From: Saonia flava
GTDB lineage: Bacteria; Bacteroidota; Bacteroidia; Flavobacteriales; Flavobacteriaceae
Reading direction: 5' to 3'
Assembly (NCBI RefSeq): GCF_011927795.1
Contig: NZ_JAATJJ010000002.1
Coordinates: forward strand, 248,001-312,000
Length of the DNA: 64,000 nt
Shown here one piece after another: positions 1-64,000 of this stretch (its first letter is position 1; every line of letters starts with the position of its first letter). The position numbers were made by a program, and so were the translations under genes. The notes below the pieces were generated by a model. The model was not told where the DNA came from. It saw only the letters and a list, made by a program, of their open reading frames with translations, and made no database searches.

Positions 1-1056
1 GCTAAAGGCTGGAATTAAATAAACTCCTTCATTACTGGTCAAGCTGGTGGCCATTTGTCCTGTCTCAGCACTGTTCTCAAAAAGTTCCAATTGATTTTTA
101 AGCCATTCAATGGTGGCGCCGCAGCTCACGATCACACCCTCTAAGGCATAGTCGACTCTACCCTCTATACTCCAGCAGATGGTGGTAACCATTCCTTTTT
201 CCGACCGTACTAGATTGTTCCCTGTATTCCATAAAACAGACGAACCTGTTCCCATAGTAGCCTTTGCGGTTCCTGGGCTAAAGCACCTTTCTCCGAATGC
301 GGCGCCATGGGAGTCACCAATAAGTCCTGTTATAGGAATCCCTTCTATAAAATGATTAGTTAAAGTAGTAGTACCAAATTGTGCTGAGGAGCACTTTATT
401 TCTGGCATTTTTAATTTCGAAAGACCAAAATTTTCCAGTATTAGGGTATCCCATTTAAGATCCGAAATATTAAAAAGTAAGGTGCGAGAAGCATTGGTCA
501 TATCAGTCGCATACATCGCACCATTGGTAAGTTTGTATAGCAGCCATGTATCGACTGTTCCGAAATGACACCGCCCTTCATCAATGGCAAGTTTTACTGT
601 TTTGTTGTTCTTATAGAGCCAAATGAGCTTGGTTCCAGAAAAATAGGGGTCAATTTTTAATCCGGTTCTGGTCGATATTTCGGCTTCCATTCCTTCTTCC
701 TGAAGTCCATTGCAAATTGCAATAGAGCGTTTGCATTGCCAGACCACGGCATTGCACAGAGGATGACCGTGTTCATCCCAAAGTACAAAGGTCTCTCTTT
801 GGTTAGATATACCACAGCTAACTATTTTTTCCTTATGCCCTGGATATTGTTGCTCAAATTCGCGAAGACAATGAGCAACCGCATCAATCACATTTTGATA
901 AATTTCCTCAGGATCTTGTTCAACAAATTCGGGTTTTGGGTAATAGGAAGCCAAAGGCACGCTGGCCTTGGTAACAAGTTTCCCTTCTTGATCAAAAATA
1001 ATCGCTTTAGTACCGCTAGTACCCTGATCAATAGCTAAAATATAAGATGTTGTCAT
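1..1056 (-). CDS. FGGY-family carbohydrate kinase, glycerol-kinase-like (3' end beyond window)
   Basis: The 352 codons visible start at ATG 1056 and continue past position 1. The N-terminus carries the FGGY phosphate-binding signature (AIDQGTSGTKAIIFD) and the central part has GTVDTWLLYKLT, DMTNASRTLLFN and IGDSHGAAFGERC, all closest to the glycerol kinase branch (GlpK is about 500 residues). It would phosphorylate a polyol or ketose with ATP in the cytoplasm. It is the last visible gene of the minus-strand isomerase/transketolase/ABC operon, 28 bp after the permease. In that company a ketose kinase, for example D-apulose kinase, fits better than a housekeeping glycerol kinase, and no glpF or glpD is adjacent. 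Family is sure; substrate is inference. Confidence 0.9.
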   Translation of the reverse strand, partial: MTTSYILAIDQGTSGTKAIIFDQEGKLVTKASVPLASYYPKPEFVEQDPEEIYQNVIDAVAHCLREFEQQYPGHKEKIVSCGISNQRETFVLWDEHGHPLCNAVVWQCKRSIAICNGLQEEGMEAEISTRTGLKIDPYFSGTKLIWLYKNNKTVKLAIDEGRCHFGTVDTWLLYKLTNGAMYATDMTNASRTLLFNISDLKWDTLILENFGLSKLKMPEIKCSSAQFGTTTLTNHFIEGIPITGLIGDSHGAAFGERCFSPGTAKATMGTGSSVLWNTGNNLVRSEKGMVTTICWSIEGRVDYALEGVIVSCGATIEWLKNQLELFENSAETGQMATSLTSNEGVYLIPAFS

Positions 1057-1084
1057 ATTGGTCAAAATACTGTTTTTTGATTAA

Positions 1085-2056
1085 CTAATCCTCGTTCGGA
1101 TGGTTTAAACGATCCATGATCACAGCAAATAATATGACGAATCCTTTGATGATTTGTTGCCAAAAGGGGGATACGTTCAACAAAACCAAACCACTATTCA
1201 AAACCCCAATGATCAAAGCCCCTTGCACGGTGCCCATAATGGAACCCCTGCCTCCCGATAATGAAGTGCCCCCAATGACAACAGCTGCAATAGAATCCAG
1301 TTCGTAACTCATACCTGCATTGGGTTGGGCCGAATCTAATCGAGAAATGAGAATAATACCGCCTACAGCGGACAAAATGCCAGCAATGGCGTACACCCAG
1401 ACTTTTACCTTATTAATATTGATGCCCGATAAACGCGCGGCACTCTCATTACCGCCAACGGCATAAATGTGCCTGCCGAAGACCGTTTTCTTAGTGATTA
1501 CAATGGCAATGGCAACTACCATGGCCATAATCCAAACCGGCATGGGAATGCCCAAGAACCACCCCGTTCCTATAAATGCAAAAGTGTCTCCGAAACCAGT
1601 TATGGGAAAACCCCCTGTCCATAACATTGTGGCCCCCCTGGCAATGGTCAACATCGCCAGTGTGGCTACAAAAGGGGGAACTTTGAATCTTGTAATCATC
1701 CACCCATTAAAGGTTCCAAGCCCACCCCCAACCATTAACCCGGCGAAAATGGCTCCGAAAACAGTAAACTCCAATAAGATGTTCATCGATGGAATCGCTA
1801 TTCCGTTTTTTAGTAAACCCGCTGTAATGGCTCCTGCAAAAGCAAGCATAGATCCTACAGAAAGGTCGATGCCTTTGGTAAGGATTACCAAGGTCATCCC
1901 TACCGAAATACAGACATTGATTGAAATCTGTCGCATAATATTCCATCCGTTCTCGGGTGTCAGAAATTTATCGGAAAGTATAGTCAATACAATACATAAA
2001 GCCACAAGAGCGATAATGGACTGGAATTTCAACAAGGTACTTTTAACATTGGTCAT
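1085..2056 (-). CDS. Ribose-type sugar ABC transporter permease (RbsC-like)
   Basis: A 323-residue inner-membrane protein of the usual length for the BPD_transp_2 family. It is almost entirely hydrophobic segments and has the family-typical stretches NICISVGMTLVILTKGIDLSVGS near the N-terminus, ARLSGININKVKVWVYAIAG in the cytoplasmic loop and AAVVIGGTSLSGGRGS near the C-terminus, here given in part. It would form the dimeric channel for a monosaccharide delivered by the lipoprotein encoded at 4223-5170. It starts at ATG 2056, 24 bp after the ATPase gene, in the same operon. Specificity cannot be read from the permease; ribose, apiose or another pentose are all possible. Confidence 0.93.
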   Translation of the reverse strand: MTNVKSTLLKFQSIIALVALCIVLTILSDKFLTPENGWNIMRQISINVCISVGMTLVILTKGIDLSVGSMLAFAGAITAGLLKNGIAIPSMNILLEFTVFGAIFAGLMVGGGLGTFNGWMITRFKVPPFVATLAMLTIARGATMLWTGGFPITGFGDTFAFIGTGWFLGIPMPVWIMAMVVAIAIVITKKTVFGRHIYAVGGNESAARLSGININKVKVWVYAIAGILSAVGGIILISRLDSAQPNAGMSYELDSIAAVVIGGTSLSGGRGSIMGTVQGALIIGVLNSGLVLLNVSPFWQQIIKGFVILFAVIMDRLNHPNED

Positions 2057-2080
2057 TTTGGTTATATTCTTGCTTGTTCT

Positions 2081-3601
2081 TTATAATATTGCAGCTTGCA
2101 TAAGCAGTTCTTCACTGGCATTTTCTTGATTTAATTCGGCATTTATTTTAGTATCACTTAAGACCAAAATGCGATCGGCAATAGCCAATATTTCCGGTAG
2201 TTCAGAAGAAACAACAACAAGACCCAATCCCTTTTTTGCCAACGAATTGATCAGATGGTAGATTTCATTTTTGGCGTTCACATCGATTCCTCTTGTAGGC
2301 TCATCAAGAAACAGGACTTTAGGATTCGTCGCCAACCACTTTGCAAGCACTACTTTCTGCTGATTCCCACCACTTAAGTTTTTCGTAAACTGCATTACTG
2401 AAGGGGTCTTTATCTTTAACGCCTCGATATATTTCTTCGACAAGCTGGCTTCTGATTTTGAACTCACTAATCCGTTCTTTACGACTTGCCCAACGCTTGC
2501 CATACTTACATTCTTGGTTATTTCCATCTGCAAGACTAGACCATCTTTCTTTCTGTCTTCAGGCACCAGGCCCATTCCATTTCTAATGGCATCCATGACG
2601 GATCGTAACTTAACTTCTTTATTTTCAATATATACGGATCCCGACATTAGATTGGGGTGTAATCCAAAAATGGTTTCCAAAAGCTCGGTTCTCCCTGCCC
2701 CCATCAGTCCGAAAATTCCGAGGACTTCCCCCTTTTTTACACTAAAATCGATATCCTTAAAGACATAACTCCTTTTATCAAACTTTCTTGGCAGGCTCAT
2801 TTTTTCAACTCTTAGCACTTCTTCCCCTAAGGGTACTTTCTCTTTTTGAAACACATTTTTAATATCCCGTCCGACCATCAAACGAATGAGGTCATCCTTT
2901 TTGGCGTGGGCGGAATTTTCAATGGTCCCTACCATTTTTCCATCCCTCAGCCCAATGAAGTGGTCTGCGATCAATAAGAGCTCATCCAATTTGTGGGAGA
3001 TATATAAAATGGACACGTTCTGCTCTTTCAAGGAGGCAATAATTTTGAATAAAGACTCGACCTCCGAGTCGGAAATGGCCGACGTTGGCTCATCCATAAT
3101 CACGACTTTTGCCTCACCTAGTAAGGCCTTTGCTATTTCAACCAATTGTTGTTCGCCCACCCTTAGTTCGGAGACTAATGTGCTTGGATTTAAATTGCAA
3201 TCCAACCGTGTCAAAAGTTCCTTGGTTTTGTAGCGCATCAATTTTGAATCGAGAAGCCCAAATACATTTCGGATCTCCCTGCCTAAAAAGATATTCTGTG
3301 CGATAGTCAAATAGGGAATCAGGTTCAATTCTTGATGGATAATGGCAATTCCTTTTTGCATAGCCTCTTTCGGACTATTGAAATGAACCTCTTCATTGTT
3401 GAAAAGGAGCTTGCCCTCGTAGTCAGGATACACTCCTGACAAAATTTTCATCAAAGTAGATTTACCGGCACCATTTTCACCAACAATGACATTGACCTTG
3501 CCTGTGTGCACTTTCAGGTTAACTGTATCCAATGCGGTAACCCCGCCGAATCTTTTGGTAATGCCTTGGGCCTCAAATAATATGTCGGATAGATTCTCCA
3601 A
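2081..3601 (-). CDS. Ribose-type sugar ABC transporter ATP-binding protein (RbsA-like, two ABC domains)
   Basis: 506 residues, the usual RbsA/MglA length, with two tandem ABC domains. The first has Walker A GENGAGKST, signature LRVGEQQLVEIAKAL and Walker B VVIMDEPTSA. The second has a degenerate Walker A (GLMGAGRTELLE), signature LSGGNQQKVVLAKWL and Walker B VLFLDEPTRGID. The asymmetry is typical of the CUT2 subfamily. It energises uptake through the RbsC-like permease. The start is a TTG codon at 3601, just after the DUF2291 stop, and no in-frame ATG fits better; this suggests tight translational coupling. Confidence 0.95.
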   Translation of the reverse strand: MENLSDILFEAQGITKRFGGVTALDTVNLKVHTGKVNVIVGENGAGKSTLMKILSGVYPDYEGKLLFNNEEVHFNSPKEAMQKGIAIIHQELNLIPYLTIAQNIFLGREIRNVFGLLDSKLMRYKTKELLTRLDCNLNPSTLVSELRVGEQQLVEIAKALLGEAKVVIMDEPTSAISDSEVESLFKIIASLKEQNVSILYISHKLDELLLIADHFIGLRDGKMVGTIENSAHAKKDDLIRLMVGRDIKNVFQKEKVPLGEEVLRVEKMSLPRKFDKRSYVFKDIDFSVKKGEVLGIFGLMGAGRTELLETIFGLHPNLMSGSVYIENKEVKLRSVMDAIRNGMGLVPEDRKKDGLVLQMEITKNVSMASVGQVVKNGLVSSKSEASLSKKYIEALKIKTPSVMQFTKNLSGGNQQKVVLAKWLATNPKVLFLDEPTRGIDVNAKNEIYHLINSLAKKGLGLVVVSSELPEILAIADRILVLSDTKINAELNQENASEELLMQAAIL

Positions 3602-3602
3602 T

Positions 3603-4220
3603 TTAGTCGCTGAATTTAATGATCATTGGAATCACTTTAATCCCATTTATTTGTGTGTCTGCAATATCAATTGTAACGGCTCCCTTAAAATATAAGATAT
3701 CCCCAATTTTTGCTTTCTTCTTAAAGGACGGCACAACGGTTTCACGGACAATATTGTTCAATTCAACGGAAATGGAATTGAAATCCATCGTGTTTTGATA
3801 ATCATCGATATTGGCCATTCCGCTGCCATCTCGAATGGCATTACCGAATATAAATTCGGTCGAAATTCTCAGTTCTTGGTTTTCTTCGAGCAGAACCGTA
3901 ACGTACTCCTCTTCGATTTCGGTTATCCTTGCTTCACCTTCGATGATAAAACTATACTCATCGCTGATGCCCAGTTTTTTCCCTTTTTGTTTAGTATAAT
4001 TTTCGAGGTCATCGGAGATGTTGCCCAAAAAATTGGAAGCATTGATCGCAGGCAACGTTTCAATTTTGTTGGACATAAAATCGGTGGCATAGGAAGCTGC
4101 ATTGAATACCAAGTCACTTTTGCTCTTTTTGATTTGATCCAACGGTTCAATATTGACGGAATTGTAAAGGGCAAGTCCGAGAACCACAACCAATATGCTA
4201 TATTTTAATACTTTATTCAT
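3603..4220 (-). CDS. DUF2291 family membrane-anchored periplasmic protein
   Basis: About 205 residues starting at ATG 4220; a TTG two codons upstream is a weaker option. One N-terminal membrane segment (LKYSILVVVLGLALY) is followed by a soluble domain. The stretch FGNAIRDGSGM and the final GIKVIPMIIKF resemble the DUF2291 family, which is known as a companion of ribose-type ABC transporter operons and has no established biochemical role. Here it lies between the binding-protein and ATPase genes with almost no spacing, so a role in sugar uptake or in handling the binding protein is a reasonable inference. The family call rests on memory of the motif and the context. Confidence 0.75.
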   Translation of the reverse strand: MNKVLKYSILVVVLGLALYNSVNIEPLDQIKKSKSDLVFNAASYATDFMSNKIETLPAINASNFLGNISDDLENYTKQKGKKLGISDEYSFIIEGEARITEIEEEYVTVLLEENQELRISTEFIFGNAIRDGSGMANIDDYQNTMDFNSISVELNNIVRETVVPSFKKKAKIGDILYFKGAVTIDIADTQINGIKVIPMIIKFSD

Positions 4221-4222
4221 AA

Positions 4223-5170
4223 TCAATTATCTGAACCATAAGCACCAAACTCATCGATATTTTCTTGGGTAACTACTTTTACCTGTAGGGGTGTTTTTTT
4301 ACTAAAATCCCGTTTCCCCTTTAAGAATTCATCTGCCATTTCTGCTGCGGTAAACGCCATTTGCCTGGGCGATTGCATGGCAGTGGCCACTATTTTTTTA
4401 TCCTTAATGGCATCCATGACATCTTTAGCACCATCAAATCCGAAAACCATTACGCTATCTGCCTTTCCAGCTGCGATCAAGGCCTGATAGGCGCCCATGG
4501 CCATGGCATCGTTTCCACAGAATACAGCATCAATATCAGGGTTCGATTGCATCACGGATTCCAACACTTCCATAGCCTTGCTCCGGTCAAAATCGGCACT
4601 TTGCTGTGCTACCATTTCAAGTTCGGGAAAATAATCTACCACACTATGAAAACCTTTAGAACGGTTCCAAGTGTTGTTGTCGCCGACCAAACCCAATAGC
4701 TCAACGTATTTCCCTTTTTTGTTTAGTTTTCGAACAAAATATTCCCCAAGCGCAACGCATCCTGAAAAATTATCGGAGGTTATTTGAGAGGTGGCCACAT
4801 CCAAGGAGTTAATTTCCCTATCCATACAAAAAGTGGGCAAATTTGCTTGTTTTGCCCGTTTTACATTGGATACGGAACCTTCGGAATCGGTGGGATTAAA
4901 CAAAATAGCATCGTATCCCGCTGCAATCAGATTTTCAAAATGTTCGGCTTCTTTTGAAGTGTTGTTCTGCGAATCAAAAATGGTGGCTTCATAACCTAGT
5001 TCTTTGGCCCTTTCTACTGCTGATTCACCCAACACCACAAACCAAGGATTATTTAAAGTAGAAATTACCACCGCCATTTTTTTCAGTTCGTGTGCCTTAT
5101 CTGTTCGAGAATTACAACCTGTAAAAGACAGTATTAAAATTACTATTAAATAGACTATGTTTTTTCTCAT
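4223..5170 (-). CDS. Sugar ABC transporter substrate-binding lipoprotein (RbsB-like)
   Basis: 315 residues of the periplasmic-binding-protein type I fold (Peripla_BP_4). A lipoprotein signal peptide ends in the lipobox FTGC at about residue 19. Family-typical stretches follow: [44 protein letters not shown] and [16 protein letters not shown] with [14 protein letters not shown]. It would capture a monosaccharide in the periplasm and deliver it to the RbsC-like permease. Its ATG overlaps the DUF1593 stop codon (ATGA), so the secreted DUF1593 protein and the importer are translationally coupled. The ligand is unknown; the operon's isomerase, kinase and transketolase suggest an unusual pentose. 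Confidence 0.93.
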
Positions 5171-6606
5171 TTAACTTTGGGCATTATATTGACAATTACC
5201 CTTTGGTAACGTGTTAAACTTGGAGCACCCTCGTCGGTAACGCTCAGAATAATATGCATGGTCTTTACCTTATCGGTTTTTGGTGCTTCAAAACTTGTGA
5301 CTTGCGCATTGGCATCCTTAAACTCGAGGCCGCCTCTGCTAATGTTCAAAGTACCGACTTCTTTATAAAGCATCCAATTGTAAGCTAGGTTGTTGCCATC
5401 GGGATCCGTTGAACCCCCAGCACTTAAGGTTACCTTGTCACCGGAATGCACGAGCAACTCGTTTGGATGATCTAATTTTGCAATAGGAGGATGATTAGCT
5501 TTCTTAAAATCAGAGGTATTGCTCCAATCGATACGTGCCGCAAAATCATTCTGATAGGCTTCCCTCCATCGCCAGATTGTAGCTTGGTTGCTTGTATGAT
5601 TTGATTTTGTGGCTGGACCATATACCTCATCATCGGCATCGGTCCAGATTGGCCGTAATTCGGGTTCGTACATGTATTTTTTAAAAGGAGGAATATATAA
5701 CTCATACCTGCCGCCCCAACCGCCATAATTAGGGTGTTCGGGATTGTTAAGACCATTGTTGACCAGGCCAAGAAACGAAGGAGTGTCACCTTCCATCAAG
5801 TATTCCGTATGTGGATGCTCTGCACCTAAGGGCCCGTGGTTATTTCTAATATGTTCATCAAGCCACGGATTGTCAACAATCGAAAAATCAGGACCTACGA
5901 AACGCCCATGGAATTTATCTCCCGAAATTCCGGTCCATGTAGCGAGATGATATTGTCCTCCACCGTTTTCTTCATAACCAGGACTAACAACATAGAAAAT
6001 TTCTTGAAAATTGTTGCGAATCCAAGGGCCTGTATCGTCTTGGTCCGAAATGGTGTACACTCTGATTTTTGAAATGATTTTATCCAGTTCGGCTTTAGTT
6101 TTGGTACGTTCCATCTTCCAGAGCGCCTGTGCCAAAACATTGGCACCACCCCAAGCCTGAACATATAGCGGGCGGTCATCATCCTTTTCCAATGCCTTTA
6201 TCAACCACTCTGATCCTTCAGAATCTTGCCCTTCGCCAACCCCGGCCATCCCAAATTTTGGAACTCCTTTTTTTATGATGCCTTTGAGGTATCCGTATTC
6301 AGGATATCCCGATTCATGTTTTTCCAGATTGTCTCTTACCTTTCCATAAGCGTCCACTATTTCATGTATACGCCATTCCGCCGTTTTATCCCTTTGCCAA
6401 CAAGAGGTAGTCGCAACTATCCCCTCAACATCCCACATATTGGAGTATGTCAAAAACCGGACTAATGATTGAGCGTCATCCGGTTCATTTTCAATGTCCG
6501 TAAGAACGAATACTCTTGGTTTTTGGTTAAAATATTGTGACTGTACGGGCAGTATTCCAATCATTAAAATGAAAATTATAACGGTTTTTAGTTTGAACTT
6601 TTTCAT
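5167..6606 (-). CDS. Secreted DUF1593 (nucleoside-hydrolase-like, Sde182-type) protein with C-terminal Ig-like domain
   Basis: 479 residues with a cleavable signal peptide (to about residue 24). The N-terminal domain (about 30-375) is the DUF1593/Sde182 nucleoside-hydrolase-like fold. Its start, [20 protein letters not shown], keeps the Asp cluster expected to bind Ca2+ and substrate in that fold. A C-terminal Ig/PKD-like domain (about 385-477) contains [17 protein letters not shown]. The exact activity of the family is not established. In this operon a periplasmic glycosidase that releases the sugar taken up by the coupled ABC transporter is the natural inference. Two paralogues follow at 10707 and 11570. 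The gene sits 4 bp after the transketolase C-subunit. Confidence 0.85.
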
Positions 6607-6610
6607 CCGG

Positions 6611-7588
6611 TTATTTTTTACTGTTAATTAGTTCTAATGCAGATTCCTTCAATCCAGAGCCTGAAATCCCATAATGATTGAAGATTTCAACCTGTGATCC
6701 TGTTACAGTATATTCATCTGGAATACCAACAATCTTAAATGGATTTTTATATCTGTTTTGAAATAGAAAGGAAGCACAGGCCTCGCCCAAACCTCCGTTG
6801 ACCATATGTTCCTCAACAGTTAGTATAGGCCTACCGTTCACAGCAATATCTTCCAATAAATTGGTATCCAAGGGCTTTATGGTATGCATACTTACTACCG
6901 TAGTTTTTATACCATGTTCTTCTTCCAGGGCTTTTGCTGCCAACCATGCAGGATATACCGTTTCACCATTAGCGATAATGGCTAAATCTTCACCCTCTCT
7001 AACAACACGTCCTTTTCCGAACTCAAAACTTTGGTCCGCTTCGTTCAAAAACGGCATTGGCTTTTTTCCCAGGCGGAGATAAATAGGTTTTTTGAATTCC
7101 ACCGCTTTACGCACCGCATGTTCGGTTTCAAAATTATCGGCTGGAGCAACAATCGTCATATTATTAATGGAGCGTAATGCTGCATAATCATGCAAACTGT
7201 GATGTGTGGTACCCAATGCGCCGTAACTCACTCCGGCGCTTATAGCTATCAATTTTACGGGATTATCAGAATAGGCAACATCATTTTTTATCTGCTCTAG
7301 AGCCCTAGCACTTAAAAAGCAGGCCGGAGATACAGCAAAAGCCTTCTTGCCTGCCGAGGCCAGACCTGCTGCCACACCAACAAGATTTTGCTCCGCGATA
7401 CCCACTTCCACAATTTGTTTCGGGTATCTTTCAGCAAATGGCACCAATTTTCCAGAGCCACGTGAATCACTTGTAACTGCGAGAATCGCCTTATCATTAG
7501 CCGCCAATTCTTCAAGGGTTTTTGAAAAAACCACTTGATTGGCTATTCCCATTTTTAAATCTTTTTCGTGTATCTTATCTAACTGCAT
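6611..7588 (-). CDS. Transketolase, C-terminal subunit (pyrimidine-binding plus C-terminal domains)
   Basis: 325 residues covering the transketolase Pyr domain and C-terminal domain. Visible family stretches are [20 protein letters not shown] (with the catalytic Glu of the cofactor-activating EQ motif), [35 protein letters not shown] and [15 protein letters not shown]. It works with the N-terminal subunit encoded 6 bp upstream to make one thiamine-diphosphate enzyme moving two-carbon ketol units. Split transketolases are often dedicated to one pathway; the one known beside an isomerase, a FGGY kinase and a sugar ABC importer is apulose-4-phosphate transketolase (AptB subunit). That function is inference here. 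Confidence 0.92.
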
Positions 7589-7594
7589 AGGTCT

Positions 7595-8419
7595 CTAGAT
7601 TTCAGCTTCCGCTTCTGTTAATTCCGATTGAGCCAATTCATACTCTTCTTGACTGGGTACACCATGATGCCATTTTATATTGCCTTCCATATAACTTACG
7701 CCCTTGCCTTTAACAGTATGCGCTACAATAAAATTTGGTTTTCCTGTTTCAAAAGGTCCGTTGTTCAAGGCTGCTTCCAATTCCTTTAGATCGTGCCCAT
7801 CGACCTCTTTTACTGACCAGCCAAAAGTTTCCAATTTATCACGAACAGAACCGGTGTTCATCACTTCCTCATTCGACCCTGTTATCTGTTGCTTATTGTA
7901 ATCCAGAATGGCGTACAGGTTATCCAATTTATAGTGGTAAGCGGATAGAAAGGCCTCCCAGTTGGAACCTTCGGGCAATTCTCCATCTCCCAATAAGGTA
8001 AATACGCGATGTGTTTTATTATCCAGTTTTGCCGCAATTGCTTCCCCTACGCAGATCGGAAGGCCATGGCCCAAGGCACCAGTATTTTGCTCAACCCCGT
8101 TTACTTTTTTCGTCGGATGTCCTATATAATGCGATTGATATTGACATAGTGTTTCCAAATCCGATTCCGGAAAGAACCCACGATTGGCCAAGGTCACAAA
8201 AAGTGCTTCCACACAATGTCCTTTACTTTGAATATAGCGATCTCGATCGGGATTTTTGAAATTCTTCGGATCAACGTTCAAAACACGATTGTAAAGTACA
8301 TTGAGAATATCGGTACACGAAAGGCTACCGCCCGTATGGCCCGCCTTTGCCTTATAGATGTACTTGAGAAGGCTTTTTCTTAGGTACACTGATTTTAACT
8401 TCATTTCTCTATCGGTCAT
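7595..8419 (-). CDS. Transketolase, N-terminal (thiamine-diphosphate-binding) subunit
   Basis: 274 residues equal to the PP domain of transketolase. It has KAGHTGGSLSCTDILNVLY, RDRYIQSKGHCVEALF, the GALGHGLPICVGEA stretch, and the ThDP/Mg-binding motif LLGDGELPEGSNWEAFL with LYAILDYNKQQ downstream. The start at ATG 8419 is 8 bp after the isomerase stop; an alternative ATG lies five codons in. It pairs with the C-terminal subunit at 6611-7588. Housekeeping transketolase is usually a single 660-residue chain in Flavobacteriaceae, so this split copy in a sugar operon is probably pathway-specific (compare AptA). Confidence 0.92.
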   Translation of the reverse strand: MTDREMKLKSVYLRKSLLKYIYKAKAGHTGGSLSCTDILNVLYNRVLNVDPKNFKNPDRDRYIQSKGHCVEALFVTLANRGFFPESDLETLCQYQSHYIGHPTKKVNGVEQNTGALGHGLPICVGEAIAAKLDNKTHRVFTLLGDGELPEGSNWEAFLSAYHYKLDNLYAILDYNKQQITGSNEEVMNTGSVRDKLETFGWSVKEVDGHDLKELEAALNNGPFETGKPNFIVAHTVKGKGVSYMEGNIKWHHGVPSQEEYELAQSELTEAEAEI

Positions 8420-8427
8420 GTCTTAAA

Positions 8428-9837
8428 CTATTTGTGATTGTACACTTCCCAGCCCATATAATTTCCTAAGGCTTCGTTCAATATTGCACCGGTCTTGGAT
8501 GCATTCATGACAACATGGTGCTCAAAGCCATTCTTGCATACATAATTCATTAATCCTTGTAGGTCTTCAATTTTGGCCACCGCCCTATTACCGAATGTTT
8601 TCAAGGGGTCATCTGTCAGCTCGCCTTCCCCAATATAGGCCTTTATAATACCTTTTGGGTCATCGGTACTTATTCTACCGTAAGTCAATGGATTTGCAGG
8701 GGTACGCCCATCCAATGCTCCATAGGTATTTTCTACTCCGACAGAAGTTCCTAAAATTGGTGCATTACTGATCTCGATATCGGGCAAGAACGATTTTGCC
8801 CAATTGCCACAATGAAATAGCACACATTTATTGAGGTCATCGGCGTAGTTATTGTTCCAATCGACCAAAGCACTTGGCGAACCGGAAGCCAACTGCATGG
8901 CATACATACTCAAGGTTCCCGTTACATCTACTTCACAGGCAGATGGCAGCATGTTCTCTGACATAATGCTCATACTTGTACATACATTGCACCCAAAATT
9001 CTGTTGCAATGATGTCCAGCATTGTATTGCCGTAGCATCCAGTGCATATTCTTCCACAAACTGATTGAGCACAACGTCCAATTTCGCCATTTGGATCATC
9101 GCCGCATCGGGGGTTTTACCTTTAGGGGCATAGGCATTTATAGCCTTCAAATGTTGTTTGACCACAGTATCATCCTTTGTGAGTTTGTCCGCTTTGCCGA
9201 GAATCTCGGATAGGTCTACCGTAGTAACGGTAATACCATTTCTTTGTAAAATTTTTTCTGAATAGCGAACCGTATTGAATGCTCCAGGTCTTGCACCCAC
9301 GGCTCCGATTCGAACGTTGCGCAACCCCTTAACTACCCTACAGACCGCCACGAAATCCATTAAATCTTTTTGGAACAGTTCTTCGGAAGGCGACATAACA
9401 TGTTTGCTGGTCAAGGAATATTTGATTCCATATTGATATAAGTTGTTGCAGACCGATATTTTACCACACCAGGAATCACGTCTATTGATAACGTTCATTT
9501 TAGAAAGCTCATCTGGATATGCTTGAATGAGAACAGGAACATTCAAGTTTGCCAGTTTCAAGGTGTCGGCCACTCCCTTTTCATCTCCAAAATTGGGCAA
9601 CAAGACCAATACCCCTGCAATTTCTTCACTATGCCTTTTGAACAGTTCCGCACACTTTTGGGCATCTTTAAAAGTTTCAACACCTGCAAGTTTGGTGTCC
9701 GTGGTATCCAACAAGACCGATTTAAGGTTAAGTTTTTTAAAAACGTCAAGAATTTCAATTCTTGCTTTTTCCACCAAACTGTCGGGGAAAAAATCTCTAT
9801 TTCCTATTATAATACCCAGGCTAATTGGTTTACTCAT
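8428..9837 (-). CDS. L-fucose/L-arabinose isomerase family protein (candidate aldose-ketose isomerase)
   Basis: 469 residues starting at ATG 9837, first gene of the operon. Features consistent with the COG2407 fucose/arabinose isomerase superfamily are the N-terminal Rossmann-like part (LLDTTDTKLAGVETFKDA, VLVLLPNFGDEKG), the middle part (VRIGAVGARPGAFNTVRYSE), and metal/substrate-region candidates in ALDATAIQCWTSLQQNFGC and FHCGNWAKSF. Members isomerise aldoses to ketoses with a divalent metal, but many are uncharacterised. Here it would feed the FGGY kinase and split transketolase encoded downstream. D-apiose to D-apulose is the favoured guess; D-arabinose, L-fucose or D-ribose are alternatives. 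Confidence 0.85.
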   Translation of the reverse strand: MSKPISLGIIIGNRDFFPDSLVEKARIEILDVFKKLNLKSVLLDTTDTKLAGVETFKDAQKCAELFKRHSEEIAGVLVLLPNFGDEKGVADTLKLANLNVPVLIQAYPDELSKMNVINRRDSWCGKISVCNNLYQYGIKYSLTSKHVMSPSEELFQKDLMDFVAVCRVVKGLRNVRIGAVGARPGAFNTVRYSEKILQRNGITVTTVDLSEILGKADKLTKDDTVVKQHLKAINAYAPKGKTPDAAMIQMAKLDVVLNQFVEEYALDATAIQCWTSLQQNFGCNVCTSMSIMSENMLPSACEVDVTGTLSMYAMQLASGSPSALVDWNNNYADDLNKCVLFHCGNWAKSFLPDIEISNAPILGTSVGVENTYGALDGRTPANPLTYGRISTDDPKGIIKAYIGEGELTDDPLKTFGNRAVAKIEDLQGLMNYVCKNGFEHHVVMNASKTGAILNEALGNYMGWEVYNHK

Positions 9838-10319
9838 ATGCTGCTATATATTTGTTATTAAGAATCTTATAAATTAGAGATTTCCGCAAGGGACGAGTCG
9901 AATATTCAACGGTTCAATTTACTACTAGCAAACAAACAAAAACCAGTTATATTCATATTAAAATCTATCATTTACCTATATATGCCATCAAATTGAAGAA
10001 AATTGAAGCAGCGTTTACATCTGATAATGCAATGACACTTTTGATGTCTTTAAAAACACGAAAGTCTACTTTAAGATTTTACTCCAAATCTATCTCTAGA
10101 TTCCGATTGCCTTTCTTATAGATGTTGCAAATCTTTAAATGTAGACACCGCTATAAACATAGATTTGACAAAAGTTACAAAAGTTACAAAAAAAATAATT
10201 AAAGGACCTCGGAATTCATCTAGTTTAATTCATTTTTCGGTTAGTTTTAAGTTAAAAGCGAGGTTAAATTTATAAATCCGAAAAATTAAAGGTTTGGAAC
10301 AAAATCTTAATACTCTACT
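9838..10319. other. Intergenic region upstream of the isomerase operon and the sigma-factor remnant
   Basis: 482 bp of AT-rich sequence between two divergent units. On the minus strand TAGATTTG (10092-10085) fits the Bacteroidota -7 consensus TAnnTTTG, but it is 250 bp from the isomerase start and has no well-placed -33 box. A short direct repeat of AAAAGTTAC occurs near 10170-10190. No ORF with codon character, no tRNA and no clear operator were seen. Confidence 0.4.
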
Positions 10320-10706
10320 ATGAAAAGCCAAAATCCTTATATAGGCCCTGTTATATCACCAAATGAAATTAGCGAAAATAGTATATGTAGAAAGAAGTTT
10401 GTAGCACTCTATGAACAATACTGGGAATCACTTTACGCCATAGGTTACAGTAGAATTAAATCAAAGAACGATGTTGAGGACATAATACAGGAGATTTTTA
10501 TTAATCTATGGAACAGAAAAACTTTCAAGGTAAATGGTTGTATGAAAGTTTATCTCCATACAGCTATGAAGTATTAGATAATAGATTACTTCAGAAAATC
10601 CAAATCTAAGGAAGTAAGGCTTGAATATCTTAGTGTAAAACAAATTAGCCCCATGAAGGCCGAACAGTTGGTTGCAATCAACGAATTAAATAATAAACTA
10701 TCCGTA
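10320..10706 (+). pseudogene. ECF sigma-70 factor (FecI-like) remnant, interrupted by an in-frame stop and truncated
   Basis: The frame from ATG 10320 encodes a sigma-70 region 2: FVALYEQYWESLYAIGYSRI, KNDVEDIIQEIFINLWNRK and VYLHTAMKY. It then meets TAG at 10575-10577 and continues in the same frame with IIDYFRKSKSKEVRLEYL, the normal continuation of FecI-like factors between regions 2 and 4. The sigma sequence stops at about NELNNKLSV (10706), where the same frame passes into DUF1593 sequence. Region 4 is absent, so it cannot act as a sigma factor. Such factors normally drive a SusC/SusD operon with an anti-sigma factor; none remains here, which points to deletion. Confidence 0.8.
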
Positions 10707-11552
10707 GAGCTGGCGCAAGCACTGTGGAGAGTACGAAATGATAGAAGTGAAGAAGAATTAAATAAATTCATATCCAAATTGAGGGTGTATGCGTGGGGTC
10801 ATCAAGACGCTACGGGACTTTGGATTCAAGAGAACTTTCCAAACTTGGTTTATTTAGTATCTACAGGTGGTGTTATTTATTCTGCCCCACCAGAATTGCA
10901 TAGTAAAGAATGGTTGGATACCCATGTGCGTTTTAATCATGGCCCCTTGGGCGCCTTATGTCCCATACGCTGGGGGAAACTAGGCGGTGCCGATTCAGAG
11001 ACCTACTTTGGTTTAATCCCAAATGGATTAAGCTATATGGAACACCCAGATTGGGGTGGCTGGGGTGGTCGCCTTCAAAAGCAAGCTGGCTCGGACACAC
11101 AATGGGTTGACCTTGAATCCAATATTAAAAAAGACAGTTTAGGGCATACCATCAGCCGTTGGGCAAGGGAATTTCAAAATGATTTTCAGGCAAGAATGGA
11201 TTGGTGTATAAAGGATTTTGATGAAGCCAACCACCCTCCAAAAGCTGTATTGAATGGTGATGAAAGTCTTAACTTTTTGGAAGTCCATGTCAAACCAAAA
11301 GAGAAAATCACCTTAGATGCTACAGGCAGCAGCGATATCGACGGTGATGAGCTTTATTATGAATGGAGGTACTACCACGAACCAAGCTCCTATAAAGGAA
11401 CACTGAATATTAAAAATCCTACGCAAAAAACGGCCACTTTTAAGGTGCCAAAAGATGCATCGGGAAAAACCTTGCACGTACTATTGGTTGTAAGTGATAA
11501 TGGTGAACCAAAATTGACCCGATACCGTAGAATGGTAATCCATGTAGAATAA
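10707..11552 (+). pseudogene. DUF1593 protein lacking its N-terminal part (fused to the sigma remnant)
   Basis: From LAQALWRVRND onward the frame matches the DUF1593 gene at 5167-6606 from its residue 158 ([11 protein letters not shown]) to its end, including the C-terminal Ig-like domain (SSDIDGDELYYEW). The first about 157 residues, with the signal peptide and the catalytic Asp cluster, are missing. The open frame back to ATG 10653 is sigma-factor sequence, so an automatic annotation would report a 299-residue protein. Without export signal or active site it is unlikely to be functional. The rest of the frame is undamaged, so the deletion is probably recent. Confidence 0.8.
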
Positions 11553-11569
11553 TAATTAAAGAAAATACA

Positions 11570-12634
11570 ATGAAATCTCTTATTAAACCCTTACTATTAG
11601 TATGTCTCGTCATAGGTTCTTGTAAACCTTTGGCCACACAAGAAATTACCGAACAAAAACCGTATCGTGTTATTATGTCTTCGGATTTCCCTCCTTTGGA
11701 CGTCATCCCCGGCGGAGCGGGTTATGGTCCAGCTGAAAAACGAAGTGATCCTGATGACATTCAATCTATGGTTCGCTTTCTTTTATACACCAATGATTTA
11801 GAAGTTGAGGCCTTAATAGCTTCTTCCGGTACTTTTGCCAATATCGCCAACAAACAAAATATTCTGGATATTTTGGACTTGTATGATGAAGTTGATGAGA
11901 ATCTTAGAAAACACAATCCAAAATTTCCAACTGCAGACCATTTAAAATCAGTTACCTACCAAGGGCGTTCCGGAAACTGGGGAAAACCTGTTGAGGAAAT
12001 TATTGGAGAGGGCAAGAATAGTGATGGTTCAGAAGCAATTATCAAAATTATAGATGAAGATGACCCAAGACCGGTATGGATTGGTGTTTGGGGTGGTCCG
12101 CAAGAGGTCGCCCAGGCCATTTGGAAAGTGCAGCAGACTAGAACACCTAAGGAATTGGACAAATTTCTAAGTAAAATGCGGATTTTTATGATAGGCTTAG
12201 GAAGTAAGACCGGTCAAGATGGTTCAGGTCAGTGGATGCTAGACAACTTTCCCAATTTGTTCGTGATCGTTTCGCAAAAAACCTATGGGGGAATGTTCGC
12301 TCAAAAATCACCATTGGGCAATTTGGAATGGCTCAATACCAATATCAGAAAAAATCATGGTCCTTTAGGTGCCATTTACCCCAGATCTGGTTTTAACCCA
12401 GAACCTCCGGGCATGCAGGAGGGGGATACACCAACATTTTTGCACTTAATTAGTGCCATAAATGGCAAAAACGACCCGGACCAACCCAATCAAGAAAGTT
12501 GGGGTGGGCAATATGAACAACGTGACCCAGCTAAGAATCATTGGTATGATGGGCCTGGACGTGAAAGCGTTTCAAAATGGCTAGAAGAAATTCAGGCTGA
12601 TTTTGCAAAACGAGCGGATTGGATGGTTGATTAA
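11570..12634 (+). CDS. DUF1593 (nucleoside-hydrolase-like) lipoprotein, single-domain form
   Basis: 354 residues with a lipoprotein signal peptide (lipobox near IGSC, Cys18). The DUF1593 domain is present from VIMSSDFPPLD through the Asp-rich motif KRSDPDDIQSMVRFL, then WGGPQEVAQAIWKVQQTRT, IRKNHGPLGAIYP and WGGQYEQRD. Compared with the gene at 5167 there is an insertion between the first Asp and the DPDD motif, and the protein ends at ADWMVD, exactly where the other copies continue into an Ig-like domain. It may be a natural short form or a C-terminal truncation. It is 17 bp after the broken DUF1593 copy. Function is unknown; probably a periplasmic glycosidase. Confidence 0.8.
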   Translation: MKSLIKPLLLVCLVIGSCKPLATQEITEQKPYRVIMSSDFPPLDVIPGGAGYGPAEKRSDPDDIQSMVRFLLYTNDLEVEALIASSGTFANIANKQNILDILDLYDEVDENLRKHNPKFPTADHLKSVTYQGRSGNWGKPVEEIIGEGKNSDGSEAIIKIIDEDDPRPVWIGVWGGPQEVAQAIWKVQQTRTPKELDKFLSKMRIFMIGLGSKTGQDGSGQWMLDNFPNLFVIVSQKTYGGMFAQKSPLGNLEWLNTNIRKNHGPLGAIYPRSGFNPEPPGMQEGDTPTFLHLISAINGKNDPDQPNQESWGGQYEQRDPAKNHWYDGPGRESVSKWLEEIQADFAKRADWMVD

Positions 12635-12652
12635 ACAAGTTGCCACATATAA

Positions 12653-12808
12653 AAAGCTATCCATGAAACCAGTGATGATGATAAACCATCAATAATACCG
12701 TTTGTACCAGACGCCACAGTGCGTAATGGTACAGCGGTATTGGTTATTCTCGGTGGCGGATATGTAATTAGGGTTAAAGACCATGAGTGGGTTTTGGTTG
12801 GTCTATAA
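12653..12808 (+). pseudogene. Remnant of an alpha/beta-hydrolase (acetyl-esterase-like) gene
   Basis: A 51-codon open stretch without start encodes DDDKPSIIPFVPDATVRNG followed by TAVLVILGGGYVIRVKDHEW and ends at TAA 12806-12808. The GGGY element followed by D-H-E is the oxyanion-hole region of secreted acetylxylan-esterase-like hydrolases, and resembles IIAPGGGYRYLAINIEGYE in the intact gene at 43571. No nucleophile or C-terminal region was found downstream, so only an N-terminal piece survives. Together with the neighbouring sigma and DUF1593 debris it suggests a former carbohydrate cluster here. Confidence 0.55.
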
Positions 12809-13185
12809 GAGTTCAAACCAATATCACAGGACATAAAGGGACTGCTTCAAGCATAAGCATACTATATCGAAAAGTTAATGAGATACAATTGAAGGAGATT
12901 TTCTCTCTCAATAAGTAGTTTGGTTAGAATGCGTAAGTGAGAGCTGGCGCATTTTCTATTAGCCCAATTCGCCGATCTTCAAACTTTTTACATGGCAATT
13001 ATAATAAAGGGAAGAAAAACAAAAAAAGTGACTTGTTTTGCAAATCACTTTTCCGTTTCGTCGGGATGACAGGATTTACAGAATCCTAGTGAACCCTCAG
13101 TCCAAATGGAAAAGTGATGGCTTATGCCATTCTTATTATTGTTTCCATTCAATTTTAAAAACTGTGTTTCCAATTTTCTGGAAAC
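12809..13185. other. Non-coding stretch between the esterase remnant and the tRNA-Pro terminator
   Basis: 377 bp with stops in all frames and no recognisable gene. It contains the first copy (13017-13077) of the 61-bp repeat that also covers the end of tRNA-Pro, including an orphan copy of the tRNA terminator hairpin (13021-13052). The 104 bp between the two repeat copies show no gene. Confidence 0.6.
13017..13077. repeat. Direct repeat copy 1 (partial tRNA-Pro 3' end plus terminator)
   Basis: 61 bp matching 13182-13242 at 59 positions by eye (differences at 13040 and 13056). It contains the tRNA terminator hairpin and the last 17 nt of tRNA-Pro (acceptor and T-stem 3' strands and part of the T-loop), after which the similarity ends. 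It is either an attachment-site scar of an element that integrated at the tRNA or a short tandem duplication. Confidence 0.85.
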
Positions 13186-13242
13186 AAAAAAAGTGACTTG
13201 TTTTACAAATCACTTTTCCGCTTCGTCGGGATGACAGGATTT
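13182..13242. repeat. Direct repeat copy 2 (overlaps the functional tRNA-Pro 3' end)
   Basis: This copy lies 165 bp from copy 1 and runs from the terminator into the T-loop of the intact tRNA-Pro. It belongs to the functional gene and its terminator, so copy 1 is the derived one. Confidence 0.85.
13186..13217 (-). terminator. Rho-independent terminator of tRNA-Pro
   Basis: Read on the minus strand, AAAAGTGA (13217-13210) pairs with TCACTTTT (13196-13189), extended by an inner 4-bp stem around a TTT/AAA loop, and is followed by seven T (13192-13186). It lies 8 bp downstream of the tRNA 3' end. Confidence 0.8.
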
Positions 13243-13299
13243 GAACCTGCGACCACACGGCCCCCAGCCGTGTACGCTACCGGACTGCGCCACATCCCG
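13226..13299 (-). tRNA. tRNA-Pro (anticodon GGG)
   Basis: The minus strand gives a full cloverleaf. The acceptor stem pairs CGGGATG (13299-13293) with CATCCCG (13233-13227), discriminator A. The anticodon stem CACGG/CCGTG closes the loop CTGGGGG, giving anticodon GGG, and the T-arm contains GGTTCAAATCC. CCA is not encoded, as is common in Bacteroidota. Its 3' 17 nt are repeated at 13061-13077. Confidence 0.95.
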
Positions 13300-13417
13300 A
13301 AAGTAGGATTGCAAAAATAGAAAAGTTGAACCAAATTCTTTCAACTTTATTTAAAAAATATATCAATCGTATTTACAACTATTGTTCTGGCATTGCACAC
13401 TCTTTTTAACACATCTA

Positions 13418-13431
13418 CGCAATCGATTGCG
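13418..13431. promoter_or_regulatory. LacI-type operator upstream of the GH115 gene
   Basis: CGCAATCGATTGCG is a perfect 14-bp palindrome with the central CG step typical of LacI-family operators. It lies 11 bp upstream of a perfect -7 box, where a bound repressor would block RNA polymerase. The core GCAATCGATTGC recurs at 33813-33824 and 54596-54607. Confidence 0.75.
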
Positions 13432-13442
13432 GAATGTTTTGT

Positions 13443-13450
13443 TATATTTG
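13443..13450 (+). promoter_or_regulatory. -7 promoter box (TAnnTTTG) of the GH115 gene
   Basis: TATATTTG matches the Bacteroidota -7 consensus TAnnTTTG exactly. Transcription would begin near 13456, which excludes the ATG at 13452 as start codon and supports ATG 13476. A -33 TTTG at the usual distance is not clear. Confidence 0.6.
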
Positions 13451-13475
13451 AATGAATCAATTTAACTATATTATT

Positions 13476-16370
13476 ATGAAGCTGTTGCCTTTAAGGAAAA
13501 TCAAATACTGTTTAACTCTTTCTCTTGTACTTTCAGCCATTACACAATTAACAGCATCAGATAAAACCGACTATGTAACCAAAGAACCCACTAAAAAAAG
13601 TTTTCCGTTGGCAAGCAAAGGGGTACCTGTCAATTTATTGGTGAGCTCTGCAGATTTTTCAGGAGTTCAAAAAGTTGCTGGGCATTTACAGAACGATCTC
13701 TACAAAGTCACAGGTACCAGACCCAATCTTTTTAAAGACACTATTTCCGATAGTGGTCCCATTGTCATTATTGGTACTCTGGGCAAAAGTCCCCTTATTA
13801 ACATTTTAGTAGAATCAGGAAAAATAAAAGCTTCCCTATTGGAGGGCAAATGGGAAAAGTTCATTACCCTATCCGTAAAAAATCCCATGCCAGGCGTAAA
13901 GAGAGCATTGGTCATTGCAGGGAGTGACAAACGTGGTACTATATATGGCATGTATAATTTATCCGAACAAATTGGCATTCACCCTTGGTATTATTGGGCA
14001 GATATGCCCATAGTTAAACAAACCGAATTGCACGTTACTTCCGGCATTCACACGCTGGGCGAGCCCAAAGTAAAATACCGTGGAATCTTTATCAATGATG
14101 AAGCTCCGGCACTGAGAAACTGGGCAAAAGAAAAGTTCGGTGACTTTAACCATCAATTTTACGAAACCGTTTTTGAATTAATTCTAAGAAATAAGGGCAA
14201 TTACCTATGGCCTGCCATGTGGCAACCCAGCTCTTTTGTAACAGATGATCCAGAAAATGCCCAATTGGCCGATGAATACGGCATTGTAATTTCCACTACC
14301 CACCATGAACCCATGATGCGGGCACATGCAGAATGGGACAGTAATAAAGATGGGGCTTGGAACTATGAAACAAACAAAGAAAAACTACAAGAGTTTTGGC
14401 GTGCTGGTATAGAGCGTATGGGTAATCATGAAAGCATTGTTACCTTGGGTATGCGTGGAGATGGTGATGAGGCCATGAGTGAAGAAACTGTGGTTGATCT
14501 AATGAAAAACATTATAGTGGACCAACGTAAAATCATAGCCGATGTTACCGGAAAACCTACAGAAGAAACTCCACAGGTTTGGGCTTTGTACAAAGAGGTT
14601 CAAGATTATTATGACAAGGGAATGCGGGTAGATGATGATATCATGATTCTCTTCTGTGATGATAACTGGGGCAATGTGCGCATCTTACCAAAAAAAGAGG
14701 ACCTAAGCCATAAAGGTGGCTTTGGAATGTATTACCATTTTGATTTTGTTGGGGGTCCTGTATCCTACAGATGGCTCAATGTTACGCAAATAGAAAAGGT
14801 ATGGGAACAAATGAACCTGTCCTATGAACGCGGTGTAAAAGATTTATGGTTGGTCAATGTGGGGGATATTAAACCCATGGAACTGCCCACTAGCTTCTTT
14901 CTGGATTTTGCCTGGGATCCAGAGGCCATAAAAGCAGAGGATTTACCAAACTATTATGAAAACTGGGTAAAAAAGCAATTTGGTGATGAACTTGCTACAG
15001 AAATTGGAGAGATTTTATCCCTTTCTACAAAGTATGCCGCACGCCGCACGCCAGAAATGTTGAAACCAGATACCTATAGCCTACAAAACTATCGTGAAGC
15101 GGATAAAATCCTTGAGGAATACACCCAACTACTTGCCCGAAGTAAAAATATCTATGAAAAACTTCCAGAAACCCATAAATCGGCTTTTTATCAACTGGTG
15201 CTTTTTCCTGTGGAAATTAGCAGCAATCTAAATGAGATGTACATTGCTGCCGGTAAAAACAAGCTGTATGGTGATCAAGGCAGGGCATCGGCCAACTATT
15301 ATGCAGATGTGGTAAAAGAAAAATTCTTTAAGGATGCGGAACTTGTTCGCCAATACCATGAAGAGATGGAAAATGGCAAATGGAACCACATGATGTCCCA
15401 AACCCATATTGGATATAGGTCATGGAACAACCCACCTTATAACAAAATGCCCGAAGTGTCCTATCTTCAAATAGAACCTTCTGCCCAATTGGGTTACGTG
15501 CTGGAGAATGGTGTTACCTCTCGTTGGAACCGTTCTGGTCTGTTTAGTAGAAGCTTTTCCCCTTTCGACCCTATAAATGATCAAAACTACTACTTGGAAA
15601 TTTTTAACAGGGGTAAAGAAAAATTAAGCTATACCCTAACCGCTAAAAATGATTGGATCAAACTTTCTTCTAAAAGTGGCTCAATACAATACGATGAAAA
15701 AGTTAGGGTAAGTATCGACTGGAGCAAAGCCCCAAAAGGTCAAGAAACTGGTGAAATTGTTCTCTCTGGTGCAGGGAATGAATTCACCATTACTGTACCC
15801 CTTAAAAATAATTTGCCAGAGGTTTCCGGTTTTGTAGAGAACAATGGTGTTGTTTCTATTGAAGCTGCACATTTTAGCAATACATTCAACTCAAAAAATA
15901 TCAGCTGGACCGTAGTTCCCAACATGGGCCGTACCAATTCTGCCATAACAATGGAGCCTGCCGATGCCGAAAGGCAAATACTGGGCAAGAATACTCCCCG
16001 TATTGAATATGAATTTACCCTTTTCAACGAGGGGGAACTAAAAATAGATACCTACCTCTCTCCTACCCTAAATTACCAAAAGAACGAAGGTCTAAAATAT
16101 GCCATTGCCATAGATGATGAAGCACCACAGATCATCAACATACATGAAGGGGAAACCGTACCGGATTGGGAATACCCAGACTGGTGGAACAACTCGGTAA
16201 CGGACCATATCAAGAAAAAACAATCTGTCCACCCCAACATAAAAAGTGGTACGCACACCCTAAAAATTTGGATGGTGGATGCAGGGGTTGTTTTTCAAAA
16301 ATTTGTGATAGATACTGGTGGGTTAAAAGAATCCTATTTAGGCCCTTCGGAGAGTATTTATGTAAAATAA
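13476..16370 (+). CDS. Secreted GH115 xylan alpha-1,2-glucuronidase
   Basis: About 964 residues from ATG 13476, with a signal peptide ending near LTAS. GH115 hallmarks are the N-terminal domain (IVIIGTLGKSPLI, GSDKRGTIYGMYNLSEQIG), then PKVKYRGIFINDEAPALRNW, LRNKGNYLWPAMW, TTHHEPMMRAHAEW, TLGMRGDGDEAMS and ILFCDDNWGN, followed by helical and C-terminal beta domains. GH115 enzymes remove (4-O-methyl)glucuronic acid from internal or terminal xylose of glucuronoxylan, complementing GH67, which acts on oligosaccharide ends. It is monocistronic and 17 kb from the main xylan locus, but carries the same operator. Length and motifs are as expected for a full-length enzyme. Confidence 0.95.
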   Translation: MKLLPLRKIKYCLTLSLVLSAITQLTASDKTDYVTKEPTKKSFPLASKGVPVNLLVSSADFSGVQKVAGHLQNDLYKVTGTRPNLFKDTISDSGPIVIIGTLGKSPLINILVESGKIKASLLEGKWEKFITLSVKNPMPGVKRALVIAGSDKRGTIYGMYNLSEQIGIHPWYYWADMPIVKQTELHVTSGIHTLGEPKVKYRGIFINDEAPALRNWAKEKFGDFNHQFYETVFELILRNKGNYLWPAMWQPSSFVTDDPENAQLADEYGIVISTTHHEPMMRAHAEWDSNKDGAWNYETNKEKLQEFWRAGIERMGNHESIVTLGMRGDGDEAMSEETVVDLMKNIIVDQRKIIADVTGKPTEETPQVWALYKEVQDYYDKGMRVDDDIMILFCDDNWGNVRILPKKEDLSHKGGFGMYYHFDFVGGPVSYRWLNVTQIEKVWEQMNLSYERGVKDLWLVNVGDIKPMELPTSFFLDFAWDPEAIKAEDLPNYYENWVKKQFGDELATEIGEILSLSTKYAARRTPEMLKPDTYSLQNYREADKILEEYTQLLARSKNIYEKLPETHKSAFYQLVLFPVEISSNLNEMYIAAGKNKLYGDQGRASANYYADVVKEKFFKDAELVRQYHEEMENGKWNHMMSQTHIGYRSWNNPPYNKMPEVSYLQIEPSAQLGYVLENGVTSRWNRSGLFSRSFSPFDPINDQNYYLEIFNRGKEKLSYTLTAKNDWIKLSSKSGSIQYDEKVRVSIDWSKAPKGQETGEIVLSGAGNEFTITVPLKNNLPEVSGFVENNGVVSIEAAHFSNTFNSKNISWTVVPNMGRTNSAITMEPADAERQILGKNTPRIEYEFTLFNEGELKIDTYLSPTLNYQKNEGLKYAIAIDDEAPQIINIHEGETVPDWEYPDWWNNSVTDHIKKKQSVHPNIKSGTHTLKIWMVDAGVVFQKFVIDTGGLKESYLGPSESIYVK

Positions 16371-16392
16371 ATAGTAGTATCTTAGTATCCAT

Positions 16393-16683
16393 GGGAATAA
16401 CATTTATCCATGCATTTGGTATGATGGCAACACAAAAGTTGCTGCGGAATTTTACGGTTCCCTTTTTCCCAATTTGTAATTGATCCCCACAAAGTATTAA
16501 TGGCCATGGATGGGTGCAAGAGCCCATAATTTCACCTTTAATGAAGCCATATTCTTTGTGGTGGAATCTAAAAATCAACAGGAAATAGATTAGTTCTGGA
16601 ATAAACTTACGGATCATGATGCAAAAGAGAGTAATCCTGGATGGCTAAAGGACAAGTTTGGCGTATCCTGGCAAAATCATTAA
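16393..16683 (+). pseudogene. VOC-superfamily (PhnB / 3-demethylubiquinone methyltransferase-like) pseudogene
   Basis: One frame reads NIYPCIWYDGNTKVAAEFYG then SLFPNL and a stop. Other frames then give FNEAIFFVVESKNQQEID, a stop, and FWNKLTDHDAKES, then PGWLKDKFGVSWQNH. These are the ordered motifs of PhnB-like glyoxalase-fold proteins (usually about 150 residues), broken by at least two stops and frame changes, with the middle compressed. It is a dead gene between GH115 and the protease. Confidence 0.7.
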
Positions 16684-16735
16684 AAGTTGGGCTAATTAAA
16701 GAAGAAACCCTGCGATAGTGTAGACATTTTTGAAA

Positions 16736-17623
16736 ATGAAAAAAACAAAAAACATTACTCTAATACTTGGATTTTTTTGGGCAACATTAAGTTTTGCCCA
16801 AGATATTAGTGAACTTTATGATAAGGCCAACAAATCTGTAGTTTTAATAAAAACACTCCAGCCAGAAATAATGGGAGATGGCAAAATAAAAACAATGATT
16901 GCGCTGGAGGGTCTTGGTTCTGGATTTGTTGTTTCAGAACAAGGAGATATCATGACAGCCTCCCATGTAGTACAAACCGCAGCATCCATACTTGTGGTTT
17001 TTTCAGATGGTGAAGAGGTTCCAGCTAAAGTTATGTACTCCTATCCCATGGCAGATGTTGCACTTATTAAACTTACCAAACCAAAAAGTACCTTGCTATC
17101 ACCGGTTACCTTGGCAGATTCCGATAAAGTTAAAATTGGTGAACAAGTCTTTGTTATTGGCGCACCTTTTGGATTGGGACACTCCCTATCCGTAGGGTAC
17201 GTTAGTGGTAAATACTCCCGAAAACATGTACTGAGTGGGTTTGTAACAACAGAATTTATTCAAACCGATGCTGCAATTAATGAAGGTAGTTCTGGTGGCC
17301 CCTTGTTCAATATGAAGGGAGAAGTTATAGGGATTGCCAGTTTCATTTTAAGTCATTCCCAAGGATTTCAAGGGATATCCTTTGCCGCTACTTCCAACAT
17401 AGCTAAAAGACTACTGAGCGAAGAACGACCTGTATGGACAGGTATAGAATCTTATTTTGTTACTGGGTCCCTGGCAGAGGTTTTAAATTTACCACAGAAG
17501 GCCGGCATATTGGTACAGAGGGTAGCACCCCTCTCATTAGGTGATGCCATGGGACTGCAAGGTGGTTTTTATAAAATGACGCTTAACGATGAAGAATTAT
17601 TGGTTGGAGGTGATATCTATTGA
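16736..17623 (+). CDS. Secreted trypsin-like (S1C, HtrA-type) serine protease with frameshifted PDZ domain
   Basis: Starts at ATG 16736 (a TTG at 16730 precedes it), with a signal peptide ending in SFAQ. The protease domain is intact: His in MTASHVV, Asp in MADVALIKL and Ser in NEGSSGGPLF. A PDZ domain begins near AEVLNLPQKAGILVQRV, but the frame ends at LLVGGDIY. After a one-base shift at about 17617 the remainder can be read to TAA 17767-17769 (LTLETIPLTNEDNLMSAWQL, then IKSSILRKGKVIELTGKIPQ). The annotated product thus lacks the last PDZ strands. The proteolytic part may still work, with altered substrate or trimer control; a sequencing error is also possible. Confidence 0.85.
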   Translation: MKKTKNITLILGFFWATLSFAQDISELYDKANKSVVLIKTLQPEIMGDGKIKTMIALEGLGSGFVVSEQGDIMTASHVVQTAASILVVFSDGEEVPAKVMYSYPMADVALIKLTKPKSTLLSPVTLADSDKVKIGEQVFVIGAPFGLGHSLSVGYVSGKYSRKHVLSGFVTTEFIQTDAAINEGSSGGPLFNMKGEVIGIASFILSHSQGFQGISFAATSNIAKRLLSEERPVWTGIESYFVTGSLAEVLNLPQKAGILVQRVAPLSLGDAMGLQGGFYKMTLNDEELLVGGDIY

Positions 17624-18004
17624 CCCTAGAAACCATTCCTTTGACAAATGAAGATAACCTAATGAGCGCATGGCAATTGGTACAAGGTCTAAAACCGGGC
17701 AGCAATATAAAATCCTCAATTCTAAGAAAAGGTAAGGTTATAGAATTAACAGGTAAAATTCCACAATAATAACCAGAGTCGTAACTCTCAACTACATAAG
17801 AACATTTTCCATATAAAAATTGATACCGATATTTTTAGATTCTTTTGTTCCTGTACCATTGCCATAATTTCAACCTAGGCCCTTATTCCTCTTTACTGGC
17901 AAAATATATGGATTGTATGATTAATATCATTCCCAAACCATTTTGCTTAAAATATTTTTGTTGGACACTATGTATTTAAAAAATATCCAAACATATCCCA
18001 GTAA

Positions 18005-19966
18005 ATGAATAAAGAACCCATCAAAAAAAATAAAAAGTTCAATTGGTTCAAAAAGAACAATCCAAAATCTCCTAGTGGAGGATATGGTTTTGGATGGTTT
18101 TACTTTTTTCTATATGCCGCAGTGTTGTTCTTTTCTTTGTTCTTAAATCCCATTTCCAACCTTAAAGAAACCAGTTGGTCGGTTTTTGAGCATACCATGT
18201 TGGCACAGCATGATGTTGAAAAAATAGTAGTGGTCAACAAAGAAACAGCAGAAATATATATAAAAAAGGATCATCTAGAAGACCCAAAATACAAGGAAAT
18301 TCTTAAAGGGAAATTCAGTTCCACAGATGGACCCCACTATTTCATAACCATTGGCTCGGTAGAAATGTTTGAGGAAAAAGTACAAAAAGCCCAAATGGAT
18401 TTTTCCCAAGAAGACAAAATAGATATTAGCTACGAAAACAGAACCGGTTGGGGAAATATCCTATCATGGATTTTACCTTTAGGGCTTTTTATTTTCTTTT
18501 GGCTGTTCCTACTTAGGAGAATGGGAAAGGGAAAAAATACGGGCAGCTCTTTGTTCAACTTTGGAAAATCTACCCCTTTGCTTACCGAAAAAGGAGCTAA
18601 AAGTTCTGTAACCTTTAATGATATTGCAGGCTTAAAGGAGGCCAAGACGGAAGTTATGGAAGTGGTCGACTTTCTAAAAAACCCAGAGACCTATACCAAA
18701 CTTGGGGCTAAAATTCCCAAAGGAGTCATGTTGGTAGGTCCTCCCGGAACAGGAAAAACACTAATGGCTAGAGCTGTAGCCGGGGAGGCCCAGGTTCCTT
18801 TTTTCTCCATGTCCGGTTCGGAATTTGTGGAAATGTTTGTTGGTGTTGGAGCTTCTAGAGTACGTGATTTGTTTAAAAAGGCCAAAGAAAAGGCCCCCAG
18901 TATCATTTTCATTGACGAGATTGATGCCGTGGGACGTTCCCGCGGTAAGATAAATGCATTTCAAGCAAATGATGAGCGTGAAAGTACACTCAACCAATTG
19001 CTCACAGAATTGGACGGATTTGGCCCCAATACAGGTGTGATTGTCCTAGCGGCTACCAACCGGCCAGATATTCTGGACAAAGCTTTGTTACGCCCAGGAA
19101 GATTTGATAGACATATCTATTTAGAGCTTCCTACAAAAGAAGAACGTATTGAAATTTTTAAAGTTCACGTTCGTCCCCTTAAATATGCAAAAACAGTTGA
19201 TTTAGGTACTCTGGCCGCACTTAGTCCTGGATTTTCAGGAGCAGATATTGCCAATATGTGCAATGAGGCAGCTTTGATCGCGGCCCGTAAAAAGAAAAAA
19301 GAAGTAGAACAAAGTGATTTCATGGAAGCAAGAGATCGTGTGGTGGGCGGAATTGAACGCAAGAGCAAAATTATTTCACAGGAGGAAAAAACAATTGTTG
19401 CCTATCACGAAGCAGGCCATGCCGTGGCAAGCTGGTATTTAAAAAATGTGGATTCTTTGGTTAAAGTATCCATTATTCCCAGGGGGAAGTCACTGGGTTC
19501 TGCATGGTACCTGCCAGAAGAACGCCAAATTGTTACAAAGTCACAGTTTATGGACCAAATTTGTGCTTCTTTAGGTGGGCGCGCAGCCGAAGAAATTATT
19601 TTTGGAGAACCTTCATCTGGTGCTTTGGATGATTTGGAAAAGGTAACCAAACAAGCCTATAATATGGTTTCCTATTACGGATTGGACGAGGAAGTTGGTC
19701 CAATAAGTTTTTATGATTCCTCGGGCCAAAATGAACGCATATTGGGCAAACCCTATAGTGAGAGCATGGCTCAATTAATTGATAAAGAAGTACGGGATTT
19801 AGTAACAACAGCCTATGAAAAAACAAAAAATCTTTTGCTGGAGCATAGGGACCAATTAGAAAAACTAGCTCAAATGCTCTTAAAAAAAGAAGTCGTGGAA
19901 AAAGAAGATCTAGAAGAAATTCTAGGTGAAAGGGGGGTGGAAATTCTAGTGAACCCTAAGGAATAA
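18005..19966 (+). CDS. ftsH: ATP-dependent zinc metalloprotease FtsH
   Basis: 653 residues, normal FtsH length. Two N-terminal membrane segments (about 29-50 and 150-170) flank a periplasmic FtsH-extracellular domain. The AAA module has Walker A GPPGTGKT (245-252), Walker [10 protein letters not shown] and the second region of homology ([18 protein letters not shown]). The M41 protease has zinc motif HEAGH at about 468. It degrades membrane and short-lived cytosolic proteins from the inner membrane. It stands alone, with 235 bp of non-coding sequence before it. Bacteroidota often carry more than one FtsH, so this may be a second copy. Confidence 0.96.
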
Positions 19967-20041
19967 ATTTTTAATGTAAAATTGAGCTTAAAGTGCACTA
20001 TTATGAATAGGCCCAGCTAAATTTTAGCTACTTATTTTTTA

Positions 20042-20081
20042 AAAATAGCCCTGATTTACTATATTTAATTGGAGCTATTTT
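20042..20081 (+). terminator. Possible terminator after ftsH
   Basis: AAAATAGC (20042-20049) pairs with GCTATTTT (20074-20081), followed by further T residues. The loop is long (24 nt), so this is only a candidate. Confidence 0.35.
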
Positions 20082-20107
20082 TTTATTTAAAACAATAAAT
20101 AAGAGGA

Positions 20108-20872
20108 ATGAAAATTATTTCATGGAACGTTAATGGCATACGCGCCGTTGTTAAAAAGGATTTTTTTGAAAACATAAACCAATTAAACCCAGATATCCTT
20201 TGTCTACAGGAAACCAAGGCGCAGTACAATGAGGTGGAAAAAGCATTGGCCCCAATGACCACGTATCACAAAGAATACAACTCGGCCGATAAAAAAGGAT
20301 ACTCAGGAACGGCAATATTGAGTAAAATGGAACCTACTAACATTAAAGATGATATGGGTATCGCCGAACATGATGAGGAAGGTAGGGTACAATGTGCAGA
20401 GTACCCTAATTTCTACTTGGTCAATGTATATGTTCCCAACTCTGGCCAACAATTGGATAGGCTGGACTACCGAAAAAAATGGGATGCCGATTTTTTAAAT
20501 TACTTAAAGGACCTGGAAAAAACAAAGCCTGTCATTGTTTGTGGCGATTTTAATGTAGCGCACAAACCCATTGACCTTAAAAACGACAAATCCAATTATA
20601 ACAAAACAGCGGGCTATACCCAGGTTGAAATTGACGGTATGGATAATTTTTTAACCTCCGGCTTTGTAGATACATTTAGGCACTTGCACCCCAATGAGGT
20701 GGCCTATACCTATTGGAGCTATCGTTTTAAGGCACGGGAACGCAACACAGGTTGGAGAATTGACTACTTTTTAATTAGCAATTCCATTTTGGACAAAGTT
20801 AAGAATGTAAATATATGTTCGGATGTTCTTGGCTCCGATCATTGCCCCATAGCACTGGAAATTGATTTATGA
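20108..20872 (+). CDS. xth: Exodeoxyribonuclease III (AP endonuclease)
   Basis: 254 residues of the endonuclease/exonuclease/phosphatase fold. Family motifs are ISWNVNGIRAV, PDILCLQETKA (metal-binding Glu), YSGTAILSK, LVNVYVPNSGQ, VCGDFNVAHKPIDL (catalytic Asp/Asn), GWRIDYFLIS and the C-terminal SDHCPIALEI with the catalytic Asp-His. It repairs abasic sites and degrades one strand of duplex DNA from 3' ends. RBS-like AAGAGGA lies directly upstream of ATG 20108. Length and motifs are complete. Confidence 0.95.
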   Translation: MKIISWNVNGIRAVVKKDFFENINQLNPDILCLQETKAQYNEVEKALAPMTTYHKEYNSADKKGYSGTAILSKMEPTNIKDDMGIAEHDEEGRVQCAEYPNFYLVNVYVPNSGQQLDRLDYRKKWDADFLNYLKDLEKTKPVIVCGDFNVAHKPIDLKNDKSNYNKTAGYTQVEIDGMDNFLTSGFVDTFRHLHPNEVAYTYWSYRFKARERNTGWRIDYFLISNSILDKVKNVNICSDVLGSDHCPIALEIDL

Positions 20873-20885
20873 TATTCAAAGGAAA

Positions 20886-21239
20886 TCATTTATTAAAATA
20901 GTTCTTTAAAACCTCTAGTTGCCACTTACCTACCTCGGTAAGTCTTGCATCTGCATTCATAAGTACCAGTGCATACCCCAATCGGGACAGTTTGCAATCG
21001 CGGATAATTTCCTTGTTCATTCCACTAAAAATGGGCATAAAGTGTTGGCGTAGATCAATACCGGAAGACCTGCCTGCCCTCATTGCCTGTACCACTCCAT
21101 CTGTAATTTGTTTTGGGGACAACCCCTTGTCCAAAAAATCACTTGCCAAATACCTCATTCTTAGACTATAATAAAAATCCATGAAGTTGGCTATGCTATC
21201 GGAGGTCTTATATTCTTTTGTGAAAATTGCAATTTCCAT
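20886..21239 (-). CDS. Hypothetical protein, 117 residues
   Basis: Starts at ATG 21239 and is convergent with xth (13 bp apart). It has no signal peptide, no membrane segment and no motif I recognise. The sequence is mixed charged/hydrophobic and predicted mainly helical (for example SIANFMDFYYSLRMRYLASD, LSRLGYALVLMNADARLTEV). It has the codon character of a real gene and no competing frame. It may be co-transcribed with the coiled-coil gene at 21318, 78 bp upstream. Function unknown. Confidence 0.65.
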   Translation of the reverse strand: MEIAIFTKEYKTSDSIANFMDFYYSLRMRYLASDFLDKGLSPKQITDGVVQAMRAGRSSGIDLRQHFMPIFSGMNKEIIRDCKLSRLGYALVLMNADARLTEVGKWQLEVLKNYFNK

Positions 21240-21317
21240 ACATGATCTATTTAGCGTACTAATTGTTAGGGTTTAGCATCTCTTGGCCCAATGCCCAATA
21301 GTTAATTCCACTTGCTG

Positions 21318-21725
21318 TCAGAGTTTTTTTGCATACCCAAATACCATTTTTTTGAATTCCTTAAAATCATTTGAAAAAATATCCATTCTTTCTTTTAAGT
21401 TGCGGTGTTTGTCACGGTACTCCCCATCTGCCAAACCTTTTTCTTGGGTATGTAATTTGGACAATAGTTTTTCATGGCCCCTAATGTCATCCGCTAAATA
21501 ATCAAAAAGGTTTGCATGGATCTTATCTAAATTTTCCAGCATTTTCCCATACTCGGATTTGGTTTTCTCCTTAAGTTCTTTTTTTTGTAGCAAGTCTGCA
21601 AAAAAACGAGTTTCATCTTTCCAAAAGGCAATGGTTTCTAACCATTCCCTACTTTCTTGGTGCAGCACATTTAGTCCTGCGCCCAACAAAAATTCTGTTT
21701 TAGGGTTTAAACTTGTTGCATTCAT
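21318..21725 (-). CDS. Hypothetical helical (coiled-coil-like) protein, 135 residues
   Basis: Starts at ATG 21725. The sequence is rich in Lys, Glu and Leu with heptad-like runs (KKELKEKTKSEYGKMLENLD, GHEKLLSKLHTQEKGLADGE), so a helical-bundle or coiled-coil cytoplasmic protein is likely. No signal peptide, membrane segment or catalytic motif was seen. It precedes the hypothetical gene at 20886-21239 on the same strand, a possible two-gene unit. Function unknown. Confidence 0.65.
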   Translation of the reverse strand: MNATSLNPKTEFLLGAGLNVLHQESREWLETIAFWKDETRFFADLLQKKELKEKTKSEYGKMLENLDKIHANLFDYLADDIRGHEKLLSKLHTQEKGLADGEYRDKHRNLKERMDIFSNDFKEFKKMVFGYAKKL

Positions 21726-22038
21726 GATAGATAGTGTATTGTTTGTTAAACGCTGTAAAGTTGCAAACTTGTTTTATTGGAGCAAATGATCTAGATCAGT
21801 ATTGTGCCATTTTAGCACTACAAATTCTTCACCAAAACTTATACAAATAACCCATGCCTACTATTGTTTTTTATAAACCATTAATTAGTAATATCTTAGT
21901 GACAAGAATTACCTCCCCCACTTAAGACCAAAAAAATTAAGGCCTAACCTTGTTACATGTGCTGAACTTGTTTCAGTCAATATAACTTATTAAAATGTGC
22001 AATATTTTAATGGTATAAACAATTTTATAAGAAATTCT
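21726..22038. other. Intergenic region between the hypothetical pair and the TlpA-like gene
   Basis: 313 bp of AT-rich sequence that must hold divergent promoters. A short open frame (21997-22038) in front of the TlpA-like gene is not translated in my reading. No tRNA, clear operator or hairpin terminator was seen. Confidence 0.4.
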
Positions 22039-23166
22039 ATGAAAAAAATAGCTCCCATATTGCTTTTAATTTTCATAATTATTAGTTGCAAAAAAGTAAA
22101 ACCTAAAGAATATTATTCTATTAAAGGTAAAATAGAAAATTTCAATGGGAACATATATTTAACAAAGGCATTATTTGACGATGAATACTATTTTGACAAC
22201 TCCTTAAAGGACAGCGTTCTAGTAAGTGATGGAAAATTTGAATTTAGACTAAGTACAAAAAACAATTTCCCCTTGCCTTTTTATATTGAAACTGATAAAA
22301 CAAAAACTTCTCATTTTATATTAGAACCCAAAGACCAACAAATAATAATCGATAGTTTATATTATAATGTTTTCCCTAAAATAATCTGTAAAAACTCAAC
22401 AATTCAAAAAGAACAATTGATTTTGAAAGAGCGAATATCTATAGCTTTAGAAAAGTTTAAAACAGAATTCAAAAAAATTAAAAGTCCAGATTTTCCAAAA
22501 GATTCAATTGAGAAATCAGCAATAAATGCAAGAGAAAAACTGACTTTTGAATCAAATTTAATTTTAAAGGAATTCGCTAAAGATTACCCAAATTCATTCG
22601 TTTCTTTTTGGAAAATAGCTATGAATATTCAGTATAATGGGTATAATGAAGAACTGGAAAATGCGTATAACAATCTTTCAACTACAATTAAACAGTCTAA
22701 AGTTTCGAATGTACTATTACAAAATATATTAAAAGCAAAAACATTTAAAATTGGCAATCATTTTCCGATTATAAAATTGAAAAATAAAGAATTAAATGAA
22801 ATTGTATTAAATGTTACTGAAAACTCAAAAGCTGATTATTCTCTTGTAGATTTTTGGTTTAGTAATTGTGGACCTTGTATTGCTCAATTCCCTAAATTAA
22901 AGGAATTACATTCAAAGTATAATCCAAAACAATTTAATATTATTAGTATTTCAACTGATAAAACTAAGGACATAGATAATTGGTATAAAATTATGGAACA
23001 GAAAAATATGACCTGGCCAAACTTATTAGATGAAAATGGAACTAAAAGTTCAACATTGGGTATCGTCTCGTTTCCAACAAATTACCTTTTAAATAAAAAA
23101 GGAATTATTATTAAAAAGAATATTTCATTAATAGAATTAGAAAAACTTTTTGAAAAAGCTGAATAA
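22039..23166 (+). CDS. TlpA-like thioredoxin-fold lipoprotein with N-terminal DUF4369-like domain
   Basis: About 375 residues from ATG 22039, chosen because MKKIAPILLLIFIIISCKK is a lipoprotein signal; the ATG at 21997 would put 14 polar residues before it. The N-terminal beta-rich part (YYSIKGKIENFNGNIYLTKA) resembles DUF4369. The C-terminal thioredoxin/AhpC-TSA domain has the redox motif in WFSNCGPCIAQFPKL and cis-Pro in IVSFPTNYLL. Such proteins reduce or isomerise disulfides at the membrane facing the periplasm. The gene is more AT-rich than its neighbours, a mild hint of separate history. No operon partner. Confidence 0.85.
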   Translation: MKKIAPILLLIFIIISCKKVKPKEYYSIKGKIENFNGNIYLTKALFDDEYYFDNSLKDSVLVSDGKFEFRLSTKNNFPLPFYIETDKTKTSHFILEPKDQQIIIDSLYYNVFPKIICKNSTIQKEQLILKERISIALEKFKTEFKKIKSPDFPKDSIEKSAINAREKLTFESNLILKEFAKDYPNSFVSFWKIAMNIQYNGYNEELENAYNNLSTTIKQSKVSNVLLQNILKAKTFKIGNHFPIIKLKNKELNEIVLNVTENSKADYSLVDFWFSNCGPCIAQFPKLKELHSKYNPKQFNIISISTDKTKDIDNWYKIMEQKNMTWPNLLDENGTKSSTLGIVSFPTNYLLNKKGIIIKKNISLIELEKLFEKAE

Positions 23167-23402
23167 AAATATTTGAGATTACCTACTGCGTAACAAAAAT
23201 GCCCAAAAAATTGTTCCATTATGCTAGAAATTAAAAGTAGACTAGTTATGGTATTTAAACATGAACATCGCAAAATTATGGTATATCAACCGCAACTTTT
23301 CCAAGCCAAAACCAATAACGAAACAATCCAAAACATATAAAAAAATCCTTGCTAAAGTTTTTAACAATGATTTTTATTTTAGCTTTTATAATTAGTCCTG
23401 TG

Positions 23403-24350
23403 CTACCCTTCCACGGCACTGGCCACACTGGATTTCATTTTAGAGATGCCCATTTTACAGGCCTCCAAAGCATCCATTTTCCAGACGTCTTCATTAAAGA
23501 TTTCTAAAGAAAGCACTATGGGCACTCCTTTACTATTAAGAGTTTGCAGTATTTTATCCATTGGGGCATCCCCATCACCGGGCATCACCCGCATGGCGTC
23601 CGTTAATTCTTGTTTGGCAATATTCCCCGGATAATCGTTTATATGGAACATCTGTATTTTGCTGCCATTGATCATTTCCAAAGCCTCAAAAGGGGAACCT
23701 CCCCTACGCAAATGGTATACATCTGGTAAAATTACGGCATCTGGGTGTCCGCATTCCGCAGCCACAAAAAGGGTCTCTCCAAACAAATGCAGGTTCTGGG
23801 AAAAGCCCCATAGCTCCAATTGTGGCAATACGCCCATTTCTTTTCCAAGCTCGCACATCTTTCCAAAACGTTCCGCTGCTTTTAATAAATCCAGTCCCGG
23901 TTCGTTGGTTGCTCCCATCGGTGGTGCCGCTATTCTTTTACAGCCTATTTGCGCCAACAGGTCCATTTCTTGCTTTACTTGTTCCATGGCCTTGTTGCGC
24001 TGTACCTCATCATCCACGATCCACGCCGCAAAACCTATGGAGTCTTCTATGGTAAGCCCCAAATCGGCCGCCTTTTTTCTAACATCGGCCGTGGCACCCC
24101 CATTTTTAAGGTAGGCCTGCAAGGTATTCATCCATATTTCTATACCATCGAACCCCGCTTGGGCCGCCACGTCCATCTCACCCATAAGACCCAAGTTCTG
24201 GGTACGTATGGTACTGGTGTTTAAACAGTATTTAAAGTTGTGGCTTTTCCCATTTTCTGGCCTATTGGATGCAAACATTTCTGTAATGCCACCCAAGCTC
24301 AATGCAGCTCCCGTTGCCAGTGTTGATTTTAATACATTTCTTCTGTTCAT
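23403..24350 (-). CDS. Exported sugar phosphate isomerase/epimerase-like TIM-barrel protein
   Basis: 315 residues with a Tat-like leader (NRRNVLKSTLATGAALSLGG) and a xylose-isomerase-like TIM barrel (AP_endonuc_2). Typical stretches are AAQAGFDGIEIWMNTL, KQEMDLLAQIGCKRIAAPP, LELWGFSQNLHLFGET, VILPDVYHLRRGG, MFHINDYPGN and VMPGDGDAPMDKIL. The likely metal ligands are the Glu, Asp and His in these strands. Exported members of this family are frequent in Bacteroidota sugar clusters and mostly uncharacterised; the substrate here is unknown. It is transcribed alone, divergent from the Crp-type regulator. Confidence 0.85.
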   Translation of the reverse strand: MNRRNVLKSTLATGAALSLGGITEMFASNRPENGKSHNFKYCLNTSTIRTQNLGLMGEMDVAAQAGFDGIEIWMNTLQAYLKNGGATADVRKKAADLGLTIEDSIGFAAWIVDDEVQRNKAMEQVKQEMDLLAQIGCKRIAAPPMGATNEPGLDLLKAAERFGKMCELGKEMGVLPQLELWGFSQNLHLFGETLFVAAECGHPDAVILPDVYHLRRGGSPFEALEMINGSKIQMFHINDYPGNIAKQELTDAMRVMPGDGDAPMDKILQTLNSKGVPIVLSLEIFNEDVWKMDALEACKMGISKMKSSVASAVEG

Positions 24351-24556
24351 AATTGGTTGTGGTTATTCCAGACTCTAATATAACGAAAGAATTGCACCCC
24401 ATAAAAAAAGGGCATTTACTTAACAATAATAATTGGACACCCTACTTTTTGACAACCCTATTTGAACCTAAAAAAATTAAATCTTACCTTAGTTATTCGT
24501 TCCTCTACCCTTTTAAAACAAGGGCATCTTACCCTTGTAGGTCATAACAAACGAAA

Positions 24557-25162
24557 ATGAAGATTGACAAAGAAAAATACATTACCAATCTAAGATTAAA
24601 ATTTGAAAGTTACGCTCCCATTACCAAAGAGTCCTGGTCGTTAATTAAATCCATAGTTACGTTCCAAACCTTAAAAAAGGGTGAAACCCTCCTAAGAAAT
24701 GGGCAAATTGCAAAAAATCTACATTTTATAGGCAACGGGGCTTTAAGGGCATACGTAACGGATCTTGAAGGAAATATATATAACAAAAATATTTTTCTAG
24801 AAACCGATTTTGCCGGTTCAACAGTTTCGTGTCTTTTAAGCACTCCATCCAACTTTACCTTGGAAGCCTTGGAGGATACCCTTCTTATTAGCCTTGACTA
24901 TAAAAAATACAGGCAATTTATAGCCGAAAAGATTGACCTAAAAGATTTCTACATTGCCTATTTGGAGAACAATTGGGTCATTGAAAAGGAACAAAGGGAA
25001 ATTTCCTTGGTCATGGAAAATGCAACCGAAAGGTATTTAAAACTGCTTTCACAACATCCCAATATTGACCAGAGAATACAGCAGCTGCATCTTGCCGCCC
25101 ATCTAGGAATTACCCCTACACAGTTAAGTAGAATCCGAAAAGATCTAAAGAAAAATTCTTAA
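24557..25162 (+). CDS. Crp/Fnr family transcriptional regulator
   Basis: 201 residues. The N-terminal cyclic-nucleotide-binding-type beta roll contains TLKKGETLLRNGQIAKNLHF and SLDYKKYRQFIAE. The C-terminal winged helix contains QRIQQLHLAAHLGITPTQLS, the recognition helix region. It lacks the canonical cAMP-contact motif and Fnr cysteines, as is usual for the many small Crp-like regulators of Bacteroidota, so its ligand is unknown. It lies 72 bp upstream of the nitroreductase operon and may control it. A short frame at 24353-24547 upstream is not considered real. Confidence 0.88.
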   Translation: MKIDKEKYITNLRLKFESYAPITKESWSLIKSIVTFQTLKKGETLLRNGQIAKNLHFIGNGALRAYVTDLEGNIYNKNIFLETDFAGSTVSCLLSTPSNFTLEALEDTLLISLDYKKYRQFIAEKIDLKDFYIAYLENNWVIEKEQREISLVMENATERYLKLLSQHPNIDQRIQQLHLAAHLGITPTQLSRIRKDLKKNS

Positions 25163-25234
25163 ATCAACATATGTAAATGCAAGGCTCATTGGCCCATGAT
25201 ATTTTTGCCCTATAAATCAATTAAAAAAAACATC

Positions 25235-25864
25235 ATGGAATTATTAAACAATCTAAAATGGCGCTATGCCACAAAACATTTTGATCCGTCAAAGAAGGTT
25301 TCTACAGAAAACCTGGATATGTTAAAAGAGGCCGTCCAATTATCCGTATCCTCCTATGGTCTTCAACTCTATAAGGTGCTGGTTGTGGAAAACAAGCAAA
25401 TAAGAGAAAAATTAAAACCTGCTTCATGGAATCAAAACCAAATAACCGATGCTTCCCATCTCTTCATTTTTTGTAATTATACAGACGTAAAAAGCAAACA
25501 TGTTGATGGGTATATTGAGCTAATCGCTAACAAACAGGGCATAGATGTAAGTGATTTAAGTGGGTATGGAGATTTTATGAAAGAAAAAATTGGTGAAATG
25601 GCAGAAGAAGAACAAAAAAGCTGGACCATAAGACAAACATACCTTGCCCTTGGCAATTTACTTAATGCCTGTGCGGAACTAAAAATAGATGCCTGTCCCA
25701 TGGAAGGATTTGAAGCTGAGAAGTACAATGAAATTTTGGGCCTTACAGAACAAGGATTAAATGCAGCGGTAATTGCGCCCGTAGGGTATAGATCACAGGA
25801 GGACCAAACACAGTTCCGTCCTAAAGTTAGAAAACCGTTGAATGAATTATTCGAGGTGCTATGA
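25235..25864 (+). CDS. NAD(P)H-dependent nitroreductase-family oxidoreductase
   Basis: 209 residues from ATG 25235, chosen over the ATG at 25196 because the family begins at MELLNNLKWRYATKHFD. The FMN-binding nitroreductase signatures are RYATKHFDPSKKV, LQLYKVLVVENKQIREKL and the C-terminal APVGYRSQEDQTQ. Similar to NfsB-type flavoenzymes reducing quinones or nitro-compounds with NAD(P)H. Its TGA overlaps the ATG of the next gene (ATGA), so it is translationally coupled to the transporter and, through it, to the acetyltransferase. Confidence 0.9.
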   Translation: MELLNNLKWRYATKHFDPSKKVSTENLDMLKEAVQLSVSSYGLQLYKVLVVENKQIREKLKPASWNQNQITDASHLFIFCNYTDVKSKHVDGYIELIANKQGIDVSDLSGYGDFMKEKIGEMAEEEQKSWTIRQTYLALGNLLNACAELKIDACPMEGFEAEKYNEILGLTEQGLNAAVIAPVGYRSQEDQTQFRPKVRKPLNELFEVL

Positions 25865-26310
25865 ACCAATATACATTATCTCTACTAGCAGTTATTGGGG
25901 GTGTTCTTTTGGCCGCTCAAGGGGGCCTAAATTCCAGTTTGGGCGTACTGTTAAAAAATCCGTTACTTGCTTCTATCGCAGCCTTTTTAAGTAGTACACT
26001 GTTTGCCTTTGCTTTTGCCGTATTAAGTGTTAAAAACACCCCTACATGGATAGAAATAAAACAAATCCCCATTTATTTATGGTTTACAGGGGGCCTGTTC
26101 AGTGTTTTGGGAATCAGTCTATATTATTATACCATTCCAAAACTTGGTATCTCCACCATGATTTCATTGGGGTTGTTTGGGCAACTGGCATTTTCGGTAA
26201 TAGCTGGTCATTACGGATGGTTAAACCTGCCGAAAGAACCTATCACAATTAATAGAACAGCAGGAATAATTACGATGTTATCGGGAATTTTATTGATCAA
26301 TATAAAATGA
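25861..26310 (+). CDS. DMT-superfamily small membrane transporter (YdcZ/DUF606-like)
   Basis: 149 residues with five or so hydrophobic segments. The start LLAVIGGVLLAAQGGLNSSL and the central GLFSVLGISLYYYTIPKLG are typical of the DUF606/YdcZ family, thought to be multidrug or metabolite exporters. It overlaps both neighbours by four bases (ATGA), forming a nitroreductase-transporter-GNAT operon. Substrate unknown; a role in coping with small toxic molecules is inference from the neighbours. Confidence 0.85.
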   Translation: MNQYTLSLLAVIGGVLLAAQGGLNSSLGVLLKNPLLASIAAFLSSTLFAFAFAVLSVKNTPTWIEIKQIPIYLWFTGGLFSVLGISLYYYTIPKLGISTMISLGLFGQLAFSVIAGHYGWLNLPKEPITINRTAGIITMLSGILLINIK

Positions 26311-27053
26311 AAGAAGCCAATACATTAATTAATGCCAATATAGGAAACCTTACCTCGCTTTGGAAAACGGTTGCCGTTCCGTTTGGTTCTTATTTCAAAA
26401 CTCCGGATTTTGAATATTGCACCATAAAAGGTTCGGAATGGCCAAATAGATTGTGGTTCAACCAAAACCTAACCCAGGAAACCATGGATCTGACCCTAGC
26501 AAAATTGGCCACTGTTCCAGTGAACATCACTTTGCCAATTTGGAACATTTATGACAACAGTGACGATGGGATTTTAAGGCGCAATGGTTTTAAAACAAAG
26601 TTTGGGCAGATTGGAATGTCATTAAAACCCGATAAACTTTTGGATATTGAAACTGATATAAAAATTAAACTGGTCACCAATGAACACGAAGCAAAACTAT
26701 GGTCGGAGCTATTCATAAAATCGTTTGGGTATGTTATTAGTTTAGAAACAATTAGTAAAACTTTTAATGAGATCGATTATTACATAGCCTATGACCACAA
26801 TAAAGCTGTGGGAACGGCACTAGTGCACAAAACCAACACTGTTTTGGGCATTCATTCTATGGGAATACCCCCTGAAATGAGAAGACAGGGCCACGCGGAA
26901 AATATTATGAAGTTACTTATAAACAAAACAATTGAAGATGGGTATGGGCTCATCACATTACAGGCATCCGAAATGGGAAAAAACTTATATCTAAAACTGG
27001 GTTTCCATGAACAGTTCTTGATCAAAAATTACACTTTACAAAGACCCGTATAG
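26307..27053 (+). CDS. GNAT-family N-acetyltransferase
   Basis: 248 residues. The acetyl-CoA-binding core lies in the C-terminal half: AVGTALVHKTNTVLGIHSMG then PPEMRRQGHAENIMKLLI, with the expected R-x-x-G-x-G/A loop, followed by LQASEMGKNLYLKLGFHEQF. The N-terminal half is a more divergent GNAT-like unit (WPNRLWFNQNLTQETMDLTL). It is the last gene of the coupled operon. Substrate unknown. Confidence 0.88.
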   Translation: MKEANTLINANIGNLTSLWKTVAVPFGSYFKTPDFEYCTIKGSEWPNRLWFNQNLTQETMDLTLAKLATVPVNITLPIWNIYDNSDDGILRRNGFKTKFGQIGMSLKPDKLLDIETDIKIKLVTNEHEAKLWSELFIKSFGYVISLETISKTFNEIDYYIAYDHNKAVGTALVHKTNTVLGIHSMGIPPEMRRQGHAENIMKLLINKTIEDGYGLITLQASEMGKNLYLKLGFHEQFLIKNYTLQRPV

Positions 27054-27076
27054 GTCCTTGACAAAAACGTATATTT

Positions 27077-27199
27077 TTATTTCTTTTTGGAGAAGTTCTT
27101 TTTGTATTCCAAACGGACAAGAAATAGGATTAACAAAGCCCCAATGGAAAGGAAGATAAAAGGATTTTTTTCGATAATGTTAAGCAATTGGTCCATCAT
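27077..27199 (-). CDS. Small single-pass membrane protein, 40 residues
   Basis: ATG at 27199 (a second in-frame ATG follows at once) to TAA 27077-27079. The product has a polar start (MMDQLLNIIEKNP), one membrane segment (FIFLSIGALLILFLV) and a Lys-rich end (KNFSKKK), a typical inside-positive small membrane protein. It lies alone between two plus-strand genes. Expression is unproven, but composition and topology are convincing for its size. Confidence 0.5.
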   Translation of the reverse strand: MMDQLLNIIEKNPFIFLSIGALLILFLVRLEYKKNFSKKK

Positions 27200-27378
27200 A
27201 GTCTAACGTCAATTAATCTGTTTTAGCTTTTAGATGTCAATTTATGTAAACGTTGCTTTGTTCTTGGCACATATGTCCAAATTTTAAGATAAAATTAAAG
27301 GCTGTAGCTACCCCTGACATATCCTGTCATATTCCCAGTTTAATTTTGTAGTAAATCTTGTAATAAAATCTGTTAAAT

Positions 27379-27837
27379 ATGAAAAAACACCAACTAAGCG
27401 CCTTTCAAGTTATTGGAATATCTGTAAGGACCACAAATGAAAACGGCCAAGCAAAAAAAGATATTGGGAACCTTTGGAGCGAATTTATGTCCAAAAATAT
27501 CGTTACCAAAATCCCAAATGTGCTGGACGAAACCATCTACGCCGTCTATACGGACTATGATAAAGACCACACCAAGCCCTATACCACAATTCTAGGGTAT
27601 AAAGTTTGGAGCTTGGATACCATTCCAGAAGGAATGGTGGGCAAAGAAATAGAACCTGCCACATATACCAAGTTTACGGCAAAAGGGGACCTTACGGACA
27701 ATGCGGTAAAAGATGAATGGGACAAGATTTGGAATACAGATTTAAATAGAACTTATATTTCTGACTTTGAAGTCTATGGAAAAAAAGCCATTGACCCTAC
27801 CCATGGAGAGGCCGACATTTATATTGGAGTTAAATAA
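27379..27837 (+). CDS. GyrI-like / AraC effector-binding domain protein
   Basis: 152 residues forming a single GyrI-like small-molecule-binding domain. It begins with FQVIGISVRTTNENGQAKKD and contains TIYAVYTDYDKDHTKPYTT and FEVYGKKAIDPTHGEADIYI, matching the usual order of the family. It has no DNA-binding domain, so it may sequester or modify a ligand, or be a stand-alone hydrolase-like member. It is monocistronic and ends at a shared terminator. Confidence 0.85.
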   Translation: MKKHQLSAFQVIGISVRTTNENGQAKKDIGNLWSEFMSKNIVTKIPNVLDETIYAVYTDYDKDHTKPYTTILGYKVWSLDTIPEGMVGKEIEPATYTKFTAKGDLTDNAVKDEWDKIWNTDLNRTYISDFEVYGKKAIDPTHGEADIYIGVK

Positions 27838-27852
27838 AAAACAGCCCATAAA

Positions 27853-27882
27853 AAATCCCTGTTGAAATATCAACAGGGATTT
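27853..27882. terminator. Bidirectional Rho-independent terminator between the GyrI-like gene and xylA
   Basis: AAATCCCTGTTG (27853-27864) pairs perfectly with CAACAGGGATTT (27871-27882) around a 6-nt loop. A and T runs flank it, so it can stop transcripts from both convergent genes. Confidence 0.85.
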
Positions 27883-27903
27883 GACCAAAGGTCGATTGGT
27901 TAA

Positions 27904-29229
27904 TTAAATATATTGGTTGATTATATTCTCAAATAATTCTTGCTTGCCACTTTGCAAGTCCAGTTCCCCATTTTCCATGGCGATATCATACAAATCCTTA
28001 AAGTCCAATTTACCGTTCTCAAAGTCTTTCCCTTTTCCACTATCAAAAGAGCTATAGCGTTTTTCCCTTAGGGCATCATACTGAGAGTTGGAGATAATGG
28101 CATCGGCAGTAATCAAACCTCTGGCAAAGGTATCCGCACCTCCAATATGGGCATGGAACACATCTTCCATATCGGTGGAGTTTCTTCTGATTTTCGCATC
28201 AAAGTTAACACCTCCGCCTTGCAGACCACCTGCTTTTAAGAATACCAACATGGCTTCTGTTACTTCCTGTACATTATTGGGGAATTGATCCGTATCCCAT
28301 CCGTTCTGGTAATCACCACGGTTGGCATCTACACTACCCAACATACCTGCACCGGCCGCAACTTCCAATTCGTGCTGCATGGTGTGTTGTGCTAAAGTAG
28401 CATGGTTCACCTCAATATTCATTTTAAAATCGTCTTGTAGACCATATTCATGCAAGAAACCAATAGCAGTAGCACAATCAAAATCGTACTGATGCTTCAT
28501 GGGTTCCATTGGTTTGGGTTCAATAAAGAAAGTTCCTTTAAACCCTTGTGCCCTTGCATAATCTCGGGCCATAGTTAAGAACTGTCCCATATGGTCCAAC
28601 TCGCGCTTCATATCTGTATTTAATAGGGACATATAGCCTTCACGACCACCCCAGAATACGTAGTTTTCACCACCAAGGGCAATTGTAGCATCCAATGCCA
28701 ATTTTATTTGTCCGCCAGCACGTGCCACTACATTAAAATCTGGATTGGTAGCTGCACCGTTCATATAACGTGGGTTAGAGAAACAGTTTGCCGTTCCCCA
28801 AAGTAATTTAACCCCAGAAGCGGCTTGCTTTTCTTTAAGAACACCCACAATGGTTGCCAATCTTTTTTCAGACTCTGCAAAAGTGGCGCCCTCTTGTACC
28901 AAATCGTAATCATGAAAACAATAGTAGTCAAAGCCCATTTTGGTAATAAACTCAAAAGCGGCATCTGCTTTGGCCTTGGCCGCATCTATAGCATCTGATG
29001 GTGCGTCCCAAGGGAAATTTTGTGTTCCAGGCCCAAATGGATCTGCTCCTTGACCACAGAATGTATGCCAGTAAGCCACAGAGAATTTAAACCAATCCTT
29101 CATTTTTCTACCCGCCACTACTTGCTCGGGATTGTAATATTTAAACGCTAAAGGATTGTCAGATTCCTTTCCTTCAAATTTAATTTCACCAATACCTTTA
29201 AAGTATTCTTTGTCTCCTATTGTACTCAT
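27904..29229 (-). CDS. xylA: Xylose isomerase
   Basis: 441 residues from ATG 29229; a TTG five codons upstream is not needed. Family signatures are [36 protein letters not shown] and the metal-binding stretch [18 protein letters not shown], with [19 protein letters not shown] and the [17 protein letters not shown] metal site. It converts D-xylose to D-xylulose in the cytoplasm. It is the second gene of the xylBA operon, 11 bp after xylB. Full length and no changed key residue seen. Confidence 0.97.
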
Positions 29230-29240
29230 TTTATACGTAT

Positions 29241-30725
29241 TCAATTATTAATATAATCTGTTAATTCTTTTTTCCAGTTGTTGTAAGCTTCTTGGTATGC
29301 TTCTTTATTGTCCAAAGGTTTATAAACATATTGAACCTCATCCGATTTTACGGCATCATCAAAAGACTTAAAATCTCCAAAGGCATAGGCTGCTGCTCTT
29401 GCTGCCCCCACTGCTCCTGTTGTTTCTACTATTTTAATTTCACTTCCAGTAAGGGTTGCTATGGTATTGGAAAAAATCTCGGCCCTAAACAGATTGTCGT
29501 TACCGGCCTTTATTGATTTTACATCCACGCCATCGTTCGCAAGGATTTCCATTCCATAAACAAAAGAAAATGCAATACCTTCCAAAGCGGCCCTAAACAA
29601 ATGGCCCTGTTGATGAATATTGAAATTTAGATTGGTTATTCTAGACCCTTTATTGCTGTTGTTCAACATACGTTCCGCACCATTTCCAAAAGGTAGAATA
29701 ATCAACCCGTCCGAACCAATGGGCGCTTCTGAGGCCAAATCGTTCATCTTATTGTATGAGAATTCCTCTGTAATCTGATTTCTCATCCAACTATACTGTA
29801 TCCCTGTACCATTAATGCACAATAACTTACCTATCCTTGGATTTGCTTTGGAATGGTTTACATGTGCAAAACTGTTGATACGGGTATGCTCTACTGTATT
29901 TGTACTATCTGAAACTGCATAAACTACTCCAGAGGTTCCCCCGGTCGCAGCAATTTCACCAGGTTCCAAAACGTTTAGCGCTAATGCATTATTGGGCTGG
30001 TCACCTGCCCGGTACATGATTGGAATGCCCTCAGGAAGCCCACTTTCCGATGCTCCTTGAGAATTAACTTTTCCTTGCTCTGCAAATGTTGGTAATATCT
30101 CAGGAATTAAAGCTGTATCTATACCAGCCTCTTTAAATAGCCAGTCAGCTGAATCATTAGCATTAAAATCCCACATTATCCCTTCTGACAGGCCTGATGG
30201 TGTGGTGGTACATTTACCACTTAATTTAAGGGCAATATAATCCCCGGGAAGCATAAATTTATGCACTTCACTATACACCTTTGGTTCGTTGTCTTTTACC
30301 CATTTTAATTTGGACAGGGTGAAATTCCCAGGAGAGTTTAACAAACTATCAGCGCATTTGTCCACACCGCATTGCTTAAAAAGTTCCTCGCCAACGCTAA
30401 CCGCCCTACTGTCACACCAAATAATTGATGGTCGCAGTACTTTCATATTTTTATCTACCAAGACCAGACCGTGCATTTGATAAGAAATACCAACTCCTTT
30501 TATGTCCTTCTTTGCTACCTTGGTTTCTTCTAAAAGCTTATGGGTAGCTTTGCATAAATTTTCCCACCAAAGCTCGGGTTCTTGTTCTCCCCAACCTATT
30601 TCATGTGAAATTATGGGCATTTCCACCGTTGGGTACTGCGCAACTCCCTTAACTTCACCACTTTCCGAACCAATTAACGCTGCTTTTATAGACGAACTTC
30701 CGATATCATACCCTATCCAATACAT
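29241..30725 (-). CDS. xylB: Xylulokinase
   Basis: 494 residues from ATG 30725. This start is preferred over the farther one at 30764 because the FGGY fold begins at [19 protein letters not shown] and because a perfect -7 box lies at 30769-30762. Family stretches are [20 protein letters not shown] with [39 protein letters not shown] and the C-terminal [20 protein letters not shown]. It phosphorylates D-xylulose to enter the pentose phosphate pathway. First gene of xylBA, divergent from the LacI gene. Confidence 0.96.
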
Positions 30726-30761
30726 AAATTCTAACCCTAAGATTTGATTATTTAAAGTTGA

Positions 30762-30789
30762 CAAATATAGCTAACGAAATCGTTTTCGT
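30762..30789 (-). promoter_or_regulatory. xylBA promoter -7 box with overlapping-class LacI-type operator
   Basis: On the minus strand TATATTTG (30769-30762) is a perfect TAnnTTTG box 36 bp before the xylB ATG. Directly upstream, ACGAAATCGTTTTCGT (30774-30789) is a near-perfect inverted repeat (seven of eight pairs) centred on CG, as LacI-family operators are. Bound protein would cover the -33 region. The motif differs from the GCAATCGATTGC sites. The rest of the 331-bp region to the LacI gene shows no gene and no second clear box. Confidence 0.65.
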
Positions 30790-31056
30790 AAACATAAAAC
30801 TGAATTATTTACCCTAAGGTATCAAGACTTTATTTTGCAGTAATCTAAAATAGATAAAATTTGGGCAACTAACTGTTCATTACATTAATTTCCAAGAAGC
30901 CAATATACCAAACCCAACTGCTTGACACAAATAATTGTTCCTTTTGCACCTAAAAACATTTTTCCACTAAAGAATAATTTATATTAAATTAGTATATTAC
31001 ACTATATGAGGGATATTCCCCTATAATCCTAGTATACATAAACATTACACTTAAGC

Positions 31057-32127
31057 ATGAGTATTAAAAAGGAGATCACCATATACGATCTTGCAAAAGA
31101 ATTAAACTATTCTCCCTCCACAATTTCCAGAGCTTTAAACGATCATAAGAGCATTAGCAAAAAAACTGTTCAGAGAATTAAGAACGCAGCAGAAGAAATG
31201 GGGTATAGACCCAATACTTTGGCGGCCGGACTTAGAAACAATAAGAGTAAAACCATAGGTATATCCATTTCTAGAATTAACAGACCTTTTATGTCATCCT
31301 TGATTAGCGGGATTGAAGAAGCCGCCAGAAATGCGGGCTATAATGTTATTATTAGTCAGTCTGATGACAAATACAAAAACGAACTAAGCAATACCAAAGC
31401 CCTTTACGATAGTAGAATTAGTGGTCTTATTGTATCTCTTTCCATGGAAACGTCTGATTACAAACATTTCAATCAATTTATTGATCAAGGCATCCCCGTT
31501 GTTTTTGTAGATAGGGTACCTGCCAGTCTTAATTCCTACAAAGTGGTCATAGATAATTACAGTGCAGGTTATTCCGCTACAAAACATTTAATAGAACAGG
31601 GATGCAAGAGGATAGCACATTTTGCGGGAGCGCAGCATAGAAATGTGTATGAGGAAAGAAAAAAGGGCTATGTAGATGCCCTAAAAGAACATGGATTACC
31701 TGTAGAGAAAGAACTAATTAAATATTTTAAGACGTTGAGCTTTGAGGAAGGTAGAAAAACAACTGCTAAACTTATGGCTTTGCCCAACCCTCCTGATGGT
31801 ATTTTTTCAGCCAATGATACGGCAGCTGTAAGTGCCATTATTTATGCAAAAAGTATGGGGATCAAAGTTCCTGAAGATTTAGCAATTATAGGTTTTAATG
31901 ACGATCCCATATCTTCCATTGTTGATCCCGCTTTATCAACGGTCTCACATCCTGCCGCAAAAATGGGGGAGATTTCTGCAAAAAGAATCTTAGAGCATTC
32001 TAGAGCTAATTATGACAAAACCATTTCTGAAGTTACCATTTTAAACACGGAACTTATAATAAGGGATTCGTCCAACAGGGCCAAAGCATTGTTAAAATCT
32101 AAAAAGTCTAGGCAACCCAAAACTTAA
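31057..32127 (+). CDS. LacI-family transcriptional regulator of the xylan/xylose locus
   Basis: 356 residues. The N-terminal LacI helix-turn-helix reads TIYDLAKELNYSPSTISRAL, followed by the hinge helix region RPNTLAAGLRNNKSKTIGI. The rest is a periplasmic-binding-protein-like sensor (GLIVSLSMETSDY, VVFVDRVP, IIGFNDDPISSIVDPALSTV). It sits divergent from xylBA and convergent to uxaC, so it is the obvious candidate to bind the operators found at xylBA, GH67/uxaC, susC and GH115. Inducer probably xylose, a xylo-oligosaccharide or a glucuronate derivative; this is inference. Confidence 0.94.
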   Translation: MSIKKEITIYDLAKELNYSPSTISRALNDHKSISKKTVQRIKNAAEEMGYRPNTLAAGLRNNKSKTIGISISRINRPFMSSLISGIEEAARNAGYNVIISQSDDKYKNELSNTKALYDSRISGLIVSLSMETSDYKHFNQFIDQGIPVVFVDRVPASLNSYKVVIDNYSAGYSATKHLIEQGCKRIAHFAGAQHRNVYEERKKGYVDALKEHGLPVEKELIKYFKTLSFEEGRKTTAKLMALPNPPDGIFSANDTAAVSAIIYAKSMGIKVPEDLAIIGFNDDPISSIVDPALSTVSHPAAKMGEISAKRILEHSRANYDKTISEVTILNTELIIRDSSNRAKALLKSKKSRQPKT

Positions 32128-32167
32128 TTCTGTTATTAAAACGCTCAAAAAAACCAAGGAGGCAAAA

Positions 32168-32193
32168 ATCCTATCACCAGTATAATTTAGGAT
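32168..32193 (-). terminator. Possible terminator after uxaC
   Basis: On the minus strand ATCCTA, overlapping the uxaC stop codon, pairs with TAGGAT, and five T follow. The 6-bp stem is short, so this is a candidate only. Confidence 0.35.
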
Positions 32194-33614
32194 ATCGGTG
32201 TTTTTTTAACAAGATTGGAAAATTCAAAGTATTCATTGGCATTATTATAACAAATGTCTTGAACAAGTTTCCCAATCCACTTAATATCATTGGGAAGTTC
32301 TCCATTTTTTATGTCGTTTCCTAAGATATTACATAAGATTCTTCTATAATATTCATGTCTAGGGAAAGATAAAAAACTCCTACTATCCGTAAGCATTCCA
32401 AGGGCACAACTCAAAAGTCCCATATTCGACAAGGCATCCAGTTGTTTGGTTATTCCATCTTTTTGATCTAAAAACCACCAACTGGCACCATACTGTACTT
32501 TTCCTTTAATGTCTTCCTCACTAAAATTACCCGCCATTGTTGCAAAGACCTCGTTGTCCGCTGGATTAGAGTTGTACAACACTGTCTTTGGAAGATTTCC
32601 ACTATTGTTGAGTTTATTTAAAAATGATGCCAACTGCTCCGCTTGCTTATAATCCCCAATACTGTCCACACCTGCATTAATTCCTATTTTTTCCAATAAT
32701 GCCTTATTGGTATCTCTTATGGATCCCAAATGCAATTGCATAACCCATTTATGCTCCGCGTACAAGCTACCTAGGTAGCACATTATAGCTGACTTATATT
32801 TTAATGCATCAATTTCTGAAACAGGATTTTCTTTCAATCTATTTTTGAGAATATTGTTTACTTCAACCTCAGAGAAATCTAATCCGTAAGCATGTGGCAA
32901 ACCATGATCGGACAATCTACATCCCATACTGTGAAAATACGTCACCCTGCTCTTTATAGCTGCCTTAAGGCTCTCCAAGTCAGTAATTTCAATAGTACTT
33001 ATACTGGATAACGTACTTAAATAATCCGTAAAATCTATTTTATCAATTTGTACTATATTATCAGGTCTAAAAGTCGGTAAGACATTAACGCCCATGTCCA
33101 ATTCCTTAATCTTTCTATGATGCGCCAAACTATCAATGGGGTCATCCGTGGTACAGACTACCTTTACATTCATTCTTTTTATAAGGCCTTGGGCATGAAA
33201 CTCCGGCTGTTTCAATTTTTCATTACAATGGCCATAAATCTTAGATGCACTGTCCACTGTTAAGCTTTCATCTATGTCAAAATAACGTTTTAGCTCCAGA
33301 TGGGTCCAATGGTACAAAGGGTTTCGCATAGTATAAGGTACAGTTTCCGCCCATTTGTTAAACTTAACCTCGTCCGAACTATTACCTGTGATGTGCTTCT
33401 CTGCAATGCCAAGATTACGCATTGCACGCCATTTATAGTGGTCACCATCTATCCAAAGCTTTGTCATATTCCCAAAGGCTCTATTATTTGCAATTTCATC
33501 CGGAGGAAGATGACAATGGTAGTCTATAATTGGTTGATCCTCGGCGTAATCTCTATATAATATTTTGGAATACTTATTATCTAAAAGGAAATCTGAATTA
33601 ATAATATTCTTCAT
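32187..33614 (-). CDS. uxaC: Glucuronate isomerase
   Basis: 475 residues, the family length. Motifs include DYHCHLPPDEIANNR (metal-binding HxH near the start), LWIDGDHYKWRAMRNLGI, HWTHLELKRYFDIDE, VVCTTDDPIDSLAHHR, HKWVMQLHLGSIRDTN, GMLTDSRSFLSFPRHEYYRR. It isomerises D-glucuronate to D-fructuronate, the first step after GH67 and GH115 release glucuronic acid. It is transcribed away from GH67, with a LacI operator in the 321-bp shared region, and converges on the LacI gene. Confidence 0.96.
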   Translation of the reverse strand: MKNIINSDFLLDNKYSKILYRDYAEDQPIIDYHCHLPPDEIANNRAFGNMTKLWIDGDHYKWRAMRNLGIAEKHITGNSSDEVKFNKWAETVPYTMRNPLYHWTHLELKRYFDIDESLTVDSASKIYGHCNEKLKQPEFHAQGLIKRMNVKVVCTTDDPIDSLAHHRKIKELDMGVNVLPTFRPDNIVQIDKIDFTDYLSTLSSISTIEITDLESLKAAIKSRVTYFHSMGCRLSDHGLPHAYGLDFSEVEVNNILKNRLKENPVSEIDALKYKSAIMCYLGSLYAEHKWVMQLHLGSIRDTNKALLEKIGINAGVDSIGDYKQAEQLASFLNKLNNSGNLPKTVLYNSNPADNEVFATMAGNFSEEDIKGKVQYGASWWFLDQKDGITKQLDALSNMGLLSCALGMLTDSRSFLSFPRHEYYRRILCNILGNDIKNGELPNDIKWIGKLVQDICYNNANEYFEFSNLVKKTPIS

Positions 33615-33810
33615 CTACATTTACTTTATCAAAAACCACTGTAAGTTAATGATTCTTTTGATATAAGGAGTTGATTGTTTTTAAACGGCAACTCTGTTAT
33701 TTTATAAAATAGTGTTGTTTATATACTAAATTTAGGTTTCTAAAAAAACACCTCCAATTACTTGATAAAAAATGAGCAATAGCAGGCAAACTTGGTAAAT
33801 ATAACAAAAT

Positions 33811-33826
33811 ATGCAATCGATTGCGT
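33811..33826. promoter_or_regulatory. LacI-type operator between uxaC and GH67
   Basis: ATGCAATCGATTGCGT contains the perfect 12-bp palindrome GCAATCGATTGC (33813-33824). It is identical over 16 bp to the site upstream of susC and shares its core with the GH115 site. A partial -7 box (TAATTTTC, 33848-33855) follows on the plus strand. The site could govern both divergent genes. Nothing else recognisable lies in 33615-33935. Confidence 0.75.
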
Positions 33827-33935
33827 TAAATATTTTGCCAATCTCTATAATTTTCACTTAATTTACCTTCGTCTATTAGGCAATCTATTAAAAAATCTAT
33901 AATTTTTTAACAATTCTTAAACCTAAAATACTGTT

Positions 33936-36107
33936 TTGAAACAAAAAAAATATTTGTTGCTTTTTATTGCATTCCTTCAACTTTCATTTTTTACCTATGC
34001 CTCCAATGGTTATGATCTATGGCTTGGATATAGACAAATTGAAAACGAGAACTTGTTAAACGAATATGTAAACACGCTTTCTTACATCCATTTGGAAGGT
34101 GATTCGGAAACCCTAAAAGTAACCAAGAAAGAGTTAATAAAAGGTCTAATGGCAATGCTCGGGAAAAATGTACCCTTTAAGAATCTTGAAAATTCCACTA
34201 ATTCCTTGATTGTTGCCAATTCAAAAAAACTATCCTCATCTATCTTAGAAAAAGTAAATGATGACCTAAAAGAATTAAACAAGGATGGCTTCATTATAAA
34301 AACCATTAGGATTGGAAAGAACAAGCACACCGTTATAACCTCTAATGACGATGTTGGGGTTTTATATGGAGTTTTCAACTTTTTAAGGTTAATGCAACAA
34401 AATAAGTCCATTACAAATTTATCCATAGTTGACTCGCCAAAATTGGATGTTAGAATGCTAAACCACTGGGATAATATGGACAGGACGGTAGAGCGCGGTT
34501 TTGCCGGGTTTTCTTTGTGGAATTGGCATACATTGCCAGATTATATTGATCAACGGTATATAGATTATGCCAGGGCAAATGCATCTATTGGAATAAATGG
34601 CACGGCACTTACCAATGTCAACGCCAATGCCTTGGTATTAACCCCACATTATTTAGAGAAAGTAAAAGCCCTTGCCGATGTTTTTAGACCCTACGGAATA
34701 AAAGTTTACTTAACGGCCCGATTTTCTGCCCCCATAGAAATTGGTGGTTTAGATACCGCCGACCCCTTGAACGCCGATGTACAGGAATGGTGGAACAATA
34801 AAACCAAGGAAATCTATGACCTTATTCCAGATTTTGGAGGGTTTTTAGTGAAAGCAAATTCCGAGGGCCAGCCCGGTCCACAAAATTATAACAGGAACCA
34901 TGTAGACGGTGCAAATATGATGGCAAAGTCCTTAGCACCATATAAAGGGATTGTTATGTGGCGTGCCTTTGTATATTCTGAACATGATAGTACCGATAGA
35001 GCGAAACAAGCATATAGTGAATTTGTTCCCTACGATGGTCAGTTTTTGGATAATGTAATCGTTCAGGTTAAAAATGGAGCAATCGATTTTCAGCCACGTG
35101 AACCTTTTCACCCCATGTTTGGTGCCATGCCTAAAACACCTTTGATGATGGAATTTCAGATTACCAAGGAATATCTAGGTTTTGCAACACATTTGGCTTT
35201 TTTACCAAAACTCTATGAAGAAGTACTTAGTGCAGATACGTACAGAAAAGGTAAAGGTTCTACAGTTGCGAAGGTAATTGATGGTTCCTTGCACAATAAA
35301 AAACTTACAGGAATGGCTGGGGTATCCAACATTGGAAACGATATAAATTGGACCGGACACCCTTTTGGACAGGCAGACTGGTACGGCTTTGGAAGACTGG
35401 CCTGGAATCCCCATTTAAGTGCAGAAAGCATTGCTGACGAATGGATAAGAAGTACTTTTTCCAATGATGAAAAATTTATTGGTCCCGTTAAAAAAATGAT
35501 GTTGGAATCTAGGGAAATGGTGGTAAATTATATGAACCCATTAGGTCTGCACCACATTTTTGACACAGGTCACCATTATGGTCCAGGTCCCTGGGTAGGT
35601 AATTTGTCCAGACCGGAATGGAATCCCGTTTATTACCATAAGGCAGATGAAAATGGTATTGGTTTTGACCGTACAGAAACTGGAAGTAATGCTTTGGAAC
35701 AATATGCACCAGAACTTGCCGCTATGTGGGGGAATTTAGACACTTGTCCAGAAATAGATTTGTTATGGTTCCATCATTTAGCTTGGGACTATACATTAAA
35801 GGATGGAAATACACTGTGGGACGGAATGGCACTAAAATACCAAAAAGGTGTGGATGATGTTCAAAACATGGTTACGACATGGGAAGCCATGAAGCCCTAT
35901 ATTGATTCTCAAAGACACAATCAAGTATCCATGCTTTTAAAAATACAATTAAAAGAAGCAAAATGGTGGAGAAATGCGTGTATGTTGTATTTTCAAACTT
36001 TTTCTAAAATGGACTTTCCAGAAGGAATGGAAAAACCTGATAAAACATTAGAACATTACAAATCTTTAAAATTTCCATTTGCGCCTGGAATAAGGCCTCG
36101 ATGGTAA
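33936..36107 (+). CDS. GH67 alpha-glucuronidase, exported
   Basis: 723 residues beginning at TTG 33936, with no in-frame ATG before the signal peptide (KKYLLLFIAFLQLSFFTYAS). GH67 motifs are WDNMDRTVERGFAGFSLWNW, INGTALTNVNANALVLTP, KANSEGQPGPQNYNRNH (region of the general acid Glu), QVKNGAIDFQPREPFHPMFG and PLMMEFQITKEYLGF (regions of the catalytic Asp/Glu pair). It releases (4-O-methyl)glucuronic acid from the non-reducing end xylose of aldouronic acids, probably in the periplasm. First gene of a plus-strand operon with the SDR, uxuA and GH10. Length agrees with the family. Confidence 0.95.
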   Translation: MKQKKYLLLFIAFLQLSFFTYASNGYDLWLGYRQIENENLLNEYVNTLSYIHLEGDSETLKVTKKELIKGLMAMLGKNVPFKNLENSTNSLIVANSKKLSSSILEKVNDDLKELNKDGFIIKTIRIGKNKHTVITSNDDVGVLYGVFNFLRLMQQNKSITNLSIVDSPKLDVRMLNHWDNMDRTVERGFAGFSLWNWHTLPDYIDQRYIDYARANASIGINGTALTNVNANALVLTPHYLEKVKALADVFRPYGIKVYLTARFSAPIEIGGLDTADPLNADVQEWWNNKTKEIYDLIPDFGGFLVKANSEGQPGPQNYNRNHVDGANMMAKSLAPYKGIVMWRAFVYSEHDSTDRAKQAYSEFVPYDGQFLDNVIVQVKNGAIDFQPREPFHPMFGAMPKTPLMMEFQITKEYLGFATHLAFLPKLYEEVLSADTYRKGKGSTVAKVIDGSLHNKKLTGMAGVSNIGNDINWTGHPFGQADWYGFGRLAWNPHLSAESIADEWIRSTFSNDEKFIGPVKKMMLESREMVVNYMNPLGLHHIFDTGHHYGPGPWVGNLSRPEWNPVYYHKADENGIGFDRTETGSNALEQYAPELAAMWGNLDTCPEIDLLWFHHLAWDYTLKDGNTLWDGMALKYQKGVDDVQNMVTTWEAMKPYIDSQRHNQVSMLLKIQLKEAKWWRNACMLYFQTFSKMDFPEGMEKPDKTLEHYKSLKFPFAPGIRPRW

Positions 36108-36124
36108 ACCAACTTTTTATTTAA

Positions 36125-36865
36125 ATGAGCAAAAAAATAGCGATAGTTACCGGAGGAAACTCTGGTTTGGGATATGCCACGGCCAAAAAATTATGCGACA
36201 ATGGCATTATTACCTACATTATAGGAAGAACCAAGGAGCGGACAGAGAATGCATGTTCAGAAATTGGCAAGAATGCCAGACCTTTGATTTTTGATTTAGG
36301 TGATTTAGATAAAATTCCAGCCCTGATTGCTGATGTCGCAAAAAAAGAAGGGCACATAGATATATTGGTCAATAATGCAGGAATCAACATGAAAAAAGAG
36401 TTGATCGATGTTACCGATGAAGATTTTCAAAATATTATAAAAATTAACCTGTCCAGTGTTTTTGCAATTAGTAGAGAAGTAACAAAAGTAATGAAGGCAA
36501 ATAATGGCGGTAGCATAGTGAACATTAGTTCTATGGCTGCCCAATACGGTTTGCCAAAGGTAATTGCCTATTCTTCCAGCAAAACAGCCATTGAAGGTAT
36601 GACACGGGCAATGGCGGTGGAACTTGCCCAATACAACATTAGAGTGAATTGTATTGCACCTGGTTTTATTAAAACCAAAATGACCGCCAAAGCTCTAGAT
36701 TCGGATCCCGAAAGAAAAGAGAAAGTCTTCTCTAGAACTCCAATGGGAAGGATGGGAGAACCCGAGGATATTGGTGATGCAGTACATTTTTTAGCATCAG
36801 ATGAAGCAAAATTTATTACAGGAGTTGTACTTCCTGTAGATGGAGGTAATTGTATAGGATTTTAG
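36125..36865 (+). CDS. SDR-family oxidoreductase, probable D-mannonate oxidoreductase
   Basis: 246 residues of the classical short-chain dehydrogenase family: cofactor motif TGGNSGLG, NNAG, catalytic Ser in VNISSMAA and YxxxK in YSSSKTAIEG, and C-terminal GVVLPVDGG. It lies between GH67 and uxuA. The step needed between glucuronate isomerase and mannonate dehydratase is fructuronate reduction to mannonate, usually done by UxuB, a different family. No uxuB is in the window, so this SDR probably does it; it could also be a 3-ketoacyl-ACP reductase-like enzyme of other use. Cytoplasmic, 17 bp after GH67. Confidence 0.9.
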   Translation: MSKKIAIVTGGNSGLGYATAKKLCDNGIITYIIGRTKERTENACSEIGKNARPLIFDLGDLDKIPALIADVAKKEGHIDILVNNAGINMKKELIDVTDEDFQNIIKINLSSVFAISREVTKVMKANNGGSIVNISSMAAQYGLPKVIAYSSSKTAIEGMTRAMAVELAQYNIRVNCIAPGFIKTKMTAKALDSDPERKEKVFSRTPMGRMGEPEDIGDAVHFLASDEAKFITGVVLPVDGGNCIGF

Positions 36866-36869
36866 AGTT

Positions 36870-38045
36870 ATGATACAAATGCAACAATCAATGCGATGGT
36901 ATGGACCGCATGACGAGATAAAGCTTAGAGACATTAGGCAAAGTGGTGTCTCCCATATTGTAAGTGCCATGCATCAAATCCCTGTTGGTGATATATGGAC
37001 TATAGAGGAGATTAAAAAACGACAAGAAATTATTCGTTCAGAAGGTCTGGAATGGTCAGTAATTGAAAGCTTGCCCGTCCATGAAGATATAAAACGTAGA
37101 AAAGGAGATTTTAAAAAATATATAGACAATTATAAAGTAAGTCTTAAAAATGTGGCCAAATGTGGTTTAAAAGTGGTCACCTATAATTTTATGCCTGTAT
37201 TGGATTGGGTGCGGACGCATCATGCGCATTTAAATCCTAATGGAACCAAAGCCCTCCTATACAACAGATCGGCTTTTATGTATTTTGACCTATTTCTATT
37301 AAAGCGACCAAATGTTGAAAAAGATTATTCAACCAAAGACATTGAAAAAGCAAAAGCTTATGGTGAAACTCTTTCCAATGAAGAAAAAGAAACATTATTT
37401 AGAAGTGTTTTATTGGGTCTGCCAGGGAGTACAAAAGGGTTTACAAGAGATGAGGTTTTAGAATTATTGGACAATTACAAAGGAATAGATGAGAAGCAAT
37501 TAAGGGCTAACCTAATTGCTTTTTTAAATGAGGTTGCGCCTATAGCGCAGGAGTTAGGGTTAAGCCTGGCCATTCATCCAGATGACCCACCTTTTTCGGT
37601 AATGGGATTACCAAGAATTGTCTGTACCTATACTGATATTAAACAAATTATTGAATCTGTTGATATTCCAGCCAATGGACTATGTTATTGTACGGGCTCA
37701 TTGGGCGCAAACCCAAGTAATGATCTTGTAAAAATAGTTGAGGATTTTGGGAACAGAATTCACTTCTTGCACTTAAGAAACGTAAAAAGAAGTTCTGATG
37801 GTGTTTTTCAAGAATCTGAGCACCTAAATGGGGATAACCCCATGGAAGCTATCATGGAAAAATTAATTGTGTTGATGAATACCAGAGGTATTGATTTACC
37901 TATGCGGCCAGACCATGGATTTTTACATGATTTTGAAGGTGAAAAAGAACAATTTGTTGGCTACTCCCTTATCGGAAGACTTAAAGGTTTAGCAGAACTT
38001 AGAGGCCTTGAAAAAGGTATATCCTATAAACTTTACAATAATTAA
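36870..38045 (+). CDS. uxuA: Mannonate dehydratase
   Basis: 391 residues. UxuA hallmarks are MRWYGPHDEIKLRDIRQSGV with SHIVSAMHQIP, EWSVIESLPVHEDIKRR, VVTYNFMPVLDWVRT, SLAIHPDDPPFSVMGLPRIV, CYCTGSLGANP, IHFLHLRNVKR and MRPDHGFLHDF, which include the metal-binding His and Cys residues. It dehydrates D-mannonate to 2-keto-3-deoxy-D-gluconate. It follows the SDR by 4 bp, in the same operon as GH67. The KDG kinase and aldolase needed next are not in the window. Confidence 0.97.
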   Translation: MIQMQQSMRWYGPHDEIKLRDIRQSGVSHIVSAMHQIPVGDIWTIEEIKKRQEIIRSEGLEWSVIESLPVHEDIKRRKGDFKKYIDNYKVSLKNVAKCGLKVVTYNFMPVLDWVRTHHAHLNPNGTKALLYNRSAFMYFDLFLLKRPNVEKDYSTKDIEKAKAYGETLSNEEKETLFRSVLLGLPGSTKGFTRDEVLELLDNYKGIDEKQLRANLIAFLNEVAPIAQELGLSLAIHPDDPPFSVMGLPRIVCTYTDIKQIIESVDIPANGLCYCTGSLGANPSNDLVKIVEDFGNRIHFLHLRNVKRSSDGVFQESEHLNGDNPMEAIMEKLIVLMNTRGIDLPMRPDHGFLHDFEGEKEQFVGYSLIGRLKGLAELRGLEKGISYKLYNN

Positions 38046-38079
38046 ATATAGAAAATATATAAACTCAAAAAAAACAAAC

Positions 38080-39273
38080 ATGAAAACAGGAAAAATTTTA
38101 ATGCTATGTATATCATTCGTCTTTTTTAGCTGTAGTTCTGGGGACGATACTCCTCCCCCAATGATTGGGGGACCCACACAAGGTGGCACAGGTGGTGAAA
38201 GTACGGGAGGTGAAACTGGTGGCGGTTCTACTGGTGGTACAACCGACCCTTTATTGTATGATGCCACAGAAAACCTTAAAGATGTGGCCGAGTTTCCTAT
38301 AGGCAATGTTATTTCCGCAGCAAGACTGGCGGGAACAAGTGATAATGATGTTGCAAGAAAAGATATCCTCAATACTGAATACAATAGTATTACAGCCGAA
38401 AATGATATGAAAATGGCCAATATTTTTACTGCGGCCGACACCTATGATTTTAGTGATGGCGATGCCATCGTGGCCTATGCCAAAGCCAATGGTCTTCGTG
38501 TACATGGGCATGCTCTAATATGGCATAGTTCTATTCCAGGTTGGTTGAACAGTTTTTCTGGAACTGATGAAGAATTTGAAACATTGGTTGAAAATTATGT
38601 TAAAGCTACTGTGGCCCATTTTGCAGAAGAAAAAGATACCGACGGGAATTCAATTGTAGCCAGTTGGGACGTGGTAAACGAATATTTTGATGGCGGTACT
38701 ATACGTAGTTCCATTTTTTCACAAAGAATTGGAGATGATTTTATGGATAAGGCATTTGCATGGGCAAGAGAAGCGGACGCCGATGTTAAATTATTTTATA
38801 ATGATTATAATATTGCTGGTGAAGTTGGCAAACGCTCACAAATTATTAATAAAGTGAACGAAATGATTACCAATAATGTACCAATAGATGGTATAGGTAT
38901 GCAAATGCATCTAAACCATAATTGGCCAAATACAGATTTGCCAACGGCTATTCAGGAAATTTCCGATACGGGCCTTTTGGTACATGTTTCTGAGCTGGAT
39001 GTAAAAGCCAATTATAATGATGATGTAACAGAACTTACCCAAGAAAGAGCTGAAGAACAAGAGAACCAATACCAAAGAGCTGGGTATTATTATACCGCGA
39101 TAGTGCCAGTTGCCCAACAATTTGGAATTACAGTCTGGGGATTTAGGGATACGGAAAGTTGGTTGTATGATGGTGGAGGAGATTGGCCGTTATTGTATGA
39201 TGGTGAATTTATGACCAAAATATCCCATAGAGGTTTAATCAATGGTTTGGATGGCGAAGATCCAGGAAACTAA
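38080..39273 (+). CDS. GH10 endo-1,4-beta-xylanase lipoprotein
   Basis: 397 residues from ATG 38080; the longer frame from 38008 overlaps uxuA and would bury the lipoprotein signal. The lipobox is FFSC (Cys18), followed by a Pro/Gly/Thr-rich linker (about 24-57) that lifts the enzyme off the membrane. The GH10 barrel has GHALIWHSSIPGWL, the acid/base Glu in WDVVNEYFDG (about E201), FYNDYNI, and the nucleophile Glu in HVSELDV (about E305), and ends with VWGFRDTESWL. It probably cuts xylan chains at the cell surface. Last gene before a strong terminator. Confidence 0.96.
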   Translation: MKTGKILMLCISFVFFSCSSGDDTPPPMIGGPTQGGTGGESTGGETGGGSTGGTTDPLLYDATENLKDVAEFPIGNVISAARLAGTSDNDVARKDILNTEYNSITAENDMKMANIFTAADTYDFSDGDAIVAYAKANGLRVHGHALIWHSSIPGWLNSFSGTDEEFETLVENYVKATVAHFAEEKDTDGNSIVASWDVVNEYFDGGTIRSSIFSQRIGDDFMDKAFAWAREADADVKLFYNDYNIAGEVGKRSQIINKVNEMITNNVPIDGIGMQMHLNHNWPNTDLPTAIQEISDTGLLVHVSELDVKANYNDDVTELTQERAEEQENQYQRAGYYYTAIVPVAQQFGITVWGFRDTESWLYDGGGDWPLLYDGEFMTKISHRGLINGLDGEDPGN

Positions 39274-39303
39274 ACTAATTTAAATGGAATAGGAATTTAT
39301 TAC

Positions 39304-39338
39304 AGGAACAAGAAAGCATATTTTTTGTTCCTTTTTTT
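39304..39338 (+). terminator. Rho-independent terminator after GH10
   Basis: AGGAACAA (39304-39311) pairs with TTGTTCCT (39325-39332), followed by a run of T. It separates the GH67-GH10 transcript from the esterase genes, which therefore need read-through or their own promoter. Confidence 0.8.
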
Positions 39339-39351
39339 AATATTTTAAAGT

Positions 39352-42024
39352 ATGGACAAAACGATAAAATTATTTTTCATAAGTTTTTTTTCATTTTTTA
39401 GTGTGCAATCCCAAATAAAGCTTCCTCAATTGATTGGTGATGGGATGGTTTTACAAAGAGATGCTAAAGTCAAGCTTTGGGGCTGGGCAAACTCAGGCGA
39501 ACAAATCACGTTAAACTTTAAAAATAAAAAATATAGAACAGTAGCTAACGAAAATGGTGAATGGATTATTAACCTAAAACCTCAAAAAGCCGGTGGTCCC
39601 TACAAAATGACTTTTACCGCAAGTAATGAGATTACTGTGGACAACATTCTTTTTGGGGATGTTTGGGTCTGTACCGGGCAATCCAATATGGTATTGAACA
39701 TGGGCCGTGTTAAAGAAAAATACCCTGAAGAAGTTGCAACCGATCATTATCCTGAAATAAGAAACTTTTTCATCAGAACACTAACAAATTTAGATGGACC
39801 ACAGAACGATTTACCATCGGGCGAATGGAAGTCCGCTGTTGGCAATGATATTTTGAGAATAGGTGCATTGACCTATTTTTTCGCCAAAGATTTACATGAA
39901 AAATATAATGTTCCCATTGGGGTTATAAACGCTAGTGTGGGTGGAACACCTATCCAATCATGGATCAGTGAAAGTGGCTTTAAAGAATTTCCCAGTGAAA
40001 CGGAAATCATTCAGAAAAACAAGGATAAAGAATACATCAAATCAGTAACATCGAGGCCTAATTTTTCGAATGCTACAGCCCCTATAGTTAAAGACAAAGG
40101 GTTAATTGGTCCTCATAAATGGTTTGAAGAAACATATGTGCCCAAAGGATGGAAAAGATTTAATATTCCTGGTTATTGGGAAGATCAAGGCGTAAAGGAT
40201 TTAAACGGAGTAGTATGGTTTAGGCGAGAAGTAGAAGTCTCAGAGGAAATGATGGGTACAGATGTTAAACTATATATGGGACGCATTGTTGATGCCGATG
40301 AAGTTTATGTAAATGGAACCAAAGTAGGTAACATAACCTACCAATACCCTCCAAGAAGATATACGGTAGAAAATGGTATACTTAGAAAAGGGAAAAATAC
40401 CATCACGGTTAAAGTTACCAATTATGGTGGTAAAGGAGGTTTTGTCCCTGATAAGAATTATGAACTAACAGCAAATGGACTAAGTATTGATTTAAAGGGA
40501 GATTGGCACTATAAGGTAGGTGAAGTATTTGTGCCCCGTAGAGGTTCTTTTGGTGGACGAAGGTTTTCAGCCCAAAATCAGCCATCATCTCTATACAATG
40601 CGATGGTAGCCCCATTGACAAATATTTCGGCAAAAGGGTTTTTATGGTATCAAGGGGAATCCAATACAGGGAATCCAAAACCGTATCGGGAATATCTTCC
40701 TGCTTTGATCAATGATTATAGAGATCAATTTAAGTTGCCCAATGCTCCTTTTTTATATGTGCAGTTGACCAATTTTCAAGATGTAGATTATGTTCCAACC
40801 GAAAGTAATTGGGCAGAGCTTAGGGATGCACAATTCAGTGCATTGTCGGTTCCCAATACGGCAATGGCTGTTGGTATAGATTTAGGGGAATGGAACGATA
40901 TTCACCCATTGGACAAAGAAGGTGTTGGCAAACGCTTGGCACTTGGTGCCATGAAACTAGCTTATGGTGAAGATATTGTTCATTCCGGACCCATATATAA
41001 ATCTTCAAAAATTAATGGAAACAAAATTGTTTTGACTTTTGATTCTGTAGGAAGTGGTTTGGTTTCAAACGATGACGAGCCTCTCTCTCGATTTGAAATA
41101 GCGGGTGAAGACCAGCAATTTGTTTGGGCAAGTGCCAAAATTGAAGGAAATACGGTTGTGGTAGAAAACAATGAAATTTCTAACCCAAAATATGTACGTT
41201 ACGCTTGGGCAAACAATCCCCAAGGAGCTAATTTGTACAATAAAGAAGGCCTACCCGCCTCTTCCTTTAGAAATTACAATCCTGATGCATTGAATGATTT
41301 GCCGTGGCAAGGAAAAAAAGGAGCGGTTATTTTAACCTATGATGATGCCCTAAATGTTCACTTGGATAATGTACAACCCTTATTGGACTCCTTAAACCTA
41401 AAGGGTACTTTTTATGTATCTACATATTCCGATGCCTTTAGAAATCGAATTAATGATTGGAAAAAATTAGCAGAAAGTGGTCATGAACTGGCCAATCATA
41501 CAATTTTTCACCCCTGTATAGGAAAGGAAAGCAGGCCGTGGGTCAATGAAAATTATGATATGGGTACTTATACCGTAAAACGTATGGTCGATGAGATTAA
41601 AATCAACAATACACTTTTAGAGGCCATTGATGGTAAAAAGGAAAGGACTTTTGCCTATACCTGTGGGGATTTTACCGTAAATGGCAACGATTTCTTTATT
41701 GAAGGACTAAAGGATGATTTAGTGGCGGCAAGAGCAGTTCGTTCCGAAATGCATACTATTGATGAAATAGATATCTACAGCATGGATAGTTATGCCATAG
41801 TAGGCGAAAGTGGCGAACAAATGATCAATTTGGTAAAGCAGGCCGTTGAAAACAATTCCCTTCTAATATTCTTATTTCATGGTGTAGGCGGTGAACATTC
41901 TATGGATGTTTCCCTTTCCGCCCATAAAGAACTTTTAGAATACTTAAAACAGCACGAATCTGAAGTGTGGACAGCTACTTTATTAGATGCTGTAAAGAAC
42001 ATAAAAAAACACCAATCCAAATAA
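39352..42024 (+). CDS. Two-domain secreted carbohydrate esterase: SASA (sialate O-acetylesterase-like) plus CE4 polysaccharide deacetylase
   Basis: 890 residues with signal peptide (to VQSQ). The N-terminal part is a SASA/SGNH hydrolase with VWVCTGQSNMVLNMG (nucleophile Ser about 111), VPIGVINASVGGTPIQSW and LWYQGESNTGNP, split by a jelly-roll insert (GVVWFRREVEV, about 280-370). The C-terminal part (about 655-885) is a NodB/CE4 domain: LTYDDALNVHLDNVQP, the metal-binding His pair in GHELANHTIFHPC, and LFLFHGVGGEHS. Both folds include acetylxylan esterases, so the fusion probably removes acetyl groups at different positions of xylan. It heads the esterase group followed by CE15 and an acetyl-esterase-like hydrolase. 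Confidence 0.92.
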   Translation: MDKTIKLFFISFFSFFSVQSQIKLPQLIGDGMVLQRDAKVKLWGWANSGEQITLNFKNKKYRTVANENGEWIINLKPQKAGGPYKMTFTASNEITVDNILFGDVWVCTGQSNMVLNMGRVKEKYPEEVATDHYPEIRNFFIRTLTNLDGPQNDLPSGEWKSAVGNDILRIGALTYFFAKDLHEKYNVPIGVINASVGGTPIQSWISESGFKEFPSETEIIQKNKDKEYIKSVTSRPNFSNATAPIVKDKGLIGPHKWFEETYVPKGWKRFNIPGYWEDQGVKDLNGVVWFRREVEVSEEMMGTDVKLYMGRIVDADEVYVNGTKVGNITYQYPPRRYTVENGILRKGKNTITVKVTNYGGKGGFVPDKNYELTANGLSIDLKGDWHYKVGEVFVPRRGSFGGRRFSAQNQPSSLYNAMVAPLTNISAKGFLWYQGESNTGNPKPYREYLPALINDYRDQFKLPNAPFLYVQLTNFQDVDYVPTESNWAELRDAQFSALSVPNTAMAVGIDLGEWNDIHPLDKEGVGKRLALGAMKLAYGEDIVHSGPIYKSSKINGNKIVLTFDSVGSGLVSNDDEPLSRFEIAGEDQQFVWASAKIEGNTVVVENNEISNPKYVRYAWANNPQGANLYNKEGLPASSFRNYNPDALNDLPWQGKKGAVILTYDDALNVHLDNVQPLLDSLNLKGTFYVSTYSDAFRNRINDWKKLAESGHELANHTIFHPCIGKESRPWVNENYDMGTYTVKRMVDEIKINNTLLEAIDGKKERTFAYTCGDFTVNGNDFFIEGLKDDLVAARAVRSEMHTIDEIDIYSMDSYAIVGESGEQMINLVKQAVENNSLLIFLFHGVGGEHSMDVSLSAHKELLEYLKQHESEVWTATLLDAVKNIKKHQSK

Positions 42025-42033
42025 TTTAAGAAA

Positions 42034-43569
42034 ATGAAAAATCTTTTTTACTTGCTAGCAGCGTTTCTTTTTACTGTTACACAATCGAATGCGCAGTCAT
42101 GGTTATTATCACAAGCAGAAAGGGACAGTATTAATCAACTTGGTCAAAAGAACCAAGAAACCATGATGAAACAACTTGGGATTACAGAACTAAGACCTGG
42201 ACCAAGTGGAAACGAAAGTGCCCCCAATCATGCCAATTATGATGAATCCATTGCAAATCCATGCCCGGAACTTCCAGAATTGTTGGTGACAAACAAAGGA
42301 AAAAAAGTAAAAGATTCGGATACCTGGTGGAAAACAAGGCGACCAGAAATTGTTGAAGATTTTGAACGGGAAGTATATGGAAGATTACCAAAGAATATTC
42401 CTAATGTTACTTGGACCGTGAAAGTAACCGATAATGAATTTGTACGTAGAACACCTGTAATTGCCAAGCAATTGGTTGGCCATGTTGACAATAGCTCTTA
42501 CCCCGCAATAGATGTCAATATCAATGCAATGCTGGTTGTGCCTACGAATGTTGAAGGGCCTGTTCCTGTTTTGATGATGTTCGGCCGTCCATCTTTTCCT
42601 GCTCCGGCACAACCTTCCCAAAAAGACATGGAGGTTCTAAATGAGTCCTTCAAGAAAATGATGATCAAGAACGACCCTAGTACAAAGGCAATATTTGACA
42701 AATACCCCGCCTATAGTCCAATTACACGATTACCCGGTCCAAATTTTTGGGCACCATTACCGGAAGGAGATTTACCCTCAACAGAGCAATTATTGGCCGC
42801 TGGTTGGGGATACCTTACAATTGAGCCCGCAAGTATTCAAGCCGATAATTCAGCTGGACTAACAAGTGGAATTATTGGTCTTGTAAATAAAGGTCAACCA
42901 CGTTCCCCAGAAGATTGGGGCTCATTACGTGCTTGGTCATGGGGAGCAGCAAGAGCTCTGGATTACTTGGAAACCGACTCACTGGTAGATGCAACAAAAG
43001 TAGGGATAGAAGGTGTTTCCAGATATGGAAAGGCAGCTTTGGTAACTTTAGCTTTTGAAGAACGATTCGCAATTGGCCTAATTGGCTCATCAGGAAAAGG
43101 AGGGTCAACTTTGCACAGAAGAGTTTTTGGAGAAGCAGTAGAAAGCCTTACCGGAACTGGAGAAAGTCATTGGATGGCCGGCAACTATATAAAATATGGA
43201 ACAGAAAAATCTTCTTTTGGTAAAATGACAGGCTGTGATTTACCAGTAGATTCACATCAACTAATTGCACTTTGTGCGCCACGCCCCACTTTTATAAGCT
43301 ATGGTATCCCAGAAGAAGGCGATGCAAAATGGTTGGACCAAAAGGGAAGTTATATGGCAACCATAGCGGCTGGTGAGGCATTTAAGCTATTGGGAGCCAA
43401 AGACCTTGGGGTTTCCAATGATTATTTAAAGGAAGAAATGCCCCCATATAATACAGATATGCTCGAGGGTGAATTGGCATGGCGCCAACATGACGGAGGG
43501 CATACAGATTGGCCCAACATGAAACATTTTATTCCTTGGGCAAATAGGGTTTTAGGGTATGAGAAATAG
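42034..43569 (+). CDS. CE15 glucuronoyl esterase
   Basis: 511 residues with signal peptide (to QSNAQS). An alpha/beta-hydrolase with CE15 features: LLAAGWGYLTIEPASIQADN, WGSLRAWSWGAARALDYLE, the nucleophile motif GVSRYGKAAL (Ser about 329), IGSSGKGGSTLHRR, LPVDSHQLIALCAPRPTFI and the catalytic His in RQHDGGHTDWPNM. These enzymes cut ester links between 4-O-methylglucuronic acid of xylan and lignin alcohols, which would suit growth on vascular-plant material such as seagrass or terrestrial debris. It starts 9 bp after the SASA-CE4 gene. Confidence 0.92.
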   Translation: MKNLFYLLAAFLFTVTQSNAQSWLLSQAERDSINQLGQKNQETMMKQLGITELRPGPSGNESAPNHANYDESIANPCPELPELLVTNKGKKVKDSDTWWKTRRPEIVEDFEREVYGRLPKNIPNVTWTVKVTDNEFVRRTPVIAKQLVGHVDNSSYPAIDVNINAMLVVPTNVEGPVPVLMMFGRPSFPAPAQPSQKDMEVLNESFKKMMIKNDPSTKAIFDKYPAYSPITRLPGPNFWAPLPEGDLPSTEQLLAAGWGYLTIEPASIQADNSAGLTSGIIGLVNKGQPRSPEDWGSLRAWSWGAARALDYLETDSLVDATKVGIEGVSRYGKAALVTLAFEERFAIGLIGSSGKGGSTLHRRVFGEAVESLTGTGESHWMAGNYIKYGTEKSSFGKMTGCDLPVDSHQLIALCAPRPTFISYGIPEEGDAKWLDQKGSYMATIAAGEAFKLLGAKDLGVSNDYLKEEMPPYNTDMLEGELAWRQHDGGHTDWPNMKHFIPWANRVLGYEK

Positions 43570-43570
43570 A

Positions 43571-44419
43571 ATGAAGATTTGCTTCGCGGGTTTGGCCCTT
43601 CTTCTTTATATTTCCGGAATTCAAGGTCAAATAAGGGACACTTTATACCTATGGCCCAATAAGGTTCCAAATGAAATCAGTTCAAAACAAAGACCTGTAC
43701 AATATCCAGATACGAGCAGGGCGGTTATTAGAATTACCGAAATTACGAATCCTTCTTTAACAGTTTTTAAGCCAAAAAAAGAGATTTCAAACGGTATCTC
43801 CATAATTATTGCGCCCGGTGGGGGATATAGATATCTGGCCATCAACATAGAAGGGTATGAAGTTGCAGAATGGCTAAACATGCTCGGTTTTACAGCTTTT
43901 GTCCTGGAATATAGAACGCCAGATAATAAGCTGGGTGCACTAAATGACATGCAACGAGCAATTCGTTTGGTACGAAACAAATCAAAATCATTGGGGTTAA
44001 ATCCCAATAAAATAGGAACAATGGGCTTTTCTGCCGGGGGCCATTTGGCAATGCTGTCCAGCTCAAATTTCAAAAAGTCTTCTTATGAGCATTCTGATGA
44101 TATAGATAAAATATCATCTCGCCCCGATTTTTCAATATTAATGTATCCGGCTTACTTAGATCAAGGGGAAAACAATTCACTATCTGATCCTATAGACCTT
44201 AATGAGGATATGCCCCCTCTTTTTATTTTTGGAACCTTGGACGACCCCTTATCCAATGGTTTTTTGGTTTTGGCAAAAGCCTTAAAGAAAAAAAATATCC
44301 CTTTTGAAATGCACTTATTGCCTCAAGGTGGTCATGGTTATGGTATGCGGAAAGGAAATCCTGCAGCTGAAGAATGGCCAAATTATTTAAAAAAATGGTT
44401 GGTAAAGATTTTCAACTAA
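43571..44419 (+). CDS. Secreted alpha/beta-hydrolase, acetylxylan-esterase-like
   Basis: 282 residues from ATG 43571; ATG 43559 overlaps CE15 by 11 bp and adds only four residues. A signal peptide ends at GIQGQ. The oxyanion-hole motif IIAPGGGYRYLAINIEGYEV, the nucleophile GFSAGGHLAML, the acid in FGTLDDPLSNG and the catalytic His in LPQGGHGYGM are all present. Related secreted enzymes deacetylate xylo-oligosaccharides. It follows CE15 by one base and converges on the CRTAC1-like gene with 3 bp between stops. A fragment of a related gene survives at 12653-12808. Confidence 0.9.
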   Translation: MKICFAGLALLLYISGIQGQIRDTLYLWPNKVPNEISSKQRPVQYPDTSRAVIRITEITNPSLTVFKPKKEISNGISIIIAPGGGYRYLAINIEGYEVAEWLNMLGFTAFVLEYRTPDNKLGALNDMQRAIRLVRNKSKSLGLNPNKIGTMGFSAGGHLAMLSSSNFKKSSYEHSDDIDKISSRPDFSILMYPAYLDQGENNSLSDPIDLNEDMPPLFIFGTLDDPLSNGFLVLAKALKKKNIPFEMHLLPQGGHGYGMRKGNPAAEEWPNYLKKWLVKIFN

Positions 44420-44422
44420 TAT

Positions 44423-47400
44423 CTATTTTAAGCCATAAATAGTAATAGGACCATCATTGTTTGCCATTAAAAAGTAGTCCTGCCCAGCTACTTTTATTTT
44501 ACCCATATCCTTTATATTTCCATAATTATAAAAACTTATATCTATATAAGGGTGTAGATTACCTTTTTCATCACCGAGCAAAATATAGCCTGTATTGGAA
44601 TCATACCTTATGGTCTCTACTTCGGCCTCAAAAATACTTCCCACTCCAAGAACGTCCATAAACCCATCCTTATTAACATCATCAATAGTAAAGGACATGG
44701 TAGGACCCACTTGCGCATTTGTTGGCAGCTCTTCAATTGCAAATGTTCCGTCACCATTATTGTACACATATAAAGAACTAAAAGTATACACTTCCTTATG
44801 ATAAGAATTCCCTATTTCCTCTTCACCATAAATATCAATCAAACTAGAATTTGCAAATTCCTTATACGTCTGGATTCTTTCACTAATAAAGGCATTTTGC
44901 TCTGTTGAACATTCCTTGCCTCTCACTGGAACTAATTTACCATTGTAGACTTTGCTTAAAAGCATATCATAGGTGTCATTATTATCATAGTTATTGCCAT
45001 ATATGTGCAGCGGCTTTTCCTTTGTAGGGTGAAATTTATTATTGTTTCCAAGATTGCCAACCAGATAATCCATATCACCATCCTTGTCCAAATCAACTTC
45101 TTTTATAGTGTTCCACCAGCCGTTTGTATCCTTAAATTCTGAAATTATTTTTTTTGAGAAAACTCCATTTGAAAAATCAAATACGGTTATCGGCATCCAT
45201 TCCCCAACAACGATTAAATCTTTATCTCCATCACTATCATAGTCAGAAAATATTAAGTCGTTCACAATACCCACTTCTAAAAATTCCGGTGCTATGTCTT
45301 TGGTAACATCCTTGAACTTTCCGTTGGTATTTTCTAAAAAGTAAGACCTAGGAGCCAAAGGATATTTTCCTGGAACCACATTACCCCCAATTGCCAAGTC
45401 CAAATCACCGTCACCATCAAAATCAATGGATTGAACACTTTTGGTACTAGTAACCATTTTAGGCAATCCATAACTTTTTGAAAATGTTCCATCACCCTTG
45501 TTCATATACAATCTATCTTGTAAAAGTGAGCTGTTTTCATCTAGTTCATATCCACTACTCGCCACATAAAGGTCTATATCCCCATCAGAATCTGCATCAA
45601 AAAAATGTGCGCCTATATCTTCATATTTCTTTTCTGAAACAAATAGGGCTTCACTTACTTTGTCAAACGTTCCATTGTTGGTCTGCACATACATTTCAGC
45701 AGGTTGGTTTAATGCCCCCCCAATGAAAAAATCATCCAGTCCATCATTATTGACATCTGCCACCTCAATACAAGGGCCTTGTTGCGACTTTTTTTGTGGC
45801 AACAATACTTGGCGTTCAAAATCATTGAAAATGTTTTCCTGATGTTTAAAATCAATCCCTAAATCCTCAGGATTGATTTTCTTATACCCCTGTGGAACTG
45901 CTTTCTTCATTTCGCCATCAAACTTAAAATCCTTTTTGTCAAAAACAAGGGTTTGGTTTGGCTCTATATTATCCATTGCCAAAACGGTATTATCAGCCCA
46001 TATCACTTCTATACGATTGATTAATTCCTCTTCACCAAGGCCAAAATTAAGGGTTGGTGACATAGAAGATTGATACCCTCTGGACAAATAATGTTCTTTG
46101 GATTGTTGTATCTCATTTGAGTATACTTTAACCTTTGCTCCAATCGCACCTTTGTTCTTTTCATCACCAATAAGTTTAAGGTTTATGTAATTCCCTACAG
46201 AGTTATTTTTATATATTGAAGCTATATCCTCAATATTATTAATAACCAAGTCTAAGTCTCCATCATTGTCCAAATCCGAATATGCAACGCCACTGGAGTT
46301 GACCTTCATATCCAATCCCCAATCTTTGGTCTTATTGGTAAAAGTAAGATCTCCATTATTTTTAAAAATATAATTGGCCAATTTTTCAGATGGCATAGAA
46401 GATAAAAGATCTTCAACGGTAATATCAGCTCCCAAAGAATCTTGCCTCTTTTTTAAAATTTTTCTGTAGTCTTGATTTCCCAACTCATAAGAAATACCAT
46501 TGGTCACAACAATGTCTTTATGCCCATCATTATCAAAATCGGCAATAAGAGGTGCCCAACTCCAATCTGTTTTGGAAACTCCCGCGAGTTGCCCAACATC
46601 ACTAAAAGAACCATTCCCCTTATTAAGGTTTAAGATATTGGACATATATGAATAATGGTACCCCTCATTCACCATTCTCCAAAATCCCTTGGTATTCATA
46701 CTAGGCATATTTTGTTTGCCCCTTATATGATCCTCTGCGGACATGTCCAGCACCAATAAATCTGGTAAAAAATCATTGTTAATATCAGCATAGTCCGAAC
46801 CCATACTGGAATAGGAAGTATGTTTTATTCTTTGGTTTATTTGATTGGAGAATGTTCCATTTTTATTATTGATGTATAAATAATCTGGAGTGATGAAATC
46901 ATTGGCTACATAAACATCTGGCCAACCATCATTATTAAAATCCCCAATTGACGCACTTAAACTGTATTCTTTGTTCATAATACCAGAGGAAAGAGTAACA
47001 TCCGTAAATTTATTTCCATCATTTCTAAACAAATGATCTGAAGTTTCGGAAAAATATTTCCTATCCTTTCTGTCCTCTAGCGCATTGGCATTCACAAAAT
47101 CGTTGCGGTGATTTACCAAAAACATATCTACATCCCCATCCTTATCATAATCTAAAAAATAGGATTGAATTGAGAACCCATTATCATCCAAGCCCCATTT
47201 TTTGGCTTCTTCTTTAAAAGTGCCATTTCCTTGGTTCACATAAAGTTTGTTTCTACGCAACTTTTCATTTTCCATGGAGGCCGATTTACACACATAAATA
47301 TCCAGCCAGCCATCATTATTAATATCTATCATAGACGTGCCCGTACTCCAGCCACCCATATCCTCCACTCCAGCAATGATAGTTTCATCCTTAAATTCAA

Positions 47401-47716
47401 AATCTCCTTGATTTGTGTATAGTTTGTTTGATTGTTGGTTGGAAACCAAATAAATATCATCCAAGCCATCATTGTTTATATCACCTATCGCCACTCCACC
47501 ACCATTATAGGTATAGGAATAGTTGAGCCCATTAAAGGCAAAATCCTCCTTGACAGTATTCCTAAAATTTATATTCGATTTTGAACTTGAAACTAGTTCA
47601 AAGAGCTTGTCCGAGGTAGTTTTTTTCTTTTTTGACTGATTATCCCCACAACCAATGCATATTGCAATGAAAGCTGACAAACACAGAACAGTCTTGATTT
47701 TAACAAACTTTTTCAT
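44423..47716 (-). CDS. CRTAC1-like FG-GAP/VCBS repeat lipoprotein with ASPIC/UnbV domain
   Basis: 1097 residues from ATG 47716, chosen because a lipoprotein signal follows (lipobox ending in CIGC). Many FG-GAP/VCBS blades with Ca-binding loops of the type DINNDGLDDIYLVSN, DYDKDGDVDMFLVNH and DFDGDGDLDLAIGGN build one or two beta-propellers. In the middle an ASPIC/UnbV domain is visible (YLSRGYQSSMSPTLNFGLG, INRIEVIWADNTV). Such proteins are common beside SusC/SusD genes in Bacteroidota and are thought to bind glycans at the surface, but no activity is established. A terminator separates it from the susCD operon, so it is probably a separate transcript. Confidence 0.88.
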   Translation of the reverse strand: MKKFVKIKTVLCLSAFIAICIGCGDNQSKKKKTTSDKLFELVSSSKSNINFRNTVKEDFAFNGLNYSYTYNGGGVAIGDINNDGLDDIYLVSNQQSNKLYTNQGDFEFKDETIIAGVEDMGGWSTGTSMIDINNDGWLDIYVCKSASMENEKLRRNKLYVNQGNGTFKEEAKKWGLDDNGFSIQSYFLDYDKDGDVDMFLVNHRNDFVNANALEDRKDRKYFSETSDHLFRNDGNKFTDVTLSSGIMNKEYSLSASIGDFNNDGWPDVYVANDFITPDYLYINNKNGTFSNQINQRIKHTSYSSMGSDYADINNDFLPDLLVLDMSAEDHIRGKQNMPSMNTKGFWRMVNEGYHYSYMSNILNLNKGNGSFSDVGQLAGVSKTDWSWAPLIADFDNDGHKDIVVTNGISYELGNQDYRKILKKRQDSLGADITVEDLLSSMPSEKLANYIFKNNGDLTFTNKTKDWGLDMKVNSSGVAYSDLDNDGDLDLVINNIEDIASIYKNNSVGNYINLKLIGDEKNKGAIGAKVKVYSNEIQQSKEHYLSRGYQSSMSPTLNFGLGEEELINRIEVIWADNTVLAMDNIEPNQTLVFDKKDFKFDGEMKKAVPQGYKKINPEDLGIDFKHQENIFNDFERQVLLPQKKSQQGPCIEVADVNNDGLDDFFIGGALNQPAEMYVQTNNGTFDKVSEALFVSEKKYEDIGAHFFDADSDGDIDLYVASSGYELDENSSLLQDRLYMNKGDGTFSKSYGLPKMVTSTKSVQSIDFDGDGDLDLAIGGNVVPGKYPLAPRSYFLENTNGKFKDVTKDIAPEFLEVGIVNDLIFSDYDSDGDKDLIVVGEWMPITVFDFSNGVFSKKIISEFKDTNGWWNTIKEVDLDKDGDMDYLVGNLGNNNKFHPTKEKPLHIYGNNYDNNDTYDMLLSKVYNGKLVPVRGKECSTEQNAFISERIQTYKEFANSSLIDIYGEEEIGNSYHKEVYTFSSLYVYNNGDGTFAIEELPTNAQVGPTMSFTIDDVNKDGFMDVLGVGSIFEAEVETIRYDSNTGYILLGDEKGNLHPYIDISFYNYGNIKDMGKIKVAGQDYFLMANNDGPITIYGLK

Positions 47717-47755
47717 GATACTCAAATATAAAAAAACATCAAACAACTAATCAAA

Positions 47756-47783
47756 AAAGCCGTCTACTTTCGTAAACGGCTTT
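47756..47783 (-). terminator. Rho-independent terminator of the susC-susD-CBM operon
   Basis: AAAGCCGT (47783-47776 on the minus strand) pairs with ACGGCTTT (47763-47756) and is followed by a T run. It lies 45 bp after the stop codon of the CBM protein gene. Confidence 0.85.
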
Positions 47784-47828
47784 AGTTGAAAATTGCTACT
47801 AACTCAATTAAAAACTAATTATTTTAAT

Positions 47829-49802
47829 TTACTCACATGGGTCATATTCCACTACAGAAACATCATCCACAAAGAATGTCTGTCCTGTTTCTCCCATATC
47901 GAATAACAATCTATATACACCAGATGCAACCGCTGGCACATCTGCTAAAACAAATGAAAAATATGTCCAGTCTTCAGTGATATCCAAATTGTCTGAGTAG
48001 AAGAAATCTGAACCATCTCCCCCGTTATATTGTGACATGGAAATTCTAAAGAAACCATCTGGTCCGGAAGCTTTTGCCCAGAAGCTTATTTTATAATCAC
48101 TTCCTGCTTCCATATCCAGTGGGTCAGAGGCCATTTGTGTATCCCACGGATTAGCGGCAGCACCTGTTGCGGTCAACGAAGCTCCTCCAGAGACAAATTC
48201 AGCGGTTGAAACTTCATGGGTTCCATTGAGGGATTCCCAACCTGTAAGACCGTCCTCAAAACCTCCATTAGCATTTAAAGGTGCAGCTGGTGGTTCATAT
48301 TCTCTAACATTGACAGCATCAACAAAGAATGTCTGTCCTGTTTCCCCCATATCAAATAACAATCTGTATACACCCGACGCAACAGCCGGTACATCGCTCA
48401 ATACAAATGAAAAATATGTCCAGTCTTCAGGAATATCCAAATTATCTGAATAGAAGAAATCTGAACCGTCCCCTCCGTTATATTGTGACATGGAAATTCT
48501 AAAGAAACCGTCGGGTCCCGCGGCTTTTGCCCAGAAACTGATTTCATAATCATTTCCTGCAACCATATCCAATGGGTCAGAGGCCATTTGCGTGTCCCAA
48601 GGATTCGCGGCAGCACCTGTTGCGGTTAAAGAACTACTACCACAATAAAATTCAGTAGTAGAAATTTCATGGGTTCCATTGAGGGATTCCCAACCTGTAA
48701 GACCATCTTCAAAACTACCATTAGCAAGAATTGAAGGTGCTGTTCCTCCTGCTCCCACTGCTCCTGGAACCAAACCAATATGATCTATCATAAACGCTCC
48801 GGTCGAAGCACCCATATCCAAAACTGCTCTATGTTCTGGTAAATCATTTGTAACAGTAAAAGTCCAGCTATATGGTTGCCAAAAATCTTCCAACACTTTG
48901 TCCTCTCCGTAAAAATAATCCGCTCCACTTCCATCAAATTGAGAAATTGAGAATCTAAAGAAAGCTCCTTCATCAATTGCCTTGGCCCATAAAACAAGTG
49001 TATATTCAGCACCAAATTCCAATTGAACAGGATCAGAAGCAAATTGATTGTCCCAAGGGTTTCCACTTGCTGGGTCAACCCTCATTGATCTTCCACCTCC
49101 GTAGGCATCTTCACCAACAACAGCAGTCATTCTATCTCCTCCATTTAATTTTTCCCAACCAGGGAAATCATCTCCGGAGCCATCTTGCATTTCTCCATTG
49201 GTCAAAACACTTTCACGTGCCATGAAGCCAGTTGTTGTTGTTGTCTCACCATGAATTGATGATATGCCAATTTCCAAAAATTCATCATCTGCCAAACCAC
49301 TTGGAACAGTTACAACCAATTCCGTTGGTGAGTTTGAAGTTATGGTAGCTGCAACACCATCTATTGTTACCATTGGGGTATATTCAGAGTTAAAACTTAG
49401 TCCCTGAATGACCAAATCTCCTCCTATAGGCACAAAAGCATCAAACTTTTCAATAACTGGTATGGGTCTAAGCAGTACCTCAAATGGTGCAGTAACCCTA
49501 TAGTTATTGGCCATTGCCAATGTTATTGTATTATTTCCTATTTCAGAATTTTCTGGTACATTAAAAGTTACAATGTCACCATCCAATTGAAATTCAGCTT
49601 GTGCATTTCCTACAAATATAAATTGAATCGTATTAAAATTAGTACCTGTTATTGATACTGGATCACCAGGAAAGGCGCTAGTTACATCAAAACTACTTAC
49701 TGCAACATCTGGTGCAATAAAATCGTCTTCTTCGCAATTGGTCAATCCAAGCCCCATTAAAATAGCTAAGAAACCAATTATTAATTTTTTGTTCGTTTTC
49801 AT
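47829..49802 (-). CDS. Surface glycan-binding lipoprotein: two IPT/TIG domains and three CBM4/9-like modules
   Basis: 657 residues from ATG 49802, chosen because MKTNKKLIIGFLAILMG begins a lipoprotein signal (lipobox ending in TNC, Cys23); the longer frame overlaps susD by 95 bp. Two IPT/TIG-like beta domains (about 30-112 and 113-195) are followed by three carbohydrate-binding modules (about 198-347, 357-502, 508-653), each with a NPWD segment and an ISFWAKA-type strand. The last two are almost identical. As third gene after susC and susD it is most likely the outer-membrane binding protein that holds xylan for the SusCD importer. It has no catalytic domain. Confidence 0.9.
   Translation of the reverse strand: MKTNKKLIIGFLAILMGLGLTNCEEDDFIAPDVAVSSFDVTSAFPGDPVSITGTNFNTIQFIFVGNAQAEFQLDGDIVTFNVPENSEIGNNTITLAMANNYRVTAPFEVLLRPIPVIEKFDAFVPIGGDLVIQGLSFNSEYTPMVTIDGVAATITSNSPTELVVTVPSGLADDEFLEIGISSIHGETTTTTGFMARESVLTNGEMQDGSGDDFPGWEKLNGGDRMTAVVGEDAYGGGRSMRVDPASGNPWDNQFASDPVQLEFGAEYTLVLWAKAIDEGAFFRFSISQFDGSGADYFYGEDKVLEDFWQPYSWTFTVTNDLPEHRAVLDMGASTGAFMIDHIGLVPGAVGAGGTAPSILANGSFEDGLTGWESLNGTHEISTTEFYCGSSSLTATGAAANPWDTQMASDPLDMVAGNDYEISFWAKAAGPDGFFRISMSQYNGGDGSDFFYSDNLDIPEDWTYFSFVLSDVPAVASGVYRLLFDMGETGQTFFVDAVNVREYEPPAAPLNANGGFEDGLTGWESLNGTHEVSTAEFVSGGASLTATGAAANPWDTQMASDPLDMEAGSDYKISFWAKASGPDGFFRISMSQYNGGDGSDFFYSDNLDITEDWTYFSFVLADVPAVASGVYRLLFDMGETGQTFFVDDVSVVEYDPCE
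47844..48731 (-). repeat. Tandem duplication of a CBM-coding unit (about 435 bp, two copies)
   Basis: Copy A 48297-48731 and copy B 47844-48278 encode residues 358-502 and 509-653 of the CBM protein. The proteins differ at only about 15 of 145 positions; long stretches such as TGAAANPWDTQMASDPLDM and FFRISMSQYNGGDGSDFFY are the same. The first CBM (residues 198-347) is clearly diverged, so the duplication is recent. Confidence 0.9.
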
Positions 49803-49824
49803 AATATCTAAAAATATATTTTTA

Positions 49825-51444
49825 TTAATAACCAGGGTTTTGTTGGCTTCCTGTTTGGTCAATAAAGGATAATGGGATAGGCCATAACCTGTGTCTATCC
49901 TGCACATTTGGAGATGCATCTACATTATGCATTTGAACTCTTTCCACCAAAATGTTATTTCTTTTTAAGAAAGACCAACGATGTCCTTCATGGCCTAGCT
50001 CCCTTGCATGCTCTTCAACAATATCTTCAAAAGTGATGTTTGAGAAATTTCCACTTGCATCTCCATATGCTCTTTCTCTTAGCACATTCAGTAGTTGCAT
50101 AGCTCTTGCCGCATTTCCAGCTTTAAAATGAGCTTCGGCTCCTGAGATAAAAGCATGGGCATATCGGTAAACAATAATGTTTCTCCATCCCTCAGCTTGT
50201 GCAACTGTCCTACCCAACGTGCCATCCTCCCAAGTCTTAATGGTGGTTGGTTCCACATATCTCCATTCCCTGCCTTCAGTTGGCCATTGTTCCTGTAAAT
50301 GATCTAGGGTAACTACATCGCCCAAGTTTACACCATCAGGCAAGTTTTCGGCATCATCAAATATCCATTCCAACTTATGCCACGCAGCTATCCTGCCGTC
50401 TGCCTCATCTTTAACATCACCATCATCATTGGTATCGAACAATGTCCAATAATAAGCTGATGGAGATAATCTTGACCAAGGTCTTCCTCCAGTTTCCATT
50501 GTTCTGGCAACTCCGTTTACCCTATCATAAAGAGGAACAAATTGTTGGGATTGCCATTGTACCGTCTCTGGAATTGCTGGGTCAAACCCTATTGAAAAGA
50601 CAACTTCATCGTTAGTTTCTGTGTCACCATCCAAACCAAAAATATTGTCCAATGGCTGTAACAAATATGATGGATCAGCAACAAGCTCATCAGCAGCAGC
50701 TGCGGCGGCTGCATTATTGCCCAAATCTAAATTAGCTTCGGTCAATAATATCAATGTCAATCCTCTCGTAGGTCTTTCAATAGGCTCTACAATATTTGGA
50801 TCAACCTCTGCTCTTGTTCTAATTATGGGTAAGGCTTTGTTCAAATCGGAAAGAATCAAACTGTACACTTCAGATCTTTGACTTTGCTCAGTTTCAAATT
50901 GTGGACCATCTTTGTCCAAATCCCTTACATCAATAATAGGAATGTTATCAAATCGGCGAACCAATTCCAAATACAGATACGCTCGCATAGTGTATGCCTG
51001 GCCCAAATTATCAGCTCCTGTTTCACCGAGTTCGGCATCTGGCAAATTGCCAAGGGCCGAAATAATGGTGTTGGCAAAAACAATACCATTGTAGTGTCTG
51101 TTCCATAAAGACTCTATTTGCTCACTCTGAGCCGAAAAGTTTCCGTCATACGTATTCATTCCAAAGAGACCAGACGCAGGCTCATCAGCTAAATGCGTTC
51201 CATTTCTTACAATATCTGTTCCGCACTGCCTGTTAACTGAGACCCTGATATCACTAAAAATACTCTTCAACTCAGTTACAGCGCCTTCCACAATTGCCTG
51301 TGCGCCTTTTGCCGTTTGGGCGGCATCAGGACCAGACAAAGAGGTTTCGCGCTCTACTTCTAAAATATTCTTTTCACAGCTTTCAGTTATAACGGCAACC
51401 GAAACCAGTGTAATTAATGTTAAAAATTTATTTAATCTTTTCAT
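49825..51444 (-). CDS. SusD/RagB-family outer-membrane nutrient-binding lipoprotein
   Basis: 539 residues with a lipoprotein signal (lipobox ending ITESC, Cys23). SusD features are the N-terminal helical part (AQAIVEGAVTELKSIFSD), ADNLGQAYTMRAYLYLELVR with RFDNIPI, PTRGLTLILLTEANLDLGN and AAAAAAADELV (TPR-like helices), and the C-terminal AARAMQLLNVLRERAYG and VEEHARELGHEGHRWSFLKR. It forms the lid over the SusC barrel and captures oligosaccharides, probably (glucurono)xylo-oligosaccharides given the locus. It follows susC by 11 bp. Confidence 0.95.
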   Translation of the reverse strand: MKRLNKFLTLITLVSVAVITESCEKNILEVERETSLSGPDAAQTAKGAQAIVEGAVTELKSIFSDIRVSVNRQCGTDIVRNGTHLADEPASGLFGMNTYDGNFSAQSEQIESLWNRHYNGIVFANTIISALGNLPDAELGETGADNLGQAYTMRAYLYLELVRRFDNIPIIDVRDLDKDGPQFETEQSQRSEVYSLILSDLNKALPIIRTRAEVDPNIVEPIERPTRGLTLILLTEANLDLGNNAAAAAAADELVADPSYLLQPLDNIFGLDGDTETNDEVVFSIGFDPAIPETVQWQSQQFVPLYDRVNGVARTMETGGRPWSRLSPSAYYWTLFDTNDDGDVKDEADGRIAAWHKLEWIFDDAENLPDGVNLGDVVTLDHLQEQWPTEGREWRYVEPTTIKTWEDGTLGRTVAQAEGWRNIIVYRYAHAFISGAEAHFKAGNAARAMQLLNVLRERAYGDASGNFSNITFEDIVEEHARELGHEGHRWSFLKRNNILVERVQMHNVDASPNVQDRHRLWPIPLSFIDQTGSQQNPGY

Positions 51445-51455
51445 GACTTTTTTTT

Positions 51456-54400
51456 TTAAAATGTAAGATTAACACCCAATGACCAGTTTCTTGATATTGG
51501 ATATTGTCCTATATTGTCTTGTTCAGGAGAATAAGCATTCTTATAATCGGTCCAGTAGTACAAGTTGTTGCCCCTTACAGAAAACCTAACATCATTCAGG
51601 AAGGTATTTTCCAAGTGCTTTTTGGGAAAACTATAAGACAAAGAAACATTACGAAGTGCAACAAAACTTGCATCCTCTACATGAATGGAATTTCTAAACT
51701 GACCTCCATTGGTCAAATGAGATCCATCACCAACCCGGGGATAATCATTGGTAGGGTTTTCAGGGGTCCAATAATTAATATAAACTGAATTACCTCTTGT
51801 TTGATTGTAGGAGCCATAAATTCCGTTAATTCTAGATACTCCTTGAACGGCCTCTAACAATACAGACAGCTCAACATCTTTATAACGGAACACATTGTTA
51901 AAACCTCCGTACCAATCTGGTGTAGGGTTCCCTAGAAATGTTCTATCATCAAAATCAATGTTTCCATCACCATTGACATCGGCATATTTGCCATCACCAG
52001 GTTGGGGTGTATTGCCAAAATGAGTTACTGCTGGTGTTTCATTCAATTGATACACGCCTTCATATTTAAAACCATAGATCTCTCTGATATCCTGCCCAAT
52101 GAACCATCCGTTATCAATATCATCATTCGTACCGGACAACGTAGTGTTCAAACTAACAATTTCATTCTTGCTGGTTGCCCAGTTAACCGTAGCTGTCCAT
52201 CCAAAGTCATCTGTACTAATGACATCAGCCTTCAAAGATGCTTCGATACCTTCATTCTTGGTTTCTCCAATATTGGAAGGATAGAAAGCAAATCCATTGT
52301 TAAGTGCTGGGGGAATGTTTTGGAACAAGAGTACATCTGTGGTATTTGTTCTATACACCTCAACAGATCCTGAAATCCTGTTATTAAAAAGTCCATAATC
52401 AAGACCGGCATTTAATTGCTTACTGGTCTCCCATTTTATATTCTTGTTACCAGCAACATTATTTTGTCTAAAAGCGGTGGTACCATCTAAAAGTGTCACC
52501 AACTGGCTACCTGCCGTTGAGGAGAAAGAAGGAACATTATCATTACCCAATTCTCCATAACTAAATCGGAACTTCAATTGGTTCAAGGCATCGCCACCAA
52601 ACCACCAGTCTTCTGCATGTGCATTCCATGCCAAGGCAGCTGATGGGAACCAACCTACACGGTTATCCCCTTCGAACTTGGAGGATGTATCTCGACGCAA
52701 AGTTAGTGTAAGACTGTACTTTCCACCATAATTATACCCCAATCTACTGGCAAGGTATAATTTCCCCCAATCATCTGATTGAAGTTCAAATCTTTCCATT
52801 GCCTGAGGTGCAGAACCTATTCCCATATATCCCAGTTCATCAGAAGCTGTATTTTCCCCGAACATAATACTACGTCTCCACTCAAATTGTTGGAAACCAA
52901 AAACAAAGTTGGCATTGATACCATGGTCCCCCCAGTTCTTTTTATAGGTAAGAATGTTATCCAACAAATAGGTTGTTGTCTCTGTATCTTGAATTTCACC
53001 TTCACTATTTGCGCCATCTGTAAATTGGCTACTTCTGAATTCACCCGTGAACTCATCACGTTGCTCTACAAAAGAGTTAAGGTTATACGTTAACCCATCT
53101 GCCAATTGCATCTCTATATATGGATTGATGTAAATTCGATCTACTTCTCTATCAAAAAGCCCTTCTTTCAATTGATGCAAAGGATTTATGGCAAACCTAT
53201 CTTCTGTCGTAAACTTGGTAAAGTTCCCGTCTTCATCATATAGGTTGCCGTAGGGTGAAGTTTGTATTGCAGCATTTAAAGTTAAATCCAATTCTATTGC
53301 CCTTTGATCGGCTTTTGATTTTGAGAATTGCACCCTTGAACCCATTTTAAACCAATCGTTAACATTTAATTCACCATTAAACCTAAAGGAGTATCTCTTA
53401 TAATCAGCTCCATCAATTGGTCCTGTTTCATTATACATATTTCCTGCCAAGTAGAAGGTTCCAAGTTCTGAACCGCCCGTAAAGGTAATACCCGCCGTAT
53501 TTTGAATTCCAGTTCGTGTTACTTGATCGTGCCAATTGATTTCTTTTCCTGCTATGTAGTTTGGATATTCAACCGTGGCATCAAATAGACCTAAAATGGT
53601 GGCTGGATTTGGTGCATTGGGATCACCTGCTTTAGAAATATCAATAAACGTTTTGAGCAATTGATCACCTGTCATAACATCGGGGGTTTGTACCAAATCA
53701 ACAAAACCAGTTGATGTGGTTACCTGAACCCTTGCTCTACCCGCTCTACCACTTTTGGTTGTGATAAGCACTACCCCGTTGGCCCCTGAAGTACCATAAA
53801 TGGATGCGGAACCAGCATCTTTAAGAATATTGATACTTTCAATATCATCCGTATTAAATTCCGATAAACTTTGATTTACAAGTGGAACTCCATCTACAAC
53901 TATCAAAGGCGTGTTGTTTTGGTCTATAAGATCACTTCCACTGGTAGAGGCCCCAAGTGAGTTATTGCCCCTAATCTTAAAAGTTGGTGAGGAACCTGGA
54001 GTTCCTGAAGTCCTGGTAACTTGGAGTCCAGCCACCTGACCTCTAAGTGATTCCACCACATTGGGAACTGGTACCTTAGCTACTTCCTCAACATCTACGG
54101 TGGTAATAGCACCCGTAACGTTGGCTCTTTCCATAGTACCATACCCCACAACAACTACTTCATCTAATAGCTGTGTGTCCTCAATCATTGCTATATTAAC
54201 GGAACTTCTTCCATTTACAGCAACCTCTTGGGCTACAAAGCCCAAATAACTAAATTGTAACGTGGCATTAGATGGAACCGTAATTGTATAAAGCCCATCA
54301 AAATTTGTAGTAGTTCCGGTAGCAGTTCCCTTTACCACAACACTCACCCCAGCCAAAGGAAAGTTTGAATCATCTGTAACCGTTCCGGATACAGAAACAT

Positions 54401-54494
54401 CTTGTGCACTCAATGAATAAGTAAGCACCAAAAAGAAAAACAGAAAGTGCCATTTCCTATTCACAAGAATGTTTCTCATTAAATAATTGGTCAT
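51456..54494 (-). CDS. SusC/RagA-family TonB-dependent outer-membrane transporter
   Basis: 1012 residues from ATG 54494 (ATG 54479 is also possible). After the signal peptide (to SLSAQ) comes a carboxypeptidase-regulatory-like domain (VSGTVTDDSNFPLAGVSVVV), the TonB-box region LLDEVVVVGYGTMERANVTG, the plug (ESLRGQVAGLQVTRTSGTPG, INILKDAGSASIYGTSGANG) and a C-terminal 22-strand barrel ending in SLGVNLTF. It imports oligosaccharides across the outer membrane with SusD. A LacI-type operator lies 100 bp upstream. No sigma/anti-sigma pair or hybrid two-component system is adjacent, which supports control by LacI. Confidence 0.96.
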   Translation of the reverse strand: MTNYLMRNILVNRKWHFLFFFLVLTYSLSAQDVSVSGTVTDDSNFPLAGVSVVVKGTATGTTTNFDGLYTITVPSNATLQFSYLGFVAQEVAVNGRSSVNIAMIEDTQLLDEVVVVGYGTMERANVTGAITTVDVEEVAKVPVPNVVESLRGQVAGLQVTRTSGTPGSSPTFKIRGNNSLGASTSGSDLIDQNNTPLIVVDGVPLVNQSLSEFNTDDIESINILKDAGSASIYGTSGANGVVLITTKSGRAGRARVQVTTSTGFVDLVQTPDVMTGDQLLKTFIDISKAGDPNAPNPATILGLFDATVEYPNYIAGKEINWHDQVTRTGIQNTAGITFTGGSELGTFYLAGNMYNETGPIDGADYKRYSFRFNGELNVNDWFKMGSRVQFSKSKADQRAIELDLTLNAAIQTSPYGNLYDEDGNFTKFTTEDRFAINPLHQLKEGLFDREVDRIYINPYIEMQLADGLTYNLNSFVEQRDEFTGEFRSSQFTDGANSEGEIQDTETTTYLLDNILTYKKNWGDHGINANFVFGFQQFEWRRSIMFGENTASDELGYMGIGSAPQAMERFELQSDDWGKLYLASRLGYNYGGKYSLTLTLRRDTSSKFEGDNRVGWFPSAALAWNAHAEDWWFGGDALNQLKFRFSYGELGNDNVPSFSSTAGSQLVTLLDGTTAFRQNNVAGNKNIKWETSKQLNAGLDYGLFNNRISGSVEVYRTNTTDVLLFQNIPPALNNGFAFYPSNIGETKNEGIEASLKADVISTDDFGWTATVNWATSKNEIVSLNTTLSGTNDDIDNGWFIGQDIREIYGFKYEGVYQLNETPAVTHFGNTPQPGDGKYADVNGDGNIDFDDRTFLGNPTPDWYGGFNNVFRYKDVELSVLLEAVQGVSRINGIYGSYNQTRGNSVYINYWTPENPTNDYPRVGDGSHLTNGGQFRNSIHVEDASFVALRNVSLSYSFPKKHLENTFLNDVRFSVRGNNLYYWTDYKNAYSPEQDNIGQYPISRNWSLGVNLTF

Positions 54495-54593
54495 GTTGTT
54501 AAGTTTTAAATTTTTTAAGTTAATTTATACAGTTCTAGCAATAGAACTGAGGTATAATTTTCAATGTGATAAATATACATAATTATACAAATT

Positions 54594-54609
54594 ATGCAAT
54601 CGATTGCGT
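54594..54609. promoter_or_regulatory. LacI-type operator upstream of susC
   Basis: ATGCAATCGATTGCGT, identical over 16 bp to 33811-33826, with the perfect palindrome GCAATCGATTGC at 54596-54607. On the minus strand a near-consensus -7 box TATATTTA (54577-54570) follows 16 bp downstream, and the susC ATG is 76 bp beyond it. Confidence 0.75.
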
Positions 54610-54881
54610 AAAAAATTTGTAAACCAAACAACATCCTTATGTTATCATGGATGAATTACAAAATACAACTAATTGATATTCAATTATTTAAATGCTTTAA
54701 AAAATGCTTTTTCCTAATAAAAAAATAGACTTTATAGATTAAAAGTGAAGTGTTTTTAATAAATAAAGTTGAACTTTTGAGGAATTATTTGTCAATTCTA
54801 CAAATAAAATAGCCTTATTTTATCTTTTTTGTATTTACTTCAAGTAAATAAATATATAAGAATTAAAATCTAAATATTTAG
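54610..54881. other. Remainder of the intergenic region between susC and the SprB-repeat gene
   Basis: Very AT-rich. ATAAAATA/TATTTTAT (about 54806-54825) and the odd palindrome ATTTACTT-C-AAGTAAAT (54833-54849) could be weak terminator or protein-binding structures for the end of the giant gene. No gene was seen. Confidence 0.35.
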
Positions 54882-57800
54882 CTATCTATAGAGCGTAAAA
54901 TGTCCAACATATTGATGCTTATCCGAGTCGTTGGCATTTACAACATACCAATAATCTCCAGAGGGTAATTCGCTTCCCTCATAAGTTCCATCCCATTTGG
55001 CAACCTGGTCTAGAATGGCCACTACCCTACCATAACGGTCGTATATTTTAACATCTACATTTGCAAACATCTCCCTGTTCCTTGGATACCACATATCATT
55101 CATATTATCTCCATCCGGTGTAAAATAATTGGGTATATCCAACATACCGGTGAAATTAAATGGCATCATAATAGTAGCAGTACATCCATTTTGATCAATA
55201 ACAGTAATAGTTACCGTATCATCCATGTTAATGGTGTACACATTATTCTCCCCTGTGGATTCTCCTTGGAAGAAGTATTCATACCCGCCAAAACCGCCCA
55301 TTGCAGTCGCCGTAATTTCATTTGGACCTGTAACGGTAGCCTCCAAAGTAAGCGGGTCGTAGGCCTCTATCGTAAATTCTACCATCGCGACACATCCATT
55401 TTCATGATAAATATATACTGAATGGTCACCAGGTGGTAAATCACCAAACGTTCTATTTGTAGATGCCTCCAAAACATTATCTACATCCAAAGAAAATAAA
55501 AGTGATGGCAGTAGGCTGTCATCCATCATTTCAATGGTAACAGTACTATTCGGGAAAATTCCATCACAACCATATTGCACAATCGGTTCCGCGACCAAAT
55601 CAACTCCAATTCCAACGGGCACAATTACCGTTGTTTCGCATCCTTGTGAATCCCTTACAAATATTACATGAGTCTCCCCTCCACTAATATTGTCTAGAAA
55701 TAAAGAATCATTTTGCACAAAATCAGCAGCAGCAGCGGAATCTACGCTAGTATAATACGGGGGTGTCCCACCAAAAACCTCTAAAGTAATGGTGCCATCA
55801 TTATCACCCAAACATGTTTCTGGTGTAGAGCTGGCCACTCCACTTACCAGTGCCATGGGTTCTAATATTTCCAATGTCTGTGTTATGGTACAGCCCAAAT
55901 CATCCTGGACAATAATTTCATATACTTGAGGGCCTAAATCCGTAAAAGTTTTCCTATTGGGGAATGCTGCGTCATCCCCTTCAAAAAACTCACTTAAGTT
56001 TTGAGAAATAGCATATCTAATATTTCCTGTACCTCCACTGGCCTCAATTGTAATTTGCCCATCCATTTCCCCATTACAACTTACCGGGAATGCCTCAACA
56101 TATTCCAATACCAAAGGTGGTTTTGGATCTATTACAATAGGTGTGGATATTGCAGTACATGCACCACTCTCTGCAAAAACATAATAAGTACCAGGTCCCA
56201 AATTCCTAAAAATTCCCGAGGATTGGGCAGTCCTTACCGTATTTGCCGCAACTGGATTAGGTGGTGTATTAGAATTCAACAATGTATATATGTAGTTCCC
56301 TATTCCTCCAAATGCCTCTGAGCGAATAATCCCTGTAGCTTCTCCGGCACAGTTTATAGTGGCATTGGTCAAATCCAAGGAAATCACCAAAGGAGCGGCC
56401 GCATCCAACGATATTTGATTTGATTTTTCAAATGGACATCCGTTCGAATTTTGAACGTCATACTGGAATGGACCCGGATCCATTGTAATATCTGCCGGAA
56501 TTTGAACACTAACAACTCCACTGCCAAAAGGTACAAATGGGTCTGTGGTGCCTGCTCTCCTATAAAAATAATCCAATCCAACTTCAGGGTTCGTAACAGT
56601 TAGTTCCATAAGCCCTACATCGCCACATCCAGGCGGCTGTAATTCAACCAATTCTGCCACAACCACTTCTGGATCCATCACGGTAATAGGTAATGTGGTA
56701 TAACTACAGTCCCAACCATCAAATATGGTTATCGTATAGTCTCCTGCGGATAAGTTTGCAAAAATTGGGGTCGTTTGCAATCCACTGGTAGAGCCATCTG
56801 CTAATCTATTTAATTGAAATAAGTAATTTCCGGTTCCTTGACCTCCTGAAATAGTATAGGCCTCTATCACTGCATTGTTATCATTGTTACATTGTAACGG
56901 AGTTACTACTTGTATGTCTGCATAAATAGGAGTGGGTGGTAACAACTCAATAGTATTAGTGGATATACATCCCAGGGCATCACGGACATTTATAGTATGA
57001 ATACCACTAGATAAATCTGTAAATACATCATTGGTATCAGGATAATCCTGAATTATGGTTGTACCATCTGGAGCAATAACCTGATACTCATATGCCCCCC
57101 AACCTCCATCGCCAGTGGCCTTTATTTCTCCTAAACCAGGCACAGCACAAGTAACTTCGGAGGTCTGCTGTAGGGCAACTGTAAGTTCTCTATCTGGTGA
57201 CGTTACCGTCGCCACATTACTTACGGCATCACAAAAAGGAGTATCCAATGCTTCTACCCTAACCACTAAATTACCAGCGGGAAGCCCTGTGATTATCTCA
57301 GGAGTAGCAATGGGCGCCGTGGTATCAAAAGTACCCGTAACACCTGTTGTGGTTTCCACACCTGCATTGTCCCTTGAGAAAACCTCATAGTTATAGGCAC
57401 CAACATAATTATTGATTTCTATGTTTATTTCTCCATCATTTCCATTAAAACAGGTTACAGGTCTATTTTCAGCTATTAGGGCTTCTATTGTATTATAATC
57501 TGGTACATTTACAATGGGGGTTAAATAATTACAACCTCCCAATCCTAAATCTCTTACTGCAAAAATGTAATCTCCTGGAGTACTTATGTCCCAAGTAACT
57601 CTATCTGTTCCCCCTGAACTTCTTGGAGCTTCTGATCCCAAAGGAAGAATTTCTACTTCATAATTTCCTGCCCCTTCATTAACTATGATATCTATTGTAC
57701 CCGGATTTACACCAACTCCTGTTGCATCACAGGTGATTGGGTTTACATTGAAGCTAAATGTTAAATCCGTTGGTGCATTTATTGTAAATGTATCTGTAAT

Positions 57801-60800
57801 CTCACATCCATTTTGGTCTCTGGCCGTGATGATTATTGCACGATCGGTTCCATTGTCCACAACTTCAAAAACATTGCTTGTTTGGAAATTAGTTCCATCA
57901 AAAGCTGCAGTACCATCATCCATACTATACGTGTAAGGAGGAGTACCCGTAGGCGTTCCTGAGCCATCACCATTAGAATCGGTAAAAACAGTTATTAGAG
58001 CCGTATTAAATTTATTATTATTAGGGTCACATGAGAATTCTGTATTCGTTGTATTGATTAAAAAATTTGGTGGATTGATTATAATAATATCTCCAGAGCG
58101 ATATGTACATCCCCTTTCGGAAACCACCTCTGCTTGATAAGTTCCATCCGTTAGACCTGAAAATAATTGCGAAGTTTGTGGTCCGTAAAGAACTGTGCTA
58201 CCAGAACCGTCATATAGAGTATAGTAAAAAGGTCCATCGACATCAGTTCCCGCCTGTAATTCAATTGTAATACTACCGTCACTTGCGTCATGGCACGTAA
58301 CATCGTTCTTTGGTGTAGATGAAATTACTGGTGATACAACCAAAGATACAAGGACATCAACATCATCTGTACACAAAGGCAGTGTGTTGGAATCCAAATC
58401 CGTTACTACAATGTTATAATCCCCAGGAAACAAACCTGTAAAAAGATTGGAGCTTTGCGGTCCTCCTATATCTATTAGTGTGCCAGCATCCCTTAGTTGA
58501 TATTCAAAATTACCACTACCTCCTGAAGTGTTTACTGTAATAACCCCATCACCTGCATTACATGTTGGTTCAGAAGTGGCACTGGCCGTAATAGAGAAAA
58601 AATCAAACACCTCAGCTACCACGGTATTTGTACATCCATTACCATCTCGCACGATAATAGTATAGGTCCCTGGATTAGGAACTACAAAGTTTGGACTACT
58701 TTGAAAACCACCTCCTATATCATATTGAAATGTATCTTCTGGCAATCCTGAGGCTGTGGTCAATGGACTTGTTACATCAACAAAATAGTTGTTTACAGCG
58801 ATACATTGATTGGTTACATTTACAGTAGGTGTTGGTACCCCTGGTCCTTCTGTAACTGTTACTGTAGTAAAACTGACACATCCACTGGCATCTCTTACAT
58901 AAAAATCATAATCATCCGGATAGGGCATCCCTATTTCATATGTTGTGATCGAACTAAATACAGTTGGAGCGGGATCACCATTTGGCACATAGGCAAACTC
59001 GTAGGGTGCAGTACCGCCATTTGCCCTAACGGTAACAAGAGCCCCTACATTACATGTAGCGGGTATATTACTATCTATAACGACTGTAGGAATATCTTGG
59101 GTAATTGTTACCAAGGCACTGGCATCACAACCCGTGTTATCATCATTAACAAGAATTTGATAATTCCCTGCTTGTAAGCCAGTTAAAGTATCACTATATG
59201 GCATGGGTTCATTAGTAAAACTAATAGGTCCTCCTACCATAGCCCCTGTATCTGTATTTTGTATTTGAATTGTAAAATCCGAAGGACTCGGTGTAATTCC
59301 ACTTATTGTATAAGATATTTCACCATTACCACTAGGGTCACACGAGGCAGTGGTGGCCGTTGTGGCAATTGCGATTGGACTCGGTGACACAATTGGATCA
59401 ATTTGTTCTATATAAGTACATCCCAAAGCATCCTCTACTTCCACAAAATAAGTTATTCCATAAGCTATTTCACCTGAAAAATCATGGGTGTCCGCATCTA
59501 CATTGGGAGAAACCAAAGGGTTACCAACCAGACCAATCAAGTAGGGTCCCGTACCACCAACAATGTTAACTTCATACGTAAAGAATGGCGTTGTACAATC
59601 TGGGGGAGGAACTACATTTACGGGTACCAAATCCAGTTGATTTTGATCTATGGTTACTACATCTCTATCCTCACACCCAGTTGCGTCGGTTGTAACTACA
59701 GTATAGGTACCTGGAGCAACATTTAAAAATATTTCGGTTGTACTTGCTGTGGGGCCTATTGAAGTAACAAAAGTGCCGCTAATATCATAAAGTTCATAAG
59801 TGTAATTAGCTGTACCGTTAGCAACACCTGTAACATCTATGGAGCCTAAAACTCCAGTGCCAGTACAAATGGCATCCACTGGAACCACGGTGGCATCAAC
59901 AGCTGTACTTGTCCCAATAGTTGCAGAAAGCAATGGACTTTCACACCCTCTACTATCTCGTACCATAAAATCGGTATACGTACCAGGAGCATAACCTGAA
60001 AATACATTTTGTGTAGAATAAGTGGCACCACCATCATTACTAAATTCATAAGGTGGAATACCTTGTGTTGTATCTGCCGTCACCGTTACCACACCACTCG
60101 TTGGGTCTGCGCATACAGTATCTTGACCCGTAGCTGTACCCGCAATGGTTTCGGGTGGAGAAATTGTAACAACATTCGTTTCAGTTAAACATCCTCTAAA
60201 ATCGTATACTTCAAATTGAAAAGTAGTATCGGTAAGAATAGATCCATCATTTGGAATACTATAAACAAAAGAGTTTCCAACTATATTGGTTGTAGTTGTT
60301 GTATAAGGAGCTCCGTTGATACTTACTTCATAATAATCATAGCTTCCTGCAGAAGTGTATCCATTACTAATATTGATCTGTATCTGTGCATCTGGACCTC
60401 CACAATCCAATTCTTGAATTATTGAAGCATTAGTAGTAATTTCCGGCGCAATGGTTATCACTACATTGTCCCTACAATTGTTGGCATCCCTAACTTCTAC
60501 ATTGTAATTTCCTGGAGTAAGACCATTAAATGAATTGGCTGGCTGCCATAATCCATTGTTAATTCTATATTCAAAGGACCCTGCTCCGCCAGCTGCATTT
60601 ACAGTAATTGATGATGCATCGACATTGTCAAAACAATAATCGGTAGATGCATCAATAGAAATAGTTGGTGAAGACAAGGGGGTTAATGTGAAACTATCTG
60701 TTAAGGTACATCCATTGGCATCGTTCACAGTTATTTGATACGTTCCACCCTGAGACAAACTTGAAAAAGTATTACTATTAGAAGGCCCTAGAGTTGATGC

Positions 60801-63215
60801 ATCTGGTAAAGTCAAAGTATATCTATTACCACCCCATCCTCCAGAGGTATTTATTGTTACACCACCTACATTGCCATTCTGACAATCCATTGGGACAACT
60901 GACAAACTATCAATGGCAAATGCCACGGCAGGCTCTTCAATAACCAAAGTAGCTGTATCTGTACAGTTTGTATCTTCATCGGTTACTGAAATAACATAAC
61001 TTCCTGCGGCTAATCCTGTTAGTGGAATTAAGCCAGCCGTCTGTCCTGTAATCGCCGGTGCTCCATCAATACTATAACTATACGTTCCATTAAATCCATC
61101 AACAAGAAAACGACCTTCCCCATCACTATCCCCTACACAGGTAACTCCTCTGGTTGCTTGTGCTTGTGAAGAAATAGAACTAATATCCGTAATTGCAAAG
61201 TTTTCATCGTAATAACACCCAACACTATCTGTGACCCTAAAAGTATAAGTTCCCAAACTTAAACTTGTAAAAATATTGCTCGCTCCATTGTTTACCGCAC
61301 TTGGACCTGGTGCAATAATTTCATAAGTGTAAGGGCCTGTTCCATCGGTTACTGCCAATGTAACGGATACCGTACCTGTTAAACAATCAATATTGGAAAT
61401 TGTAAAATCTAAATCAGTGGGTTTGTCAAACGGTGCAAAAGTTATAGGAGCCAAAGTTTGAATACATCCATTGGCATCCCTAACCCTAGGTGTATATGTT
61501 CCTACTCCCAAATTAGTAAAAACAGATGTTCCACTAAATCCTGCTCCAATACTATATTCATACCCTCCTGCTCCCCCAGACACTCCTGTTATACTAATTT
61601 GTCCACCTGTTTCATTGGCACAGGTTGGAGAAACATCTACATTCGCAGTTCCAGATATAGTGGACAAAGTTCCTATTGTAGCGGTATCATTAATATCACA
61701 AGAAAAAGCCCCTTGCTGATATCTAATTATAACATTATAGGTATTGGGTGCTAAATTGCTAAAAACATTACTGACTTGGAACGTTGCGCCCCCATTGATG
61801 CTGTATGTTAAATTGTATCCGTTGGTATTGGTGACATTCATAGTGATACTGCCATCGTTTGCCCCACCGCAATTTCCATCATTAGGAGTTATTGTATAGG
61901 TTGGTTCTGGAATATTTTCTACATCAACCGCTGCTGTGTGTGTACACCCATTGGCATCTTCAACCAAAATTGAATAATTCCCTGCAGACGTTACTGTGAA
62001 TGTAGTAGAAGATGTATATGTTGAGCTAAAACTAGTCCCACCATCCAAACTAAATCTATATGGAGCAGTTCCACCAGAAGTATTAACGGTTACATCAACT
62101 GATGTGGCACCACAACCAAAACTATCTGTTGCTGTGGCAGAAATGTTCAATGGACTAATTCCACCCCCGATAACTATTGGATTTCCGTTGATATCCTGGG
62201 TAATGAGTTCGGAACAGTCATTGGTTTCTACCCTTATACTATATGTACCAGAACTAACATTATCAAAAGTATATGCATCGGAACCATTGGGACCAAAAGT
62301 ATCCACTGTAACCCCGTTTTTAATTAGTCTATAGGTATAAAAACCAGGAACATCAAATACTTGCACATCTATACTTCCCAGTTCACCACTACATAGAATA
62401 TCATTTGCAACAACTTCCGCTCTAATATCAGAACTAGTAATTGTAACTGTATTGGACGGGAATAAACAAGCAGTTGCAGATACATTCTTTAAACGCACCC
62501 AAACCATATAATCGCCAGGGGTGGTAACATCAAAATAAGGAGTATCCTGATAAGGACCTGCTGAATTATTTAAACTATATTCATACCCTGCAGGAACATT
62601 GGTAATTTCTACCCTTCCCGGGTTCCCACAAACAATATCTTCTTTCACCACTTGTGGATCCAAAGGGTTTAAAGAAGATTTAAAGTAAAAATATTCTCCT
62701 GAATCTACCCTAACCCTAAATTCTCCCCCAGAATTTAAATCATAGGTGGAATTAGTTCCAACAGTATTCCAGGTACAAGATGAATTTGTTGTGGGACAAT
62801 CTGCAACAACGGAAGTGGCACAACTACCTCCATCCAATTTCTGCCATTGATAAGAACCTCCGCTTTGACTTAAGCTTATAGTACGGATATCACTGGTACC
62901 ACATAAAAAGAATTTTGCAAGTGTACTACCATCATTTGGACAGGTAACCTCTTCGTTAGCACCAAGTATAATAGTGGTAAACATTGGCATACTAGGAAGG
63001 ACAAGAGTATTTATTGTTTCTGCAGGGGAAGTTGAGCCCTCAGAATTAGTATTTAATTCGGGAGTACTATTGACCGGTACTGCAACATCCATTACATCCG
63101 TAATTTCTGCAAACAGATTATAGCCTTTATTATTTGCTATTGCCGTAGAACATACTATTGATAAAAATATCAACAATATGGCATACAAAAGATGCCGTGT
63201 TTTTTTAGGAAGCAT
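54882..63215 (-). CDS. Giant SprB-repeat cell-surface protein with T9SS type B sorting domain
   Basis: 2777 residues with a signal peptide (to about residue 28). From about 190 to 2600 the chain is a series of about 28 modules of 80-95 residues by my count. Each has a Cys-containing start such as VTCFNGNDGEINI or VTCHDASDGSITI, then a GG-x-x-PY/YEYS element and a LxxGxYxVxVxDxxGC end, the SprB/PF13573 pattern. The last about 85 residues (IPNYFTPDGDNMNDMWYP, VKIYDRYGRVVA, WDGTYEGSELPSGDYWYVV) are a gliding-motility-type (T9SS type B) C-terminal sorting domain. It is therefore exported by the type IX system and held at the surface, probably as an adhesin. It is monocistronic and about half the length of typical SprB. 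Confidence 0.92.
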   Translation of the reverse strand: MLPKKTRHLLYAILLIFLSIVCSTAIANNKGYNLFAEITDVMDVAVPVNSTPELNTNSEGSTSPAETINTLVLPSMPMFTTIILGANEEVTCPNDGSTLAKFFLCGTSDIRTISLSQSGGSYQWQKLDGGSCATSVVADCPTTNSSCTWNTVGTNSTYDLNSGGEFRVRVDSGEYFYFKSSLNPLDPQVVKEDIVCGNPGRVEITNVPAGYEYSLNNSAGPYQDTPYFDVTTPGDYMVWVRLKNVSATACLFPSNTVTITSSDIRAEVVANDILCSGELGSIDVQVFDVPGFYTYRLIKNGVTVDTFGPNGSDAYTFDNVSSGTYSIRVETNDCSELITQDINGNPIVIGGGISPLNISATATDSFGCGATSVDVTVNTSGGTAPYRFSLDGGTSFSSTYTSSTTFTVTSAGNYSILVEDANGCTHTAAVDVENIPEPTYTITPNDGNCGGANDGSITMNVTNTNGYNLTYSINGGATFQVSNVFSNLAPNTYNVIIRYQQGAFSCDINDTATIGTLSTISGTANVDVSPTCANETGGQISITGVSGGAGGYEYSIGAGFSGTSVFTNLGVGTYTPRVRDANGCIQTLAPITFAPFDKPTDLDFTISNIDCLTGTVSVTLAVTDGTGPYTYEIIAPGPSAVNNGASNIFTSLSLGTYTFRVTDSVGCYYDENFAITDISSISSQAQATRGVTCVGDSDGEGRFLVDGFNGTYSYSIDGAPAITGQTAGLIPLTGLAAGSYVISVTDEDTNCTDTATLVIEEPAVAFAIDSLSVVPMDCQNGNVGGVTINTSGGWGGNRYTLTLPDASTLGPSNSNTFSSLSQGGTYQITVNDANGCTLTDSFTLTPLSSPTISIDASTDYCFDNVDASSITVNAAGGAGSFEYRINNGLWQPANSFNGLTPGNYNVEVRDANNCRDNVVITIAPEITTNASIIQELDCGGPDAQIQINISNGYTSAGSYDYYEVSINGAPYTTTTTNIVGNSFVYSIPNDGSILTDTTFQFEVYDFRGCLTETNVVTISPPETIAGTATGQDTVCADPTSGVVTVTADTTQGIPPYEFSNDGGATYSTQNVFSGYAPGTYTDFMVRDSRGCESPLLSATIGTSTAVDATVVPVDAICTGTGVLGSIDVTGVANGTANYTYELYDISGTFVTSIGPTASTTEIFLNVAPGTYTVVTTDATGCEDRDVVTIDQNQLDLVPVNVVPPPDCTTPFFTYEVNIVGGTGPYLIGLVGNPLVSPNVDADTHDFSGEIAYGITYFVEVEDALGCTYIEQIDPIVSPSPIAIATTATTASCDPSGNGEISYTISGITPSPSDFTIQIQNTDTGAMVGGPISFTNEPMPYSDTLTGLQAGNYQILVNDDNTGCDASALVTITQDIPTVVIDSNIPATCNVGALVTVRANGGTAPYEFAYVPNGDPAPTVFSSITTYEIGMPYPDDYDFYVRDASGCVSFTTVTVTEGPGVPTPTVNVTNQCIAVNNYFVDVTSPLTTASGLPEDTFQYDIGGGFQSSPNFVVPNPGTYTIIVRDGNGCTNTVVAEVFDFFSITASATSEPTCNAGDGVITVNTSGGSGNFEYQLRDAGTLIDIGGPQSSNLFTGLFPGDYNIVVTDLDSNTLPLCTDDVDVLVSLVVSPVISSTPKNDVTCHDASDGSITIELQAGTDVDGPFYYTLYDGSGSTVLYGPQTSQLFSGLTDGTYQAEVVSERGCTYRSGDIIIINPPNFLINTTNTEFSCDPNNNKFNTALITVFTDSNGDGSGTPTGTPPYTYSMDDGTAAFDGTNFQTSNVFEVVDNGTDRAIIITARDQNGCEITDTFTINAPTDLTFSFNVNPITCDATGVGVNPGTIDIIVNEGAGNYEVEILPLGSEAPRSSGGTDRVTWDISTPGDYIFAVRDLGLGGCNYLTPIVNVPDYNTIEALIAENRPVTCFNGNDGEINIEINNYVGAYNYEVFSRDNAGVETTTGVTGTFDTTAPIATPEIITGLPAGNLVVRVEALDTPFCDAVSNVATVTSPDRELTVALQQTSEVTCAVPGLGEIKATGDGGWGAYEYQVIAPDGTTIIQDYPDTNDVFTDLSSGIHTINVRDALGCISTNTIELLPPTPIYADIQVVTPLQCNNDNNAVIEAYTISGGQGTGNYLFQLNRLADGSTSGLQTTPIFANLSAGDYTITIFDGWDCSYTTLPITVMDPEVVVAELVELQPPGCGDVGLMELTVTNPEVGLDYFYRRAGTTDPFVPFGSGVVSVQIPADITMDPGPFQYDVQNSNGCPFEKSNQISLDAAAPLVISLDLTNATINCAGEATGIIRSEAFGGIGNYIYTLLNSNTPPNPVAANTVRTAQSSGIFRNLGPGTYYVFAESGACTAISTPIVIDPKPPLVLEYVEAFPVSCNGEMDGQITIEASGGTGNIRYAISQNLSEFFEGDDAAFPNRKTFTDLGPQVYEIIVQDDLGCTITQTLEILEPMALVSGVASSTPETCLGDNDGTITLEVFGGTPPYYTSVDSAAAADFVQNDSLFLDNISGGETHVIFVRDSQGCETTVIVPVGIGVDLVAEPIVQYGCDGIFPNSTVTIEMMDDSLLPSLLFSLDVDNVLEASTNRTFGDLPPGDHSVYIYHENGCVAMVEFTIEAYDPLTLEATVTGPNEITATAMGGFGGYEYFFQGESTGENNVYTINMDDTVTITVIDQNGCTATIMMPFNFTGMLDIPNYFTPDGDNMNDMWYPRNREMFANVDVKIYDRYGRVVAILDQVAKWDGTYEGSELPSGDYWYVVNANDSDKHQYVGHFTLYR

Positions 63216-63356
63216 AGGTTAAGCCAGTTTTTTTTGTAGAATATAGTTTGATTTGGGATCAGCAATATTCTAGGGTGTAATTATTTATACTTATAAATTC
63301 TATTTATATTTAAACAATAATTCCATATTCCTTATTAATAATTCTAACGTATAGAA
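63216..63356. promoter_or_regulatory. Divergent promoter region, SprB-repeat gene and PQQ-dehydrogenase gene
   Basis: 141 bp, AT-rich, must contain both promoters. No perfect TAnnTTTG box and no copy of the LacI operators was found, so the giant surface protein is probably outside the xylan regulon. Confidence 0.35.
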
Positions 63357-64000
63357 ATGAAAATTAGTGTTGTATGTACCTATTTATTCGTTGTAATGAC
63401 ATCTCTGTCATGTGCTCAACAACAGAAAAATAAAGCTAAAACCCCCGAAAACATTGACTTTGAAGCTGAAATAGTAATAGAAAATCTTTCTGTTCCATGG
63501 GGCATGGCTTTTTTACCAGATGGAAGCATTCTGGTTGCCGAACAATCTGGCGAGCTTATTAGCTTTAAAGACGGAAAAAAAACTAGTATTTCCGGTGTTC
63601 CAGAAGTATATTTTAGAGGTCAGGGTGGGCTTTTGGATTTGGAGCTGCATCCTGAGTATGAGAACAATGGTTGGATCTATATTTCCTATTCTTCACCAGA
63701 AGGAGAAGAAAAAGGTGGAAACACAGCTATTATGCGTGCCAAATTGGAAGGAAATACCTTAGTAAACAAGGAACTTTTGTACAAAGCAACGCCCAATACC
63801 ACCAAAGGTCAGCATTATGGTTCTAGAATAGAATTTGATAATGATGGATATCTGTTTTTTTCAGCGGGAGAAAGAGGAGAAAGAGATATTAACCCACAAG
63901 ATATTACCCGTGACAATGGAAAAATATATAGATTGTATGATGATGGCCGCATTCCAGAAGACAACCCGTTTGTAAATGATGAAACTGCCAAGAAAGCAAT
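63357..64000 (+). CDS. PQQ-dependent sugar dehydrogenase-like lipoprotein (3' end beyond window)
   Basis: 214 codons from ATG 63357 to the window edge. A lipoprotein signal ends near SLSC (about residue 19). The soluble aldose/glucose dehydrogenase beta-propeller (GSDH) begins at VIENLSVPWGMAFLPDGSIL and continues with GQGGLLDLELHPEYENNGWI, TKGQHYGSRIEFDNDGYLFF, the GERGERD element and DNGKIYRLYDDGRIPEDNPF. Such enzymes oxidise aldoses in the periplasm with PQQ and Ca2+, though many Bacteroidota homologues are untested. Divergent from the SprB-repeat gene. Confidence 0.92.
   Translation, partial: MKISVVCTYLFVVMTSLSCAQQQKNKAKTPENIDFEAEIVIENLSVPWGMAFLPDGSILVAEQSGELISFKDGKKTSISGVPEVYFRGQGGLLDLELHPEYENNGWIYISYSSPEGEEKGGNTAIMRAKLEGNTLVNKELLYKATPNTTKGQHYGSRIEFDNDGYLFFSAGERGERDINPQDITRDNGKIYRLYDDGRIPEDNPFVNDETAKKA

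Follow-up and report, generated by a model that had tools for sequence, protein, structure and literature searches.

What does a protein of the DUF1593 family do in the middle of a sugar-import operon? In the window, by which we mean the whole 64,000-nucleotide stretch of Saonia flava DNA analysed here, the gene for such a protein (5167..6606; 479 aa, ATG start) is the fourth in a block of nine genes, all on the minus strand. In order, the block comprises a FucI-type sugar isomerase (8428..9837), proposed to act on apiose from its Pfam family, BLAST identity and position in a tree; AptA-like N-terminal and AptB-like C-terminal transketolase subunits (TKn, 7595..8419, and TKc, 6611..7588); the DUF1593 protein; the RbsB-like sugar-binding lipoprotein of an ABC importer (4223..5170; PF13407, with a lipobox-like LSFTGC read by eye); a DUF2291 periplasmic protein (3603..4226), assigned by Pfam; the ATPase (2081..3601) and permease (1085..2056) of a sugar ABC transporter, assigned, like the transketolase subunits, by Pfam and identity; and, as the last gene, part of an FGGY kinase (1..1065), a proposed apulose or dihydroxyacetone kinase whose gene continues for another 446 bases beyond the window. 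Successive intergenic gaps are 8, 6, 4, -4, -4, 1, 24 and 19 bases, and the TGA stop of the DUF1593 gene and the ATG of the binding-protein gene have the four bases ATGA in common, as expected from the first-pass annotation, which had described the gene as embedded in an operon with its stop overlapping the start of the lipoprotein gene. We infer that the nine genes are co-transcribed; promoter-like sites (21 versus 26.4 in shuffles) and terminator-like sites (10 versus 8.9) occur in the window at shuffle level.

The DUF1593 protein is a clear member of PF07632 (Sde182_NH-like), which matches residues 31-301 at 3.8e-114 with 381.2 bits against a curated cut-off of 26.8, and residues 391-474 match PF21027 (5.3e-25). 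We divide it into a nucleoside-hydrolase-like domain (residues ~28-364) and a C-terminal beta-sandwich (~391-474); no carbohydrate-binding domain was seen in the Pfam search. Its N-terminus, a 24-residue stretch read by eye, resembles a signal peptide that has no lipobox Cys; the protein is probably exported. Signal-peptide-like N-termini are also seen by eye in a Selenomonas DUF1593 protein and in the other five plasmid-borne copies printed; a cytosolic role for the Selenomonas protein, whose gene adjoins a beta-glucoside PTS, was dropped on this ground. Two further DUF1593 genes lie in the window on the plus strand: an intact one whose nucleoside-hydrolase-like domain belongs to a different subclade by Pfam and domain tree (11570..12634), and a truncated one (10653..11552) that retains the C-terminal half, is missing the metal-site N-terminus and is probably a remnant. 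Two more copies are found elsewhere in the genome.

To identify the sugar, we compared the operon with the apiose clusters of enterobacteria. The cluster of E. coli SE15 encodes two transketolase proteins and an FGGY kinase alongside the binding protein, ATPase and permease of an importer and a DUF2291 protein; the kinase and transketolase genes of the E. coli apiose cluster are described as aplK, aptA and aptB, E. coli and E. fergusonii strains that carry the cluster are reported to use D-apiose as their only source of carbon for growth, and the Escherichia version is described as being without the isomerase gene apsI of Pectobacterium (PMC13001218). On plasmids of Sodalis, Rahnella and Klebsiella, clusters with kinase, AptA and AptB 70-79% identical to those of E. 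coli carry in addition a FucI-type isomerase, to which that of the window is 52-53% identical and which presumably corresponds to the published ApsI. D-apiose pathways were reportedly treated by Carter in 2018. The window operon combines the same elements, namely an ABC importer with DUF2291, a split transketolase and an FGGY kinase, and resembles the plasmid clusters in its isomerase. Identities to the E. coli cluster are modest, ranging from 33% to 46% (AptA 46%, permease 43%, ATPase 42%, AptB 39%, kinase 36%, binding protein 33-35%), and the DUF2291 proteins gave no BLAST match and have the Pfam family alone in common. No DUF1593 gene was seen in the cluster regions of E. coli or of Sodalis, Rahnella and Klebsiella (the PLSDB gene table is incomplete), which counts against the enzyme assignment proposed below.

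Isomerase identity alone was rejected as proof of apiose, since 14 of 19 isomerase matches in a phylum-wide sample are ~50% identical yet have no split transketolase beside them in the short flanks covered; a tree was therefore used instead (33 rows, midpoint root). It places the 19 operon-borne isomerases, the enterobacterial ones included, apart from those 14 across a branch with 100/100 support. Around six of the 14 (L094-L099), for which wider flanks were covered, no apiose-operon genes were recognised except a full-length transketolase in L094 (33% to TKn), and among the genes nearby are GFO/IDH and SDR genes, or a sodium symporter together with an FGGY kinase. The assignment to apiose is weakest for the kinase of the window operon. 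Against the GlpK equivalog model it reaches 551 bits (cut-off 590) and against the GlpK subfamily model 564 bits (cut-off 498), compared with 480 and 471 for the kinase of the Sodalis cluster; it is 36-38% identical to AplK-type kinases, and the kinase tree leaves its place unsettled. A second GlpK-like gene, 40% identical to this one, is present in the genome, so a housekeeping role for the operon kinase is not needed.

Because the importer, DUF2291, kinase and split-transketolase families are common to the E. coli cluster, and because the isomerase falls on the enterobacterial side of the tree, we consider it very probable that the operon serves apiose, encoding a D-apiose importer and a transketolase pathway. 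The modest identities, a GlpK-like kinase and a binding protein that scores best on a ribose model (249.6 bits, below the cut-off of 337) would also suit an operon for some other pentose, e.g. D-arabinose or D-ribose, that DUF1593 would release from furanosides. We regard this as improbable, given the combination of importer, DUF2291, split transketolase and FGGY kinase, the grouping of the isomerase, and the distribution of PF13204, the family of known apiosidases (which we take to be GH140 in CAZy): in our sample of the family to which S. flava belongs, PF13204 is found in 9 of the 10 genomes that carry the operon isomerase versus 9 of the 139 others, the exception being the window's own genome. 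A D-apiose operon with a probably exported protein encoded at its centre would be in keeping with the first-pass suggestion of an extracytoplasmic enzyme made in step with a pentose importer and supplying its sugar. The overlap, the operon and the signal-like N-terminus bear out the direction of that suggestion, while glycosidase activity and the bond cleaved are inferred from the operon and from co-occurrence. From homology and synteny, together with the co-occurrence and proximity described below, the imported sugar can be narrowed from a pentose to, putatively, D-apiose.

What the protein might do to an apiose-containing glycan can be approached through its predicted structure. An AlphaFold2 model (16 sequences, pLDDT 82.9, pTM 0.86; loops 213-239 poor) finds its best fold match in 2yhg (Z 45.6, rmsd 2.3, 398 residues aligned, 38% identity), the Saccharophagus degradans protein Sde_0182, which has both Pfam families in common with the window protein. 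Sde_0182 reportedly has three carbohydrate-binding domains preceding this part (PMC8910321), none of which was seen in the window protein. The next matches are nucleoside hydrolases (RihA, RihB, IU-NH; Z ~17-19.6), pointing to a nucleoside-hydrolase fold. Group I nucleoside hydrolases are described as holding a Ca2+, which binds O2' and O3' of the substrate, with two Asp of a DxDxxxDD fingerprint and one ~230 residues further on; a water on the metal attacks from the opposite face, and the leaving group is helped by a His just before the last Asp, a position taken by Trp in group II and Cys in group III (PMC8910321). Across 66 DUF1593 domains, a set that includes close relatives and rows used for the search profile, D37, D43, D44 and D274 are Asp in every case, with D274 lying 230 residues after D44. 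The Asp cluster to which the first-pass annotation had drawn attention near residues 36-44 is thus the conserved trio D37, D43 and D44, and D37, D44 and D274 occupy, by motif and spacing, the three metal-binding Asp positions of the nucleoside hydrolases. These correspondences rest on motif, spacing and fold match, as a profile comparison of RihC with alignment A1, in effect a shallow profile against one sequence, gave no match. E272 and Q189 are conserved in 59 of the 66 domains and D190 in 60; one group of six domains carries E272M and D190N together, probably with a change of function.

There are also differences from nucleoside hydrolases. The complete fingerprint is absent from the window protein: position 35, that of the first Asp, is L (Asp in 1/66), and five residues rather than three separate D37 from D43 (three in 10/66), so that the DUF1593 fingerprint is usually two residues longer. 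The residue before the last Asp is G273, and Gly is found there in 65 of the 66 domains in place of the nucleosidase His, Trp or Cys. The signal-peptide-like N-terminus and the fused beta-sandwich set the window protein further apart. A secreted nucleosidase supplying ribose would account for the fold and the metal Asp positions. We nevertheless rejected nucleoside-to-ribose supply and consider it very unlikely, as two nucleosidase hallmarks are missing, the operon is of the transketolase type, and the relative Sde_0182 is reported as inactive on nucleosides (PMC8910321).

The same report bears on a different reading, in which DUF1593 would serve apiose uptake as a periplasmic furanose-binding module for apiose or apiosides rather than as a hydrolase. 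Sde_0182 is described as keeping its Ca2+ site and was proposed to be a furanose-binding module (PMC8910321), and the loss of the first fingerprint Asp and of the His could be understood in this way. However, the invariant D37, D43, D44 and D274 and an E272 present in 59 domains speak against such a module, and the activity test of Sde_0182 concerned nucleosides, with no mention of apiosides in the part of the report available to us (PMC8910321). The operon, moreover, already has a binding lipoprotein. We judge a binding role rather unlikely, and favour, with some reserve, the reading that the window protein releases D-apiose as a beta-D-apiofuranosidase, since it is probably a secreted protein and is encoded inside an operon that seems to import and burn apiose.

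This reading leads one to look for DUF1593 where the operon occurs. In a sample of 149 genomes of the family, nearly one per genus, the isomerase was found in 10, PF07632 above its cut-off in 14 and both in nine, i.e. DUF1593 is present in 9/10 genomes with the operon isomerase versus 5/139 without (p 2.5e-10; 8/9 versus 5/139, p 2.4e-9, when the window's own genome is left out), in statistics that ignore kinship. Six of the nine have a DUF1593 copy no more than 20 kb from the isomerase, where 0.19 would be expected from random placement of copy clusters (p 4e-9); the exceptions are G134, which has no DUF1593, and G049, G061 and G127, with distant copies. Among 395 genomes of the phylum (isomerase at 1e-100, PF07632 at 1e-10), again with kinship ignored, the isomerase was found in 19, PF07632 in 33 and both in eight (p 4e-5), and with isomerases of the operon type DUF1593 is present in 5/5 versus 28/390 (p 3e-6), although G179 and G263 (the latter in 320 contigs) have no copy near the isomerase. 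A class-wide sample (267 genomes) contained four operon-type isomerases. Lifestyle as the sole cause of these associations was rejected on a comparison limited to 14 operon genomes: GH28 (PF00295) occurs in 12 of them, at 60 places, yet only two (G011, G061) have it within 20 kb of their isomerase, versus eight for DUF1593.

DUF1593 can also be set beside the known apiosidases. BT1012 of PF13204 is reported to be a beta-apiosidase that cuts the Api-GalA bond of RG-II (PMC7939467), and beta-apiosides are the substrate class that we propose for DUF1593; the window protein, however, has no PF13204 match at E values up to 0.01. We examined 17 operon-type genomes (the 10 of the family sample, G179, G301 and G263 from the phylum, G536 from the class, and the genomes of loci L016, L017 and L020). 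PF13204 is strongly represented in 11 and weakly (best ~100-110 bits) in G049 and G110, and at 1e-10 was not found in four: the window's own genome (G000), G301, G536 and the genome of L016. DUF1593 is present in 16 of the 17, and none is without both families. All four genomes without PF13204 have a DUF1593 copy within ~2 kb of the isomerase (that of G536 is from a lower-scoring group, with the high-scoring copy 20 kb off). This pattern fits a replacement of PF13204 by DUF1593 but does not prove it, and is not itself significant, as DUF1593 is present in 16 of the 17 anyway.

With PF13204 in most operon genomes, 11 of the 17 strongly, DUF1593 could serve another bond. It might cut, for instance, an arabinofuranoside or the bond beside apiose in the same glycans, leaving PF13204 to free the apiose; such a division of labour would agree with the PF13204 genes near DUF1593 genes in L026, L031 and L074, with the GH115 genes beside some DUF1593 copies (in the window at 13452-16370, near the DUF1593 genes, as well as flanking DUF1593 in Catenovulum and near it in L080), and with the several DUF1593 subclades that lie side by side in one locus, not all of which can do the same job. 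We hold this to be unlikely for the window protein, though the least so of the alternatives, because in genomes without PF13204 DUF1593 sits inside or directly beside the operon, and because a second apiose-type operon, in L084, is headed by a DUF1593 gene. Release of apiose by the window protein is also compatible with the presence of PF13204 elsewhere: apiogalacturonan is reported to bear single or short apiofuranose chains on galacturonan (PMC11229556, PMC7644952), so that a further, exo-acting enzyme could have a part to play.

The L084 operon, from another bacterium, runs DUF1593, TIM-barrel isomerase, hypothetical gene, TKn, TKc, kinase, DUF2291, ATPase and permease, with an isomerase unrelated to the FucI-type enzyme of the window; it is closer to the E. 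coli apiose genes than the window operon is (kinase 45%, ATPase 46%, permease 57%, TKn 51%). L082 has two DUF1593 genes with an L084-type isomerase and TKn, and on a Croceibacterium plasmid an L084-type isomerase (51%) adjoins DUF1593. A search with DUF1593 alone retrieved 10 loci (L016-L025), six of which (L016, L017, L018, L020, L022 and L023; two of the six in Verrucomicrobiota) have importer genes close to DUF1593, four of these with isomerase and transketolase as well; L018 is broken by frameshifts. No operon genes were seen in L019, L021, L024 and L025, but L019 seems, from its genes, to be the G110 contig, whose operon starts beside a different DUF1593 copy. In two Opitutaceae contigs, from another phylum, importer genes are followed by DUF1593 genes.

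Pectin-related genes are recurrent neighbours: pectate lyase, GH28, GH43, GH51 or PF13204 genes occur in several loci, and in L023, one of the Opitutaceae contigs, the DUF1593 genes are succeeded by genes for a pectate lyase (PF09492), an arabinofuranosidase and GH43. Among 13 regions fetched by DUF1593 alone (L075-L087), transketolase genes of the apiose-operon kind were present in two (L082, L084) and GH28 or pectate lyase genes close by in three (L085, L086, L076), while in the remaining eight neither was recognised among the annotated representatives. DUF1593 is found with a rhamnosidase, a beta-glucoside PTS and GH1 in Selenomonas, ~12 kb from a pectate lyase in Croceicoccus and among unrelated genes in Pantoea. 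The family as a whole may serve more than one glycan. In the tree of 66 domains, the window protein falls in a clade of 23, of which eight are encoded inside an apiose-type or importer operon and four within ~10 kb of one, a share that is partly due to selection, as several loci were fetched for their isomerase.

Taken together, we propose that the DUF1593 protein of the window operon is an extracytoplasmic, metal-dependent glycoside hydrolase that would release D-apiose from beta-D-apiofuranosides, most likely from apiose-bearing pectic oligosaccharides such as fragments of seagrass apiogalacturonan or RG-II. beta-D-apiofuranose, like ribofuranose, has cis O2/O3. Boron bridges are described as joining the apiose residues of RG-II (PMC10952590). 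By analogy with the nucleoside hydrolases, D37, D44 and D274 would hold a Ca2+ that binds the O2/O3 cis-diol of the furanose, a metal-bound water would attack C1 with inversion, and E272, two residues before D274, is the candidate acid that would replace the nucleosidase His. The freed apiose would be taken up by the ABC importer and converted to apulose by the FucI-type isomerase; the kinase would phosphorylate apulose, or the dihydroxyacetone released by transketolase, and the split transketolase would transfer a two-carbon unit to yield pentose phosphate.

This pathway is known; the assignment of the enzyme is, as far as our literature searches tell, new. A structure of a PF07632 protein has been available since 2011 (2yhg), and the first-pass view that DUF1593 has no firm activity agrees with the literature searched, most subscription journals lying outside it, in which we found no activity for a PF07632 protein among the matches listed. 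We see an even chance that DUF1593 constitutes a new family of glycoside hydrolases, in which a nucleoside-hydrolase fold would act on furanoside O-glycosides by gripping their cis-diol through a metal, and that the window subclade would be a beta-D-apiofuranosidase that has no relation to PF13204 and frees the apiose in users of apiose pectins without that family. With a concrete substrate in view, PF07632 can be tested on a single protein and a handful of compounds. If the proposal is true, there would be a second route to apiose release, glycans with apiose, seagrass apiogalacturonan for one, would be open to Flavobacteriia without PF13204, and the nucleosidase fold would act on polysaccharides, turned to a sugar of the plant cell wall.

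Both the candidate acid E272 and residue D190 (numbering of the window DUF1593 protein) are changed together, to methionine and asparagine respectively, in six DUF1593 proteins that all fall in one subclade (L031:7200-8504, L074:12312-13613, L068:6937-8226 and those at L022:3219, L023:6169 and L049:1006; L numbers denote loci of other genomes or plasmids, with local coordinates). As these positions are otherwise conserved, the paired E272M and D190N substitutions suggest, at the level of sequence, that these six proteins act on a different substrate or have lost catalysis.

Another DUF1593 gene, in the window at 10653-11552 (+ strand), comprises only the C-terminal half, the metal-site N-terminus being missing, and lies in the same frame as an upstream sigma-factor gene fragment (10320-10574, + strand; PF04542, 5.4e-6) that is ended by a stop. 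The segment 10320-11552 (+ strand) looks like a deletion remnant. The window's operon also occurs in Maribacter litopenaei (L018:6151-16521), split there by several frame breaks in the genes for TKc (of the split transketolase), DUF1593, the ATPase and the kinase, which reflect either sequencing error or decay.

A TIM-barrel isomerase adjoins DUF1593 at L084:8416-9402 (a PF01261 match), L082:6336-7316 and L044:13904-14884. It replaces the FucI type in L084 and L082, where it also adjoins the split transketolase, and is possibly a second apiose isomerase. The FucI-type isomerases of L054-L067 (~50% identity) form a sister group, and no split transketolase was found in the flanks read around them.

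Some 20 kb from the operon lies a glucuronoxylan locus (window 27904-54494) encoding GH67, GH10, XylA-like and XylB-like proteins, UxaC, UxuA, a LacI regulator, a SusD, a TonB receptor and esterases, one of them glucuronoyl-esterase-like; a GH115 gene is found at 13452-16370.

BNR-repeat proteins (L026:4011-6512, L031:445-1917; PF13088 in the one scanned) recurrently adjoin DUF1593 and PF13204 genes and are possible partner enzymes acting on the same glycan. On a Selenomonas plasmid, a cluster (L043:3035-12323) combines a rhamnosidase, a beta-glucoside PTS, a predicted exported DUF1593 protein and GH1, and plant diglycosides may there be trimmed ahead of uptake.
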